Below, one piece after another: positions 1-56,282 of a stretch of DNA of 56,282 bases. The stretch is from positions 1 through 56,282 of the forward strand of contig NZ_QLTS01000012.1 in NCBI RefSeq assembly GCF_003269275.1, read 5' to 3'. Each line of letters opens with the position of its first letter. The stretch's first letter is position 1. The stretch is from Phascolarctobacterium faecium DSM 14760. GTDB lineage: Bacteria; Bacillota; Negativicutes; Acidaminococcales; Acidaminococcaceae. Both the position numbers and the translations under genes were made by a program. The notes beneath the pieces are model-generated. The model made no database searches. It was not told where the DNA came from and was given only the letters and a program-made list of their open reading frames with translations.

Positions 1-95
1 GTCTTTCCTACCTGACGCGGCCCAGTAACCAGAAGTACCTTACAACAACCGCTCAGTTTTTCAATTGTCGTCTCCAAATGGCGTTTGATATACAT
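1..95 (-). CDS. ATP-binding protein (AAA ATPase, DUF4143-type), N-terminal fragment
   Basis: Only the first 31 codons are inside the window; the gene runs off the left edge. The peptide starts MYIKRHLETT and reaches a Walker A motif, GPRQVGKT, near residue 25, the layout of the large family of prokaryotic AAA ATPases that carry a C-terminal DUF4143 domain. The start is supported by AGGAAG about nine bases upstream. The cellular role of this family is poorly known. It lies downstream of wzi in the same direction with no clear terminator between, but its family has no known link to capsule synthesis. Confidence 0.7.
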   Translation of the reverse strand, partial: MYIKRHLETTIEKLSGCCKVLLVTGPRQVGK

Positions 96-165
96 TCTAA
101 AATCTTCCTATCTTTATTTTTAAAAAATACTGCTTTTACTTACTGACCGTTGCTCTGTAACTCTA

Positions 166-1689
166 TCAATATTCCCAGCGCAAGCCTACAGCTACCAGTT
201 TGCTGCTGTCACTGCGTCCACTGGTATAATCCGCATTTTTGATTTTGGCATATCCAAGTACGCTATCCATATACAAAGACTTATTCAGCTTTTTCGCATA
301 GGTCAGCTGCACTTCATGTACACGCGGATTACTGGCAGCAGCACGGTCCATATCCATACTGGTATATTCCAAACCGATCCTGTCGCCGTTAGCCAGATAA
401 TGGCTGATACTGCCATAATATTTTCTGGTATTTTTACCCATGGCATCACCCAGAATATCGTCTTTATAGGTCCAGCCATTAACAAGATACCAGTGTCCAT
501 ACCACCAATTATTAGTATCACTCAGCTCCAGACGCATATCCCAGCAACCGTCACCGCCAAACAGCTGCGGGAAATACACACCGACACTGCGGGCATGCTC
601 ACTGGGGAACCCGCCGGCCTGATCTTCGCCATACAAAGAGCCGTAAAGCTGGACACCAGGAAAACGGTAACGCAGGTCTATACCGCCAATATCGTTCCAC
701 TGGTCGTCACTCTCGGCATTATCACCCAGTATCCAATGCTTATTTAAAGACTTGAACATGGATACACGTTCAAGACCTAAAGACAAGTTATCTGTCGGCA
801 CTATATCAACCCTTACTCCCAGCAGCCCGGCATGATCCTTTTCACACTGCCAGTTTGCTATCCCGGCAGTATGCGCTTTGTCTACCCGATTACCTTCCAA
901 ACGGCTGTAAAAAACGTTGACATTAGCTTTGCCCAGAAATTTTAAAAACCCGTTATCAAAGGTGTGCGGTTCCAGTAGATTCAGCTTGAGCATCGTCTGC
1001 GGCGTTGCATTGTTACTCATAGCAAAGGGAGCTTTCCCCCACTGCACAGCCTGCTTGCCAAGTTCTATCCCCCAGACGCCCAGATGTGTTTTTACATAGC
1101 CTTCTTCAATACTGGCGTCACCATGCTGATCTTTATCATAGCTGAACCTTGGCGTCAGGCTCAGAGCCAGATCTTTATTCAAACTGCCGAAGATCTCTGC
1201 TGCGCCGATAATATTAATGCCGTCGCCATACCTATAGCCGTTGTTATTGCGGTTCAGCGGCTGCCAGGAAGCATTGATACCCTTACGGTAGCGATAGGAA
1301 TCCTGCCGCATATCGCCATAAGCCAGCCTGGCTTCGACAGCACGCAGCTTGATGTTGCTGCCATAGTCTGTATTTGCACCCTGTAAATAAGCAATTTCTT
1401 CTGCCAGATCGGCGCGCATTTCTTCATAATAAGTTTTCAGATAGCCTGGCATTGGTTTCGTCTGTGCTTTATGCTGTGCTTCCATGATCCATTTTGCCAT
1501 ATCCAGACGGCTGTAAGGTCTGGTGCCTGTCGGCATGTCTTTGATATAACCCATTCCTTCCAGTTTGTCGATATATCTGTAATATCTGCTGTCCAGCGGC
1601 ACATTTGCCGTTACCAGCGGCGACGCTGTTGCCACACTGGTAGCTGCTGCCATTGCGGCAACTATACCCGCCATTAAAAACTTATTCAT
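166..1689 (-). CDS. wzi: Capsule assembly Wzi-family outer-membrane protein
   Basis: 507 residues from the ATG at 1689, chosen because AGGAGG sits ten bases upstream and a signal peptide follows directly (charged MNK, hydrophobic stretch, likely cleavage near ATASP). The longer open frame would put 57 unrelated residues before the signal. The central GKQAVQWGKAPF and SNNATPQTMLKLN match the Wzi hallmark (a W-G-P-like segment followed by a SNNA..P.L motif), and the alternating polar/aromatic strands ending in WEY fit an outer-membrane beta-barrel. Wzi binds exported capsule at the cell surface in Enterobacteria. A short segment after the signal (VPLDSRYYRYIDKLEGMGY) resembles an SLH-like start. 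Base composition is close to the housekeeping genes, unlike the AT-rich genes just upstream, so this is probably the conserved end of the locus. Confidence 0.75.
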   Translation of the reverse strand: MNKFLMAGIVAAMAAATSVATASPLVTANVPLDSRYYRYIDKLEGMGYIKDMPTGTRPYSRLDMAKWIMEAQHKAQTKPMPGYLKTYYEEMRADLAEEIAYLQGANTDYGSNIKLRAVEARLAYGDMRQDSYRYRKGINASWQPLNRNNNGYRYGDGINIIGAAEIFGSLNKDLALSLTPRFSYDKDQHGDASIEEGYVKTHLGVWGIELGKQAVQWGKAPFAMSNNATPQTMLKLNLLEPHTFDNGFLKFLGKANVNVFYSRLEGNRVDKAHTAGIANWQCEKDHAGLLGVRVDIVPTDNLSLGLERVSMFKSLNKHWILGDNAESDDQWNDIGGIDLRYRFPGVQLYGSLYGEDQAGGFPSEHARSVGVYFPQLFGGDGCWDMRLELSDTNNWWYGHWYLVNGWTYKDDILGDAMGKNTRKYYGSISHYLANGDRIGLEYTSMDMDRAAASNPRVHEVQLTYAKKLNKSLYMDSVLGYAKIKNADYTSGRSDSSKLVAVGLRWEY

Positions 1690-1841
1690 CCTATGTACGC
1701 CTCCTAAAATTACTAACTCCGAACTTTTAATAACTGACACTTTCCACGCAAATGGCAACGTCCAGCAGAGGCTGGAATAACATAAATTTTTAAGTTTAGT
1801 ATATTTAATCATAACTTCGCTATTAAATAATTTTAATTGCA

Positions 1842-3260
1842 TTATTGGGGTTTTATACAAATAATTTTACCTAAAGAATTCACTAAGATTGCTACGCCAT
1901 TTTTAAAAAAACACCAAAAACTGATTCTTAATTCTAAATGTACTTTATACTGCCAATACCACATATTAAAAACGATTTGACTAAATAACTGTGCAATTAC
2001 AAGGCCATAAACACCATAATTAAAATATCCTGTTAATGCAACTCCTAAAATTATTGTTAAAATAGAAGATATTATGAAACTCCTGTAATACGGAATCCTG
2101 TTTGTACAGGAAAAATATGACGTATAACAATTTCTGAACTTTAATATAAATTGATATAAAGATAAAAAAAGCAATAGTCTTATAGAAATATTGATATCTG
2201 GTTTTATAATATTTAAAACTGGTATTCCGACAAAAATGACAAGAATTAGAAGAGTCACAAACAAAAATATAAATGTCACTATAATTGTAGACATGATATC
2301 TATTATCCGTTTTCTATCATTGCTAATATATGCCGATTGTAATTCCGGTTGTTCTGCAGCGTATAAAATAGTGGCAACTAAACCTATTGAAGTAGCAATC
2401 TGGATAGTCAATGAATACATACCCGTATCAGTCAAACTAAGGTATAGAGAACAAATAATAACACTTGCTTGATCAGAAAAGTAATTACTAAAAGATACTA
2501 CACCATCTTTCCAAGCATTATGCCATACAATATGAATTAATTCAGAAGCTTTTTTATTCTCAATTTTATATTTATATAATTTTTTCCCTATTCCTTGATA
2601 ACGATAAAATTTTATTCTACCTAAATATCTAAATGTAAATCCATAAACTAAATATCCAATACAAGCACTTATAAGTCCATATCCGTAATATAGTAGCACC
2701 ACAGTAGCTAGAAGTTGTAGTATCCTTGAATAAACAATATTTTTATTTACATCAACAATCGCCCCTACCCCACGTAAAAAAGCTGCATAATACCCGTAAT
2801 ATAAATTTAAGAAAATAGCAAATACATAAATAACCCATGCAAAATAATGGTTATAGCCATTAACATCGGTTGAAATATATTGTATATACATAGTTCCACA
2901 TGTCATTAATAAAATAATTACTATGCTGGAAATAAAAAAATATATTTTCTGGCATGCATATAATATGTTTTTCATCAATTGCCAATCAATATCTGATAAA
3001 CCAGATTCGTCTATATTTTCTTTGCAAAGCTTTTTCGCTCCACTAAAGCAATACGTAATATTACGAGCAAAAGTAGTAGCAAATCCAAAATCAAATAATG
3101 CTGTCATGGCACCAATGCTACAGAAAACATACCACAGCCCTAATAAATTTTCATCTAAATAATAAACTAAAAAAGGTATCATAACTATATTTGCAGCCAT
3201 TGATAAGAGTGCACCCAAATAACTCCAAACGATATCCTTGCCTTTTATCTCTATCATCAT
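1842..3260 (-). CDS. wzx: Polysaccharide repeat-unit flippase (Wzx-like)
   Basis: 472 residues, with about twelve hydrophobic segments spread over the whole length, as in the MOP/PST flippase superfamily. The N-terminus (KDIVWSYLGALLSMAANIVMI, then PFLVYYLDENLLGLWYV) has the usual two first helices and the L-G-L-W-Y signature of oligosaccharide flippases. The family moves undecaprenyl-linked repeat units across the inner membrane for Wzy-dependent polymerisation. The start overlaps the stop of the upstream polymerase gene (ATGA), which indicates translational coupling. Very AT-rich and poor in GC-ending codons compared with the genes beyond 14 kb, as expected for the variable part of a capsule locus. 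Substrate cannot be told from sequence. Confidence 0.85.
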   Translation of the reverse strand: MMIEIKGKDIVWSYLGALLSMAANIVMIPFLVYYLDENLLGLWYVFCSIGAMTALFDFGFATTFARNITYCFSGAKKLCKENIDESGLSDIDWQLMKNILYACQKIYFFISSIVIILLMTCGTMYIQYISTDVNGYNHYFAWVIYVFAIFLNLYYGYYAAFLRGVGAIVDVNKNIVYSRILQLLATVVLLYYGYGLISACIGYLVYGFTFRYLGRIKFYRYQGIGKKLYKYKIENKKASELIHIVWHNAWKDGVVSFSNYFSDQASVIICSLYLSLTDTGMYSLTIQIATSIGLVATILYAAEQPELQSAYISNDRKRIIDIMSTIIVTFIFLFVTLLILVIFVGIPVLNIIKPDINISIRLLLFLSLYQFILKFRNCYTSYFSCTNRIPYYRSFIISSILTIILGVALTGYFNYGVYGLVIAQLFSQIVFNMWYWQYKVHLELRISFWCFFKNGVAILVNSLGKIICIKPQ

Positions 3261-4528
3261 ACTTTCATCCTTATCTTGATTTTTTTTATAACAATCAATA
3301 TATACATTAGATACATTAAGAATAAGATTGAAAATATATTAACGGAAAGCAATGGAGCTATTCTATCATCATATCCAGCCCATGCCAGAGCTAAAATAAT
3401 CTTAGCATATAAAATTCCATAAAATTTATTATCGCTATTATTTCTTACATTACTATAATAAAAATATGAATAAAAGCAAGCAATCAATGATATCATTATA
3501 AATACGCCACTAGTTCCCCAATCTTCATACCACCTGCCAAAAATTGTTACTGTATTTCCATATTCAGTTGAAAACTCATGGTATGTCATATCAACAACAT
3601 TGTCCGGCAAAACCTTTCCTATTAAAAAATTATAATATATTGCAGAAAGACTTGATTGTCCAAAATATTCTGTAATTGCTGGATTAGGCATAATAATTAC
3701 ATTAAAAAAATTGATACCAGAACTTAGATATAACCCTACATAAAAAAAAGCTCCATAACTGCTAATCCGTTCAAAATCCCGCCCTATATACCCAGCAACA
3801 TAATAAAAAAATGGAACACATAAAAAACAACATAATAGAACTTTGAAAATAGTTAAAACAGAATTACCAGTGACATCAGAGCCATTTTTTAAATAAAAAT
3901 AAATTACTATTGAATATAATAAATATTCAATAAATGGTTGTCTTGACAATGAAACGACAACTACTGAGATAATACAATAAACAATATTACAGAACAATAT
4001 TTTTTGTTGTGCTATTTTTTCATGTCGTAAAACTACATTATTGACTAATATATATATAGCAATATATACATATGCTAAAATTATTTTATTTAATTGTTTT
4101 AATATGAATACATTTTCTAGCTGTTTGAATGAAAGTAATTCCTTATATTCTAATACGCTTCCAACGTTACCTATAAAGCTTATCGTATATATAATATTTA
4201 TAGTAGCCAAAAAAAAACTTCCTGCTAAATATATATTTGAAATTTTTATATTATACTCACTTACACTATTATTGCTTGTCTTTTTAAAAAAGAACCGTGA
4301 AACCAAAGTAATAAATATAAATATGCATGAAGATGCCAACATTACTTCAAAAGTTTCCTTGGATATATCTCTACCCCAATAATCCTTTAACTGTATATAC
4401 GAAAACGAAGAAAGAACCATAGAAGCAGAATAAATAACTTCAGGAGCAATATAATCTTTTCTATATAACACAATCAATGTTATCAATATTATCAATTGCA
4501 TTAGAAAATATATCTCAATATACATCAT
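3257..4528 (-). CDS. wzy: Oligosaccharide repeat-unit polymerase (Wzy-like)
   Basis: 423 residues from the ATG at 4528, which has AGGCGG eight bases upstream; a GTG nine bases earlier is possible but has no ribosome site. The protein is almost entirely membrane-embedded, with ten or more hydrophobic helices and one larger polar loop in the C-terminal half (around GRDFERISSYGAFF), the topology of O-antigen/capsule polymerases. Sequence identity within this family is normally very low, so assignment rests on topology, length and position between wzx and a glycosyltransferase. It would join repeat units on the outer face of the inner membrane. Strongly AT-rich. Confidence 0.75.
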   Translation of the reverse strand: MMYIEIYFLMQLIILITLIVLYRKDYIAPEVIYSASMVLSSFSYIQLKDYWGRDISKETFEVMLASSCIFIFITLVSRFFFKKTSNNSVSEYNIKISNIYLAGSFFLATINIIYTISFIGNVGSVLEYKELLSFKQLENVFILKQLNKIILAYVYIAIYILVNNVVLRHEKIAQQKILFCNIVYCIISVVVVSLSRQPFIEYLLYSIVIYFYLKNGSDVTGNSVLTIFKVLLCCFLCVPFFYYVAGYIGRDFERISSYGAFFYVGLYLSSGINFFNVIIMPNPAITEYFGQSSLSAIYYNFLIGKVLPDNVVDMTYHEFSTEYGNTVTIFGRWYEDWGTSGVFIMISLIACFYSYFYYSNVRNNSDNKFYGILYAKIILALAWAGYDDRIAPLLSVNIFSILFLMYLMYILIVIKKIKIRMKV

Positions 4529-4540
4529 ATAAAACACCGC

Positions 4541-5617
4541 CTAACATATATTTAATATTCTTTCTAATACATTTTCTACGCTAATTTCTTTCATACAAAC
4601 GGGGTCATTACAAAAAACATCCTTTCCAGTCCCAAAGCATGGCGAACATTGCTTGTGCAGATATATAGACTCGCTATTTTTACCATATCCTTGTGCCTGT
4701 ATAGGAGTTATACCACCTAGCAACATTAGTGTTCTTTTATTTAGTGATGCTGCACAGTGCATTAATCCCGTATCACATCCAACAACCATTTTAGCATACT
4801 CTAAAATACTAATACTTTCTGCAATATTCATTCTTCCTACCAAATTTAAAATACTATTATCTAATCTTTCTTTACAATCTATAATTTTCTTAATATCATT
4901 TTTCCCACCAACTAAAACAACTCTAATATTTTCTTTATTCAATGAATTAGCAAGTACAATCCAGTTTTCTATGGGCCAATTTTTAACATCATTTGATTTA
5001 TATTTACCATTTATTTTAAAGCTAACTTTATTAGCACCCACACATAATACAATAAATTCTTCATTAGATAATCCTAAATTCAATTGCGTATATGTTTTTT
5101 CAATTTTCTCCTTATTAAATATCCGACGATAATATATATTTTCGTTATATTCAGAATTTATTCCAAAATACTTCAAACACTCAAAGCATCTGTCAACATT
5201 ATGAATATTTTCTCTTTTTGCTACAGGAACAATATTATCGATATATTGATTTTCTTTAACATATCCATCTAATGCAATTGTTTTACAACCTACAAGTTTT
5301 AATATCAGAGCTGCCCAAACTGATTTACTCTGACCATCATATTTTAAAATCATACCATATTCGTATTTTTGTAATTTTAGCTGTAATAACACTTTGAAAT
5401 TATGTATAAAATTACTATTATTATAGTATTGAAGATCATCAATCTTATTATGTGCAATACTTAAAATACTAGAAACTGTTTGTTTAGTGGTTTCATCACC
5501 CCTAAACAAAAAGCCTATTTGAGAATCCGGATATGTTTCTTTTAACGCCAGTACCGCGGGTAAAAAAAACATTATATCTCCGATTCCGCTACTAGCATTT
5601 AATAAAAATTTTTTCAT
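4541..5617 (-). CDS. Glycosyltransferase family 9 (heptosyltransferase-like)
   Basis: 358 residues. The N-terminal NASSGIGDIMFFLPAVLALK matches the GT9 start (G-IGD-----P), and the C-terminal VVGCDTGLMHCAASLNKRTL is the family's D-(T/S)G--H-A nucleotide-sugar-binding motif. GT9 enzymes are GT-B fold transferases acting on the inner face of the membrane, best known for adding heptose to LPS core, but related members serve capsules with other sugars. A Cys-rich tail (CSPCFGTGKDVFCNDPVC) is common in the family. Start supported by GAGGAG nine bases upstream; its ATG overlaps the stop of the upstream gene by four bases. Donor sugar unknown. Confidence 0.85.
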   Translation of the reverse strand: MKKFLLNASSGIGDIMFFLPAVLALKETYPDSQIGFLFRGDETTKQTVSSILSIAHNKIDDLQYYNNSNFIHNFKVLLQLKLQKYEYGMILKYDGQSKSVWAALILKLVGCKTIALDGYVKENQYIDNIVPVAKRENIHNVDRCFECLKYFGINSEYNENIYYRRIFNKEKIEKTYTQLNLGLSNEEFIVLCVGANKVSFKINGKYKSNDVKNWPIENWIVLANSLNKENIRVVLVGGKNDIKKIIDCKERLDNSILNLVGRMNIAESISILEYAKMVVGCDTGLMHCAASLNKRTLMLLGGITPIQAQGYGKNSESIYLHKQCSPCFGTGKDVFCNDPVCMKEISVENVLERILNIC

Positions 5618-6411
5618 ATTATCTCCTCTAAGTCATATCTTTCAAAAATTTCTAATTTCCCGCCACGTGTAACATTATAAATTTTTATCCCCAATTCATC
5701 TGATACAGATTTTGCCTTGTAATAACCTTTTTCCATCATATATATATTGGCAATGACTTCTGCCGGATTATCATCTTTAAAAAAATGACTTTTTACTGTA
5801 TCCGCTACTCTAACTCCGCCGTTTTTCTCAATAATCCGTGAATAATTATGATCTATACCCAACAAATAGATTTCTTTATATCCCATAAAAACTGCCATCT
5901 GAAGCATAGTATATGTAACAGTATATGCATCATAGACGTATTCTTCCGGATCAAAACTAAACTTTATATCTTCATTTTTTGCAGTTCTTTTACTATGAAA
6001 ACAATATGCATTTTTATTATTAAAATTTCTAGTCCGCCAAAAATAACTTCCAACAAATATATATTCTAAATCTGTCTTATCTAAAAAATCACCTATTCTG
6101 GCATACCTGTCTTGTATACAGTAAAATTTGGGCCGCCATTTTGTTTTATCAAAAATTTTAAAAATTAAATTTGCCGCAAAACAATCTTCACCAACAAGCC
6201 TATCTAAATCCTGCACAGTTAAACTAGGCCCATTTCCTACAATAAAACATCTCTTGTTTTTAAACTTATTTTTTAAATTTAATTCAGCTATTCCTTTCCT
6301 TTTTTTACATATTTTCCTATAAAATTTTAAATTTTTATTTTGAACATGTTTTATGCACATATTATGAATAAAAGAAAATTTATATATAATCTTCCTAATG
6401 TTTATATTCAT
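5614..6411 (-). CDS. MptE-like / DUF115 protein of capsule locus
   Basis: 265 residues. After a basic N-terminus, the segment KNKRCFIVGNGPSLTVQDLDRL carries the GNGPSL motif of the DUF115 / 6-hydroxymethylpterin pyrophosphokinase MptE-like family. YLLGIDHNYS further on is the second conserved block. In archaea MptE makes a pterin diphosphate; in bacteria relatives are found in polysaccharide and flagellin-glycosylation loci where they behave as sugar or nonulosonic-acid transferases. Position between a GT9 and a GT8 gene argues for the transfer role here (inference). Stop overlaps the next start by four bases. No membrane segments or signal peptide are visible. Confidence 0.65.
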   Translation of the reverse strand: MNINIRKIIYKFSFIHNMCIKHVQNKNLKFYRKICKKRKGIAELNLKNKFKNKRCFIVGNGPSLTVQDLDRLVGEDCFAANLIFKIFDKTKWRPKFYCIQDRYARIGDFLDKTDLEYIFVGSYFWRTRNFNNKNAYCFHSKRTAKNEDIKFSFDPEEYVYDAYTVTYTMLQMAVFMGYKEIYLLGIDHNYSRIIEKNGGVRVADTVKSHFFKDDNPAEVIANIYMMEKGYYKAKSVSDELGIKIYNVTRGGKLEIFERYDLEEII

Positions 6412-6486
6412 CTTTTCTCATCTCAACACTATCTTTAAATTTTATGTCAGCTTTTTTAAGTTGTTTACAATAGGTTAACAAGCCAA

Positions 6487-7500
6487 TCAATATACTTGGA
6501 ACTTTTTCATAGCACTGCCTATTTTCCATACACGTAAATATCTATATAAAAAAGAAGCAACAAAAATTACGAATGGTCTTGGTAAATGCATCACAAAAAA
6601 ATCAACTATCTTCTTTTTACTCTTGCGCTTATCCGCCGATAATGGTTCTTTTTCCCATGGAGTCATTTCCTTATATTTTAAATATATCTCTTTAAAAGGA
6701 TGATTATTATTTTTTATCCAAGCTCTGTTAATTATAAAAAAACATGTCGTTAAATGTACTAAACACGGCTTTTCAACTGCTTCTCGTATAAATTTTTTTG
6801 CATAAAACCTTTCCGGTCGACGTAGATACATGTGCTCATCGTAACTCATACATTGCATTAAAGAAAATACATTATAACGTGGGTGCAAAATATATATTTG
6901 GGAATCCAGTACGGCATTAAAAACTGTTTGCTCCATAAAAAACACATAACCATTGTGCTCTCGTACATATTCAGCAACTTTATCACCTATTTTTTGTTTA
7001 CGCCATCTGATTAAATCCATCAAAATAACACCGCTATTGCAATAACGTGCGTTTTTAGAAAGCCTAAACATTTCATAGTAACTTTCCCCAATACTGTCTG
7101 TAACTGCTGCTGCACACTTTCCCTGTAAATCAATATGCCACAATTCTTGTAGAGAATCAGTAATTAGTACATCTCCATCCAAGTACAATACTCTTTCAAC
7201 TGATACGGGTAAAATATCATCTAAAAAAAGTCTGACATATGAATCAAATAACCATTCATCCTTAATCATCTTCAGATTTAAATGCCATTTACTATTGATG
7301 TCAGGCATAGGAATAAAATATATTTTACGTTCATATTTATTCGCTATTTTGATAAGGTTATTTTTATTTTCCTGTGTGATATCATGTTCTATCAACCACA
7401 CATTTATTGTGTCTGCACTCTTATTATTTTCGAATAATGAAGTAATTGAGACTCCTGTAACAACCGCAAAGGAATCACTGCTATGATATACCACATTCAT
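6487..7500 (-). CDS. Glycosyltransferase family 8
   Basis: 337 residues. The N-terminus MNVVYHSSDSFAVVTGVSI and the metal-binding DGD at residues 108-110 (in RVLYLDGDVLI) identify a GT-A fold, retaining GT8 enzyme of the LgtC/WaaJ type, which usually adds galactose or glucose from UDP-sugars. CNSGVILMDLIRWR is the second conserved block. The C-terminal 60 residues are basic and aromatic, probably a membrane-surface attachment. Start supported by GAGGAG nine bases upstream, within the end of the preceding SDR gene. The gap of about 75 bases to the next gene shows no terminator. One of only two clear transferases besides the initiating enzyme, which implies a short repeat unit. Confidence 0.85.
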   Translation of the reverse strand: MNVVYHSSDSFAVVTGVSITSLFENNKSADTINVWLIEHDITQENKNNLIKIANKYERKIYFIPMPDINSKWHLNLKMIKDEWLFDSYVRLFLDDILPVSVERVLYLDGDVLITDSLQELWHIDLQGKCAAAVTDSIGESYYEMFRLSKNARYCNSGVILMDLIRWRKQKIGDKVAEYVREHNGYVFFMEQTVFNAVLDSQIYILHPRYNVFSLMQCMSYDEHMYLRRPERFYAKKFIREAVEKPCLVHLTTCFFIINRAWIKNNNHPFKEIYLKYKEMTPWEKEPLSADKRKSKKKIVDFFVMHLPRPFVIFVASFLYRYLRVWKIGSAMKKFQVY

Positions 7501-8505
7501 TTATTTTTTCTCCTCAAACACTTTTAAGGTCTTTGCTATTCCTTCACGCAAGCTTGTTTTAACATTCCAGCCTAAATTTTTGAGTTTTATATTGCTCAAC
7601 ACAATACCTGATCTCCTAATTTTATTCTTACTGCTTTGATTAATTAATTTTATATTAATATTATATTTTTCATTAACCAGGTCAATAATTATGGACGCTA
7701 TCTCATCAACAGCAGCAAAATTCCCCATTTCACCATTAGACGAAACATTATATACTTCACAATTAGTACCATTTAACCCCAGAAGCAAAATCCCTGAAAC
7801 TGCATCGTCTATATAAATATTGTCACGTCTAGCCACCCCAGAATCCCTTAATGTAATATTTTCTCCAGAAAGCGCCCTGTTTATAAATTCAAAAAAAGCC
7901 GTTTCCGGTTTAAAAAATGTATTTCCATAAACAGTACTTAATCTGGCAATGACTATATCAAGCCCGTATTGTTTGCTATAAGCTCTGGAAATAACTTCTG
8001 ACATCCGTTTTGATTGAGAATATATCGCGTTCGAAGCGTCTAATGGTATAGTAACTTGAGTATCCTCTTCTCCTACTACTAAATCATTACCCGTTATATT
8101 CCCATAAATCGTTACAGAAGAAAAAATTACCATCCTGCCGCTTACACTTCTTTCTTCTTTTTGCTTTTTTAAAAATTCAAGACAATTAATCGCACCCATA
8201 ATATTCGGTTTCATTACTTCCAAGGGATATTTATCAATTATTTTATTTTCCATTGGACCGGCTGCATGAAAAATATAATTTACTTCTATATTTTTTAAAT
8301 CTATTGGATCAGATACATCTTGAACGACATAATAAAAATTTGCATTGTTAATGTAATCTTTAAAAATTTTTTTTATTTTTTCAATATTTCGGCCAAGTGC
8401 AATAACCCGCACATTTTTCATACTCATCAGTTCATACACTATATGACTACCAATTAGTCCTGTAGCACCAGTAACCAGAACTGTTTTCCCTGAAAAAGAC
8501 TTCAT
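7501..8505 (-). CDS. NAD(P)-dependent nucleotide-sugar epimerase/dehydratase/reductase (extended SDR)
   Basis: 334 residues with the Rossmann motif VTGATGLIGSH at residues 11-21 and the catalytic YSQSK (Tyr162, Lys166). It belongs to the extended short-chain dehydrogenases that act on nucleotide-activated sugars. Its stop is directly followed by the GT8 start codon, so the genes are tightly linked. Coming after the thiamine-diphosphate enzyme and the CDP-glucose pathway genes, it is a good candidate for the reductase or epimerase that finishes a CDP-linked branched sugar, comparable in position to YerF of the yersiniose pathway (inference). Exact reaction cannot be read from the sequence. Good ribosome site (AGGAG) before the ATG. 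Confidence 0.8.
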   Translation of the reverse strand: MKSFSGKTVLVTGATGLIGSHIVYELMSMKNVRVIALGRNIEKIKKIFKDYINNANFYYVVQDVSDPIDLKNIEVNYIFHAAGPMENKIIDKYPLEVMKPNIMGAINCLEFLKKQKEERSVSGRMVIFSSVTIYGNITGNDLVVGEEDTQVTIPLDASNAIYSQSKRMSEVISRAYSKQYGLDIVIARLSTVYGNTFFKPETAFFEFINRALSGENITLRDSGVARRDNIYIDDAVSGILLLGLNGTNCEVYNVSSNGEMGNFAAVDEIASIIIDLVNEKYNINIKLINQSSKNKIRRSGIVLSNIKLKNLGWNVKTSLREGIAKTLKVFEEKK

Positions 8506-8525
8506 AATTTTCTCCTATAAAATCC

Positions 8526-10247
8526 TTATAATTCATTTAATTTTTTATACATTTCTTTTGGAAGATTCGGTGTGAGTTTCTGACACTCATTGCCTTTAAG
8601 CAATATTGGTGAAATTTCTGTTGTTTCATCTACAAAAATCTCCACAATACACGGTTTTACCACCTTACTTATCATTTCATCAAATTTTTCTTTTGTATCT
8701 GTATGCGCATAATATTCACAGTTATATGCTTTGGCTATTTCATTAAAACTTACTGCTTTATATCCGCTATCTTCTGTAGTGTGGAGGTACTTTGGATAAG
8801 ATAACTGTTTTTCTCTGCTGCGTATCATACCAGATGAGTGATTATTTAATATGACAATCATTATTGGCAATTTATGCTGAACCACAAATTGTAGTTCCTG
8901 GATATTAAATTGAAACCCTTGGTCACCAGTAAAACAAACTACTGGTTTTCGTGTTCCATAATAAGCACCTATAGCCTTAGGCAAAGAACATCCAAGTGAT
9001 CCGAATGATTTTGAGTAAAGAACACGATTTTTTCTTTTAGCAAACACACTTGCTCTTGATAACCAAAATTCATTATTTCCAACATCACTTATAATAACTG
9101 TATTTTCATTAATATTATCTAATATACGGCCAATCATTTCTGATGGGTAGTCCATATCGTGGCTAAACAAAACTTCTCTTAGTTGACAACAAACTGAAAG
9201 CCATTTCTCTTTATATTTATAAGTTAGCTTTGTGTTAATAAGTTGCGGCCAAAGTGTGTTTATATCCACATTAAAATTCTTGCAATTTGGAATTTTTCTC
9301 AATAATTCATTATTATCTACATCAACCCTTATTATTTTTTTGTTTTCTACAATCGGTCTAAAACTTTGAGAACTTAAAGGAAATGACATTCTATTTCCAA
9401 TTGAAATAATAAGATCAGACTTCGCTAAAATAAAATTACTATATCGTGTAGCGTGACTGCCGATATAACCAAAGTACATCAAAGAATTCTGCATTATGTC
9501 ATGTGAAAAACGACTAGACAATACTGGTATCTCTACCTTCTCAACAAACTGTTTAAGGTTTGATATAGCCTTTAAATTCCTTATTCCGTCTCCAATCAGA
9601 AGTATCGGTCTTTCCGAATTTTCTAATGCCATCCTGATGTACTCTGTTATATTTTTTACATTAATTGATTCCACATTGCTTTCATCTATATATTTTTCAC
9701 TTTTAATTGTTATTTCATTAGATAATATATTATTTGAAATATCTAAAAAAACGGGGCCTTTTCTTCCGCTAATGGCTAAATTATATGCTTTTGTAAGTTC
9801 AGTTGGTAGATCATTTCCCTCATCCACACGTTTTGCATATTTAGTAATTTGGGATATCATTGGAACTAAATCTATTTCTTGATCCTGCTCAACTCGCATA
9901 TTTTTATATTTATTGCAATATGAGTGAGCCGTAATAAACATAACAGGAATAGAATCATAATATGCATCTGCAATAGCTGTTATCATGTTAGTAACTCCAG
10001 GTCCCCTAGTAGCATATGCAACACCTAATTTACCCTCAACTTGTGAATATCCACAAGCAGCATACGCAGAACTTTGTTCATGATAATTTAAATGCACAGT
10101 AATGTCTTGGTTCCTCTTGTCTAATGCATATAAAAAATCTAATACAACTCCGCCTGGAATACCAAAAACATCAGTAACACCATTATCAATTAAAAAGCTG
10201 ACAATATAGTCAGATCCTTTTACTAAGCAAGTCGCATGTTCACTCAT
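8526..10247 (-). CDS. Thiamine-diphosphate enzyme, acetolactate-synthase-like, of sugar pathway
   Basis: 573 residues from the ATG at 10247 (AAGGA about ten bases upstream; a TTG three codons earlier is also open). All three ThDP-fold domains are present: the activating glutamate Glu57 in NYHEQSSAYAACGY, a central domain, and the C-terminal TGDQGFQFNIQELQ...LNNHSSGM cofactor motif. It resembles acetolactate synthase but sits among CDP-sugar genes, not ilv genes; a true ilvB is present at 49.5-51.2 kb. The known precedent is YerE, a ThDP flavoenzyme that adds a two-carbon unit from pyruvate to the C4 ketone of a CDP-sugar. A similar carboligation is inferred here. Overlaps the end of the aldolase gene by eight bases. 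Confidence 0.8.
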   Translation of the reverse strand: MSEHATCLVKGSDYIVSFLIDNGVTDVFGIPGGVVLDFLYALDKRNQDITVHLNYHEQSSAYAACGYSQVEGKLGVAYATRGPGVTNMITAIADAYYDSIPVMFITAHSYCNKYKNMRVEQDQEIDLVPMISQITKYAKRVDEGNDLPTELTKAYNLAISGRKGPVFLDISNNILSNEITIKSEKYIDESNVESINVKNITEYIRMALENSERPILLIGDGIRNLKAISNLKQFVEKVEIPVLSSRFSHDIMQNSLMYFGYIGSHATRYSNFILAKSDLIISIGNRMSFPLSSQSFRPIVENKKIIRVDVDNNELLRKIPNCKNFNVDINTLWPQLINTKLTYKYKEKWLSVCCQLREVLFSHDMDYPSEMIGRILDNINENTVIISDVGNNEFWLSRASVFAKRKNRVLYSKSFGSLGCSLPKAIGAYYGTRKPVVCFTGDQGFQFNIQELQFVVQHKLPIMIVILNNHSSGMIRSREKQLSYPKYLHTTEDSGYKAVSFNEIAKAYNCEYYAHTDTKEKFDEMISKVVKPCIVEIFVDETTEISPILLKGNECQKLTPNLPKEMYKKLNEL

Positions 10248-11280
10248 AACCAGCAATCCTTAAAATTTCTAAAGTGTTTTCAGGTGTATATCTATGTCTT
10301 AAATTGTCTGGCATAGACTTTAAAACATAATCAATTTCTTTAAAATCAAGTCCATAAATATCACGCAAAGCAATCGCATATTTGTATGCTGTTTTATGTA
10401 TTGCTGGCAAAAATCTCGTTACAGAATATCCCCACAAATTGTTAGCAACGTATTTTTCAATAACTTCGCACGCTTCTAAAATTGACGTAAAGTTATATTC
10501 ATAGCCATAATTTTTAATCATATGTTCTATAATTATTTCTGTCTGTAAGTTTCCTGCACCTTGACCCATTCCTGCAATACAAGCATCAACTATAATCTTT
10601 CTATCTGATTCCTGTTTAATAAAAGTAAGAGCATTTGCAAAAGCAAGATTCATATTATTATGTGCATGAAATCCAATTTTTATAGAATCATCCAAGCTTC
10701 CATCAAATCTCTTAAAAAATCTAATCACATCATTTTCATGCATATAGCCGTAACTATCAACAAAATATACTGCATAAGCATTCATTGCGTTTGCTGCATC
10801 AATTACCATCTGTATTTCTATTTCACTGTAACGCATTGTTAACATGGGTTGAATGAATACTTTATAACCTTTGTTGGCCAAAGCTTTGCAAAAATCTAAA
10901 GATTTTTTAAGTTCAGAATAGCGAATAATAACTCTTACTGCTTCACAATATTCTGAACTCCAAACCGGTATATTTTCTATGGGCGTATCTGGCCCTCTAT
11001 ATAAAGCTGCATACATTTGATTTCTTGTATATTTGGGGGGTATTTTTTGAGAAATAGACTCAATATCATTGTAAATTGCATATCCAACTTTATTTTCTTC
11101 TGATATTTCAATAGAGCCTAATTCAATTATGTCAACTTTACTTTTCGCTAACTTATCAATTATGTCGTTAACTGAATCTAAATCGAACTGCATCGAAGAT
11201 ATTTTATTTTTTTTACTGTCTTCTAATCCTAATCCACCATCTCTTAAGGTACAATCTAAAATCTGTATTCTATTAGACAT
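10240..11280 (-). CDS. DRE-TIM metallolyase (HMG-CoA-lyase / 4-hydroxy-2-oxovalerate aldolase-like)
   Basis: 346 residues from the ATG at 11280, chosen because GGGGG lies eight bases upstream and the next residues lead straight into the first strand. LDCTLRDGGLG is the conserved DxTLRDG metal and substrate loop, and GFHAHNNMNLAFAN supplies the HxH-N metal ligands, so the fold and divalent-metal catalysis are clear. Family members cleave or form 2-oxo-acid aldols or condense acyl-CoA. In this locus it precedes the acetolactate-synthase-like gene with an eight-base overlap, suggesting the two enzymes work together, perhaps making or using the 2-oxo acid donor for sugar branching. That role is inference. 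Confidence 0.75.
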   Translation of the reverse strand: MSNRIQILDCTLRDGGLGLEDSKKNKISSMQFDLDSVNDIIDKLAKSKVDIIELGSIEISEENKVGYAIYNDIESISQKIPPKYTRNQMYAALYRGPDTPIENIPVWSSEYCEAVRVIIRYSELKKSLDFCKALANKGYKVFIQPMLTMRYSEIEIQMVIDAANAMNAYAVYFVDSYGYMHENDVIRFFKRFDGSLDDSIKIGFHAHNNMNLAFANALTFIKQESDRKIIVDACIAGMGQGAGNLQTEIIIEHMIKNYGYEYNFTSILEACEVIEKYVANNLWGYSVTRFLPAIHKTAYKYAIALRDIYGLDFKEIDYVLKSMPDNLRHRYTPENTLEILRIAGYE

Positions 11281-11319
11281 TTTATGAGCCCCCAGTCTTT
11301 CATAAAACATAATTAAATT

Positions 11320-12381
11320 TTAACCTAACATAAATAACCTTATTTGCTTTTCCATACAATCAACAATACTGTCATTTTGCTCATAAACCTTAGCCCATTC
11401 TACCGTCTTAACCACAGCTTCTGTTATCTGCCATCTTGGTCCCCATCCAAAAGTATTTTTTAACTTTGAGCAATCTAATTTTAAAAACTGTGCTTCATGA
11501 GGGCCTTGGTTGCAAACATTCTTCCATGCTTGCCCATTTCCCCATTCTTTACAAAATAAATCTACAAGATCGCCTGTTGTTATACAATCACATTCATCCG
11601 GACCAACATTATAATAGCCCGCAAACTCAATATTTTCACATTGGGCTTTAGCTATCATAAGGTAAACATACAATGGCTCCAACACATGCTGATAAGGTCT
11701 TATAGAATAGGGGTTACGAACAATTATTTCTTGACTTTTATACGCCGCCCTTATACAATCCGGAATAATTCTATTTTCAGCAAAATCACCACCGCCGATT
11801 ACATTTCCTGCTCTTGCTGTGGATATTGCAACTTTTTCATCTTTAAAATAACTGTTTTTATAACAGTGCGTTACAAGTTCAGAACAGCTTTTGCTGTTCG
11901 AATATGGGTCAAAACCATCTAATGGTTCTGTTTCCCTATATCCCCAAATCCATTCTTTATTTTCATAAACTTTATCTGTTGTCACATTTAAAAAAGATTT
12001 CACACAACTGGTATTTCTAACGCATTCAAGAATATTAACTGTCCCCATCACATTAGTAGAGTATGTCCCAACCGGGTCTTTATAGCCTTCCAACACAAGT
12101 GGCTGCGCAGCCAAATGCAAAACTATTTCCGGCTGATATTCATCAAAAACGTTTTTTAAATGTTTATAATCTCTAATATCGCCGATAATAGAAGTTATCT
12201 TTTCTTCAATTTGAGCCATGCGAAAAAATTCCCATCCTTCTACTGTAGGCGATTCCAACGAATAACCAATAATATCAGCACCAAGCATAGTCAAAATTTT
12301 GCAGAGCCAGGTTCCTTTGAATCCAGTATGCCCGGTTACAAGTACTTTTTTCCCTTTATAAAACTCAGAAAATATATTCAT
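11320..12381 (-). CDS. rfbG: CDP-glucose 4,6-dehydratase
   Basis: 353 residues starting MNIFSEFYKGKKVLVTGHTGF, with the start ATG at 12381 overlapping the rfbF stop (ATGA). The in-frame ATGs six and three codons earlier lie inside rfbF and lack a ribosome site. Extended SDR: Rossmann GHTGFKG near residue 17, TTDK at 134-137, catalytic Tyr160 and Lys164 in YSNSK. RAGNVIGGGDFAENRIIPD and RPYQHVLEPL are strong RfbG signatures. It converts CDP-glucose to CDP-4-keto-6-deoxyglucose in the cytoplasm, the entry intermediate for CDP-3,6-dideoxyhexoses and CDP-branched sugars. No gene for the C3 dehydrase (RfbH/E1) is present nearby. Confidence 0.93.
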   Translation of the reverse strand: MNIFSEFYKGKKVLVTGHTGFKGTWLCKILTMLGADIIGYSLESPTVEGWEFFRMAQIEEKITSIIGDIRDYKHLKNVFDEYQPEIVLHLAAQPLVLEGYKDPVGTYSTNVMGTVNILECVRNTSCVKSFLNVTTDKVYENKEWIWGYRETEPLDGFDPYSNSKSCSELVTHCYKNSYFKDEKVAISTARAGNVIGGGDFAENRIIPDCIRAAYKSQEIIVRNPYSIRPYQHVLEPLYVYLMIAKAQCENIEFAGYYNVGPDECDCITTGDLVDLFCKEWGNGQAWKNVCNQGPHEAQFLKLDCSKLKNTFGWGPRWQITEAVVKTVEWAKVYEQNDSIVDCMEKQIRLFMLG

Positions 12382-13157
12382 TCTCCCCATACCTTCCATG
12401 GTGCTTTAACGGTAGACCATAAGCTTTCTAATTCATCTTTTTCACGTTTAGTGTCCATACACTGCCAAAAGCCCTTATGAATATAGCTCATAAGCTCATT
12501 GGCTGCAGCTAATTTTTCAAGCGGACCTCTTTCAAAAACAGTCGCGTCATTTTCCAGATAATCAAAAACTTGTGGTTCCAATACCATAAATCCAGCATTA
12601 ATCGGTGAACTATCCGCAATAGATTTTTCACGAAATGATCTTACTGCATTATCACCGTCAATATTCAAAATACCTTTGGATTGTTCCAACATAACAGCAG
12701 TAAGTGTTGCCAATTTCCCATGGGCTTTATGAAAATCCAACAGTTTTTGAATATTGACATCACATACACCATCGCCATAAGTCATCATAAAAGTTTCGTT
12801 ACCAATATATTTTTGAATCCTTTTTACCCTGCCGCCAGTCATCGTATTTAATCCGGTATCAACAACTGTTACCTTCCAAGGTTCCGTGTGTTGCTTGTGT
12901 ATCACGATTTCGTTCTTTTTGGTAAAGTCAAACGTAACATCACTGGTATGCAAAAAATAATCGGCAAACCATTCTTTGATCATATGCTGTTTATAACCAG
13001 CGCAAATAATAAAATCATTAAAACCATAGAATGAATAGCTTTTCATAATATGCCACAAAATAGGCATCCCACCAATTTCAATCATCGGCTTTGGTTTATA
13101 TTGACTTTCTTCACTTATACGTGTTCCCAATCCCCCGGCAAGAAGAACTACTTTCAT
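12378..13157 (-). CDS. rfbF: Glucose-1-phosphate cytidylyltransferase
   Basis: 259 residues, the usual length of RfbF. The N-terminal LLAGGLGTRISEE and KPKPMIEIGGMPILWHIM form the nucleotidyltransferase signature with the lysine that binds sugar phosphate, and ICAGYKQHMIKEWF, TGLNTMTGGRVKR and MTYGDGVCDV are typical of the cytidylyl-specific branch. Reaction: CTP + glucose 1-phosphate to CDP-glucose + PPi. It feeds the next gene, rfbG, with which it overlaps by four bases. Start supported by GGGAGG eight to nine bases upstream. Composition is intermediate between the AT-rich block to its left and the host-like genes to its right. Confidence 0.95.
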   Translation of the reverse strand: MKVVLLAGGLGTRISEESQYKPKPMIEIGGMPILWHIMKSYSFYGFNDFIICAGYKQHMIKEWFADYFLHTSDVTFDFTKKNEIVIHKQHTEPWKVTVVDTGLNTMTGGRVKRIQKYIGNETFMMTYGDGVCDVNIQKLLDFHKAHGKLATLTAVMLEQSKGILNIDGDNAVRSFREKSIADSSPINAGFMVLEPQVFDYLENDATVFERGPLEKLAAANELMSYIHKGFWQCMDTKREKDELESLWSTVKAPWKVWGE

Positions 13158-13177
13158 AATAAGAAGCCTCCCTTATT

Positions 13178-13798
13178 TTAATATGCACCTTTTTTTCTGA
13201 ATACAACATCAAATGTTTTTATAAGTATCTGGATATCTTTTAGAAAACTTCGATTAACCACATATTCAACATCCAAGGCGACACGTTCCGAATAAGATAT
13301 GTCGCTACGCCCACTAACCTGCCACAGTCCAGTAATGCCAGGTTTTACTGAATAATATTTTTTTATATGTATCCCGTAGCGTGGCACTTCTTCCTGGACA
13401 ATAGGACGTGGTCCAACCAAACTCATTTCTCCCTTTAAAACATTAAAAATCTGCGGCAATTCATCTAAACTGGTCCTTCTTAAAAATTCGCCAATTGGTG
13501 TCACTCTCGGATCATTTTTTAATTTAAAGTCGCGTTCCCACTCCATTCGCGCTTCAGGATTTTCTCTTAAATATTTTTCCAGCATTTGTTTGGCATCAAC
13601 ACACATACTGCGAAATTTATAACATGGAAAAGACTTTCCATTTTTACCAACACGCATATGTTTAAATATTACAGGTCCCGGATCTTCTTTTTTTATCCTG
13701 TACGCTATATAAGCTAAAAGCGGGCTTATACATATCGTTCCTATAAATGTTAATGTAAAATCAAAAATAGTCTTTCCTAATTCACCATCTTTAATCAT
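13178..13798 (-). CDS. Initiating phosphoglycosyl transferase (bacterial sugar transferase, short form)
   Basis: 206 residues from the ATG at 13798 (GGGGTGG about ten bases upstream); a GTG five codons earlier is an alternative without a good ribosome site. A single N-terminal hydrophobic segment (TIFDFTLTFIGTICISPLLAYIA) is followed by the catalytic core of monotopic phosphoglycosyl transferases: FKHMRVGKNGKSFPCYKFRSM, the Asp-Glu pair in SLDELPQIFNVLKGEMSLVGP, and PGITGLWQVSGRS. It moves a sugar 1-phosphate onto undecaprenyl phosphate to start the repeat unit. It lacks the long multi-helix N-terminal region of WbaP and is closer in size to PglC. Donor sugar unknown. Confidence 0.88.
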   Translation of the reverse strand: MIKDGELGKTIFDFTLTFIGTICISPLLAYIAYRIKKEDPGPVIFKHMRVGKNGKSFPCYKFRSMCVDAKQMLEKYLRENPEARMEWERDFKLKNDPRVTPIGEFLRRTSLDELPQIFNVLKGEMSLVGPRPIVQEEVPRYGIHIKKYYSVKPGITGLWQVSGRSDISYSERVALDVEYVVNRSFLKDIQILIKTFDVVFRKKGAY

Positions 13799-13870
13799 TA
13801 CTGCATATTCCACCCCTATGCAATTATTTTGTGATATCTTTTCAATACCTGCGCAGCTTCCATCTCACTT

Positions 13871-14572
13871 CTAGCGACGAATGTCCCCCCCGGATGTACC
13901 ATCGGAACCATAGTAATAGTAGTAACCATAGCCGTGCGTATGGGCCAATTCTACCTTGTTAAGGATAACTCCCAAAATATGTGCTCCTGCCAGCAGCAGC
14001 CTCTGTTTAGCTTCTTTAGCTGCTGCTGGTGTAACTTCGCCGGAGCTGACCAACATGACCAGCCCGTCTACCTTACCAGACAGTACTGCCGCATCCGTTA
14101 CCGGCATGATTGGCGACGTATCGATAAGTATATAGTCATAATCCGGCTTTAGCCGTTCCAGTAACTGTTCCATCCGTTTGCTTCCCAAAAGCTCGGATGG
14201 GTTGGGCGCTACCGGCCCGCTGGCTAAAAGCTCCAGATTCTCTATCCCTGTTTTTTGAATGACTTCCCGCACCTCTTCACTCGCCGAAATGCAGTTGCTC
14301 AGACCTTTATTAGTCAGCTTAAAAAGCTTATGCTGTGTCGGGTTGCGCATATCACAGTCCATTAAAAGCACTTTGTGCCCGGCCTGTGCCATTACCACCG
14401 CCAGATTGCTGATCGTTGTACTTTTACCTTCGTTTGGCGTAGCGCTGGTAACGATGATCGTTTTCAGCTCCTGACCAACGTTGGAGAACTGGATGTTGGT
14501 CCTGATCGTTCTATATGCTTCCGCTACCGGTGATTTGGCATCACGGTCGGCAATCAGTGTTATCGTTTCCAT
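13871..14572 (-). CDS. cpsD: Capsular BY-type tyrosine kinase
   Basis: 233 residues. Walker A SATPNEGKST at residues 43-52, Walker A' LLMDCDMRNP near 69-78, and Walker B YILIDTSP define a bacterial tyrosine kinase of the CpsD/CapB type, separate from its membrane activator as in Gram-positive loci. The C-terminus has a tyrosine cluster (Tyr215 and Tyr217-221 in GYGYYYYYG), the normal autophosphorylation tail. It is activated by the Wzz-like protein encoded just upstream, with which its gene overlaps by 13 bases. The two should cycle with the CpsB phosphatase to control chain length and export. Good ribosome site (GGAGG) before ATG. Confidence 0.92.
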   Translation of the reverse strand: METITLIADRDAKSPVAEAYRTIRTNIQFSNVGQELKTIIVTSATPNEGKSTTISNLAVVMAQAGHKVLLMDCDMRNPTQHKLFKLTNKGLSNCISASEEVREVIQKTGIENLELLASGPVAPNPSELLGSKRMEQLLERLKPDYDYILIDTSPIMPVTDAAVLSGKVDGLVMLVSSGEVTPAAAKEAKQRLLLAGAHILGVILNKVELAHTHGYGYYYYYGSDGTSGGDIRR

Positions 14573-16029
14573 AAGTACCTCCGTAGCCTGGCAGTCAAGC
14601 TTTGCTCCTGCTGTTCTTTTTTCATGTTTTTATTCAATGATTCATAATCCGGCACCGAGCCCAGAACAGGCAGGTCCAGATAGTTTGCTACATCGTCCGT
14701 TGTCTTTATGGTTCTGTTCATCAGTTCTTTGGCAATAACAAAGCCGCTGCCGCCGAAGATTCCCAAAAAGGCTGCCAAAAGCAGGGTCAAAAGCTTTTTC
14801 GGTTTTACCGGGTCTTCCGGCAGTGTGGCCGTATCTACTACCTGTACCTCGGTGGATACCGCTACTTCGGCTACCTTGGCTTCTTCCAGGCGTTTGGCCA
14901 GCATGATGTAAATTTCATCGGCAACGCTGACGTCACGCATCAGGCTCAGGTATTTCTGTTCTTTCTCGGAAAGCCGTTCTACGTCTTCCTGATTTCTTTT
15001 ATCCAGACGCTCCAGCTCGGCAAGGTTGCTTTCGGCTACGCTGATCGCCGCTTCGCTGCCGAATTTACTGGTCAGCAGCTGCTGGTGCACTGGGTTATCC
15101 GACGGCGCCTGCAGTGAGGCTACTTTGGCTATTTCCTGCTGCAGCTTGCTTTTTAAATTGGCGATAGCGTCTTCTGTTTCGATGACTTTAGGATGTTTGG
15201 CTGTATATTTGTCCAGATAGTCTATCCTCTGGGTCTCCAGTTCGGCTAATTTTGCATTATACTGCTTGATAACTGCGTTATCCGCTGTCGCTTTGGCTTC
15301 GCCGCCCAGCTGCTGGTCTGTTGCTGACAGCTGTGCCTGCGCTGTGGCAAGCGCCACTTTGTTTTCTGCACGCAGTTTATCGACGATCCCCATTTTATCG
15401 GCCGCCAACTTCATTTCGTCCGTCGGTGACAGGATCTTGCTGGCTTTTTTATATTCGGTCAGCGCACTTTCGGCTGCTTCAAGCTCGGCTTTAGAGGCTA
15501 CGACTCGCTCTTCGATAAAGGCGCGGGTAGTTTTCTGTTCTTCACGTACCAGACTGGTCAACCGCTGCAAAAAGCCGTTAACGATCAGGTCGTTGGCTTT
15601 CTGGGCCCCTTCCGGCGTATTAGCGTTGACTGTAACTTTTAAGATCTCGGTATCTTTAAAAGGATTGGTAACTATCCTGTTTTTGATATAATCTTCATAA
15701 CGCATATATTTGCCGTCACTGTCGGCTTCTTCCGTCTGTTCAATGACCGGGGCGATGACGCTGCGGCTTTTTAAGATTTCCGCATAGGTGCTCATCAGCT
15801 GTTTGCTGGCCATGGCATTGCCCATAGGCATGCTTTCTAAAAGCGACGAGCCTATCCCTTTGGGCTGCTTGATGCGCAGCAGCGAATCTGATTCGTAGAC
15901 CGGTGAAGCTATAAGCAAATACAGCCCGGCGGCGACTATGCATCCGCCCGTGACTTTAGCGATGAACCTTGCGTTTTTCTGCACTATATGCGCCAGCTCG
16001 CGCAGGTCGATTGTGATTTCCTCTTCCAC
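14560..16029 (-). CDS. wzz: Chain-length determinant / kinase activator (Wzz-like, PCP family)
   Basis: 489 residues from the GTG at 16029, chosen because AGGAGA is six bases upstream and it avoids overlap with the export gene; the open frame continues 28 codons further without a ribosome site. Two membrane helices flank the protein (near residues 24-42, and about 410-430 around LLTLLLAAFLGIFGGSGFVIA), with a long periplasmic region rich in coiled coil between them. The segment just before the second helix contains PEDPVKPKK, the PCP-family Pro-rich motif. The cytoplasmic tail probably contacts CpsD. The periplasmic coiled coil is of the length seen in PCP-2 export proteins. Confidence 0.9.
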   Translation of the reverse strand: MEEEITIDLRELAHIVQKNARFIAKVTGGCIVAAGLYLLIASPVYESDSLLRIKQPKGIGSSLLESMPMGNAMASKQLMSTYAEILKSRSVIAPVIEQTEEADSDGKYMRYEDYIKNRIVTNPFKDTEILKVTVNANTPEGAQKANDLIVNGFLQRLTSLVREEQKTTRAFIEERVVASKAELEAAESALTEYKKASKILSPTDEMKLAADKMGIVDKLRAENKVALATAQAQLSATDQQLGGEAKATADNAVIKQYNAKLAELETQRIDYLDKYTAKHPKVIETEDAIANLKSKLQQEIAKVASLQAPSDNPVHQQLLTSKFGSEAAISVAESNLAELERLDKRNQEDVERLSEKEQKYLSLMRDVSVADEIYIMLAKRLEEAKVAEVAVSTEVQVVDTATLPEDPVKPKKLLTLLLAAFLGIFGGSGFVIAKELMNRTIKTTDDVANYLDLPVLGSVPDYESLNKNMKKEQQEQSLTARLRRYLWKR

Positions 16030-16045
16030 TTTATCTCTCCTCAGG

Positions 16046-16699
16046 TCAGTCGTTATTTTTGATTTCCGATACCATGTATGCGCCGCTGATGAAGGGCATG
16101 ATGTCACGCCCAATATCTATCTTGCCGTTGCTGGTCAGATACAGGCAGTCGCCTTCGTTTAAAACGTAGTTTTGGCTCTGGTCGGATTTTTTTAGAAAAT
16201 TATTGATATTGACCAGTACAGGTTCTTCCGCACCTTTTCTGATCAGAAAGATTTTCTTTTTGGCGGCTTTTTCTGTAAAGCCTTCCGCTTTTCCCAGGGC
16301 ATCTAATACGCGGTGGCTTTTTTCAAGCTCGTACAGTCCCGGTTTTTTTACTTCCCCCAGCACATAGACACGCGTCGTTCCCAGCTTTAAGATATTAACG
16401 CTGACCTGCGGCCTGACAAGGTATTCGGCCAGACTCACTTCCAGTTGCCGCGTAAATTCTGTTACTGTTTTTCCTGTCACGTCTATATCGCCGATCAGGG
16501 GAAAGGTTACTTTTCCATCAGGGCGTACTGTATAGGGGGTAGTGTTGCTGTTGGGCGGGCTGCTCAGATCTTCATGTCCATAGACTACTACCTGCAGCTG
16601 GTCGCCGGGACACATAATATAGTCGTTGTCTGCTGCTGACGCTACTACCAGTCCCTGCAGACTCAGCGCCAGGGTCAACGCCAGAATTGTTTTCTTCAT
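16046..16699 (-). CDS. wza: Polysaccharide export protein (Wza-like), non-lipidated
   Basis: 217 residues from the ATG at 16699, with AAGGAGA upstream; an earlier in-frame ATG at 16750 overlaps cpsB and would put a polar stretch before the signal. A clear Sec signal (MKKTILALTLALSLQGLVVASA) precedes DYIMCPGDQLQVVVYGHEDL and YTVRPDGKVTFPLIGDI, the Poly_export domain, followed by one SLBB domain (TRVYVLGEVKKPGLYEL). E. coli Wza is a lipoprotein with an outer-membrane helix; here there is no lipobox cysteine at the cleavage site and no C-terminal amphipathic helix is obvious. It probably forms a periplasmic export ring, and how it crosses the outer membrane is not clear. Confidence 0.88.
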   Translation of the reverse strand: MKKTILALTLALSLQGLVVASAADNDYIMCPGDQLQVVVYGHEDLSSPPNSNTTPYTVRPDGKVTFPLIGDIDVTGKTVTEFTRQLEVSLAEYLVRPQVSVNILKLGTTRVYVLGEVKKPGLYELEKSHRVLDALGKAEGFTEKAAKKKIFLIRKGAEEPVLVNINNFLKKSDQSQNYVLNEGDCLYLTSNGKIDIGRDIMPFISGAYMVSEIKNND

Positions 16700-16739
16700 C
16701 GGGATTCTCCTTTTTCTCTTTACTTCAATCTTTAATTTA

Positions 16740-17525
16740 TTATTTGCCAAATAGTTTCTGCCAGAAGCTCTTTGGTTTGTCTTCTAAAAATACTTTGGGC
16801 TGCTTGAGCTCTATTTCCTGATTTTTTAAGATCGCCTGCGGGTTCGTTTCTGTCATCTGCCGCAGTACTTCTTCTCCGGCCAGCTGCCTGATGACCGCCG
16901 CTGCCCGTGACATATCCGTATTGCGTCCTTCGCTGCGGTGCCCGTCCGACCCTAACAGATCGACCAGACCATTTGCCAGCAAGACCTTGGCATTCTCGCA
17001 GACGCTGCTACCGAACATGCCGGTAAAGCTGCCGCTGTTGCACTGCATAAGCATGCCACGCCGCCGCCACAGTAGCAGCAGGTCAGGGTTTTCGCGCAGC
17101 TGCTGATACCTCTCCGGATGGGCAAGGATCGGCATTATCCCCTTCAGCTCCAGCTCATACCAGAATTCATCGGCATAGGCAGGGATTTCTGCCGCCGGTA
17201 GTTCGACCAGCAGATATCTACCGCCGTTTAAACAGTACGCGCCAGTCGCTCCCAGCTCCGGCAAAAGCTCCCAGTTCATCTGCACTTCTGCTCCGGGATA
17301 AAGCATAATATCTATCTGTGCTTCTGCACACAACTGCCGCAGCTGCTGTGTTTTTTCCTTTATTTCTTCCCAGGAAGGCTTATTCGCTCTTTCTATGACG
17401 TGCGGGGTCGCAAAGATAGCTTTAGTCCCGCTTCTGGCCGCAATCTCCAGCATTTGTAACGACATGCACTGATTCTTAGAACCGTCGTCTATATTCCATA
17501 AGATATGTGTATGTGTATCCAGCAA
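16740..17525 (-). CDS. cpsB: Capsular protein-tyrosine phosphatase (PHP family)
   Basis: 261 residues from a TTG start at 17525 with AAAGGTGA just upstream. PHP-fold metal ligands are visible in order: HTH at residues 5-7, IDDGS, ATPHV, the Glu of YPGAEV, AHPERY, and GSDGHR. This is the manganese-dependent CpsB/YwqE/CapC phosphatase that removes phosphate from the tyrosine tail of CpsD and resets the kinase cycle. It is the first gene of the capsule operon, about 105 bases downstream of the proximal promoter. Its stop is 40 bases before the wza start. Normal full length; the C-terminal 35 residues are basic and unconserved. Confidence 0.92.
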   Translation of the reverse strand: MLDTHTHILWNIDDGSKNQCMSLQMLEIAARSGTKAIFATPHVIERANKPSWEEIKEKTQQLRQLCAEAQIDIMLYPGAEVQMNWELLPELGATGAYCLNGGRYLLVELPAAEIPAYADEFWYELELKGIMPILAHPERYQQLRENPDLLLLWRRRGMLMQCNSGSFTGMFGSSVCENAKVLLANGLVDLLGSDGHRSEGRNTDMSRAAAVIRQLAGEEVLRQMTETNPQAILKNQEIELKQPKVFLEDKPKSFWQKLFGK

Positions 17526-17639
17526 ATGATCACCTTTATCTATCTTGAACTTAGTGTTGTTAATTAATTTCGTAATAATTGCAATCTGTATCCTAATGCT
17601 TTAATAAAACAATTAAAATATTTGTTTTATCAACTTTAG

Positions 17640-17667
17640 ATTATACCACACTTGTACCCCCCCACAA
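17640..17667 (-). promoter_or_regulatory. Capsule promoter P1 with G7 tract in spacer
   Basis: On the minus strand TTGTGG (17667-17662) and TATAAT (17645-17640) are separated by 16 bases, and the run of seven G starts inside the -35 box and fills the first part of the spacer. Slippage of one base would give the optimal 17-base spacing. Faces cpsB, leaving a leader of about 105 bases. Confidence 0.65.
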
Positions 17668-17767
17668 GACATAACAGCTTCTAAAATTATATTTCAGTAA
17701 CGTTTTTGCTCTTACTTATATTTTCATCGTACCTGTGCATCAATATTTACAATCTCACTTGCCAGCA
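17641..17767. repeat. Promoter repeat, proximal copy
   Basis: 127-base copy of a duplicated segment that recurs at 17913-18041. The two copies align without gaps except for a cytosine run, 7 C here (17657-17663) and 9 C in the other copy. The 65 bases at the high-coordinate end differ at only three positions, whereas the roughly 28 bases between that block and the -35 box differ at about half the positions. The segment carries a promoter facing the capsule operon. Confidence 0.9.
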
Positions 17768-17911
17768 ACTATTTGTCACCAAAAGTACGAAGCCACAATT
17801 TTGCCGATTTTTTATTCTTATAAGCTATATTTATATCTTAATTATTCAATATTTTCTTACTCATTTTTGTATATTTCCAATACATAAAAACTTCCCTAAT
17901 ATTTTATAATT

Positions 17912-17941
17912 ATTGTACCACGGTTGTACCCCCCCCCGCAA
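17912..17941 (-). promoter_or_regulatory. Capsule promoter P2 with G9 tract in spacer
   Basis: On the minus strand TTGCGG (17941-17936) and TACAAT (17917-17912) are 18 bases apart, with nine G running from the -35 box into the spacer. Same architecture as P1 but two bases longer, so the two copies sit on either side of the ideal 17-base spacing. Initiation here would add about 270 bases of leader before the P1 start region. Confidence 0.6.
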
Positions 17942-18041
17942 GACATAAGCACGTTTTCTTTTATATTTAAGTATACTTTTTGCTCGTACTTATATTTTCA
18001 TCGTACCTGTGCGGCAATATTTACAATCTCACTTGCCAGCA
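17913..18041. repeat. Promoter repeat, distal copy
   Basis: 129-base copy of the segment at 17641-17767, two bases longer only because its cytosine run is 9 (17929-17937) instead of 7. Located 145 bases upstream of the proximal copy in the direction of capsule transcription, same orientation. Confidence 0.9.
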
Positions 18042-18064
18042 CCGCCTCTGCTGACATGCAAAAG

Positions 18065-18092
18065 CCGGACTCTATTCCCATAGAGCCCGGCA
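18065..18092 (-). terminator. Hairpin, possible second terminator of XRE gene
   Basis: GCCGG-CTCTAT paired with ATAGAG-CCGGC, each arm with one extra base, followed on the minus strand by TTTT. It lies just beyond the stronger hairpin at 18097-18132 and would further insulate the capsule promoters from upstream reading. Confidence 0.5.
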
Positions 18093-18096
18093 AAAA

Positions 18097-18132
18097 ATAA
18101 TCGCTCTCAACTTTAGCTGAGAGCGATTATTT
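18097..18132. terminator. Bidirectional terminator between XRE gene and capsule promoters
   Basis: Perfect 14-base arms (AATAATCGCTCTCA / TGAGAGCGATTATT) around an eight-base loop, with an A run on one side and a T run on the other. On the minus strand it ends the XRE regulator transcript 40 bases after the stop codon. Confidence 0.85.
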
Positions 18133-18172
18133 TTTATCTTTTAATCTAACAGCAGTTTCTTCCTACAAGACT

Positions 18173-18376
18173 TTACTTAAAATCTATTTCCTTTCCCAGC
18201 ACCTGCAATATCTTATCCAGCAGATTAACGCTGCAGTTGCATTCCTCCCGTTCGATACGGCCGTAATAATTGACCGACATATTACAGCGTTCGGCCACGT
18301 CGTTTTGGGTCAGCCCCAGCTCCAGCCGCAGCTGGTATAATTTGCGGCCGATGTTATTATAAGTATGCTTGCTCAT
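18173..18376 (-). CDS. XRE-family helix-turn-helix regulator (small)
   Basis: 67 residues, essentially one HTH_3 domain: IGRKLYQLRLELGLTQNDVAERCNMSVNYYGRIEREE is the five-helix lambda-repressor-like DNA-binding fold with the recognition helix around SVNYYGRIE. No effector domain follows. Start supported by GAGGTG before the ATG. Divergent from the sigma-like gene at 18590, sharing a 213-base intergenic region that contains a palindrome. A role controlling the sigma-like gene, itself, or the adjacent capsule promoters is possible but not shown. Confidence 0.8.
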   Translation of the reverse strand: MSKHTYNNIGRKLYQLRLELGLTQNDVAERCNMSVNYYGRIEREECNCSVNLLDKILQVLGKEIDFK

Positions 18377-18440
18377 TTTGCACCTCAGCTAAAAGTTTTG
18401 ACTGTGAAAAATTTTAACCGCAAAAGCAGCAAAGCAAAAT

Positions 18441-18453
18441 AACCCTATGGGTT
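18441..18453. promoter_or_regulatory. Palindrome in divergent regulator region (possible operator)
   Basis: AACCC-TAT-GGGTT, a perfect inverted repeat with a three-base centre in the region between the divergent XRE and sigma-like genes. A related half (CCCCAAAGGTTGT) follows about 20 bases later. Size and symmetry suit a small XRE dimer. Inference only. Confidence 0.35.
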
Positions 18454-18589
18454 GTATTTCTTATAGCCTACCCCAAAGGTTGTTTACAAAACAAATACAA
18501 AGGCACATACTGAGCCCTGTTATGCATAACGCTTTACAGTACGGCCCGCCGTCATAAAATTATGGGAAGAACTGATATAAATAGCTATT

Positions 18590-19192
18590 TTGACAGATAC
18601 TAATACAAGCAGCGCGGCTGCCCAGGCACTGCAGCTTTTGATAACTGCGGCGCAGGCAGGCGACAACGTTGCTTTACTGAAGCTGTGCAGTGATTTTAAG
18701 CCCCTGCTCAGCAGCGAAGCACGGCGCGAGATGTTTTATAATTCACTGGGGAAAGATGCGGAAGGCATCGCTGTGCTGGCTTTTATCGAGCTGGTACTCA
18801 AATACAGCGGTACTGATTATGTAAACTGGCCCGGTTACGCGCGCTGCAGAGTACATTTCGCTTTGTTCGACGCCATGCAGAAGCAGGGCCGGATCTGGGA
18901 AAACGAGATCGCCGTCAATACTGACAGCGAGGAAGGCACCGCCCTTCTGGATGAGGCCGGGTTGCAGCAGGGGCTGCCGGACGATATTGCCCAACTGCTG
19001 CTGTCACTGGAAGTACGGCAGGCTTTAAAACGGCTGACTGCCGAACAGCAGCAGGTTATCGATCTGTTGTTTTTGCGCGAACAGAAACCCAAAGAAGCAG
19101 CCCGCCTGCTGGGCTGCAGTGTACGCAACGTCACCAAGCACCGGCTCAAAGGGCTGGATAAGCTGCGGCTGCTGCTGAAGCAGGACGGCTGA
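18590..19192 (+). CDS. Sigma-70-like factor (regions 2 and 4)
   Basis: 200 residues from a TTG at 18590; no strong ribosome site is visible, so the true start may differ. The N-terminal half (DFKPLLSSEARREMFYNSL, IAVLAFIELVLKY, YARCRVHFALFDAMQKQGR) has the spacing of a sigma region 2. The C-terminal half, LTAEQQQVIDLLFLREQKPKEAARLLGCSVRNVTKHRLKGLDKL, is a clear region 4 helix-turn-helix. No anti-sigma gene is next to it. The split resembles stand-alone alternative sigma factors such as the TcdR/BotR or ComX-like groups, but which group it belongs to cannot be decided by eye. One of the few plus-strand genes, divergent from the XRE gene, followed by a strong terminator. Confidence 0.7.
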   Translation: MTDTNTSSAAAQALQLLITAAQAGDNVALLKLCSDFKPLLSSEARREMFYNSLGKDAEGIAVLAFIELVLKYSGTDYVNWPGYARCRVHFALFDAMQKQGRIWENEIAVNTDSEEGTALLDEAGLQQGLPDDIAQLLLSLEVRQALKRLTAEQQQVIDLLFLREQKPKEAARLLGCSVRNVTKHRLKGLDKLRLLLKQDG

Positions 19193-19230
19193 CCGGCTCA
19201 ACTAATCGCCGTAATTTCATAGATAAAAAT

Positions 19231-19264
19231 AAAAAAGCATCGACAAAATTTGTCGATGCTTTTT
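19231..19264. terminator. Bidirectional terminator
   Basis: AAAAAGCATCGACAAA facing TTTGTCGATGCTTTTT, an almost loopless palindrome flanked by A and T runs. It ends both the sigma-like gene (plus) and the CGGC gene (minus). Confidence 0.9.
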
Positions 19265-19276
19265 AGCTTTTTATTT

Positions 19277-19552
19277 TTAGTGATGTGTGCCTCTGACAAC
19301 AGTAATCCCCTGCTGCTCCAGGTATTCGGCAGTTTTGGTGATCACCGGGCATTCATGTTTTTCTCCCTGTGCGTCCTTCTTTTTGGTACAGCCGCTCAAA
19401 TGCACGGCTTCAACGCCGATAGTAACAAGGCGATCCAGCTTTTTGCGCAGACCTTCCTCGTTATTGGGCATCTGTACATCACCGCAGCCGCTGCCGGTAC
19501 AGTTATTACTGGTACGCAGACATCTTAAAACAGCGATCTTTTTCATAGGCAT
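19277..19552 (-). CDS. CGGC-domain small protein
   Basis: 91 residues. Begins MPMKKIAVLRCLRTSNNCTGSGC and contains HLSGCTKKKDAQGEKHECPVI, so five cysteines (11, 18, 23, 55, 68) lie in the pattern of the CGGC domain (PF08821), a putative metal-binding fold of unknown function. Start supported by AAAGGA just upstream of the first ATG; the ATG two codons later is also possible. It sits 17 bases after the ksgA stop and is probably the last gene of that operon, before the terminator at 19231-19264. Histidine-rich C-terminus (RGTHH). Confidence 0.65.
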   Translation of the reverse strand: MPMKKIAVLRCLRTSNNCTGSGCGDVQMPNNEEGLRKKLDRLVTIGVEAVHLSGCTKKKDAQGEKHECPVITKTAEYLEQQGITVVRGTHH

Positions 19553-19569
19553 TTTTCCTTTGATTATTT

Positions 19570-20436
19570 TTACTGCTCTGTTTCTGCCAGCACCTCTTTA
19601 AAGCAGTTGGTCAGGCTGGCAAAATCTGCCAGCGACAGCGTTTCGCCCCGGCGCTTGGGGTCGATACCGGCACGTTCCAACCATGCCGCAGCCTGTACGC
19701 TGCTGATGCCCATATTTTTGAGAGCGTTACTGAGCATTTTACGGCGTACGGAAAAAGCCGCCTTTACGACTTTGAAGAACAGTTTTTCGTCGCAGACCTC
19801 GACCGGAGGCACGGTGCGGCGTTTGCAGACAATGACGGCACTGTCGACATTGGGCGCCGGGATAAAGGATTCCGGCGGTACGATAAAGGCTATCTCCGGC
19901 TCAGTATAATATTGAATCGAAACTGACAAAGCGCCGTAATCTTTGCCGCCGGGCTTCGCGACCATCCGCTCGGCTACTTCCTTCTGCACCATGGCAACCA
20001 GCCGTTCCATAGGCAGGCGCTGTTCCAGCAGATTGAAAATGATCGGCGTGGTAATATAATAAGGCAGGTTAGCCGCCACCTTAAAGGTCGGCGCGCCAAC
20101 AATATTTTTGATATCGACTTCCAGGATATCGCCGTTTTCTATACGCACATTATCGTAGCCTTCCAGTGTTTTTGCCAACACCGGCAGCAGCCTTTTATCC
20201 AGCTCGACTGCTACGACCCTGGCGCCGCTCTGCGCCAGTCCCTGCGTCAAAGTGCCTATACCGGGGCCGACCTCTAAAACCGTGTCGTCCTCAGACAGTT
20301 CTGCAGCAGCAACGATCCTGCGTACGACTTCTTCGTCGATCAGGAAGTTCTGTCCCAGTCTTTTATCCGCTTTTAATTTAAAGGTGTGCAATATATGATT
20401 GGTGACTTCGCGTCTGGCAATGATCGGTTTATCCAT
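19570..20436 (-). CDS. ksgA: 16S rRNA dimethyladenosine transferase
   Basis: 288 residues. N-terminal KADKRLGQNFLIDEEVVRRI is the KsgA start signature; LEVGPGIGTLT at residues 54-64 binds S-adenosylmethionine; NLPYY at 122-126 is the catalytic N6-adenine motif. Transfers four methyl groups to A1518/A1519 (E. coli numbering) of 16S rRNA late in 30S assembly. Overlaps the end of rnmV by eight bases, the usual Firmicutes arrangement. GGAGAA ribosome site before ATG. Full length and intact. Confidence 0.96.
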   Translation of the reverse strand: MDKPIIARREVTNHILHTFKLKADKRLGQNFLIDEEVVRRIVAAAELSEDDTVLEVGPGIGTLTQGLAQSGARVVAVELDKRLLPVLAKTLEGYDNVRIENGDILEVDIKNIVGAPTFKVAANLPYYITTPIIFNLLEQRLPMERLVAMVQKEVAERMVAKPGGKDYGALSVSIQYYTEPEIAFIVPPESFIPAPNVDSAVIVCKRRTVPPVEVCDEKLFFKVVKAAFSVRRKMLSNALKNMGISSVQAAAWLERAGIDPKRRGETLSLADFASLTNCFKEVLAETEQ

Positions 20437-20974
20437 GCTGTTCTCCTAACTGCGCAAGCGCCTCGTCAAATTCGCTGCGGGTGACCCCATAGCTGTTGAG
20501 CCGCTCTAAAAACCTTTTGGCGTTGCCGTAGCCGATGCCCAGCAAAGCGCCCATTTTATCACGGCGATACGCCGCACTGCCTGTTCCGGCCAGATCGTTC
20601 TGCCACAGGTCTTGGCTGGTAAATTCGCTGTCAGGCTTATATTCATGGTGGCGCACCTTACTCAGCGCTGCCAGGATCGCCTCAGGCTGAGCCTGCTCGA
20701 TGCCCACATCATTGTGCGCCGTAGCGTCCGCTTTAGGTACAAAGGCCTGCCCCGCTTCGGGAAAGCGCTGCGTCAGAAAGCGGCGGATACGTTCGCCGGC
20801 ACCGTCCGGGTCAGTTAGGATAATGATGCCCCGCTTTTTATATGCGGCTTCGATCTGCCGCAGGGTATATGGCGCTAAGGTAAAACCGCCTGTTTCGATG
20901 GTATCGGCTTCCAGGGCGCGTTTGATCGCCACTGTATCCATTTTTCCTTCTACTACGAGAACTTCTTTCAGCAA
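20429..20974 (-). CDS. rnmV: Ribonuclease M5 (5S rRNA maturation)
   Basis: 181 residues from a TTG start at 20974 with GGAGG seven bases upstream. The TOPRIM core is clear: VLVVEGKMD at residues 5-13 (catalytic Glu) and IILTDPDGAGERIRR (DxD). The C-terminal half includes the GIGYGNAKRFLERLNSYGVTR segment typical of RNase M5. It cleaves precursor 5S rRNA in low-GC Gram-positives, using ribosomal protein L18 as cofactor. The position between the 3D/G5 protein and ksgA is conserved in Firmicutes. Confidence 0.93.
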   Translation of the reverse strand: MLKEVLVVEGKMDTVAIKRALEADTIETGGFTLAPYTLRQIEAAYKKRGIIILTDPDGAGERIRRFLTQRFPEAGQAFVPKADATAHNDVGIEQAQPEAILAALSKVRHHEYKPDSEFTSQDLWQNDLAGTGSAAYRRDKMGALLGIGYGNAKRFLERLNSYGVTRSEFDEALAQLGEQHG

Positions 20975-20987
20975 GTCCGCGCCTCCG

Positions 20988-21965
20988 TTACTCTAAGATA
21001 TATACGTCTAAGGTACGGCGTCCCCATTGAATGGCTCTGTGCCAGTCGTGCATAAACACGTCCAGCCGATTGCCGCGGATAGCGCCGCCGGTATCGCCGG
21101 CCATGGCAATGCCATAACCGGGGATATACAGTTTAGTATAATACGGGATAACCCGCGGGTCAACGGCCACGATACCTTCGTAAGGCACCAGTCCTATCGA
21201 AGTTCGTCCGGTACCGCTGCCTTCACCCAAGGTATAGGCGGTGATTTCCATGGTCATAACTTTATTATAACGCATCCGCCCGCGCGAAGTTTCGATAGAA
21301 CGGGCCATGCCGCGCTCTACCAGCTCACGTCTAGGCTCTTCCAGCACTGTCTTGCTGATGATATGAGTTTGGAACAGGCCGTCTTTAAGCGTAGTTTTTC
21401 TGGTCACCTTCATCTTGCCGGGTACGCCCGGTTCCAGCACCTTATTCTCACCATACGGCTTTTCCAGATTATCAACAAACTCCACAGGCGGCTCGATCGG
21501 CTGCTCTTCTTCATGCAGCTCATCAAAACGCCCTAAAATATGGATCTCCAGGTCGGAAGTGATCGGCGTATCAACAGCAGGATAGACTGTTTTGCCTTCA
21601 TAATTGATCGCCAGGGCATCCAGCGCCTCGCCGACAGTTGCTTTACCGGTATAGAATTTTTTGCTGACGCCATATTTTTCGATCGTTACAGGCAGAGCGC
21701 GTTTCAGCTCAATAACTTCCATGGTCTTTTTTTCGGCATTTGCCGGAGAGATCAGTATGCGGTCTTCTTTGCCGACCTTGACGCCGGACTCTTCCAAAAT
21801 AGAACGGGGATCTTCAAGAATAGTGGTCACTACTTTTTCCTGCCCGTCGTAACGCAAAACTATTTCTTTGCTGTTAGCCAGACAAATAGCGCTGAAAACT
21901 AAAACTACCACTAACAGCAGCGGCAAAATTTCCATTGCTCTATATAATGATTTTCTATTAGGCAT
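20988..21965 (-). CDS. G5 and 3D domain cell-wall protein (YabE/Rpf-like)
   Basis: 325 residues. A single N-terminal membrane anchor or signal (ILPLLLVVVLVFSAICLA) is followed by two DUF348 repeats (about 33-75 and 90-135), a G5 domain (about 160-235, ending TVLEEPRRELVERG), and a C-terminal 3D domain with the three aspartates in VDPRVIPYYT, AGDTGGAI and RLDVFMHDW. The 3D domain is a lytic transglycosylase of the MltA double-psi barrel type. Start ATG at 21965 has AAGGAGG upstream. Probably remodels peptidoglycan in the periplasm. It is 13 bases upstream of rnmV in the same transcript. Confidence 0.9.
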   Translation of the reverse strand: MPNRKSLYRAMEILPLLLVVVLVFSAICLANSKEIVLRYDGQEKVVTTILEDPRSILEESGVKVGKEDRILISPANAEKKTMEVIELKRALPVTIEKYGVSKKFYTGKATVGEALDALAINYEGKTVYPAVDTPITSDLEIHILGRFDELHEEEQPIEPPVEFVDNLEKPYGENKVLEPGVPGKMKVTRKTTLKDGLFQTHIISKTVLEEPRRELVERGMARSIETSRGRMRYNKVMTMEITAYTLGEGSGTGRTSIGLVPYEGIVAVDPRVIPYYTKLYIPGYGIAMAGDTGGAIRGNRLDVFMHDWHRAIQWGRRTLDVYILE

Positions 21966-22126
21966 AAATTGTACCTCCTTTTAAAGACGTATAATTTTAC
22001 CATAAAGAAAAATTTTCTGTCAAACTGTCGCCCTTAAACACACATAAGCTTTTGCACAAAAAACAAAAACGTAAAAACTACTGTGGACACAGATACTTGT
22101 TTTGACTTCTGGAAAATAACAGCCTT

Positions 22127-22176
22127 AAAATACAAACTGCCTGTTTGCGAAAAACAAACAGGCAGTTTGTATTTTA
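22127..22176 (-). terminator. Terminator of the metG-tatD transcript
   Basis: Arms AAAATACAAACTGCCTGTTTG and its exact complement at 22155-22175, with a loop of seven bases and T-rich flanks. It begins inside the tatD stop codon and separates that operon from the 3D/G5 gene, which starts 160 bases further on. Confidence 0.9.
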
Positions 22177-22956
22177 TTTTATTTTATTAAAAAGAGTTTT
22201 GACATTTTTAGTAGTCTGCGCTGCCAGCGCTTCAAAGGTCGTGCCGCGCACTTCGGCCGCATTGCGTGCTACCAGCTCGGTATAACCCGGCTGATTACGC
22301 TTGCCGCGATAAGGCACCGGCGTCAGATAAGGTGAATCTGTTTCAAACAGCAGCAGGTCATCCGGCACATACTGCAGGACCTCGCGCACTTTTGCGGCAT
22401 TTTTATAAGTAGAGGTGCCGCCAAAACCAAGATAAAATCCTCGCTTAAGCAGTTCCTTCGCCATTTCCAGTGAGCCGGAATAGCAGTGGAACACTGCCCG
22501 CACACCTGTGACTTCTTTTTGGAAGATCTCCAGGATATCGCCGTGCGCATCGCGGTCGTGAATGATCACCGGCAGGTCGAACTGTTTGGCCAGATCGAGC
22601 TGTTCTAAAAGACGGCGCTTCTGCACGTCCTTCGGCTCGTTGCCCTTCCAGTAATAGTCGAGGCCGATCTCGCCGATGGCTACTACCTTGGGGTGGACGG
22701 CCCAGGCTGCCAGCTCGTCAAGATAGCTGTTATCCAAAATACCCTCAAGGTCTTCAGGATGCCAGCCCACAGCGGCATACATAAAATCATATTTTTCAGC
22801 TAAACTTACAGCGAAACCCGACGTGATCTCATCACAGCCGGGATTGATGATCCCGTCCAGTTCTTCCTGCAGCTGTGTAAGCAGCGCGTCGCGGTCATCG
22901 GTAAAATAGTCCGAGTCCATATGGGCATGGGAATCGAATAGTCCTGTACGTGACAT
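22174..22956 (-). CDS. tatD: TatD family metal-dependent hydrolase / DNase
   Basis: 260 residues. Metal ligands of the TatD TIM barrel can be followed: FDSHAHMD (His10, His12), AIGEIGLDYYW (Glu), VIIHDRDAH, FHCYSGS, and FETDSPYLTPVPYRG. Proteins of this family act as 3'-5' exonucleases and deaminated-tRNA or DNA-repair nucleases; the in vivo substrate in Firmicutes is uncertain. AAGGTG precedes the ATG. It follows metG by a single base, the common metG-tatD linkage. Confidence 0.93.
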   Translation of the reverse strand: MSRTGLFDSHAHMDSDYFTDDRDALLTQLQEELDGIINPGCDEITSGFAVSLAEKYDFMYAAVGWHPEDLEGILDNSYLDELAAWAVHPKVVAIGEIGLDYYWKGNEPKDVQKRRLLEQLDLAKQFDLPVIIHDRDAHGDILEIFQKEVTGVRAVFHCYSGSLEMAKELLKRGFYLGFGGTSTYKNAAKVREVLQYVPDDLLLFETDSPYLTPVPYRGKRNQPGYTELVARNAAEVRGTTFEALAAQTTKNVKTLFNKIK

Positions 22957-22957
22957 C

Positions 22958-24925
22958 TTATTTCACCTTGCTCCCGGAAGCGATATCGGGGGCATCAGCC
23001 AGCACCAGCTTACCTTCTCCGTCAGAGGCGGCCAGCAGCATCCCGCGGGATTCGATCCCACGCAGTTTTGCAGCTTTCAGGTTGGCGATCACGATAACAT
23101 TGCGGCCGATCAGCTCTTCGGCAGTATAATGCTGCGCGATCCCGGAAACGATGGTACGTTCTTCTTCGCCGATCCTGACCTCAAGCTTCATCAGCTTATC
23201 GGTTTTAGGTACGCGCTCTGCTGCGGTAATGGTAGCTACGCGCAGATCTATCTTCATAAAATCATCGATAGTTATTTCTTCTGTTGCCGCGGTTTTGCTT
23301 TCCGTTTTGGCCTCAGCTTTTACTTCGGCCTTAACTGCTTGTTTAGCGGCCGGAGCAGTCTTTTTGGTAGCGGCGATAACAGTTTCTCCGCTTTCAGTGA
23401 TCTCGATACGCGGATACAGCGGCTCACCCTTCTGCACTTTGGTGCCGTCAGGCAGCCCGCCCCAGGCGGTATCGGCCAGCAGGAACTGCTCGGGAGCAGT
23501 GAGGCCCAGCTGGGTATAGATCTTGGGACTGGTAGAAGGAATATAAGGACTTGTAAGGATAGCGACGATGCGCAATACCTCTGCCAGATTATACATAACT
23601 GTTTTCAGACGCGCTGCTTTGGCGGGATCTTTTGCCAGCAGCCAGGGGCCTGTTTCATCAATATATTTATTGGCACGGCTGATAAGCGCCCACAGAGCTT
23701 TGATCGCCGTGTTGATTTCCATATGGTCCATAGCGTCCTGATATTTCGCAACAGTTTCATTGACCAGGGCGATCAGCTCGTCATCAAGAGGATCACTGCA
23801 GGCGGTTTTGTGGATCACGCCGCCGTGATATTTTTCGATCATGCTGACCGTACGGTGCAGCAGGTTGCCAAGGTCATTGGCCAGATCAGCGTTGATGCGG
23901 GTGATCAGCGCGTCGCGCGAAAAATTGCCGTCACTGCCGAGGTTGATCTCGCGCAGCAGGAAATAACGGATAGCATCGGCGCCAAATTCGTCGATCAGCG
24001 CCAGAGGATCAATGACATTGCCCTTGGATTTGGACATTTTGTCGCCTTCAACTACCAGCCAGCCATGTCCGTAAACCTGTTTCGGCAGTTCTTCACCCAT
24101 AGCCATCAGCATGATCGGCCAGATGATAGTATGGAAACGCACAATTTCCTTGCCGACCAGATGCATGTTAGCAGGCCAGTATTTATTGAATTTTTCCGGA
24201 TCACTGCCGTAACCGATACCGGTAAAGTAGTTGAGCAGCGCGTCAAACCAGACATAGACAACGTGTTTGTTGTCAAAAGGCACAGGGATGCCCCAGTCGA
24301 AGGTGGTGCGGGTGATGCTCAGATCTTCCAGTCCCTGTTTGATGAAGTTGATCATCTCGTTGCGGCGTGCCACAGGCTGAATGAAGTCGGGATGAGTTTC
24401 GATATATTCCAGCAGACGGTCCTGATATTTGGAAAGCTTAAAGAAATAGCTTTCTTCTTCCATACGCTCTACCGGACGGCCGCAGTCGGGGCATTTGCCG
24501 TCGACCAGCTGACGCTCCAGCCAGTAGGATTCGCAGGGTACACAGTACCAGCCTTCATAATTCTTTTTATAAATATCGCCCTGTTCAAAGATTTTCTGCA
24601 AAATACTTTGCACAACCTTATGATGGCGTTCTTCGCTGGTACGAATAAAATCGTTATTGGTGATATTGAGGCGCTGCCATAAAAGTTTGAAATTTGCGAT
24701 GATCTCGTCAACATATTGTATCGGGGTAACACCCATCTCCGTAGCTTTACGCTGAATCTTCAGACCATGCTCGTCACTACCGGTCAGAAAAAAGACGTCT
24801 TCGCCCTTGGCACGATGATAACGGGCCACGGTATCGGCGATAGTCGTACAGTAAGCATGACCGATATGCAGTTTATCGCTGGGATAATAGATCGGGGTGG
24901 TGATATAAAACGTTGGTTTTGTCAT
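22958..24925 (-). CDS. metG: Methionyl-tRNA synthetase
   Basis: 655 residues. Class I signature HIGH at residues 20-23, a CPxC type zinc knuckle (CVPCESYW ... CPDCGRP near residues 127-148), KMSKSKGN near residue 295, an anticodon-binding helical domain, an Ala/Lys-rich linker around 525-545, and a C-terminal EMAP/Trbp tRNA-binding domain (IDDFMKIDLRVATI ... RGMLLAAS) that also drives dimerisation. Charges tRNA-Met in the cytoplasm. The ATG overlaps the rsmI stop (ATGA), so the two are translationally coupled. Confidence 0.97.
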   Translation of the reverse strand: MTKPTFYITTPIYYPSDKLHIGHAYCTTIADTVARYHRAKGEDVFFLTGSDEHGLKIQRKATEMGVTPIQYVDEIIANFKLLWQRLNITNNDFIRTSEERHHKVVQSILQKIFEQGDIYKKNYEGWYCVPCESYWLERQLVDGKCPDCGRPVERMEEESYFFKLSKYQDRLLEYIETHPDFIQPVARRNEMINFIKQGLEDLSITRTTFDWGIPVPFDNKHVVYVWFDALLNYFTGIGYGSDPEKFNKYWPANMHLVGKEIVRFHTIIWPIMLMAMGEELPKQVYGHGWLVVEGDKMSKSKGNVIDPLALIDEFGADAIRYFLLREINLGSDGNFSRDALITRINADLANDLGNLLHRTVSMIEKYHGGVIHKTACSDPLDDELIALVNETVAKYQDAMDHMEINTAIKALWALISRANKYIDETGPWLLAKDPAKAARLKTVMYNLAEVLRIVAILTSPYIPSTSPKIYTQLGLTAPEQFLLADTAWGGLPDGTKVQKGEPLYPRIEITESGETVIAATKKTAPAAKQAVKAEVKAEAKTESKTAATEEITIDDFMKIDLRVATITAAERVPKTDKLMKLEVRIGEEERTIVSGIAQHYTAEELIGRNVIVIANLKAAKLRGIESRGMLLAASDGEGKLVLADAPDIASGSKVK

Positions 24926-25767
24926 ATGTTGATCCCTTCTTCTTCTGAAATTAATTTATTATATAATTCCCGTTTGGGAATCTTATTTGCTTTAGCAACC
25001 TGCGCCAGCGCCGTTTTTTTATCGACGCCGCGAGCCAGCAGTTCCTGTACCTGCGCCAGCGGATCCTTTGCTTCCTGCGCAGGCTGCGGCTGTTCCAGGC
25101 CTCTGGCGATGACCAGGCAGAATTCACCGCGGGGCTTATTTTCATGCAGCCAGGTCAGGCACTGACTGACCGTGCCCCGGAAAAACTCCTCATGCAGCTT
25201 GGTCAGCTCACGCGCTGCTGCCAGCTGTCTGTCCCCCCAGACCTCCAGCACTTCCTGCAGCACCTGTTCGATCCTGTGCGGCGCTTCGTACAAAATAATC
25301 GTAGCCGGCAGATACTGCCATTCTTCCAGCTGCTGCCGCCTGTTTTTTTTGCTCTTGGGCAGAAATCCGCCGAAAAAAAACGGTGAGGCAGGCAGACCTG
25401 AAGCAATGAGCGCGCATAACGCGGCGTTGGCACCAGGTACAGGCACTACCTGCACGCCGGCATCGATTGCCAGTCTGGCCAGTTGTTCGCCCGGATCAGC
25501 GATACCGGGAAACCCGGCGTCACTGACTAAAGCGATATTTTTTCCGGACAGCAGTTCGTCCAGCAGATAAGCTCCCTGCCGTTCTTTGCTGTGCTCATCA
25601 TAGCGTACCAGCCGTCCCTTGATATTGAAACGGTTCAATAACTGCAGTGTATGACGGGTATCTTCGGCAGCGATAATATCCGCCTCGGCCAGCATTCTCT
25701 GCGCCCTGGGCGTCATATCTTCCAGATTGCCGATCGGCGTCGCGCACAAATATAAAATTCCTGCCAT
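24922..25767 (-). CDS. rsmI: 16S rRNA 2'-O-ribose C1402 methyltransferase
   Basis: 281 residues. GILYLCATPIGNLEDMTPRAQ and AEDTRHT are the RsmI/SAM-methylase (TP-methylase) signatures, followed by VSDAGFPGIADPG and VPGANAALCALIASGLP, the S-adenosylmethionine site. FGGFLPKSKKNRRQ is typical. Methylates the ribose of C1402 in the decoding centre of 16S rRNA. GAGGAGG precedes the ATG. Adjacent upstream gene trmN6 has its stop codon at 25767, overlapping the start by one base. Confidence 0.95.
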   Translation of the reverse strand: MAGILYLCATPIGNLEDMTPRAQRMLAEADIIAAEDTRHTLQLLNRFNIKGRLVRYDEHSKERQGAYLLDELLSGKNIALVSDAGFPGIADPGEQLARLAIDAGVQVVPVPGANAALCALIASGLPASPFFFGGFLPKSKKNRRQQLEEWQYLPATIILYEAPHRIEQVLQEVLEVWGDRQLAAARELTKLHEEFFRGTVSQCLTWLHENKPRGEFCLVIARGLEQPQPAQEAKDPLAQVQELLARGVDKKTALAQVAKANKIPKRELYNKLISEEEGINI

Positions 25768-26495
25768 TATTCTGCCTCCTCCGCCATACCGTAATACTCC
25801 AAAGTCTGTTTGCTGTGGCTGCCGTCCTCATTATACATAATAAGCGGCGGCAAAACCTCCAGTCCGTAACTGCCGCCTTTGACCATTTCCATGAGAAAGA
25901 TCCAGGCGGGCTTATCCGCAAAGGCATGTACCCATTGCAGTTTTTTCGGCTGCAGACCATATTTAAGCGCCAGTTCCATACATTCCGTAAACCGTTCGGG
26001 CAGCTGCACAATGGCAAAACGCCCTCGATATTTGACCAGATAGGCGGCGGCGCGGAAGAAATCCTCCAGCGTTGCCGTCAGTTCATGGCAAGCCGCAGTC
26101 GCTACCCGGCGAACCTTACCGCTGTTACGGTAGGGCGGATTAGCTGCGATCAGATCGAAACTTTCCGAACGATAAAGCGCTTTCAGCTCCCGCAGATCGG
26201 CCAGCTCGGCACTGACACATTCCTCCAGCCCGTTAGCCGCAATGCTGCGGCGCATCAGCTCTACTACATGAGGATTACAGTCAACGCCTACTACTTGAGC
26301 CGCACCGCGTGCTGCCAGCAGCAGGCTGATGGCCCCTGTACCGGCGCCAAGTTCCAAAACACGGGCCTGCCTGACCAAATGCGGGAAAGCTGCCAGAAAA
26401 ACAGCATCCGTCGTAAAACAAAATTCTTCCGAGTCCTGCCAGATCGCATAATTACAGCCGGGCAGGGAATCGCAGCGTTCTGTAGCTTTACTCAT
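25767..26495 (-). CDS. trmN6: tRNA1(Val) adenine-37 N6-methyltransferase-like (YabB)
   Basis: 242 residues from the ATG at 26495; an ATG ten codons earlier is also open and lies inside the ricT end, and neither has a strong ribosome site. IWQDSEEFCFTTDAVFLAAF is the TrmN6 N-terminal motif, VLELGAGTGAISLLLA the SAM-binding loop, and ANPPYRNSG the NPPY catalytic motif for adenine N6 methylation. In E. coli the substrate is A37 of tRNA1-Val. In Firmicutes this gene (yabB) sits between the ricT/yabA region and rsmI, as here. Confidence 0.85.
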   Translation of the reverse strand: MSKATERCDSLPGCNYAIWQDSEEFCFTTDAVFLAAFPHLVRQARVLELGAGTGAISLLLAARGAAQVVGVDCNPHVVELMRRSIAANGLEECVSAELADLRELKALYRSESFDLIAANPPYRNSGKVRRVATAACHELTATLEDFFRAAAYLVKYRGRFAIVQLPERFTECMELALKYGLQPKKLQWVHAFADKPAWIFLMEMVKGGSYGLEVLPPLIMYNEDGSHSKQTLEYYGMAEEAE

Positions 26496-26496
26496 T

Positions 26497-27345
26497 TCAG
26501 ATCGGATCGGCCTTGGAAGCATCAACGATCTCGTCCCATTCTACCTGGATAACGTTATCGGGCGTCAGCTGCACGGAAGCCGTACGCATAGCGCGGTTGA
26601 TGCCTGTTACTTTGCCTTCTCCCAGCGGCGTTACTACCAGCGAGCCCAATTTGGGGATCTCGACACGGTCGTTGCCGCAGTTACGTTTACAGCCGCCTTC
26701 TTTGCAGCAGTACATATGGTTTTCATATTTCAGGCAGCACATCAGACGACCGCAGATACCCGAAATCTTCGCCGGATTCAGCGACAGATTCTGATCTTTA
26801 GCCATTCTGATCGATACCGGTTCAAAGTCACCTAAAAAAGTAGAGCAGCACAACGGCCTGCCGCAGCTGCCGATCCCACCCAGCATTTTTGCTTCATCGC
26901 GCACGCCGATCTGGCGCAGCTCGATCCGGGTACGAAACACAGCGGCCAGGTCTTTGACCAGCTCGCGGAAATCTATACGCCCTTCGGCTGTGAAATAAAA
27001 TATGATTTTATTGACGTCAAAAGTAAATTCCACATCGATCAGACGCATCGGCAGATCGTGATTAGTGATCTTACGCAGGCAGATATTGAAAGCTTCTTTC
27101 TCGCGTACGATATTTTCTTCGACTTTCTGGGCATCTTCATCAGTAGCTTTGCGCAGCACCGGTTTCAAAGGCGAAACCACCTCACTGTCGCTGACCTCGC
27201 GCGGCCCTACTACTACTTCGCCGTATTCTACCCCGCGGGCAGTTTCGACAATGGCATGATCCCCCTGGGTTACGCTGCTGAGTGCGGGATCAAAATAATA
27301 TATTTTACCTGCTTTTTTGAATCTTATACCTACAACTGTTGGCAC
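26497..27345 (-). CDS. ricT: PSP1 / RicT (YaaT) stage 0 sporulation family protein
   Basis: 282 residues from a GTG with GGAGGAGA upstream. The PSP1 C-terminal domain includes RTRIELRQIGVRDEAKMLGG and the cysteine-rich GSCGRPLCCSTFL and ICGRLMCCLKYEN, whose cysteines help bind the Fe-S clusters of the B. subtilis RicA-RicF-RicT complex. That complex adjusts RNase Y processing and was first noticed through sporulation. RicA and RicF are not in this window. The C-terminus adds a further Cys cluster (CCKEGGCKRNCG). Stop overlaps nothing; the holB stop is one base upstream of the GTG. Confidence 0.93.
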   Translation of the reverse strand: MPTVVGIRFKKAGKIYYFDPALSSVTQGDHAIVETARGVEYGEVVVGPREVSDSEVVSPLKPVLRKATDEDAQKVEENIVREKEAFNICLRKITNHDLPMRLIDVEFTFDVNKIIFYFTAEGRIDFRELVKDLAAVFRTRIELRQIGVRDEAKMLGGIGSCGRPLCCSTFLGDFEPVSIRMAKDQNLSLNPAKISGICGRLMCCLKYENHMYCCKEGGCKRNCGNDRVEIPKLGSLVVTPLGEGKVTGINRAMRTASVQLTPDNVIQVEWDEIVDASKADPI

Positions 27346-28343
27346 TATCTCTCCTCCTTCCGAAGTATGTCTGTTTTAAGTACCACCGTTTCCAAAACCA
27401 GCTTGGCGCCGGCATTGCTTTCGATGGCCTGATATGCTTGCTGGGCGATGTCCGCCGCCTGCTTCAAATGCGAAGCGGGCCATGAGGCGGCCAAACGCCG
27501 TAATCTATCTGTGCAGTCACAGTTATAAATCTGTTCCTCCAGTCCGTTTTGCCAAAGCAAAACGTCCCGGGCTAAAAACAGCAGCATTTCCGTAAATAAT
27601 AAACCGCCATGTTTGTCATAGCTTTCGAGCCATGGCTGCGAAGCTACATACCGCATGGGCTGCGCCAGCGGCAGGGCTTCCAGAAATTCCAAAGCCTGAT
27701 CGCGGTAGCTGACGGCATCTGCAGCAGCCAAATTGACAGCAGCGCCAAGCGAACCGCCTGCCAGGCGGGCCAGCAGTTCCGGGCGTTCCAGCCCGAGCCT
27801 GTTCAAAGCCTCCTGTGTCAGTGCCAGGGGTATCTGGTCAAAGCGTAATTGAATGACCCGCGAAAGGATCGTCGGCAACAGGCGTTCCAACCGCGACGCA
27901 ACCAGAATAAACATCCAGTTTGGCGGCGGCTCTTCGAGCAGCTTTAAAAGGCTGTTCGCCGCTTCTACCGTCATCCTGTCAGCAGCGTCGATGACGCATA
28001 CCTTATGGCTTGAAAGCGCAGGCGCAAAGGCGGTCTGCCTGCTCATTTCCTTGATCTGTTCTATTTTCAGGTCTTTCCCGGGAGCTTCCTGCTCCACCAA
28101 AATAAAATCAGGATGGGCAAAGCTGTGCTCTGCCAGATTGATCAGACGGCAGGATTCGCACCTGCCGCAGGGATGTTCGTCCGGCTTCTGGCACAGGAAT
28201 GTTTTAGCAAAACGCAAGGCCAGCTGCTTTTTACCAATACCTTCCGGACCGTAAAAAAGCAGTGCATGCGGCCTGTTACCCGGCTGCAGCAGCCTGGCTA
28301 AAAATTCCTTATTCTGTTCATGTCCCAGAATATCGTCCCACAT
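27345..28343 (-). CDS. holB: DNA polymerase III delta-prime subunit
   Basis: 332 residues. P-loop GPEGIGKK at residues 32-39, zinc cysteines C51, C59, C62, C65 (CQKPDEHPCGRCESC), sensor-like LLKLLEEPPPNWMFILVASR and a C-terminal collar domain. It is the clamp-loader stator subunit, delta-prime, which lacks strong ATPase activity. Downstream of tmk by 17 bases and upstream of ricT with a one-base overlap, the canonical Firmicutes order. AAAGGA precedes the ATG. Confidence 0.95.
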   Translation of the reverse strand: MWDDILGHEQNKEFLARLLQPGNRPHALLFYGPEGIGKKQLALRFAKTFLCQKPDEHPCGRCESCRLINLAEHSFAHPDFILVEQEAPGKDLKIEQIKEMSRQTAFAPALSSHKVCVIDAADRMTVEAANSLLKLLEEPPPNWMFILVASRLERLLPTILSRVIQLRFDQIPLALTQEALNRLGLERPELLARLAGGSLGAAVNLAAADAVSYRDQALEFLEALPLAQPMRYVASQPWLESYDKHGGLLFTEMLLFLARDVLLWQNGLEEQIYNCDCTDRLRRLAASWPASHLKQAADIAQQAYQAIESNAGAKLVLETVVLKTDILRKEER

Positions 28344-28360
28344 AGGTATCCTTTCCTCGC

Positions 28361-28984
28361 TTACCCTTTAAGTAAAGCCTCCAACTCGCTGATCAGACAG
28401 CCGCGTACGCTTTCCTGTTCCTGCAAAGCATCAATGACCCTGATCCGCTGTGGATAGGCCTTACTGAGTTCGACAAATCCCTGCCTTACCTTGAGCTGAA
28501 AAGCAAGTCCCTCGTTTTCAAAACGGTCGGTCACACCGCGCTGCGACCTGCGGCCTGCAAGCAGCAGAGGATCTCCGTCCAGCAGCAGCGTCAAATCTGG
28601 TTCCAGCCCGCCCGTTGCAAAAGTGTTCAGCTGCAGCAGCTCCTGCAGCGGCAGACCGCGAACAAAGCCCTGGTAAACCAGTGTCGAATCGCTGAAACGG
28701 TCACAAAGCACGATTTTTCCGGACGCTAACGCCGGACGCACGACCTTATCTAAATGATCAGCACGTGCTGCCAGATACAGCAAAGTTTCTGTACGCGCGT
28801 CTATGGCCAGCTGCGGGTCAAGCACCAGCTGACGCAGGCGTTCAGCAGCTTCGCTGCCTCCCGGTTCACGGGTGCAGACAACTTCTCGTCCGTTCTGCCT
28901 CAGGTACTCTGCGATCAGCTCCAGCTGCGTGCTTTTGCCGCTGCCGTCGGGGCCTTCCAATGTGATAAAATACCCTTTGTTCAT
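28361..28984 (-). CDS. tmk: Thymidylate kinase
   Basis: 207 residues from the ATG at 28984, which overlaps the TGA of the upstream decarboxylase gene by one base. P-loop EGPDGSGKST at residues 10-19, DR-x motif CDRFSDSTLVYQG, and the lid region GRRSQRGVTDRFENEG. Phosphorylates dTMP to dTDP for DNA synthesis. The length is typical of the bacterial enzyme. Confidence 0.96.
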   Translation of the reverse strand: MNKGYFITLEGPDGSGKSTQLELIAEYLRQNGREVVCTREPGGSEAAERLRQLVLDPQLAIDARTETLLYLAARADHLDKVVRPALASGKIVLCDRFSDSTLVYQGFVRGLPLQELLQLNTFATGGLEPDLTLLLDGDPLLLAGRRSQRGVTDRFENEGLAFQLKVRQGFVELSKAYPQRIRVIDALQEQESVRGCLISELEALLKG

Positions 28985-30447
28985 CAAAACACCACTCGTA
29001 TTTCCCTCAAGCTGCCGTCAGCGGGTCCGCTGACCGGCAGGTTCAAGTTTTTCATATTTTCACAGTAAGCGATGATCGCTTCTGTAATCAGCTCCCCCGG
29101 CAAAAGTACCGGTATGCCGGGCGGATAAAAGCTTACCTGCTCGGCACAGATTTTTCCGGCCGCACCACGGCACAGAGGTATGCTGGTCTTCGCGCTGTCG
29201 AAGGCCTGCCGTAAAGACATCACCTGCTGCGGTGCAGGAAGCTGTGGGCTGACCGTCAAACGGCGCGGCGTTTTTTTGTTTTTTTCCAGTTCGGTAAAAA
29301 CCTGTTGTATCACAGCGAGTACGGCATCATAATCAGCGCCGCCGTCGCTATAGGTAACTAAAAATAACACGTTATCGGCATCTGTCAGTTCTACGGCAAC
29401 ACCTGCCTGCCGCAGTTTTTCCCCGGCTTCAATACCTGTATAACCCCAGGCGGCTACATTGACCGTCACCTTGGTACTGTCAAACCCGGCAATACCGTTA
29501 CTGCCGGCACAATCAGCCGTCAGCAGCTTCAGCCCCTTGAAGGTCTGTAAAAGCCGCCGCAATCTGTCTGCCGCAGCCACAGCCTGTGCCGCCATCTGCC
29601 TGCCGCCTGTCGCCAGCTGGAAACGCGTCGCGTCCAGAGACGCCATCAGCAGATAATTGGGGCTGGTTGTCGTCAGCAGGCTCATAACATCAGCAGCCCG
29701 CTTTAAATCAAGGCGCCGGCCCTGCACATGCAGCATCGAGCATTGCGTCATAGCACCCAAAATTTTATGCGTGCTTTGCGCGCAGGCATCCGCGCCGCAC
29801 TCCATAGACGAAGGCGGCAATAATTCGCTGAAACCAAGATGCGGGCCGTGCGCTTCATCTACCAATAGTGCAGCACCATATTTATGGGCTATTTGAGCAA
29901 TCGTTTTAATATCAGCAGCCTGACCGTAATAATTAGGGCTGGTCAGAAACACTGCTTTAATAGAAGGATCTTTTTGCAGAGCTTCTTCGATCTGCCCGGC
30001 AGTGACCTGCGTGTTGATACCAAAAACCGCATCAAACTGCGGTAATACGTATACCGGTTCCAGATCACCTAAAAGCAGCCCTCCGGCAACACTGCGGTGA
30101 GCATTGCGGGGAATAAGAACTTTACCGCCCGGTTTGACAGCAGTCATCAGCATTGCCTGAATGGCCTGCGTCGTACCGTTAACAGCAAAAAAACAGCGGT
30201 CGCTGCCGTAAAGCTGTGCGGCCAGGGTCTGCGCTGCAGCAATACAGCCTTCAGGACAATGGATGTCATCCAGCTCCGCCATCAGCGAAACGTCCATCTG
30301 CAATGCGCCTGCTCCCAGCTCGCCAGCCAGAAGCGGTTCCATTCCGCGGCCGCCTTTATGTCCCGGCGTGTGGAAAGGATAGACCTGTTCTTTTTTATAT
30401 TTGAGCATGGCCGCTACAAGCGGCATTTTTTTCTGATCTGCCTGCAA
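28984..30447 (-). CDS. Orn/Lys/Arg decarboxylase family protein, fold-type I PLP
   Basis: 487 residues from a TTG at 30447 with GGAGG seven bases upstream. PFHTPGHKGG near the N-terminus, DEAHGPH at 197-203 and the PLP Schiff-base Lys228 in AQSTHKILG are diagnostic of the Orn/Lys/Arg decarboxylase major domain. The C-terminal part has SFYPPGIPVLLPGE, the substrate pocket motif. At 487 residues it is the short form (like B. subtilis SpeA/YaaO) without the wing domain of the E. coli inducible enzymes. The product could be cadaverine, agmatine or putrescine. The position directly before tmk is conserved in Firmicutes (yaaO-tmk). Confidence 0.88.
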   Translation of the reverse strand: MQADQKKMPLVAAMLKYKKEQVYPFHTPGHKGGRGMEPLLAGELGAGALQMDVSLMAELDDIHCPEGCIAAAQTLAAQLYGSDRCFFAVNGTTQAIQAMLMTAVKPGGKVLIPRNAHRSVAGGLLLGDLEPVYVLPQFDAVFGINTQVTAGQIEEALQKDPSIKAVFLTSPNYYGQAADIKTIAQIAHKYGAALLVDEAHGPHLGFSELLPPSSMECGADACAQSTHKILGAMTQCSMLHVQGRRLDLKRAADVMSLLTTTSPNYLLMASLDATRFQLATGGRQMAAQAVAAADRLRRLLQTFKGLKLLTADCAGSNGIAGFDSTKVTVNVAAWGYTGIEAGEKLRQAGVAVELTDADNVLFLVTYSDGGADYDAVLAVIQQVFTELEKNKKTPRRLTVSPQLPAPQQVMSLRQAFDSAKTSIPLCRGAAGKICAEQVSFYPPGIPVLLPGELITEAIIAYCENMKNLNLPVSGPADGSLREIRVVF

Positions 30448-30575
30448 AAGAAAGCCTCCATGATAAATACAAACACTTATCCATGCTATCTTTACATTTT
30501 ATCACAAGCAGCAAGGCGTTACAAGCAATTGTAACGCTTCGTCAAACTACCGCTGCAACCGCCTGCTCACCGCAA

Positions 30576-30606
30576 TAAAAATACTCCGGCTGCAAACAGC
30601 CGGAGC
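30576..30606 (-). terminator. Terminator of fold III decarboxylase gene
   Basis: CTCCGGCTG-CAAA-CAGCCGGAG with five T after the stem on the minus strand, 17 bases beyond the stop at 30623. Confidence 0.9.
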
Positions 30607-30622
30607 AAAGATATTCTGTTGT

Positions 30623-31795
30623 TCAGCCAACCATAGCAGCCTGCGGCTGCGGCTCGATTTCGTCTTTTAAATCTTCCCAAACGATAAAATTGGCTTTACT
30701 GAAACCGTTGAAGGTCGTCGCCGAAGCCGAAGTATAAGCGCCGCAGGAAGGAACCAGCAGCAGATCGCCTACCTCCTGGCGTACAGTCAGTTTGCCGCGG
30801 AACATGATATCCAGCGAATCACAGCTGGGACCGGCAAAAGTGGCTTCCACTTCTTCTCCTTCTTTAAAGCTGATCAGCTTAAAGTCCCACTGGTCAAAAA
30901 TAACGCCGGAAAACGTTCCGTATAAACCATCATCAAGGAAATACCAGGGCTGACCGCCGCGTTCAGTAACGCCGATGACGCTGGTAATAAGGTTAACAGC
31001 CGTACCGCACATAAAACGTCCCGGTTCCGCCCAGATCTCTACATTGGGAAAATCTTCGTCCAGACGGGCGTTGATCTGTTTAAGCATTTCTTTTAAATTA
31101 AAACGCACCTTGGGTTCGGGGATCGGAAATCCGCCGCCAATATCTAAGATCCGCAGCTGCATCCCTGCAGCGGCAGCTTCTTCAAAAATCTCGCGGGCCA
31201 GATCAAGCGCATTCAGATATGGATCGGCGCTCATCGTCTGGCTGCCGACATGGAAACAAACGCCGGCGGCGTCAAGACCGGCAGCCTGTGCTGCCTGCAG
31301 TAGTTCTACTGCGCGTTCGCGGCCTACGCCGAATTTTTTATTCAAATCTACATGTGCGGAAGAATTGTCGATACGGATACGCAGAAGCACCGTAGCACCG
31401 GGGCAGCCCTGTGCCATTTTTACGATTTCACTTTCGCTGTCAAAAGTCATTTTATGTACACCGACGTCACAGCAGGCCTGCAGACCGCCGCCGGTTTTGA
31501 TAGGATTGGCGTAAATCAGACGCTCGCCGTCAATACCCATTGCTGCCAGAGTTCTGATCTCGCCGTCAGAAGCAACATCAAAGCAGGAACCCAGGTCACG
31601 CAGCAGTTCCAAGATCCGCTGATGCGGATTGGCCTTGATCGCATAGTAAAGCTGCACACGCGGCAAGTGCTTTTTCAAAAAGCGATAGTTCTTTTCTATT
31701 TGTTCTAAAGAAAGTACCAGCAGCGGCGTTCCAAAGCGCTCTGCCAGCCTTTCTGCAGCATTTTGACTAAGTTGAAAAAAGATGTCCTTCTTCAT
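30623..31795 (-). CDS. ldc: Lysine/ornithine decarboxylase, fold-type III PLP (Selenomonas type)
   Basis: 390 residues from the ATG at 31795 (AGGGGAG seven bases upstream; a GTG two codons earlier is possible). Alanine-racemase-fold barrel with PLP Lys54 in YYAIKANPH, HVGSQT, DIGGGFP, AEPGRFM, and the ODC-type active-site segment AGPSCDSLDIM near the C-terminus. The length of about 390 matches the lysine/ornithine decarboxylase of Selenomonas ruminantium. In Selenomonas and Veillonella cadaverine made by this enzyme is covalently linked to peptidoglycan and needed for envelope stability. That role is inferred here. Lysine versus ornithine preference cannot be read by eye. Confidence 0.8.
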   Translation of the reverse strand: MKKDIFFQLSQNAAERLAERFGTPLLVLSLEQIEKNYRFLKKHLPRVQLYYAIKANPHQRILELLRDLGSCFDVASDGEIRTLAAMGIDGERLIYANPIKTGGGLQACCDVGVHKMTFDSESEIVKMAQGCPGATVLLRIRIDNSSAHVDLNKKFGVGRERAVELLQAAQAAGLDAAGVCFHVGSQTMSADPYLNALDLAREIFEEAAAAGMQLRILDIGGGFPIPEPKVRFNLKEMLKQINARLDEDFPNVEIWAEPGRFMCGTAVNLITSVIGVTERGGQPWYFLDDGLYGTFSGVIFDQWDFKLISFKEGEEVEATFAGPSCDSLDIMFRGKLTVRQEVGDLLLVPSCGAYTSASATTFNGFSKANFIVWEDLKDEIEPQPQAAMVG

Positions 31796-31836
31796 ATCCA
31801 CTCTCCCCTTGCTTTAGCATTGATTTTACTCATATG

Positions 31837-31864
31837 ATTTTACCACAAATTACTGAAAGTACAA
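31837..31864 (-). promoter_or_regulatory. Promoter of fold III decarboxylase gene
   Basis: TTGTAC at 31864-31859 and TAAAAT at 31842-31837 on the minus strand with a 16-base spacer, 42 bases before the start codon. The remaining bases up to the serS terminator (about 31,870-32,050) are AT-rich with no further structure that I can see. Confidence 0.55.
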
Positions 31865-32052
31865 TAGGAAAATGAAAGAAATTGAAAAAAATTTGAGGAG
31901 TTTCAGGCAAAACAGTGATAATCACGCTTAACGTCTGTTTTTACTAAAATTTTACTGGTTTTTTAGGATTTTTAATATTTTTTTACTAAATAAGTCACTA
32001 CTAAATATAGTAATCTATGCTGATTTGACAACACAAAATACCTAAATATGGA

Positions 32053-32081
32053 AAACCCCCGCTTATTAAAAGCAGGGGTTT
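32053..32081 (-). terminator. Terminator of serS
   Basis: AAACCCCCGCTT-ATTAAA-AGCAGGGGTTT, followed on the minus strand by TTTTCC, 12 bases beyond the serS stop. Confidence 0.85.
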
Positions 32082-32092
32082 GCAAAAACTAC

Positions 32093-33373
32093 TTATTTTT
32101 TAGGTGCTTCGATAACGTCGCAGCCCATATAAGGCCGCAGGACTTTCGGCACGATAACGCTGCCGTCTGCCTGCTGGTAATTCTCGAGAATAGCGGCAAC
32201 AGTACGTCCTACCGCCACACCTGAACCATTCAGGGTATGTACGAATTCCGGTTTGGATTTAGTGTCGCGGCGGAAACGGATGTTAGCGCGGCGAGCCTGG
32301 AAATCAAGGAAATTGGAGCAGGAAGAAATTTCACGATAGCAGTTAGCCGCCGGCAGCCACACTTCCAAATCATAAGTTGCAGCAGAACTGAACCCAATAT
32401 CACCTGTGCAAAGACGCACGACACGATACGGCAGTTCCAATAATTGCAGCACCTTTTCGGCATTAGCCGTCAGTTTTTCCAATTCGTCCCAGGAATCTTC
32501 CGGCTTGGTGAATTTTACCAGTTCTACTTTATTAAACTGATGCTGACGGATCAGACCGCGGGTATCGCGGCCGGCACTGCCTGCTTCAGCGCGGAAGCAG
32601 GCGCTGTAGGCAGTATAATACAGCGGCAGATCGTCGCCGCTTAAAATTTCGTCGCGGTGCAGATTCGTGATCGGAACTTCGGCAGTAGGGATCAGGTAAT
32701 AATCCAGCCCCTCCAGTTTGAACATATCTTCAGCAAATTTAGGAAGCTGGCCTGTTCCCTGCATACTGTCTTTATTGACGATGAACGGCGGGAAAAATTC
32801 CGTATAGCCGTTTTCACCGGTATGGATATCCAGAAAGAAATTGATTACGGAACGTTCCAGCCGGGAACCGAGTCCGCGATAAAAAGTAAAGCGGGCGCCG
32901 GAAACCTTGCCGGCACGTTCAACATCGAGGATATTCAATTTTTCGCCGATATCCCAATGAGCCTGAGGCTCAAAAGCAAATTTAGCCGGTTCGCGCCAGG
33001 TACGCACTACCGGATTATCGGCATCACTGCTGCCAACAGGTGTATCTGCTGCCGGCATATTCGGAATCGTCATCAGAATTTCTTTTAATCTGGCTTCGAT
33101 ATCCTTCAGCTCTTTATCATCTTCCGCGATCTTATCACCCAGGGCACGGACCTCGGCCATCTGCGCATCTGCATTCTCACCGGCTTTTTTCATTTTGCCG
33201 ATTTCCTGAGAAGCTGCGTTGCGCTGGCTTTTAAGAGCCTCGACCTGCAGGGTCAATTCACGGCGTTTCTTTTCCAATTCCAAAAATTCGTCAAGGTTCA
33301 CATTGGCGTTACGCTTACGCATAGCGTCCATAACCAATTCAGGATTTTCCCTAACAAATTTCATATCTAACAT
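32093..33373 (-). CDS. serS: Seryl-tRNA synthetase
   Basis: 426 residues. The N-terminal coiled-coil arm (about residues 30-100, rich in [18 protein letters not shown]-type heptads) binds the long variable arm of tRNA-Ser. The class II catalytic core has motif 2 [23 protein letters not shown] and motif 3 in [19 protein letters not shown]. The gene stands alone between two terminators. The upstream gap of about 125 bases is too short for a T-box leader, and none is visible. AGGA precedes the ATG. Confidence 0.96.
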
Positions 33374-33439
33374 TATTCATTCCTCCAAATGTTGAATTAC
33401 TTCGTAAACTTTATTTTAGCACAATTTACCATAATATGA

Positions 33440-33468
33440 AAGAGAACACGCCGAAGAACATCGGCGTG
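33440..33468 (-). terminator. Hairpin after flavoprotein gene
   Basis: CACGCCGA-AGAACA-TCGGCGTG, then a T-rich stretch (TTCTCTTTC) on the minus strand, about 30 bases after the flavoprotein stop. Confidence 0.7.
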
Positions 33469-33498
33469 CCCGTAAAATCACTGTTATTCAGTTTAAAA

Positions 33499-34386
33499 TC
33501 AGCTGTATTCTTTAAAAGTTTCAATCAAACCGTCACGTTTGGCCAGATAATTGATCGCGCTGATAGCGGCTTTCTGAGCCTGACCAGCCGCACGATTGAC
33601 CTGCCAGGGCTGACCGGTGCAGTCGCCGCCGGCGAAAACGCCTTCGATGCTTGTTTCAGCCTGGTCGTCGACAAGAACAGAACGGCCGCGCATCTGCAGA
33701 CCCGGCAAAAAGCTGTTGAGCGGATCAGAAGCACGGAACATAAAGACTGCTTGGACACTGAAAAATTCACCAGTGGTATGCAGCCCGGTTACTCTGTCGG
33801 TACCGGTAATATCAGTCGGCTGATCCAGGACCACCGTTACATTTTTGCGTTTTGGAGCTACGAAGCCCTGAAAACGGGGAATAAAAATTACTTCACTGCA
33901 GATATCAGCCAGATATTCTATTTCTTCCATCGCATCAGGAACAGTGGCGATCGCAGCAACGCGCTTACCTTTGTATTCGGCGCCGTCGACTTTGGCGCAG
34001 TAGCTTACGCCGCGGCCTAAAAATTCTTTTTCGCCCGGCAGCAGGCTGGAACGGGAAATACCCGTAGCAAGAATTACCGTATCGGCATTATACTGGCTGT
34101 TAGGCGTACCCAGTTCAAAATAACCGGCTTTCTCTTTTAATGAAACTATTTTTTCTTCGATAATCTCCGCACCGATATGGCGTGCATGCTCGATGAACCT
34201 GTCCATCAGCTCATTGCCAGAAATATCGGGACAGCCCATATAATCTGTGATAAGCTCGACACTGCGCAGACGGGGACTGAAACCGTGAGCCTCAAACACC
34301 ACTACCTTCCGTCCTTTACTGCTGGCAGTAATAGCCGCCGACAGGCCCGCTGGACCGCCGCCGATAATTGCGATATCATATTTCAT
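33499..34386 (-). CDS. Thioredoxin-reductase-like flavoprotein with degenerate motifs
   Basis: 295 residues of the low-molecular-weight thioredoxin reductase fold: FAD-binding IIGGGPAGLSAAI at 8-20, VILATG at 104-109 and the C-terminal GVFAGGDCTGQ that closes the FAD site. Two expected features are missing. The redox disulfide CATC becomes CAKV (Cys130 kept, second Cys replaced by Val133), and the NADPH Rossmann motif GGGNxA becomes IATVPDA at 146-152; the following HRR for the 2'-phosphate is PRF. It therefore cannot work as a standard NADPH thioredoxin reductase. Ferredoxin-dependent reductases of clostridia also lack the NADPH motif but keep both cysteines. Single gene with a GGAGG ribosome site. 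Confidence 0.75.
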   Translation of the reverse strand: MKYDIAIIGGGPAGLSAAITASSKGRKVVVFEAHGFSPRLRSVELITDYMGCPDISGNELMDRFIEHARHIGAEIIEEKIVSLKEKAGYFELGTPNSQYNADTVILATGISRSSLLPGEKEFLGRGVSYCAKVDGAEYKGKRVAAIATVPDAMEEIEYLADICSEVIFIPRFQGFVAPKRKNVTVVLDQPTDITGTDRVTGLHTTGEFFSVQAVFMFRASDPLNSFLPGLQMRGRSVLVDDQAETSIEGVFAGGDCTGQPWQVNRAAGQAQKAAISAINYLAKRDGLIETFKEYS

Positions 34387-34580
34387 GTTTTAATCCTCCA
34401 AAAAATTTTTAGGGGAAGCCTTCATTTAGTTCAACAAGTTAACTGTTTTTATTTTACCTTCTTTAACACGTCAGCGTCAATCCTTTCCACATGTATACAC
34501 AATTTTACCGTTTTTTTAAAACAGCTTTCTGACAGCTTCCTGCGGTTTTAGGAAAAATTAGAAAAACAGCGAAAAAACTC

Positions 34581-34609
34581 TTGCCAAACTTTCCATTTTC
34601 GTGTATTCT
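34581..34609 (+). promoter_or_regulatory. Promoter of the tRNA operon
   Basis: TTGCCA (34581-34586) and TATTCT (34604-34609) with exactly 17 bases between; transcription would begin about 13 bases before tRNA-Lys. Confidence 0.65.
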
Positions 34610-34628
34610 ATATAAGCAACATTACGAC

Positions 34629-34704
34629 GGCCCATTAGCTCAGTTGGTAGAGCACCTGACTCTTAATCAGGGTGTCGTAGGTTCGAGGCCTACATGGGTC
34701 ACCA
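34629..34704 (+). tRNA. tRNA-Lys (anticodon CUU)
   Basis: 76-base cloverleaf. Acceptor GGCCCAT pairs with ATGGGTC with one G-U pair, anticodon loop CTCTTAA gives CUU, T-loop GTTCGAGGC, and encoded CCA end. Reads AAG codons. Confidence 0.97.
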
Positions 34705-34710
34705 AAATTT

Positions 34711-34785
34711 GGCCGGTTGGTCAAGCGGTTAAGACACCGCCCTTTCACGGCGGTATCAGGGGTTCGATTCCCCTACCGGTCACCA
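34711..34785 (+). tRNA. tRNA-Glu (anticodon UUC)
   Basis: 75-base cloverleaf. Acceptor GGCCGGT / ACCGGTC, anticodon stem CCGCC/GGCGG with loop CTTTCAC (UUC), GGTTCGATTCC T-arm, encoded CCA. Six bases after tRNA-Lys. Confidence 0.97.
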
Positions 34786-34788
34786 TTC

Positions 34789-34864
34789 GGGCGCTTAGCT
34801 CAGCTGGGAGAGCGTCTGCCTTACAAGCAGAATGTCGGCGGTTCGATCCCGTCAGCGCCCACCA
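34789..34864 (+). tRNA. tRNA-Val (anticodon UAC)
   Basis: 76-base cloverleaf. Acceptor GGGCGCT / AGCGCCC, loop CTTACAA gives UAC, T-arm GGTTCGATCCC, CCA encoded. Three bases after tRNA-Glu. Confidence 0.97.
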
Positions 34865-34903
34865 TTTTTTATTTTGGTAGAAGTTTTATGTAGCCCCACC
34901 AAT

Positions 34904-34980
34904 GGCCCGGTGGTTCAGTTGGTTAGAATGCCGCCCTGTCACGGCGGAGGTCGTGGGTTCGAGTCCCATCCGGGTCGCCA
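34904..34980 (+). tRNA. tRNA-Asp (anticodon GUC)
   Basis: 77-base cloverleaf. Acceptor GGCCCGG / CCGGGTC with one G-U pair, loop CTGTCAC gives GUC, T-arm GGTTCGAGTCC, CCA encoded. A 39-base spacer separates it from tRNA-Val, longer than the other gaps. Confidence 0.97.
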
Positions 34981-34984
34981 TTTT

Positions 34985-35060
34985 GCCTCGGTAGCTCAGT
35001 TGGTAGAGCAAAGGACTGAAAATCCTTGTGTCCACAGTTCGATTCTGTGCTGAGGCACCA
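34985..35060 (+). tRNA. tRNA-Phe (anticodon GAA)
   Basis: 76-base cloverleaf. Acceptor GCCTCGG / CTGAGGC (one mismatch-like G-T), loop CTGAAAA gives GAA, CCA encoded. Last gene of the operon, ten bases before the terminator. Confidence 0.97.
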
Positions 35061-35069
35061 TCAAAGAGC

Positions 35070-35104
35070 AACACCCTTCTTTTAATAAAGAAGGGTGTTT
35101 TTGT
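35070..35104 (+). terminator. Terminator of the tRNA operon
   Basis: AACACCCTTCTTT-AATAA-AGAAGGGTGTT followed by TTTTTG. Confidence 0.92.
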
Positions 35105-35130
35105 TTTAAATCAATATCCAGATATAAATA

Positions 35131-35158
35131 AAAACTCAGCGCTTCAGCGCTGAGTTTT
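35131..35158 (-). terminator. Terminator of prepilin gene
   Basis: AAAACTCAGCGC-TTCA-GCGCTGAGTTTT, symmetric with A/T flanks, 23 bases beyond the prepilin stop. It would also act as a backstop for the plus-strand tRNA transcript. Confidence 0.88.
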
Positions 35159-35181
35159 ATCGTTTAATTTATCAAATCATG

Positions 35182-36003
35182 TTATTTGCTGAAAGTGTTG
35201 CCTGTCAGGGTGACTTCTTCCCAGCCTTCGTTTTTTATTTTATCAATTATCTGCGCTTCCGTTTTCCCACCTTTGTCAACACTGTTGGAAATACCACCTA
35301 AATTCGTCCCTTGGGGACTATAATACCATTTTTTAGCTGCAGAATCGTATATATAATTAGTGCCCCAATCTCCACTATTTTTAAAATCGCCATTACCATT
35401 TGCATAGGTCAGAAAACTGCCATCTGCAGTTAAATGGAATTTAAAATAAATCGTATTGCCATTTAAATCTACTCCGCTGGGCCATTTTCCTTTTTCTTTA
35501 TAATAAGCTTCTCTAAAACCATCATTGGTCTTTACTAATGCACCAGAGGCATAAGTTGGCCACCAGCCCAGATCCTTCAGTTGCTGATCTGTCATAGCGC
35601 CGTACTTATCAAGAAATTCTTGAAAGTCATTCGTAATATTATCTATAACACTGGCATCATCGCTGACATTAGCTTCATTATGCTCAGCAATAGAACAGAC
35701 TACTTTTTCATTACTGACGCTGTAAGTGCCATTATCGGCACATTTAGGGACAAAATTAAAATATTTATTATCGTTAGGTTCTTTTACAACTTCTGCCAGA
35801 AATCCCACCAGTGTCCCGTTGTAGTTCGACGCCTGCTGAGCGTAGAACATCCGCATGATCTGCGTCCGGTTAGCCAGACATTCCTTTTTCGCCGCTTCCT
35901 CGCGGGCTTCCATAAAATATGGAATCGCCAGACCTGCTAAAATTCCCAGCACTGCGATAACAATCACCAATTCAACTAAAGTAAAGCCTGTTTGTCTTTT
36001 CAC
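35182..36003 (-). CDS. Type IV prepilin-like protein (orphan)
   Basis: 273 residues from a GTG at 36003 with AGGAG nine bases upstream. MKRQTG-FTLVELVIVIAVLGILAGLAIPYF is a classical class III prepilin signal: cleavage after Gly6, N-methylated Phe, Glu at mature position 5, then the hydrophobic stem. The rest, about 240 residues with two cysteines (near 87 and 98), is much longer than a major pilin and has no family resemblance that I recognise; it may be a minor pilin or pseudopilin. No other pilus or secretion gene is nearby, so the processing peptidase and assembly ATPase must be elsewhere. Followed by its own terminator. Confidence 0.82.
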   Translation of the reverse strand: MKRQTGFTLVELVIVIAVLGILAGLAIPYFMEAREEAAKKECLANRTQIMRMFYAQQASNYNGTLVGFLAEVVKEPNDNKYFNFVPKCADNGTYSVSNEKVVCSIAEHNEANVSDDASVIDNITNDFQEFLDKYGAMTDQQLKDLGWWPTYASGALVKTNDGFREAYYKEKGKWPSGVDLNGNTIYFKFHLTADGSFLTYANGNGDFKNSGDWGTNYIYDSAAKKWYYSPQGTNLGGISNSVDKGGKTEAQIIDKIKNEGWEEVTLTGNTFSK

Positions 36004-36327
36004 TTTCGGACGCTCCTAAATTCTATTCTCATTTGAATTTAACCATATATTCTTCAGAAAGTAAATATTATTTTTTAAAATAATATATTTTATTAGTCTG
36101 CTATTAATTATAAATCACATATTCATAATATGGTTCAAATAAGAAATATGTATTCGCAAGGGGTAAGTGCAGCATTATTTACATCATCCAGCCAGAGTCT
36201 GCTTATCCCCGATGTCAAAAACGACAGTTTTTTTACTTTCACTGCAGAAAATCTTGGTTGGCAGCAGGAATTATAAGCAGCTAAAGCGAATTGATAATAG
36301 TTAATTTATATATTGATGGAGGTAGCT
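36004..36327. other. Long AT-rich gap between divergent prepilin and iadA genes
   Basis: Holds the promoters of both neighbours, though no convincing -35/-10 pair stands out. The first 130 bases are very AT-rich. From 36130 to 36276 an open frame of 48 codons reads on the plus strand (starts MVQIRNMYSQG, ends LGWQQEL). It has no ribosome site and is listed only as a possible small gene or gene remnant. Confidence 0.3.
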
Positions 36328-37476
36328 ATGTTTACACTCATAAAAAATGCTCATATTTACGCTCCTGCCGATACAGGCTGCCAGGATCTCCTGCTGGCCG
36401 GACGTAAAATCGTTCATATGGCTCCGTCAATCGGCGAGCTGCCTTTTGACTGCAACGTTATTGACGTCAGCGGGGCTAAAGTTACTACCGGTTTTATTGA
36501 CCAGCATATTCATATTACGGGCGGCGGCGGCGAAGGCAGCTTTGCTACCCGCGTACCTGAAATCCAGCTGTCACAGCTGACAACGGCAGGTACTACGACA
36601 GTAATCGGGCTGCTTGGCACCGACGGCGTGACCCGCAGTATGGAAAATCTGCTGGCGAAAGCCCGTGGCCTGGAAGAAGAGGGTATTTCCACCTGGATCT
36701 ATTCCGGAGCCTATCCTGCTGACAGCGGGCATATCACCGGCACTCTGCGCAGTGACATCGTTTTGATCGACAAAATATTGGGCGGCAAGGTCGCAATGAG
36801 CGATCACCGTTCGTCTATGCCCAGCACACAGGCTTATGCCAGCCTGGCAGCAGAAGCCCGTATCGGCGGTATGCTGAGCGGCAAAGCCGGCGTGCTGCAC
36901 ATCCATATGGGCGACGGTAAACGCGGTCTGGAACCGGTTCTTGAGATCCTTGAAACTACAGAGCTGCCGATCAGTGTGTTCCGTCCTACCCATGTCAACC
37001 GAAATCCCATGCTTTACAAACAGACTATCCAATTCGCACTGCAGGGCGGTATTATTGATCTGACCTGCGGCATGACAGGCAGTGCTATCCCTGTGCCTCA
37101 GGCTGTTAAACAGGCTTTAGACGCAGGCGTACCTTTGGAACGTCTGACCTTGAGCAGCGATGGTAACGGCAGCATGCCTAAATTTAACGAAAACAATGAA
37201 CTGATCGGGCTGACTGCCGCTGCGCCACGTTATCTATACGAAGAAATGCTGAGTATCGTCAAAGCCGGCGTATTGCCCTTTGACAAAGCATTACAGCTGA
37301 TAACCTGCAATGTTGCCGATGCCCTGAAGCTTGAAGACAAAGGCCGTATTGCCGTAGGTAAAGACGCGGACCTGATCGTTTGGAACGACGACCTGACCTT
37401 AAACAAAGTTTTTGCCAGGGGCCGCCTGATGGTAGATGAGGGGCAGGCCATTGTCAAGGGAACTTTTGAAAACTAA
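36328..37476 (+). CDS. iadA: Isoaspartyl dipeptidase (beta-aspartyl peptidase)
   Basis: 382 residues from the ATG at 36328, five bases after GGAGG; an upstream in-frame TTG-ATG pair lies before that ribosome site. Amidohydrolase-fold metalloenzyme: GFIDQHIHITGGGGEGSF supplies the first two zinc histidines, GVLHIHMGDG and FRPTHVNRN later ones, and LSSDGNGSMP the catalytic Asp. Cleaves isoaspartyl dipeptides from damaged protein or cyanophycin-like material in the cytoplasm. The plus-strand gene is followed 12 bases later by a small membrane protein gene, probably cotranscribed. Confidence 0.93.
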   Translation: MFTLIKNAHIYAPADTGCQDLLLAGRKIVHMAPSIGELPFDCNVIDVSGAKVTTGFIDQHIHITGGGGEGSFATRVPEIQLSQLTTAGTTTVIGLLGTDGVTRSMENLLAKARGLEEEGISTWIYSGAYPADSGHITGTLRSDIVLIDKILGGKVAMSDHRSSMPSTQAYASLAAEARIGGMLSGKAGVLHIHMGDGKRGLEPVLEILETTELPISVFRPTHVNRNPMLYKQTIQFALQGGIIDLTCGMTGSAIPVPQAVKQALDAGVPLERLTLSSDGNGSMPKFNENNELIGLTAAAPRYLYEEMLSIVKAGVLPFDKALQLITCNVADALKLEDKGRIAVGKDADLIVWNDDLTLNKVFARGRLMVDEGQAIVKGTFEN

Positions 37477-37488
37477 AGGAGCTAAATT

Positions 37489-37671
37489 ATGACGGCTAAA
37501 ATCATTTGGACTTTGATCTTTTTCTGTTCTATCCGCGGTGTTTATGCCAACGCTGCAAAAAAAGAAATTGCCTATACCGTAGCATTTACAGTTACGCTGT
37601 TTTTCTCCATGTACATGCTGGCAGATCTTTTTGGAGTACTGCCGCCGGGCTTTATCGAACAATTATTTTGA
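37489..37671 (+). CDS. Small hydrophobic protein downstream of iadA
   Basis: 60 residues with a very good ribosome site (AAAGGAG, seven bases before ATG). Two hydrophobic stretches, about residues 4-20 (IIWTLIFFCSIRGVYANA) and 28-47 (YTVAFTVTLFFSMYMLADLF), suggest two membrane helices. No family recognised. Linked to iadA and ended by the shared terminator, so it may help import or sense the dipeptide or may be unrelated. Confidence 0.6.
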   Translation: MTAKIIWTLIFFCSIRGVYANAAKKEIAYTVAFTVTLFFSMYMLADLFGVLPPGFIEQLF

Positions 37672-37693
37672 ACAAGAATAGAATAATTAAAAC

Positions 37694-37726
37694 AAAAGGA
37701 CTATTTCTTAACGAAATAGTCCTTTT
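37694..37726. terminator. Bidirectional terminator between iadA unit and kdpE
   Basis: AAAAGGACTATTTC-TTAAC-GAAATAGTCCTTTT with A and T runs on either side. It closes the convergent iadA and kdpDE transcripts. Confidence 0.9.
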
Positions 37727-37739
37727 TTCTATCTGAAAT

Positions 37740-38432
37740 TTATTCGCCACCCAGCAACCTGTAACCAATCCCCGCTTCGGTGATCAGATATTTAGGCTGC
37801 GCCGGATCAGGTTCTATTTTGCGCCGCAGCTGCCGCATATAGATCCTGATATAATGGGTATCCGTATCATATTCATTACCCCAGACAGCTTTCAGCAGCT
37901 GTTTATGCGTCAGCACGCGTCCGGCATATTTAAGCATCACCTTAAGAAGCTCATACTCTGTCGGCGTCAGCTTTACTTCACGCCCTTCCACTACTACCCT
38001 GTGCTCCAGAAGATTGAGCTGCAAACCGCCGCAGGTCAGTATCGGTTCTCCTTCTTTATTGCCGGCCCGGCGCAGACAGACTCTCATTCTGGCCATCAGC
38101 TCACCCATACCAAAGGGTTTGGTCACATAGTCGTCAGCTCCGACATCTAAGGCGGCAATTTTTTCCTGTTCCTGCTCACGCGCCGTCAGGACAATGATCG
38201 GCGTTTCCGACCATTCCCTCAGAGCTTTCACAACTGCTTTACCGTCCATATCAGGCAGCCCCAGGTCAACCAAAATAATATCCGGCCTGAAGGAGGCCGC
38301 CATTAACAGCCCGTCCTGCCCTGTAGCAGCTTCACCCAGCTCATAGCCGTAGGCCTGCATTGATATTTTTAAAAGCTTTCTGATTGCAGGTTCATCATCA
38401 ATAATTAAAACGCGCAATGTATTTTCAGTCAT
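37740..38432 (-). CDS. kdpE: Response regulator KdpE
   Basis: 230 residues from the ATG at 38432; a GTG three codons earlier is an alternative (AAGG lies between the two spacings). Receiver domain with IIDDEP acidic pair near the start, phosphoacceptor Asp in DIILVDLGLPDMDG and Lys in YVTKPFG. C-terminal OmpR-type winged helix (LTPTEYELLKVM, HYIRIYMRQLRRKIE, YLITEAGIGYRL). Activates kdpFABC under potassium limitation or osmotic stress. Overlaps the kdpD stop by eight bases. Confidence 0.94.
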   Translation of the reverse strand: MTENTLRVLIIDDEPAIRKLLKISMQAYGYELGEAATGQDGLLMAASFRPDIILVDLGLPDMDGKAVVKALREWSETPIIVLTAREQEQEKIAALDVGADDYVTKPFGMGELMARMRVCLRRAGNKEGEPILTCGGLQLNLLEHRVVVEGREVKLTPTEYELLKVMLKYAGRVLTHKQLLKAVWGNEYDTDTHYIRIYMRQLRRKIEPDPAQPKYLITEAGIGYRLLGGE

Positions 38433-41142
38433 TTTTTTCACCAGCCTTTTCTTCCGGCAATGTTACAGGCAAGGCAAAAGCAAAAATACTGCCGCCACCA
38501 GTGCGCTGTTTAGCCCAGATCCTGCCGCGGTGGGCATCGACAATGCCTTTGCAGATCGCCAGCCCCAAACCGGTGCCGCTGATTTTCTCCGTTTGTCTGG
38601 CCCTGTAAAATTTATCGAACAAATGCGGTAAATCTTTGGCCGTCACCCCCAGCCCCCGATCTTTGACCATAACGATCACTTCGCTATCGTCAAGACAGGT
38701 CTGTATTTCGATCTCACTGCCTTCTACTGAATATTTTACCGCATTATCCAGTAAATTCAACACTACGTGCTCAAGTAAGGCCGCATCGGCATAAATCAGC
38801 GGCAGATCGTCTGCTATCTCTACTTTGATCTTATAGCTCTGCGTATGTTCCTTGCTGCGCCGCAGCGCACCGCTGACAACATCCTCCAGATCGCACCAGT
38901 CCAGCTTCAGCTGCAGCATCCCGCTTTCCAGACGGGCGGTATCTAAAAGGTTGCCGATGATCCGTTCCATCCTTTTAGAGGCATCGGCAATGGTTTCCAG
39001 AAGCTGCTGCCGCTGTTTCTCACCATAAGCAACAGCTTTATCATTTAAGGTATATACCGAAGCCATGATAGCCGCTAAAGGTGTTCGCAGTTCGTGGGAA
39101 ACAGAATTAAAAAGCGCTGTACGTAATTTATCTGCCTCACGCAGCATTGCGGCCTGTTTTGCTTCGCTGCTCAGCCCGGCCCGCACCAACGCGATCGCCA
39201 GCAGGCTTACCCACGCGCCCAGTACAGCCCTTTCCTCCGGAGATAACTTCCGTGTATCGATAGCGATGCCAACAACACCGATAACTTTTTCTCCATTCAT
39301 CAGCGGTAAAAAAAGATTTTCAGCCCCAGGTAAAGTATCAGTAGAACGTCCGGCAGCCTGTCCGTGTTCCTGCACCCAGGCTGCTACAGCATATTCTGAC
39401 GGCGGCAGCTGAAACTCCGCGGCCGCATCCTCCTGCTGTACAGCATAACAGGCCTGCAGCCGCAGTACTTTACTTTCAGGCAATAAAATCAGCACTGTCC
39501 GCTGCAGCTCTCGTCCCACATGACTGACAAATTCTTCCATGATCGTCACTGCGTCATCGACTGCGGCAATACGGCTGCTGAAACGGTATAGACTGTTGAC
39601 ATTGCTTTCACGGCGTCTGGTACTTTCCAATTCCCGCCTCAGCGATTCTGTCTTTCCACCGACTAAAAATGCTACCAGTCCAAAGATCAGAAAGCTCCAC
39701 AGATATCTGATATCGTAAATAGTAAAAGTAAAAATCGGTTCCAAAAATAAAAAGTCAAAACCTAAAACACAAAAGACCGCTGTTACATAGGCCGTACTTC
39801 TGCCCCACCAGGCCGCTGTCAACAATACCGGCAGCAAATACAGTAAGGATATATTGACCAGCTCCAGCTGACCGCGGAAAACATAGCAAAGCCCAGTAGT
39901 AATGACAACTGCCGCCAGCGCCCCTACATACTGGCGCCAGCCGGCCTGCTGCTGCGGTACTGCCGTAGTGATGACAGGAGACTTTTCTTCCTCTTCCCGC
40001 CCCTGGATGACATAAACATGGATAAACCCGCTCCTGTCAATCAATCTGTCAACCAAGGTTTTTCGGCCTATCTCATACCAGCGGCGCGGCCCTGATTTCC
40101 CGACCACGATCGCGGTAACATTTTCTCTGACAGCGATCTGCAGAACCGTTTCCACAAAATCCGTACCGGCAGTAGTCAGGATCTGACCTCCCAGCTCTTT
40201 AGCCAGATTCAGGTTACGCCAAAGCCTTTCCCGTTCTTTATCACCATGAGGAAATCGTCTTTCCGGTGTTTCGATATGCACAGCCAAAAATTCTGCGTGC
40301 AGTCCCTGAGCTAAACGCTGCGCCGCTCTGATCAGCTGTGCTGAAAAGGGACTGGCGCTGACGCAAACCATGACCTTGCCGGAAGCCGGCCAGGGACCTT
40401 CTATTTTATGCAGGCGCATATAGGCCAGCATATCCTGATCAACATGCCGGGCCGTAAATCTTAAAGCCAGCTCACGCAGCGCGCTGATATTGCCCTGTCT
40501 GAAAAAGCCCCGCAATGCCTGCTGGGCCTGCTGCGGACGATAAACCTTGCCTTCCTTCAAACGCTGCAGTAATTCTTTGGGCGGAATATCGATCAATCTG
40601 ATATCATCTGCCAGCTCAAAAAACGCATCCGGTACAGTCTCACGAACAATACTCCCGGTAATTTGAGCAACAACGTCATTCAGGCTTTCGATATGCTGGA
40701 TATTGACAGCAGTATAAACGTCGATACCGGCAGCCAAAAGTTCTTCTACATCCTGATACCGCCGCTGATGGCGCGAACCCGGCACATTACTGTGCGCCAG
40801 TTCATCAACGACTACCAGCTGCGGGCGGCGTCTGAGAATAGCATCCAGATCCATTTCCTGCAGCATCTTGCCATGATATTCTATTTCCTGCTCGGGGATA
40901 CGCGGTAAACCTTCCAAAAGCGCTGCTGTCTCTTTGCGCCCGTGCGTAAGCACCAGGCCTAGTACAACGTCAGTCCCCTCCCGCAGACGGGCATGTGCTT
41001 CCTGCAGCATGCTACATGTTTTACCAACACCGGCAGCAGCACCTAAAAAAACAGTCAGCTTGCCGCGCTGTTCTTTATTGGCAGCAGCCAGCAGCGTTTC
41101 AGCATATTCATGTCCACTTTGAGGTTTCTCTGTCAGTTCCAT
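38425..41142 (-). CDS. kdpD: Osmosensitive potassium sensor histidine kinase KdpD
   Basis: 905 residues in the full KdpD layout: N-terminal KdpD domain with Walker A GAAAGVGKT at 34-42, a universal stress protein-like domain (about 245-375), four closely spaced membrane helices (about 395-500), a GAF region, the HisKA domain with HELRTPL near residue 680, and a HATPase domain with NLLDNAVKYS, DRGLGV and GTGLGLAI. Senses low potassium and phosphorylates KdpE. It begins 55 bases after kdpC, past a hairpin that may dampen its expression relative to kdpFABC. Confidence 0.96.
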   Translation of the reverse strand: MELTEKPQSGHEYAETLLAAANKEQRGKLTVFLGAAAGVGKTCSMLQEAHARLREGTDVVLGLVLTHGRKETAALLEGLPRIPEQEIEYHGKMLQEMDLDAILRRRPQLVVVDELAHSNVPGSRHQRRYQDVEELLAAGIDVYTAVNIQHIESLNDVVAQITGSIVRETVPDAFFELADDIRLIDIPPKELLQRLKEGKVYRPQQAQQALRGFFRQGNISALRELALRFTARHVDQDMLAYMRLHKIEGPWPASGKVMVCVSASPFSAQLIRAAQRLAQGLHAEFLAVHIETPERRFPHGDKERERLWRNLNLAKELGGQILTTAGTDFVETVLQIAVRENVTAIVVGKSGPRRWYEIGRKTLVDRLIDRSGFIHVYVIQGREEEEKSPVITTAVPQQQAGWRQYVGALAAVVITTGLCYVFRGQLELVNISLLYLLPVLLTAAWWGRSTAYVTAVFCVLGFDFLFLEPIFTFTIYDIRYLWSFLIFGLVAFLVGGKTESLRRELESTRRRESNVNSLYRFSSRIAAVDDAVTIMEEFVSHVGRELQRTVLILLPESKVLRLQACYAVQQEDAAAEFQLPPSEYAVAAWVQEHGQAAGRSTDTLPGAENLFLPLMNGEKVIGVVGIAIDTRKLSPEERAVLGAWVSLLAIALVRAGLSSEAKQAAMLREADKLRTALFNSVSHELRTPLAAIMASVYTLNDKAVAYGEKQRQQLLETIADASKRMERIIGNLLDTARLESGMLQLKLDWCDLEDVVSGALRRSKEHTQSYKIKVEIADDLPLIYADAALLEHVVLNLLDNAVKYSVEGSEIEIQTCLDDSEVIVMVKDRGLGVTAKDLPHLFDKFYRARQTEKISGTGLGLAICKGIVDAHRGRIWAKQRTGGGSIFAFALPVTLPEEKAGEKND

Positions 41143-41170
41143 AACCTTCTCCTTCGCAAGATAGTCAAAT

Positions 41171-41192
41171 AGGGCTGCCTGAATGCAGCCCT
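41171..41192 (-). terminator. Intercistronic hairpin between kdpC and kdpD
   Basis: AGGGCTGC-CTGAAT-GCAGCCCT; the following bases are ATTTGACT, so only a weak intrinsic terminator or attenuator. It could let the structural genes outpace the kdpDE genes. Confidence 0.5.
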
Positions 41193-41197
41193 AACTT

Positions 41198-41770
41198 TTA
41201 TTGATTCTGTTGTAAATTATCAAGCGCCAGATTCAATTTTAAAACATTGACTCTGTCCTCTCCGACAACTCCCAAATCAGCATTTTCAATATGTTCTGAA
41301 ACCAGATCGCGTACCTGTCTGATTTCCAGACCACGTACTTTGGCAATACGTTCGACCTGGCAATAAGCAGCTGCCGGCGTCAGGTGCGGATCCAAACCAC
41401 TGCTGGAATTTGTTACCAGTACGCTGGGCACTTCTTGATCAGATGTCCAGCCATTGGCCGCACGTACAGACTCTGCCAGCTCGCCGACCTGCTGCTGCAG
41501 TTTAGCGCTGGTACCGCCATAGTTAGTGCCGCCTGAATTGGCAGCGTCATTACCGCCTGCAGAAGGGCGGCTGCTGAAGTAGCGGGCATCTGTGAACGCC
41601 TGACCGATCAGAGCCGATCCTACCGGAACTCCGTCTTTTATTATTATACTACCATTAGCCCGGCTGGGAAATACCACTTGCGCCAAGCCTGTCATGGCCA
41701 GCGGATAAACCAGCCCGGTAAAAATACTCAAGGTTACAACCATTACTAACGATCTTATTATCGCTCTCAT
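41198..41770 (-). CDS. kdpC: Potassium-transporting ATPase subunit C
   Basis: 190 residues. One N-terminal membrane helix (SLVMVVTLSIFTGLVYPLAMTGL) followed by a soluble domain containing LIGQAFTDARYFSSRPSA and SNSSSGLDPHLTPAAA, the best conserved KdpC motifs. It assists ATP binding and holds KdpA and KdpB together. GAGGTG precedes the ATG. Adjacent to kdpB, 19 bases apart. Confidence 0.96.
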   Translation of the reverse strand: MRAIIRSLVMVVTLSIFTGLVYPLAMTGLAQVVFPSRANGSIIIKDGVPVGSALIGQAFTDARYFSSRPSAGGNDAANSGGTNYGGTSAKLQQQVGELAESVRAANGWTSDQEVPSVLVTNSSSGLDPHLTPAAAYCQVERIAKVRGLEIRQVRDLVSEHIENADLGVVGEDRVNVLKLNLALDNLQQNQ

Positions 41771-41789
41771 ATTTCCACCTCATTCTTTC

Positions 41790-43820
41790 TTAAGCCAAGC
41801 CTAAAGCAACTAAAAGCACATCAATGATCTTGATGCCAATAAACGGTACGATGATACCGCCAACACCATAGATCAGCAGATTTCTCTGCAGTATTTTAGA
41901 AGCTCCCAGCGGTTTATAGGCTACGCCTTTCATCGCCAGCGGTATCAGCGCGATGATGATCAGCGCATTGAAAATCACGGCGCTTAAAATAGCGCTCTGC
42001 GGTGAATGCAGCTGCATGATATTGAGCACTTCCAACGGTGCATAAGTTGCGGCAAACAAAGCCGGGATAATCGCAAAATATTTGGCAATATCATTAGCAA
42101 TACTGAAAGTTGTCAGGGAACCGCGTGTCATCAAAAGTTGTTTACCGATCTCCACAACTTCGATCAATTTCGTTGGATTGGAATCAAGATCGACCATATT
42201 GCCCGCTTCCTTAGCCGCCTGTGTACCGCTGTTCATTGCAACGCCCACATCTGCCTGAGCCAGTGCCGGCGCATCATTAGTACCGTCACCTGTCATTGCT
42301 ACCAGCATTCCCTGCTGCTGATAGGAACGGATCATTTTCAATTTCGCTTCCGGCGTTGCTTCAGCCAGAAAATCATCCACACCGGCTTCGGCAGCAATCG
42401 CTGCCGCTGTCAACTGGTTATCACCAGTGATCATGATCGTTTTGATGCCCATTTTCCTCAATTCACTGAAACGTTCTTTAATACCGCCTTTGACGATATC
42501 CTTCAGATAAATAACACCCAGGACCTGTTTATCTTTGGCAACTACTAAAGGTGTACCGCCCTGATGCGCAATATTTTCACAGGCACTGCGGACTTCAGCA
42601 GGAAAAGCCCCACCCAGTTCGCTGACATAGTTCTGCATGGCTTCCATCGATCCCTTACGTATTCTGGCATCGACGATATCAATACCGCTCATTCTGGTCT
42701 GGGCGGTAAAAGGAATGAATTCTGCCTGTAAATGTGTAAGATCACGCTCACGCAGGCCATATTTTTCTTTAGCCAGGACAACGATACTACGCCCTTCCGG
42801 AGTTTCATCAGCCAAAGAAGCCAGCTGTGCCGCATCGGCCAGTTCTCCCGCAGTAATGCCAGCAGCAGGAATAAATTCCGTCGCCATCCTGTTGCCCAGG
42901 GTAATCGTGCCCGTTTTATCAAGCAGCAGCACATTTACGTCACCGGCTGCTTCTACAGCACGGCCGCTCATTGCCAGGACATTACGTCCCAAAAGCCGAT
43001 CCATTCCGGCAATACCTATCGCTGACAGCAAACCGCCGATCGTTGTAGGAATCAGGCAAACCAGCAGCGCAACCAGTGCCGTTACAGAAATAACCGTACC
43101 GGAATAAATCGCAAACGGTTCCAAAGTTACTACTGCAAACAAAAAGATGATCGTCAAACCAACCAAAAGAAGCGTCAAGGCGATCTCATTCGGGGTTTTC
43201 TGACGTTTAGCACCTTCAACCAGCCCGATCATCCGATCGAGAAAGGTTTCGCCGGGATTAGTAGTCACCCTGACTTTAATCCAGTCGGATAACACCTTAG
43301 TGCCGCCGGTTACAGAAGATTTATCACCGCCTGATTCGCGGATAACAGGCGCTGATTCACCGGTAACAGCGCTTTCGTCCACCGATGCCATGCCTTCGAT
43401 TACTTCGCCGTCGTTGGGAATGGTATCGCCAGCTTCAACCAAAACTATATCACCCTTGCGGATAGCTTCGGAACCGACGATTTCAAAACTGCCATCAGCT
43501 TTGATTTTCTTTGCCTGCAGAGATTTGCGGGCTTTACGCAGACTTTCTGCCTGCGCTTTGCCGCGGCCTTCGGCTACGGCTTCGGCAAAATTGGCAAACA
43601 GAACCGTAAACCACAGCCATAAATCTATATGCAGGTCAAACCAGCCTTCCTGTGTATTGCCTGCCATAAAAGCACGTACAGCCAGAACTGCTACTAAAAT
43701 CGCGCCCAGAAAAACTATGAACATAACAGGATTCTTCCATTGGATACGAGGATCGAGCTTCAGGAACGCATTACGCACGGCCTCGCCCAAAATCTCTTGC
43801 TGTTGTCTATCTCTTTTCAT
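41790..43820 (-). CDS. kdpB: Potassium-transporting ATPase ATP-binding subunit
   Basis: 676 residues. P-type ATPase motifs: phosphorylation site DKTGT with Asp301, TGES in [31 protein letters not shown] in the P domain, and seven membrane helices. The start [25 protein letters not shown] is typical KdpB. It couples ATP hydrolysis to K+ uptake through KdpA. AAGGAGG precedes the ATG. Confidence 0.97.
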
Positions 43821-43832
43821 CTCAGATCCTCC

Positions 43833-45539
43833 TTAAAATACCTTGCCCTGCAGCATAAACAATTGATCTACGATCGGTCCCAGGGCCAGGGCCGGTAAAA
43901 AAGTCAACGCGCCGACGATCAAAACAACACCGGCCAAAAGCACGGCAAAAAGACTGCTGCCCGTATTAAAAGTACCGGCATTGGCAGGAGCGATTTTTTT
44001 GGTTACCATATTGCCTGCAATGGCCAAAACAGGCACAATAACGGCAAAGCGGCCGATCAGCATTGCCAAACCGATCAAAACATTGTACCACAGGCTATTG
44101 GCGCCCAAACCGGCAAAAGCACTGCCGTTATTGCCGACACCGGAAGCGAAACCGTATAAGATTTCACTGAGACCATGCGGCCCGGGGTTGGATATCCCGG
44201 CCTGACCGGCTTCCGTAAGACAGGATACAGCCGACATCGTTAAAATAGTGGCAGCCGGAATCAAAAGTCCGGCAATTGTCAAAACAACTTCTTTTGCTTC
44301 AATCTTTTTCCCCAGATATTCAGGTGTACGTCCTACCATCAGGCCAACAATGAAAACTGTGATAAATACATACAGCATCATACCGTAAAATCCGGCGCCG
44401 ACACCGCCCAGAACAACTTCTCCCAGCATCATCTGCAGCATAGGCACTAATCCGCCGGTACCGGTGTAGCTGTCATGCATCGAGTTTACTGCACCGCAGG
44501 ACGCAGCTGTGGTAACCGTTGCAAACAAACTACTGCTGCCGATGCCAAAACGGACTTCTTTGCCCTCCATAGCAGTATCGCCGCTGATGCCCTGCGCAGC
44601 AACTATCGGATTACCATATTTTTCAGAAGCATAGCAAACCCCCAGCATCAAAACAAAAAGCAGCAGCATGGATGCCAAAACAGCATAGCCTTGTTTTTTA
44701 TCTTTACACATCTCACCAAAAGTAAATAATAAACCTGTAGGGATCACTAAAATCAAAAACATTTCCAGGAAATTGCTCCAGGGAGTCGGATTTTCAAACG
44801 GATGAGAAGAATTGGCATTAAAAAAACCGCCGCCATTGGTACCCAGCTCCTTAATCGCTTCCTGAGAAGCAACCGGTCCCATAGCAATAGTCTGCTGTGC
44901 CCCTTCGACGGTTTGTACATCGACATAAGGATTAAGGTTTTGGATAACACCCTGAGAAACCAGCAGCAATGTTGCTACAACACAAATCGGCAGCAGTATT
45001 CTGGTCGTACATCTGATTATATCTGCCCAAAAATTGCCTAACTCACCAGTATTTTTACGCACCAGACCACGGATCAGAGCAATTGCGACAGCAGCTCCTG
45101 TTGCCGCCGACAAGAAGTTTTGTACAGTCAAGCCCAGCATTTGTGTCAAATAACTTAAAGTCGTTTCGCCGCTATAAGCCTGCCAGTTAGTATTGGTCAT
45201 AAAGCTGGCAGCCGTATTAAAAGCAAGATGCCAGGTTTCGACGTTGGGCAACTGCTGCGGATTGAGCGGTAAAAAAGCCTGCGTCAGCTGCAAAACAAAG
45301 AGTGATAACATACCTAAAGCATTAAAAATAATGAGATTCAGGCAGTATTCCTTCCACGGCATTTCTGTACGCGGGTCAACTTTGGCCATTTTATAAAAAA
45401 TATTTTCCAAAGGTGCAAAAAATCTTTCACCACAGGTTTTTTCGTAATTAAAAACTCGCGCCATATATTTACCAAGCGGCCAGGCGCACAGCAATAATAC
45501 GGCTAAAAACAGCACAAATAGCATAATGTCTTTTGTCAT
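43833..45539 (-). CDS. kdpA: Potassium-transporting ATPase potassium-binding subunit
   Basis: 568 residues with about ten membrane helices arranged in four repeated pore loops. Selectivity-filter segments include TNTNWQAYSGET, LGTNGGGFFNANSSHPFENPT, SCGAVNSMHD and GVGNNGSAFAGL. It forms the K+ channel-like part of the pump. Its ATG follows GGAGG in the kdpF end. Confidence 0.97.
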   Translation of the reverse strand: MTKDIMLFVLFLAVLLLCAWPLGKYMARVFNYEKTCGERFFAPLENIFYKMAKVDPRTEMPWKEYCLNLIIFNALGMLSLFVLQLTQAFLPLNPQQLPNVETWHLAFNTAASFMTNTNWQAYSGETTLSYLTQMLGLTVQNFLSAATGAAVAIALIRGLVRKNTGELGNFWADIIRCTTRILLPICVVATLLLVSQGVIQNLNPYVDVQTVEGAQQTIAMGPVASQEAIKELGTNGGGFFNANSSHPFENPTPWSNFLEMFLILVIPTGLLFTFGEMCKDKKQGYAVLASMLLLFVLMLGVCYASEKYGNPIVAAQGISGDTAMEGKEVRFGIGSSSLFATVTTAASCGAVNSMHDSYTGTGGLVPMLQMMLGEVVLGGVGAGFYGMMLYVFITVFIVGLMVGRTPEYLGKKIEAKEVVLTIAGLLIPAATILTMSAVSCLTEAGQAGISNPGPHGLSEILYGFASGVGNNGSAFAGLGANSLWYNVLIGLAMLIGRFAVIVPVLAIAGNMVTKKIAPANAGTFNTGSSLFAVLLAGVVLIVGALTFLPALALGPIVDQLFMLQGKVF

Positions 45540-45540
45540 T

Positions 45541-45648
45541 TTAAAAATCCTCCGGTTTCAATAATGCATAAATCAGATAAAATAAAATACCTACTGCTAA
45601 AAGCGAACTGAGCCATAACTCAGTCAAGGACAGCATTTCCATCATCAT
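45541..45648 (-). CDS. kdpF: Potassium-transporting ATPase small subunit KdpF
   Basis: 35 residues, with the start at the first of three consecutive ATG codons at 45648, preceded by AAGGAGGG. The product is one hydrophobic helix: about residues 11-31 (LWLSSLLAVGILFYLIYALL) ending in LKPEDF, the usual KdpF end. It stabilises the Kdp complex. The stop codon is one base from the kdpA ATG region, the standard kdpFABC layout; the gene is often missed because of its size. Confidence 0.88.
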   Translation of the reverse strand: MMMEMLSLTELWLSSLLAVGILFYLIYALLKPEDF

Positions 45649-45733
45649 TTTCCCTCCTTGTACAAAAACACCACTTGCAAATCACCTTACTACTGATGAT
45701 GACTTATTGTACTACTACCTTGCGTAAAGCCGC

Positions 45734-45774
45734 TGTCAAAAGAACCCTCCCCGCTGTAAAAAAGTTGTAAAAAT
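45734..45774 (-). promoter_or_regulatory. kdp promoter region with KdpE site
   Basis: On the minus strand two direct half-sites, TTTTTACAAC and TTTTTTACAG (45774-45753), lie 13 bases before TTGACA (45739-45734). This closely resembles the E. coli KdpE site, which also reads T-run, TATAC, T-run, TACAC ahead of the -35 box (family knowledge). The -10 is not certain; TACAAT is present but 22 bases from the -35. Confidence 0.6.
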
Positions 45775-45835
45775 TTGCCGTTCTGCGATTACTGTTTATT
45801 CTGTTCTAATAGAAGACTATAGCTGAAAATAAATA

Positions 45836-45866
45836 AAAATACCTCGGGAAAAATCCCGAGGTATTT
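45836..45866 (-). terminator. Terminator of the MBL-fold gene
   Basis: AAATACCTCGGG-AAAAA-TCCCGAGGTATTT with A/T flanks on both sides, partly overlapping the gene's stop region. Confidence 0.9.
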
Positions 45867-45867
45867 T

Positions 45868-46668
45868 TCAGTTTATCTCAATAACCTTACCAACACCAAT
45901 TTCTTTAACAGGTATCTGTGCATGTACTGCCGCTTTCGCTTGAAAGGAACAGCAGTGGCACGGATACAGCTCTCGGATACTATGCTTCTGTAAATAGGCG
46001 ATCGTTTTTTCCAGACGGTCGTCGACCTTAAATAAATGCCAGCCGCCGATAACCCCCTGAACCTTAGCTTCACCGCAAACCTTTTTAGCATATTCAATGA
46101 TATTGCAGATCCCGCTGTGCGAACAGCCTGTAATCACAAATAATCCTTCTGAGCCTCGGTAAACTAAAGCCGTATCATCAAGTACTAAATCTACAGGATC
46201 CTCAGCACTGCCAAACCCATGCCGCTGTTCAAAATCATTCAGTGTTGGGATCTCGCCTAAAAAAACCAGCCGTTTTGTTAACCATACCGGTTCTTTACTA
46301 AGCCGCAGCCTGCACTTTTCCTGCAGCTGCTGTGCTGTAAAAGGGGCGCCTATAGCTTCGCCGGCAAACTGCTTCGGCTTCAGGGCATCCGGATGCGCCA
46401 GCAGCTGCAGTTCAGAAAAATATTCCTGCTCGCTCAGCCATAGCAAACCCCGTGTATGATCATTATGCCCATGTGAAAGCACTACCTGCTGTAAGCGGCT
46501 CAAATCAATCCCCAACGCCTGGGCGTTTCTAAGAAATATATCCGAATAACCCACATCAAATAAAATTCTGACATCACCATCTTCCAGATAATAGGCTACG
46601 CCCGGCTCACCTAAATAATAACGGTCAATCAGAGTATTGTTATCTACCAACACAGTCAGCTGCATCAT
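45868..46668 (-). CDS. MBL-fold metallohydrolase (dihydropterin-type family)
   Basis: 266 residues. The metal motif VVLSHGHNDHTRG (His66, His68, Asp70, His71), CSHSGICNII and YPCHCC place it in the metallo-beta-lactamase superfamily, branch with 7,8-dihydropterin-6-methyl-4-(beta-D-ribofuranosyl)aminobenzene-phosphate synthase (TM0207/MptA-like) proteins. The real substrate in bacteria is unknown. Start may be the ATG at 46665, three bases after the first, which has a better distance to GGAGG. Monocistronic, with a promoter at 46789-46817 and its own terminator. Confidence 0.75.
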   Translation of the reverse strand: MMQLTVLVDNNTLIDRYYLGEPGVAYYLEDGDVRILFDVGYSDIFLRNAQALGIDLSRLQQVVLSHGHNDHTRGLLWLSEQEYFSELQLLAHPDALKPKQFAGEAIGAPFTAQQLQEKCRLRLSKEPVWLTKRLVFLGEIPTLNDFEQRHGFGSAEDPVDLVLDDTALVYRGSEGLFVITGCSHSGICNIIEYAKKVCGEAKVQGVIGGWHLFKVDDRLEKTIAYLQKHSIRELYPCHCCSFQAKAAVHAQIPVKEIGVGKVIEIN

Positions 46669-46788
46669 ATACCTCCATTATTTTCAAAAAATCAGTCTGT
46701 AACTTTTTTACTTTCCCTCCATAACTTTTCACGAAACCAATACTCCTACAAGCTGTATTTACTTTCACATTAAAGCTTCCCTGCAAGT

Positions 46789-46817
46789 ATCATAAGTCAT
46801 TCCTTCTCAGAATACAA
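46789..46817 (-). promoter_or_regulatory. Promoter of the MBL-fold gene
   Basis: TTGTAT at 46817-46812 and TATGAT at 46794-46789 with a 17-base spacer, about 120 bases before the start codon. Confidence 0.55.
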
Positions 46818-46851
46818 CTTTTTTCTAAATCTGCGGCATCGCGCCATAAAA

Positions 46852-46885
46852 GAAATGTCCTGCACTTGGTAGTGCGGGACGTTTC
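46852..46885 (-). terminator. Terminator after rpsD-linked unknown gene
   Basis: GAAATGTCCTGCACT-TGGT-AGTGCGGGACGTTTC (two imperfect pairs), followed on the minus strand by a TTCTTTTAT stretch. Confidence 0.8.
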
Positions 46886-46908
46886 GTAAAAATTATAAAA
46901 TTGTTCTT

Positions 46909-47562
46909 TTAACCTGCTAAACAACCGACACGGTCATTTAAAAAATGCAGCAGCCGATAACGGAAAAAGGAACCATTAGTAAAGCTTTGACACAGCTTTT
47001 CCAGCCAGCTGTAGGAACAGCCAAAATCCTCATAAAAAACTTCTTCGCACCAGATCTGCTGCTTTATATATTCAAAAACCTGTGGCACCTCTTCAAACAG
47101 CAGGATCTGTGCTACCGCAGTTGTATCCAGCCTATGTGAATTGAAAGCAGTACAGATATCCTGAAGCTGCTGCAGGCATTCACCTTCCGGCAGTTGCCAC
47201 AGCTGCTGCAGCTTTTGTAACAGTTCCAGCATAGCAGCTTTATTTTTAACATCGCGGTCGGCAATATAGTCACATAAAGCCCCTGTACTTACCAGAGGCA
47301 TTTTTAATTCATCATTTCCATACATGCTATGATAAAAAACTGTAGGAAAATAAACATACTGCAAAAAGCCAAGCACGGCATAACAATTCGGCAGGCACAG
47401 CCATTGACTGCTGAAAATCTGCATTTCAGCAGCGATGATACTTGCGTTAACAATCACCGTTTCCTGCGTATTGTCTTCACAAAACCCGACTGTCGCCAAA
47501 CGCTTTTCTGAAAGAAATTTATCCCAATAGGTCAGTTCATTATAACATTCATAATTTTTCAT
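46909..47562 (-). CDS. Unknown protein cotranscribed with rpsD
   Basis: 217 residues, not recognised. Begins MKNYECYNELTYWDKFLSEKR. It is soluble, acidic, rich in aromatic residues and cysteine (about eleven Cys), and has no signal peptide, membrane helix or clear motif. Its ATG is six bases after the rpsD stop, so it is read from the same transcript; a ribosome site is weak. Possibly a regulatory or metal-related protein, but nothing in the sequence settles this. Confidence 0.55.
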   Translation of the reverse strand: MKNYECYNELTYWDKFLSEKRLATVGFCEDNTQETVIVNASIIAAEMQIFSSQWLCLPNCYAVLGFLQYVYFPTVFYHSMYGNDELKMPLVSTGALCDYIADRDVKNKAAMLELLQKLQQLWQLPEGECLQQLQDICTAFNSHRLDTTAVAQILLFEEVPQVFEYIKQQIWCEEVFYEDFGCSYSWLEKLCQSFTNGSFFRYRLLHFLNDRVGCLAG

Positions 47563-47568
47563 GCTAGA

Positions 47569-48159
47569 TCAACGTGAGAAATATTCTACAACGAGCTGGT
47601 CTTCGATCTGAATAGGAATCTCTTCCCGCAGAGGCAGACGAACCAGAGTACCGCTGAAGCTTTCTTTATCCTTACTGATATACGGCAAAGCAAAGCTTTC
47701 ACGTTCCAGGAAATTACTTTTAAAAAGCTCGTTACTGCGCGAATTTTCTTTCAAACTGATCACATCGCCTGCCTTACAGATATAAGACGGGATATTGACA
47801 TTTTTACCATTGACCAGAATATGACGGTGCGTTACCTGCTGGCGTGCCAGACGAATAGAATTTGCAAAACCGATACGGTAAACCAGGTTGTCTAAACGGC
47901 ATTCCAGTGTGCAGAATAAAGCGTCTGCCGTACGTGCCTTACTTTTACTTGCAGCTTTATAGTATCTCAGTAATTGACGTTCAAAAATGCCATAATAAGC
48001 TTTTATTTTTTGTTTTTCTAAAAGTTGTTTACCATATTCTGACATTTTTTTACTGCGTTTTACAGTTGTTCCCAATCTATCCAAAGCTTTGGGATGACCA
48101 CACACATTGATGCCGAATCTACGGCACTCTTTAAATCTCGGTCCTCTTCTTGTTGCCAC
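47569..48159 (-). CDS. rpsD: Ribosomal protein S4, stand-alone copy
   Basis: 196 residues from a GTG at 48159 with AAGGAG eight bases upstream; the frame extends ten codons further without a ribosome site. The S4 N-domain (RRFGINVCGHPKALDRLGTT), the conserved YGKQLLEKQKIKAYYGIFERQLLRYY, and the S4 RNA-binding domain (LDNLVYRIGFANSIRLARQQVTHRHILVNGKNVNIPSYICKAGD) are intact. The classical four-cysteine zinc motif seen in many Firmicutes S4 proteins is reduced to two cysteines. In most bacteria rpsD lies in the alpha operon; here it is alone with an unknown gene, suggesting either a relocated gene or a second paralogue. Confidence 0.92.
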   Translation of the reverse strand: MATRRGPRFKECRRFGINVCGHPKALDRLGTTVKRSKKMSEYGKQLLEKQKIKAYYGIFERQLLRYYKAASKSKARTADALFCTLECRLDNLVYRIGFANSIRLARQQVTHRHILVNGKNVNIPSYICKAGDVISLKENSRSNELFKSNFLERESFALPYISKDKESFSGTLVRLPLREEIPIQIEDQLVVEYFSR

Positions 48160-48278
48160 GTTTACATCTCCTTTATTATAAAAAATCATCAGCCGCTCTG
48201 GTTAGCTATCGCTAACTTCAAGCTACATTATAGCAACAACTTGCCCAGCCGTCAATATCTGCACAAAAATATACAAAA

Positions 48279-48306
48279 AGCACCCTGTAACAAGTACAGG
48301 GTGCTT
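48279..48306 (-). terminator. Terminator of rpsF-ssb-rpsR
   Basis: AAGCACCCTGTA-ACAAG-TACAGGGTGCTT with a following TTTTTG on the minus strand, about 24 bases after the rpsR stop. Confidence 0.92.
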
Positions 48307-48329
48307 AATTTCATAACTAAAAGCTAATA

Positions 48330-48560
48330 TTATTCGCAGGTAAATGGCAGCAGAGCTACGTTACGTGCGCGTTTGATAGCAGTAGTCATTTGGCGTTGAT
48401 GTTTAGCACAGTTACCGGAAATACGACGGGGCAAAATTTTGCCGCGTTCAGTAATATAACGGCGCAGCTTAGCAACGTCCTTATAATCGATTTCTTCAAC
48501 TTTATCAACACAGAAGCTGCATACTTTTCTTCTGGTTCTTCTGCCTCTTTCACGTTTCAT
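48330..48560 (-). CDS. rpsR: Ribosomal protein S18
   Basis: 76 residues from the ATG at 48560, which is eight bases after GGAGG; the ATG two codons earlier is only two bases from it. Zinc-type S18 with [27 protein letters not shown] and CAKHQRQ motifs. It binds S6 and the central domain of 16S rRNA. Last gene of the rpsF-ssb-rpsR operon. Confidence 0.96.
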
Positions 48561-48577
48561 TCGCATAACCTCCCTAT

Positions 48578-48997
48578 TTAGAATGGGATCTCTTCATCAA
48601 AAGGAACTGCGGAACCAAAAGATTCCATCTCGCTCTTCGGACCTGCATCGCCGGACTGAACCGGAGCTCCGCTGCCAGTTGCTTTACGTTCAATGAATTC
48701 TACGCTGTTGGCAATAACTTCTGTCACCCAGCGTTTCGTACCATCTTTAGCATCATAGCTGCGAATCTGCAAACGACCGTCTACAAGAGCCCTTTGACCT
48801 TTTGTAAGACTATTCCCGCATAATTCAGCGATTTTACCCCATACAACGATAGCAATAAAATCAGCTTCTCTTTGGCCTTCCTGATTAGCAAAAGGTCTGT
48901 CTACCGCTAAAGTGAACTGGCATACAACTTTGCCTGTCTGAGTATAACGAACCTCAGGATCACGAGTTAAGCGGCCCATTAAAATAACTTTGTTCAT
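48578..48997 (-). CDS. ssb: Single-stranded DNA-binding protein
   Basis: 139 residues. [22 protein letters not shown] is the OB-fold start, with [21 protein letters not shown] and [17 protein letters not shown] following. The disordered acidic tail ends DEEIPF, the interaction tip for replication partners. Placed between rpsF and rpsR as in most Firmicutes. Confidence 0.96.
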
Positions 48998-49014
48998 ACT
49001 AGTTACCCTCCTGG

Positions 49015-49299
49015 TTACTCACCTTTTCTGATAATCATGTGACGCAAAATTTCATCGGTAATCTTCATAACGCGGTCAAGTTCTTTGACTGTTTTAGGTT
49101 CTGCACTGAAAGTTACGAGAACATACAAACCTTCTGCGATATCGTCGATTTCATAAGCAAGACGTTTCTTGCCCCAACGATCGGTTTTTTCTACAGTACC
49201 ACCGTTATTGTTGATGAGGTTGTCAAATTTAGCAACAAGAGCTTCAAAAGCTTCCTCTTCAACGGGTTTTACGATGTACATGACTTCGTAGTTATTCAC
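49015..49299 (-). CDS. rpsF: Ribosomal protein S6
   Basis: 94 residues from a GTG at 49299, seven bases after GGAGG; a longer open frame would add 23 unrelated residues. NNYEVMYIVKPVEEEAFEALVAKF and WGKKRLAYEIDDIAEGLYVLVTF are S6 signatures. Binds S18. First gene of its operon. Confidence 0.95.
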   Translation of the reverse strand: MNNYEVMYIVKPVEEEAFEALVAKFDNLINNNGGTVEKTDRWGKKRLAYEIDDIAEGLYVLVTFSAEPKTVKELDRVMKITDEILRHMIIRKGE

Positions 49300-49376
49300 G
49301 AAATCACCTCCTCCTTTGGACTTTGGCCCCCTAATGGGAGCAGGGGAAGTATATATTACTATATACAAGCTTATGT

Positions 49377-49405
49377 ATTATACCATTAGTCCCAGTAAAT
49401 TGCAA
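49377..49405 (-). promoter_or_regulatory. Promoter of rpsF-ssb-rpsR
   Basis: TTGCAA at 49405-49400 and TATAAT at 49382-49377 with a 17-base spacer. The roughly 70-base leader contains CCCCT...AGGGG (49337-49320 region), a possible part of the known S6:S18 leader fold, but I could not verify it. Confidence 0.7.
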
Positions 49406-49419
49406 GGGCAGTTTACTAA

Positions 49420-49455
49420 AAATAACCGTCATACTAAAAAGCATGACGGTTATTT
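49420..49455 (-). terminator. Terminator of ilvNB
   Basis: AAATAACCGTCAT-ACTAAAAAGC-ATGACGGTTATTT with a T run on the minus strand; 90 bases after the ilvB stop. Confidence 0.9.
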
Positions 49456-49546
49456 CCTTCGGCTGTTTTCTACGACTCTTTCCCTTATTTACGGCTTGTC
49501 TTATTTAGCGCCGAAGCTTTATTTTTCCCTCATAAGGCCCTTTTTA

Positions 49547-51208
49547 TCAGGCGTCAGTTTTGACAAAATCGTCAAGCACCGCGCCGGGAGCTACCATTGG
49601 TTCAACCAGATCACTTTGTTCTACTACCGCTTCGATCAGGAAATTTTTTCCTTGTTTACGCGCTTTTGCCAATGCGGCGGTAAATTCAGCACAAGTAGTT
49701 ACTGTCGCACCGTCTGCTCCGCAGGCTTTAGCAAAACCAACAAAATTAAACGGCGTCAGAATAGTAGAAGAGTAACGTTTATCATAAAAAACCTGCTGCC
49801 ATTGACGGACCATACCCAAACAACTGTTATTGATGACAACAGTAATAAAAGGAGCGCTTTCACGCATCGCTGTATAGATTTCCATACCGGTCATTTTAAA
49901 GCCTCCGTCGCCGCAGATCTGTACAACCTGCGCCTCAGGCAGGGCAATTTTAGCTCCCAAGGCTGCCGGCAGACCAAATCCCATCGTTCCGCAGCCGCCG
50001 CTGGTCAAATGATGCCGCGGCGCGTCTACTTCCAGATGCAAGGCTGCCCACATCTGATTTTGCCCGACGTCAGTAACAAATACCGTATCTTCACCTTTAA
50101 AGCTGCGCGTCAGTTCTTTCATCAGCCAGGGCGCTGTCAATCTTTCGCCGGACTGTGCCGCACGGTTTTCTGTCGCATCCCAGGCTTTGATCGTATGCCA
50201 CCAATGTTCTATATCAAGTTTTTTCACCCGTTCACTCAGCTTGTTGAGATTCTCTTTCATATCTCCGACTAAAGGCAGCGCTGTCATAACATTCTTATCT
50301 ACTTCAGAAGGATCAATATCCAATTGGATAATCGTTTTTTTACCAACATAACGATTACGGTCACCTGTGACTCGTTCACTGAAACGGCTTCCCGCTACGA
50401 TAAGTACATCGGCATTAGCAACTGCCATATTGGCTGCAATGTGTCCGTGCATACCTGTCAGCCCCAGGCATTGCCGGTCGCTTCCCGGAAAAACCCCAAT
50501 CCCCATCAGCGTATTGACGACTGGCATCCCTGTTTTTCTGGCAAAACGCAGCACCTCTTCCGCAGCACCACTGTGAACAGCGCCGCCGCCTACCAGAAAT
50601 ACCGGCTGTCTGGCATTAGTAATAGTAACTGCTGCGGCTTCCAATATCTCTTCTCTGGCCGTTTCCATAACAGGCGGCGTCAGTGGCTCCGCTTCCATCC
50701 ACTCCACATCTCCGACCTGCAGATTGCTGGGAACATCCACCAGCACCGGTCCCGGACGACCTTCCTGTGCCAGGTAAAATGCCTGCCGCAGCGCCGGCAG
50801 CAAATCCTCAGGCTTACGCACCAAAATATTATATTTCGTTATCGGCAATGTCACACCGACAATATCTATTTCCTGAAAAGAGTCTCTGCCTAAATTTGCA
50901 ACAGAAACCTGTCCCGTAATCGCTACCAGCGGTACGGAATCTAAATAAGCTGTAGCCAGTCCCGTAACGATATTGGTCGCACCGGGGCCGGAGGTAGCTA
51001 TACAAACCCCCGTTCTGCCGCTGGCACGTGCATAACCGTCAGCAGCATGGATGGCTCCCTGTTCATGCGCCGTCAGTACATTACGCAGCGGCGCGTCATA
51101 TAACGCATTATACAAGGGAATTACCTGACCGCCCGGATAACCGAAAACAGTATCTACTCCCTGTTCCAACAAAACTTTAATAATAGCTTGCGCACCAGAT
51201 AACTTCAT
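49547..51208 (-). CDS. ilvB: Acetolactate synthase large subunit
   Basis: 553 residues from the ATG at 51208 (GGAGG ten bases upstream; an earlier in-frame start lies nine codons back). ThDP enzyme: Glu49 in TAHEQGAIHAADGYARA, FAD region (RFSERVTGDRNRYVGKK), and ThDP-Mg site GDGGFKMTGMEIYTA...NNSCLGMVRQW. Makes acetolactate and acetohydroxybutyrate for Val, Leu and Ile synthesis. The order ilvN then ilvB is the reverse of the common one. Controlled by a T-box upstream. Confidence 0.93.
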   Translation of the reverse strand: MKLSGAQAIIKVLLEQGVDTVFGYPGGQVIPLYNALYDAPLRNVLTAHEQGAIHAADGYARASGRTGVCIATSGPGATNIVTGLATAYLDSVPLVAITGQVSVANLGRDSFQEIDIVGVTLPITKYNILVRKPEDLLPALRQAFYLAQEGRPGPVLVDVPSNLQVGDVEWMEAEPLTPPVMETAREEILEAAAVTITNARQPVFLVGGGAVHSGAAEEVLRFARKTGMPVVNTLMGIGVFPGSDRQCLGLTGMHGHIAANMAVANADVLIVAGSRFSERVTGDRNRYVGKKTIIQLDIDPSEVDKNVMTALPLVGDMKENLNKLSERVKKLDIEHWWHTIKAWDATENRAAQSGERLTAPWLMKELTRSFKGEDTVFVTDVGQNQMWAALHLEVDAPRHHLTSGGCGTMGFGLPAALGAKIALPEAQVVQICGDGGFKMTGMEIYTAMRESAPFITVVINNSCLGMVRQWQQVFYDKRYSSTILTPFNFVGFAKACGADGATVTTCAEFTAALAKARKQGKNFLIEAVVEQSDLVEPMVAPGAVLDDFVKTDA

Positions 51209-51237
51209 TCTTCGCTTTCCTCCCAAAATCAGCACTT

Positions 51238-51483
51238 TCAGACTGCAGCTTGTTCCTGCAGCATCAAGGTATTTACGGAAACCACCGCGACCTGTTTTGC
51301 CAGCAGCTTCGCCATTTGCGCAACATCACTTTCAGTATTCAAAACAATTTCCAGTTCCATTCCGTCAGACTGAACCTTCATATTGAGTTCCTGCACGTCC
51401 ACACCTTGTTTTGACAATACCCGCAGCACTCTCGGCAGTAAAGTCTCCTCATTTTTAGCCTTTAAAAATAATTTTCCCGACAT
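51238..51483 (-). CDS. ilvN: ACT-domain small subunit of acetolactate synthase (short form)
   Basis: 81 residues, one ACT domain: LFLKAKNEETLLPRVLRVLSKQGVDVQELNM is the N-terminal beta-alpha-beta half. Much shorter than typical IlvN (about 160); nearer to IlvM in size. It probably binds the large subunit and mediates valine-type feedback. Strong ribosome site (GGGAGG). Precedes ilvB by 29 bases in the same transcript. Confidence 0.8.
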   Translation of the reverse strand: MSGKLFLKAKNEETLLPRVLRVLSKQGVDVQELNMKVQSDGMELEIVLNTESDVAQMAKLLAKQVAVVSVNTLMLQEQAAV

Positions 51484-51539
51484 TTTGATTTCCTCCCTCG
51501 TATGATTTTGATGGAAAGCAGTGCGTTAGGAACAAATAA

Positions 51540-51797
51540 AAAACGCCCCTGCTTTTGCAGGGGCGTATAAAATACGCGGTACCACCCTAATTTATAACTT
51601 CGCACCAGTCCATCAACCGGCTCAGAATTAACGCATCTGGTACGCATCATGCTACTTACTTCTGCTTTCGCTGACGAGTTCATGGGTGATTTACTCAACA
51701 AGCGCTCCGTGCCGATTTCCACCAACCATCGGCTCTCTGTGACTTTACATCTTGTCTTTCTTCCCAATCATCACTTTTACAATACAATATTAAGATT
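51540..51797 (-). promoter_or_regulatory. T-box riboswitch of ilvNB, probable Leu specifier
   Basis: The canonical T-box bulge sequence AGGGTGGTACCGCG is at 51588-51575 (minus strand), followed by the terminator CGCCCCTGC-AAAA-GCAGGGGCG with T run at 51566-51540. Upstream, AGAGAGCCGATGG and AATCACCCATGAACTC follow the stem I consensus; the trinucleotide CUC at 51678-51676, in GAACUC, is the likely specifier, that is leucine. Uncharged tRNA-Leu would switch off termination. Confidence 0.9.
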
Positions 51798-51803
51798 GGT
51801 CAT

Positions 51804-51832
51804 ATTATGCCACTTTTAACAGCACTTGTCAA
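51804..51832 (-). promoter_or_regulatory. Promoter of the ilvNB T-box transcript
   Basis: TTGACA at 51832-51827 and CATAAT at 51809-51804 with a 17-base spacer, about seven bases before the leader begins. Confidence 0.8.
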
Positions 51833-51868
51833 CACTTTTTTCAAAAAATCTTATATTTGTTCCAATGT

Positions 51869-53239
51869 TTACAATGTTCTTAAATAATTGCCTACCAAAA
51901 CAGAAATTCGTTCACTATATGCAGCATGATTAACTGCTAAAACTTCTTTGACCTGATCTGCAAAATTACCTGCTTCCGGAGCCAGCAAAGTTTTATAACT
52001 TAATGCGTAAGCTTTTCCTGTCTCAGTCTGTGGTATCAGAGCGTCTGTTTCTGCTAAACCGGCATAATCCCGCATTTGACAGGCCAGCTGCGGTGCCAGC
52101 TTCAGCACCGTTTCCCAGGCTGCCAGCCACAATACGCTGCTGAGCTTAAAATGCACTTTCCCTTTCAGGGTTTTAGCTACTGCTCCCAAATCTTTTAAGG
52201 TCAAATCAGCATGTAAAAAACTCAGTCTGTAGCCAAAAGTATCAGCAATAGCGGCATGGGTCTGCAGCATTTCCTGCAGCAGCTGCGCCTCATCCAGAGT
52301 ATTGAGCCCTAAAGCCGCAAATTTAATGCCGTTACGTTGCAATTCATTAGCAATCAGGTAATGCTCCTGTGGAGAAAGTAATTTACCCTCTTTAGATATC
52401 AGCAGCTCAAAATCTATTTCCCAGGGAGTATTTTTAAGATAAGAATTATAAATGAACTGTGCGTGCATAATAGCTTCACCATATTCCAAAACGATACGCC
52501 GCAGCTGTTCAGGCTCAAAATGAATAACTTCACTTCCTACCTGAAAATTTGCTTCCAAATATGAGCCCTGCATCGCATCACGAAATTCCTGCGGAAAATC
52601 ATTATAACGCTTCTCTACCTCTGCATCTGACATTTTTTCGATCTGCAGATTTATTTTATCGCTGCAGTCCAGGCCAATCATGCTATAGCCGTATAATAAT
52701 GCCTTTACAATATCTTCTTCACTTTTCAACCCTTCAGCATTGGCACCATAGCCTTCTTTATAACCTGTTTCAAAAACTCCCCAGGTTGCAGCATCTACAG
52801 CTTCCAGAAAATTGCGTTTTAAGAGCACGCTGTCAGCAGCTGAATATTCTGCAAGGACAGGCTTTACCTGCTTTTTAGCAAACAGCGGCGCAATGCATCC
52901 GCCTGCAGCTCCCAGCCAGTCACTGAAACCGATACTCGTACCTTTAGTGCCGCAGGCACTGGGCGCTGCCCATTTTACAAAACGACGGATAACTGCCGCA
53001 TTATTTGCATTCAAAGACATAATATCCACATGCAAACCATCCTGTTCACAGGAATTTTCGACAGCCCACATCGCTGTCAAAGGACATTCCCCCTGTGTAA
53101 CACAGACTAATTTTTTATCAGCAGCCTTTATAACCAGTGCGACCCAGCCGTTAGTGACTTCGCTCAGAGAGGCTGACACAACCTTGCCGCCTGCCGCAGC
53201 CTCCATTGTTTTTACTGCCAGTGCTTGTTTAATAGCCAT
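51869..53239 (-). CDS. uxaE: Tagaturonate epimerase-like protein (UxaE family)
   Basis: 456 residues. Contains EGYGANAEGLKSEEDIVKALLYGYSM, IGLDCSDKINLQIEKM and the HADLTLKDLGAVAKTLKGKVHFKLS segment, which I associate with the UxaE family, metal-dependent enzymes interconverting D-tagaturonate and D-fructuronate in galacturonate breakdown. Lower certainty, since no other uronate gene is nearby and the family's best motifs are not memorised exactly. GGAGG precedes the ATG. Stands alone, with ilvNB's promoter immediately after its stop. Confidence 0.55.
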   Translation of the reverse strand: MAIKQALAVKTMEAAAGGKVVSASLSEVTNGWVALVIKAADKKLVCVTQGECPLTAMWAVENSCEQDGLHVDIMSLNANNAAVIRRFVKWAAPSACGTKGTSIGFSDWLGAAGGCIAPLFAKKQVKPVLAEYSAADSVLLKRNFLEAVDAATWGVFETGYKEGYGANAEGLKSEEDIVKALLYGYSMIGLDCSDKINLQIEKMSDAEVEKRYNDFPQEFRDAMQGSYLEANFQVGSEVIHFEPEQLRRIVLEYGEAIMHAQFIYNSYLKNTPWEIDFELLISKEGKLLSPQEHYLIANELQRNGIKFAALGLNTLDEAQLLQEMLQTHAAIADTFGYRLSFLHADLTLKDLGAVAKTLKGKVHFKLSSVLWLAAWETVLKLAPQLACQMRDYAGLAETDALIPQTETGKAYALSYKTLLAPEAGNFADQVKEVLAVNHAAYSERISVLVGNYLRTL

Positions 53240-53279
53240 TTTTCATCCTCCAAAACTCTCAGTTATCTTCCTTCTAATA

Positions 53280-53624
53280 TTATCCACAATCTGCGCCTTT
53301 TACGCAAGTAAAACCCGGAAAATAACTAAACGCTATTTAAACCTTTGTTCGCAAAACTATAAATTATGCTTATCGACAGTACTTTTAATTTATCCACCTA
53401 AGGCGGATACAAAATATATGTGTCAAAAAAGCAAAATCCTCTCCATTTATCAACAATATCCACATAGTTTTCCACAGCATTCTGTGTATAAATTACATAT
53501 TATACACAGTTTCAATCTTTTTTTCCCCTAAATTTTCCAAGTTATACCATATCACCCTTAAGTTATACACATTTTATCAACATTCTGTGGATAACTTTCA
53601 GAAAACTTTCCCCATTTTTCCACA
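53280..53624. other. Cluster of DnaA boxes (candidate replication-origin element)
   Basis: Two perfect boxes, TTATCCACA at 53280-53288 and its inverse TGTGGATAA at 53586-53594, and about nine with one mismatch. Those are TTATCCACC at 53390, TTATCAACA at 53447 directly followed by ATATCCACA at 53456, TTTTCCACA at 53468, TGTGTATAA (minus) at 53483, TTATACACA at 53500 and 53563, TTATCAACA at 53574 and TTTTCCACA at 53616. The 622-base gap (53,240-53,861) also contains the rarD terminator but no gene. The region is AT-rich, but a clear DnaA-trio or unwinding element was not found. The nearest genes are not dnaA or dnaN. Confidence 0.7.
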
Positions 53625-53812
53625 ACACAATATCTAGTTTGTTTATTGGCTCATACAGATGCTGAAGTCTATACTTTGTGTTCAAAGTGCACTGTCAAGG
53701 GCAACTTTTAATCGTTTGATTAAAAGTTTTATTTAAGCGCTTCTTGACACTGACAAAAGCTTTTACAAGTGTATATTTAAAGCCTTCTTTCTTCAGCCTA
53801 AATTTTCTGAAA

Positions 53813-53852
53813 ATAAAAAAGCAGCAGTTTTTTTTAATTTAACTGCTGCTTA
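53813..53852 (-). terminator. Terminator of rarD
   Basis: AAGCAGCAGTT and AACTGCTGCTT around a loop of ten bases, then TTTTTATTTTC on the minus strand; ten bases beyond the rarD stop. Confidence 0.9.
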
Positions 53853-53861
53853 ACTCAATTT

Positions 53862-54746
53862 TTACCGCCGTTTTATCTGTGCTATAGTAAATAAAAACAG
53901 ACCAAACCATATCCAACCAAAAGCGACCATATGTACGGATGTGAAGTTTTCTCCGTACATAAAAACGCCTATCAGCAAACTGATTGTTGGAGCAATATAC
54001 TGTAAAAATCCAATTATTTTTAACGGTAAAAGCTTTGCCCCTGCCGTAAAAAACAATAACGGCGTAGCCGTCACTACACCGGCACAGGCCAGCATTATCA
54101 ACGTACTGGTTTCTGCTGTTTGATAAGCACTGGTTCCATGCAGGCTCAAATAATATTCATAAGCCAAAGCCAGCGGCGTTATAAGCAGTGTTTCCAGCAT
54201 AATACTCGTCATTGTCGTTACCGATAAACATTTCTTGATCAAGCCGTATAAAGCAAAAGAAACAGCTAATGATACAGAAACCCAAGGCAGCTGGCCCAGG
54301 TTCCAGACCATTGTACCAACACCGATCACAGCGCAGATAACTGCTGCCATTTGCCAGTTATCCAAACGTTCTTTCAAAAAGAAAACACCAAAAACAATGC
54401 TCACTAAAGGATTGATATAATAGCCCATACTGGTTTCTACTATTCTGCCGTCATTGACAGCCCAAATAAACAACCCCCAGTTGAAACTGATCGTAATTGC
54501 CGCAGCCAGCATTGCCAGAGCCTGTTTAGGATTTGTAAAAATATCCTGCGTTTCTGCTAAAAAACTTTTTACTCTGCCGGAAGCGATGATCAATATCCAT
54601 ACAAAAACACAGGACCAGATAAAACGATTTGATAAAATCTCAAAAGCCTGTACTACGCCTAAAGTTTTCCAATAAATAGGCAAAATTCCCCATAGTAAAT
54701 AAGCAGTCAAGCTATAAATTATTCCCTGTCTGAAAGTGCTTTCCAT
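53862..54746 (-). CDS. rarD: RarD / EamA-type transporter
   Basis: 294 residues with ten predicted membrane helices in two EamA repeats. The N-terminal QGIIYSLTAYLLWGILPIYWK and NWGLFIWAVNDGRIVETSMGYYINPL are characteristic RarD sequences. Members of this group are DMT-superfamily permeases; the founding protein was linked to chloramphenicol sensitivity, but the natural substrate is unknown. Good ribosome site (GGAGG). Confidence 0.88.
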   Translation of the reverse strand: MESTFRQGIIYSLTAYLLWGILPIYWKTLGVVQAFEILSNRFIWSCVFVWILIIASGRVKSFLAETQDIFTNPKQALAMLAAAITISFNWGLFIWAVNDGRIVETSMGYYINPLVSIVFGVFFLKERLDNWQMAAVICAVIGVGTMVWNLGQLPWVSVSLAVSFALYGLIKKCLSVTTMTSIMLETLLITPLALAYEYYLSLHGTSAYQTAETSTLIMLACAGVVTATPLLFFTAGAKLLPLKIIGFLQYIAPTISLLIGVFMYGENFTSVHMVAFGWIWFGLFLFTIAQIKRR

Positions 54747-54771
54747 TGTTCCTCCATCTATCTGCCAATAA

Positions 54772-55953
54772 TTATTTTCTTAAACTTGCCGGAATTGGAA
54801 TTTTCAGGGCAATGATCGCCGCAGCTACCGGCAGCCAGGTAACGATCTGCATTACCAGCGGTAAACCAAAATTATCGGCAATAAATCCTAAAATAGTAAC
54901 GCCAAAACCACCCATACCGACGCTGAAACCAATAGTAAGACCTGCTGCCATCCCAACGTTATCAGGCAGCATCGTCTGCGCTAAAACGATAGTTGTAGCA
55001 AACGACCCGATGATAAAAAAACCAGAAGCCACAACAGCCAGCATTGCGCCAATTTCCGTTCCTGCATGGCTGATCAGCCATATCGTTGGAATACTTAGTA
55101 TAATCGATCCTAAAATGATCCTGCGGGCGCCTAAACGGTCACTGAGCACTGCACCCGTATAAGTTCCTGCTACACCACCCAATAAAAATGCCGACACCAA
55201 AGCGCTGGCAAAAATTGCTTCACTGCCACGAAATTTCATAAAAAATAACGGCAGATACGTAGATAATCCCGTATGGATAGTAGACCTCATAAAGATAAAA
55301 AACAGCAGTATAAACATTCCTGTATAAGAGAGCTTTTCTGAAGCAGCTTTAATTTGTACTGCAGCTTTTTTCAAACTATGCTCCGCATTAACACGTTTGT
55401 AATCTGGCATATATTTCATCATTAACCCAAAAACAAGCAGCCCTGGCAGAATAAAATACATCGTATTATGGATGCCATCCTGCAGTCCAATGAGAAAAGT
55501 CATCAAAATGGAGCCGACGGCCATACCGGCATTGCCTCCCAGAGAAAAAATGCCCATATTTTTGGCTTTACTGTTTTCATCGCTTAAAAAATTAACAGTT
55601 TTTGAAGCCTGAGGATGATAAGTCGCACTGGCTATACCGATTATAATAACGGTCAATAAAATTAAAGTATAACTGGAAACCCAGCCTATGGCGGCAAACC
55701 CCGCACCTGCCATAGCAGCGCAAAAAGGCAGCAGGACAGGCATAGATCGCTTATCCGTAATATAACCAAATACCGGCTGAATAACCGACGACGTAATATT
55801 CTGCGTCAAAACTATAGCTGCCAGCTGCGAATAACTCAATGTAAATAATTCTTTAAGGTGTGGCAATACTATTGGTAAAGCACCAGCCTGTAAGTCAGTC
55901 ACCAAATGACCTACTGCTAATGCTAAAATAGGTAAAAAATTTTTCTTTTGCAT
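54772..55953 (-). CDS. fsr: MFS transporter, fosmidomycin-resistance (Fsr) type
   Basis: 393 residues, twelve membrane helices. GHLVTDLQAGALPIVLPHLKEL, QPVFGYITDKR and ASATYHPQASKTVNFLS match the Fsr subfamily. Drug/H+ antiporter of the inner membrane; E. coli Fsr exports fosmidomycin, so resistance is possible, though natural substrates are unknown. It is 25 bases upstream of rarD and probably cotranscribed with it. AAAGGA ribosome site. Confidence 0.85.
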   Translation of the reverse strand: MQKKNFLPILALAVGHLVTDLQAGALPIVLPHLKELFTLSYSQLAAIVLTQNITSSVIQPVFGYITDKRSMPVLLPFCAAMAGAGFAAIGWVSSYTLILLTVIIIGIASATYHPQASKTVNFLSDENSKAKNMGIFSLGGNAGMAVGSILMTFLIGLQDGIHNTMYFILPGLLVFGLMMKYMPDYKRVNAEHSLKKAAVQIKAASEKLSYTGMFILLFFIFMRSTIHTGLSTYLPLFFMKFRGSEAIFASALVSAFLLGGVAGTYTGAVLSDRLGARRIILGSIILSIPTIWLISHAGTEIGAMLAVVASGFFIIGSFATTIVLAQTMLPDNVGMAAGLTIGFSVGMGGFGVTILGFIADNFGLPLVMQIVTWLPVAAAIIALKIPIPASLRK

Positions 55954-56154
55954 AACATGTCCTTTCAGAGCGATAAGTATATTGTAACATAAATACTCCT
56001 TTTAGTAGTGTTTTTAAGAAAAATTTACTTAAAGCGGTTATTCATTATAAGAATCGATATTTTACTTCATAAGTACACAGGCATGCAACTTCCGGTTTTG
56101 CCTGCCATGTGTCCCAGGGCAAGGTCTGGCCGGATAGTATTTTCATCACATAAA

Positions 56155-56187
56155 AAAATAACCATACCGTATGGTATGGTTATTTTC
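56155..56187 (-). terminator. rRNA operon terminator
   Basis: AAATAACCATACC-GTAT-GGTATGGTTATTT, a nearly perfect hairpin with T run directly after the 5S end on the minus strand. Between it and the fsr start (55,954-56,150) I see no other gene or element. Confidence 0.92.
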
Positions 56188-56188
56188 T

Positions 56189-56282
56189 AACCGGCAGCTT
56201 TCTATCCTCCCAGGCCGCTTCCAGCCAAGTACTTTCGACGTTTAAGGGCTTAACTACTGTGTTCGGGATGAGAACAGGTGGA
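56189..56282 (-). rRNA. rrf: 5S ribosomal RNA, 3' portion
   Basis: Minus-strand sequence CACCTGTTCTCATCCCGAAC, ACAGTAGTTAAGCCC and GAAAGTACTTGGCTGGAAG matches the conserved 5S core; GGGAGGATAGAAAGCTGCCGG is the 3' end. The 5' roughly 25 bases are beyond the right edge. It implies an rRNA operon entering the window from the right. Confidence 0.95.

Follow-up and report, generated by a model that had tools for sequence, protein, structure and literature searches.

In this commensal-lineage bacterium, a single class of poly-G promoters appears to stand before many of the adhesin genes and before the capsule operon as well. Judged from the sequences, it is a lineage-specific surface-gene promoter class of the Negativicutes, and we lean towards the view that the class is regulated and that slippage in its G run can tune its output. 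Changes in the length of the run may thus turn surface expression up or down at random, like a volume dial. If slippage does tune the class, it would explain surface diversification, for example against phage and antibody; if it does not, what remains is still a class of promoters for surface genes, with a candidate for its regulator.

Poly-G promoters of the capsule operon

The window (the whole stretch of 56,282 nt analysed here) contains a capsule operon on the minus strand. Its first gene encodes a CpsB/CapC-type protein (16740..17525; Pfam PF19567), and the later genes (11320..16750, minus strand) encode polysaccharide export, Wzz/GNVR, a CpsD-like ATPase, a sugar transferase, a nucleotidyltransferase and a dehydratase. 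Before this operon, pairwise comparison delimits a proximal copy (17640..17766, minus strand, about 127 nt) and a distal copy (17912..18041, minus strand, about 129 nt) of a duplicated promoter module. The copies lie 272–274 nt apart and share an ungapped 111-nt core of 85% identity. Alignment confirms the preliminary description in reporting a duplicated segment of 127/129 bases with G tracts of 7 and 9. Its further statement that the tract is the only length difference holds from the common left end to the -10, but when the alignment is extended past the -10 more gaps appear, and 117 of 138 columns are identical.

The proximal promoter (17640..17667, minus strand) reads TTGTGG-16-TATAAT with an extended -10 and a total length of 28 nt, which is the mode of the class described below. 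The distal promoter (17912..17941, minus strand) reads TTGCGG-18-TACAAT, also with an extended -10, and its total of 30 nt is found at no other of the 24 sites in the genome. The spacers of 16 and 18 nt are thus those given earlier. As called in the assembly, the tracts are G7 in the proximal promoter (17657..17663, minus strand) and G9 in the distal one (17929..17937, minus strand), the sister copies of the latter (the proximal copy and a third on contig C9) having G7. Each run begins within the -35, as had been proposed, but does not fill the spacer: it spans the last two -35 positions and 5 of the 16 (proximal) or 7 of the 18 (distal) spacer bases. A GTC that forms part of a GTCTTGY motif abuts the -35 in both promoters (17668..17670 and 17942..17944, minus strand). 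The -35 sequence TTGYGG agrees with TTGACA at only three of six positions, so a generic promoter scan misses both sites.

The third copy of the segment (C9:104404-104556, G7, 88% identical) precedes an ORF that is cut by the contig end and resembles an exopolysaccharide sugar transferase; it is the nearest relative of the distal capsule copy, with 131 of 142 columns identical. Within the window GTCTTGYGGGG occurs twice, compared with 0.05 occurrences expected, and two were reached in 1 of 100 shuffles. Both capsule sites are very likely real promoters, because the same architecture recurs throughout the genome and across the class Negativicutes. The principal promoter is probably the proximal G7 copy, whose spacing is modal. 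The distal copy, whose G9 exceeds both sister copies by two G, would be a length variant through which extra transcription is added or withheld.

Two terminator-like hairpins (18064-18091, minus strand, and 18092-18135; together 18064..18135) separate the promoters from the upstream gene. Upstream of the hairpins lies a small XRE-type HTH gene (18173..18376, minus strand), which is possibly a local regulator. Inside the operon, the CpsD-like ATPase gene (13871-14572) has a further G7 tract (13885-13891, minus strand) just after the part that encodes its tyrosine-rich tail and only a few codons short of its stop; a change in tract length would alter the C-terminus.

Relatives of cpsB were found as 12 matches in 11 other genomes of the family. 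Eleven of them (10 genomes) have a readable start, and the twelfth (L367), cut at a contig end, was left out. Up to 700 nt were read upstream of each (196 nt for L360 and 578 nt for L362), and no poly-G promoter was present in these stretches before any of the 11 matches. In several relatives (e.g. L361-L364 and L366) cpsB closely follows another gene, and the operon promoter may therefore sit further up. A poly-G promoter directly before cpsB is accordingly rejected as a general feature (0 of 11 readable relatives): this capsule operon carries a promoter of the class, and the relatives examined show none directly upstream. The related-locus search with CpsB returned no named relative, and viral contigs gave 0 matches.

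A promoter class of the Negativicutes

In the genome of 2.32 Mb, 24 sites match the pattern GTCTTG(C/T)-G5-9-...-TGNTANNAT. Searching for GTCTTGYGGGG alone likewise gives 24 sites, against 0 for the reversed pattern, and all 24 run on into the extended -10 TGNTANNAT. The core of the class starts with GTCTTGY and continues with a run of 5-10 G, most often 7; a few bases other than G then lead to the extended -10. The runs at the 24 sites have 5 (n=1), 6 (n=3), 7 (n=18), 8 (n=1) or 9 (n=1) G, and the total, counted from TTG through the last base of the -10, is 26 (n=2), 27 (n=8), 28 (n=13) or 30 (n=1) nt. With three mismatches allowed, 15 sites were retrieved, and no run among them was interrupted internally. 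Two of the 15 are near-variants beyond the 24, and in one near-variant the run is shifted by one base. Of all 39 tracts of at least seven G in the genome, 22 stand in the context of a class promoter. Promoter modules, comprising the promoter and its upstream region, are duplicated elsewhere in the genome as well. The promoter arrangement on which the preliminary description based its proposed switch is consequently not specific to the capsule, and we reject the reading as a capsule-specific switch: the 24 sites mostly precede adhesin units, and the duplication before cpsB is that of one module among several.

Among 84,980 species genomes, a strict form of the pattern was found in 64 stretches, all 64 with Negativicutes titles, and it is on this ground that we call the class lineage-specific. 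The titles name Phascolarctobacterium, Selenomonas, Mitsuokella, Anaerovibrio, Schwartzia, Succiniclasticum and Veillonella sp. R32, together with higher-rank names; six title names were looked up, and the remainder we take to belong to the Negativicutes. The G runs at these named sites number 7 (n=36), 8 (n=18), 9 (n=7) or 10 (n=3) and the totals are 27 (n=4), 28 (n=52), 29 (n=5), 30 (n=2) or 31 (n=1) nt, a spread that is capped because the strict pattern requires six or more G and admits no total above 31. Counting all 88 sites, from this genome and the named ones, 54 have G7. Of 380 Negativicutes genomes, 103 contain a match to a looser pattern, which is an upper figure since the reversed control gave 17 matches and some of the matches look like chance. 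An initial search of the family found the pattern in 26 of 59 genomes, and the control gave 5 matches; the genus is represented among the searched genomes by this genome alone. The promoters occur in the Acidaminococcaceae and also in the Selenomonadaceae.

At 11 of the 24 sites in this genome and at 21 of the 64 named sites, the left half of the motif recurs as an inverted half-site, CAAGAC, 36-42 nt ahead of GTC; one further named site has CAAGAC at 58. Among 23 non-redundant upstream regions it was present in six, all at 36-42 nt, compared with 0.03 by shuffling. Both capsule copies have CAAAAA at 38 nt instead of CAAGAC. GTCTTGY itself adjoins the G tract by design of the search. From this arrangement we infer a DNA-binding regulator of the class; XRE-type proteins encoded in the same units are candidates for binding GTCTTGY.

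Surface genes behind the promoters

The units behind 26 sites (the 24 and the two near-variants) were read. Eighteen contain autotransporter, YadA-like (trimeric autotransporter) or two-partner-secretion genes, two of them (L245 and L246) being counted by sequence without a Pfam row that names them. Five contain polysaccharide genes or genes for lipopolysaccharide modification, namely those with Polysacc_synt_2, a sulfatase-family protein and a contig-end sugar-transferase-like ORF, and the two capsule sites; the remaining three (L229, L231 and L244) are of other kinds. Autotransporters with PF03797 fall within units behind a class promoter in 14 of 19 cases in this genome, some as later genes and one (C1:695390) in an apparently split ORF, and five have no such promoter. 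The class thus appears to be surface-wide and not confined to the capsule.

The Pfam scan of the units covered 33 of 39 proteins. HTH_3 was matched in seven of the 33, and XRE-type genes are present in several units, among them L225, L238, L239, L245 and L247. The TibC glycosyltransferase domain was found in two proteins, which by sequence are those before the autotransporters in L232 and L247. In the XRE-TibC-autotransporter unit of L247, the autotransporter is apparently split: a 580-aa ORF stops before the PF03797 barrel, which is in a separate 394-aa open frame (C1:695390-696085). In another unit (L230, C1:328000-332400), an Rrf2-type regulator behind a poly-G promoter is spread over two short ORFs and is perhaps a broken gene.

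For the strict set including this genome, 88 sites in all, 11 had no ORF behind them (nine with <175 nt left). Of the 77 sites with an ORF, 73 entered the downstream-gene set (L111, L127, which has the same gene as L126, L190 and L199 were left out), and 72 were scanned with Pfam, the reference for L110 being too short. The families behind the promoters include HTH_3 (8 of 72), SLH (6), CoA_binding_3 (4), ShlB (3) and Autotransporter (3); the tallies count members per family, families were assigned to units from sequences and coordinates, and autotransporter domains are under-counted because many of the ORFs were truncated, either at 600 aa or where the locus ends. SLH-type outer-membrane proteins stand behind poly-G promoters at L154, L155, L158 and L184 (CANRJC) and at L156 (CANQBR), that is, at least four times in one Phascolarctobacterium assembly and once in another; L154, L156 and L158 are nearly identical.

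This genome also has G7 or G8 tracts inside genes, at ends of coding sequence that by eye resemble signal peptides. They occur in genes for four TonB-dependent receptors, in those of two autotransporters and in some others. The tract separates the frame of the signal-peptide-like start from that of the remainder in three cases (a receptor, an autotransporter and another gene), while counterparts are in frame. Because these out-of-frame tracts resemble start-proximal contingency tracts, they make slippage in the lineage more credible. The receptor loci are L306 (C11:34300-40000), L312 and L314, and it is the second gene of L306 (G8) whose start and mature part are in different frames in the assembly. 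The autotransporter of L233 (position 1301 in minus-strand count, C2:224693) lies behind a poly-G promoter and has a second tract, of G8, following its signal-peptide-like start; the passenger is not in the frame of that start, whereas in a comparable gene of L274 (G7) the frame is kept. In L309 (C3:5000-8500), G7 follows a signal-peptide-like start and the downstream ORF is in another frame. Two neighbouring glycosyltransferase genes (Glycos_transf_2, Branch) in L308 (C16:2000-6500) each have G7 inside the coding region.

Tract length and its explanations

Orthologous promoters were compared in two neighbouring genera, using 11 pairs picked from 29 with a minimum identity of 0.85 on the upstream side and 0.90 on the downstream side. 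The G-run length differs in 4 of the 11 pairs, or at 3 of 7 loci. The locus of an exopolysaccharide sugar transferase has 7/8, that of an autotransporter-like gene 7/9 and that of a Wzy_C-type protein 9/5. Within the differing pairs the rest of the core is of equal length, leaving uncompensated totals of 26 versus 30, 28 versus 30 (twice) and 28 versus 29 nt. Across 4279 columns of flanking sequence, the orthologous promoters showed 21 gap events (Fisher p 0.0009 versus the G runs) and none of 19 A/T homopolymers of at least six changed length (p 0.012 versus the G runs), p values that are optimistic because the pairs share genomes and are not all independent. G runs generally slip more than A/T runs, and G7 is short for a hypermutable tract. 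Two pairs matched by protein similarity (L351/L355 and L320/L328) have equal tracts and stand outside the count of 11. Tract lengths are therefore not fixed among relatives; fixed lengths in reads and relatives are what the preliminary description had named as evidence against its proposal. The differing pairs come from other loci, and the capsule promoters are not comparable. Such species-level differences do not amount to evidence for switching within a clone.

The total of the core nevertheless has a strong mode of 28 nt, which is the length at 52 of 64 named, 13 of 24 own and 16 of 23 non-redundant sites, and we take this to mean that selection holds the spacing and so limits the freedom of the tracts to vary. 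At the named sites with longer runs, the total stays 28 in 16 of 18 with G8 and 4 of 7 with G9, a neighbouring base having become G. A modal core of 28 nt fits a constrained promoter better than free-running switching. For the earlier claim that slippage sets the level of the capsule operon, the outcome is thus divided: the G run does lie between -35 and -10, and at orthologues its length changes more than do flanks or A/T runs, but the arrangement is not specific to the capsule and is held to a modal 28 nt.

Under the mechanism that we favour, the housekeeping RNA polymerase would use the extended -10 together with the weak -35 TTGYGG, and the regulator would bind GTCTTGY. Replication slippage in the G run would shift both the -35/-10 and the regulator/-10 distance by single bases. 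Since the length of the run would set the distance of the upstream contacts to the -10, slippage would change output in steps, and the resulting differences would be graded, heritable and reversible.

The principal competitor of slippage tuning is a fixed regulon, in which the G run would be a conserved recognition or structural element, contacted by the regulator or as part of the -35, with its length under selection; slippage would be incidental and rare, and the regulator, not chance, would set surface expression. We consider this a serious alternative, of rather less than even probability. The four orthologous pairs that changed length without compensation sit badly with it, as do the range of totals in this genome (26 to 30) and the independent start-proximal tracts with out-of-frame states, yet it accommodates well the modal spacing of 28, the combination of GTCTTGY with inverted upstream CAAGAC, the XRE-type genes of the same units with their HTH_3 matches, the uninterrupted runs at all 15 near-matching sites and the presence of a MutL homologue in the genome. 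Compatible with either slippage tuning or a fixed regulon is the idea that the distal capsule copy is a decaying by-product of module duplication and that the proximal promoter alone matters. Its G9, its 18-nt spacer off the modal spacing and its weaker -10, TACAAT, would agree with decay, and similar modules are duplicated elsewhere; we think it rather unlikely all the same, since the whole motif and the upstream region are kept (the 131 of 142 columns shared with the C9 copy) and the copy lies just downstream of the two terminator-like hairpins, where a first promoter is expected.

Inversion of the promoter segment between flanking inverted repeats was also considered. A 16-nt pair of 88% identity (17619-17634 / 18482-18497) does flank both promoters, but a pair at least as good arose in 21 of 60 shuffles of the region; with the repeats at chance level, an inverton is highly improbable and was rejected. 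That the class reflects chance or an assembly artefact has a negligible probability. Homopolymers can be miscalled, and the reversed control of the looser pattern did find 17 matches (380 genomes) and 5 (59 genomes), but the 24 sites of this genome, where the reversed pattern has none, and recurrence in many other assemblies refute it for the class as a whole; the exact lengths 7 and 9 rest on the assembly. Returning to slippage tuning, a wider version of it, which we put forward tentatively and at a little under even credence, is a phase-variable surface system of diderm Firmicutes. A class built on a slippable G spacer and a shared half-site would have spread by module duplication to units for adhesins, glycosylation and capsule, as many as some two dozen in a genome, and would be backed by the start-proximal tracts in TonB-receptor and adhesin genes; each cell would display a randomly drawn surface, and the regulator would set the overall level.

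To our knowledge, slippage-tuned promoters are known mainly from a few mucosal pathogens, with one gene or a small family in each. The papers cited here provide three precedents. The closest is porA of Neisseria meningitidis, in which poly-G lies between -35 and -10 and promoters with 11G, 10G and 9G differ in expression (PMC3639595); fetA and opc are mentioned alongside it (PMC2791445). As in porA, where changes in length shift the spacing and grade expression, the promoters of this genome have a homopolymer between their predicted -35 and -10 elements, and surface-related units lie behind 23 of 26. The porA-type tests concern single genes, whereas here there are 24 loci of one genome with shorter runs (mostly 7), known from sequence alone, and with a conserved GTCTTGY and an extended -10, in a different phylum. 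In Bordetella fim2, fim3 and fimX, a C-stretch beside the fim box differs in length between strains, with 10-15 (fim2) and 13-18 (fim3) in B. pertussis (PMC1891110). These promoters resemble ours in having a homopolymer beside a conserved element in several related surface-gene promoters of one genome; they differ in their longer tracts and fimbrial subunits, compared with several adhesin classes plus polysaccharides and a regulator that is only a candidate. In N. meningitidis nadA, TAAA repeats lie upstream of the promoter near operators of the repressor NadR (PMC2791445), and in both cases tract length could alter the geometry of a regulator, although our tract is of G within the spacer and our regulator is putative. 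The start-proximal G tracts in outer-membrane protein genes of this genome are like those of Campylobacter and Neisseria contingency genes, which give translational ON/OFF switching; the capsule sites here would act on transcription.

Among the matches listed from the open-access literature, no paper was recognisable by title or abstract as describing the class, and the word 'homopolymer' does not occur in the papers on Veillonella autotransporters (PMC7549365) and invertons (PMC11892184). What is new is one motif across about two dozen loci of one genome, its taxonomic setting and its combination with a conserved half-site.

Two further observations concern variation around the promoters. In related genera, a variant promoter without GTC precedes autotransporter-like genes (L081, L082, L104, L105 and L100), and in most of these loci a short hairpin-like inverted repeat lies ahead of it. 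The upstream regions of L327 and L337 are 97% identical, whereas the proteins encoded next share 37% identity where they align, which suggests that coding cassettes change behind a kept promoter.
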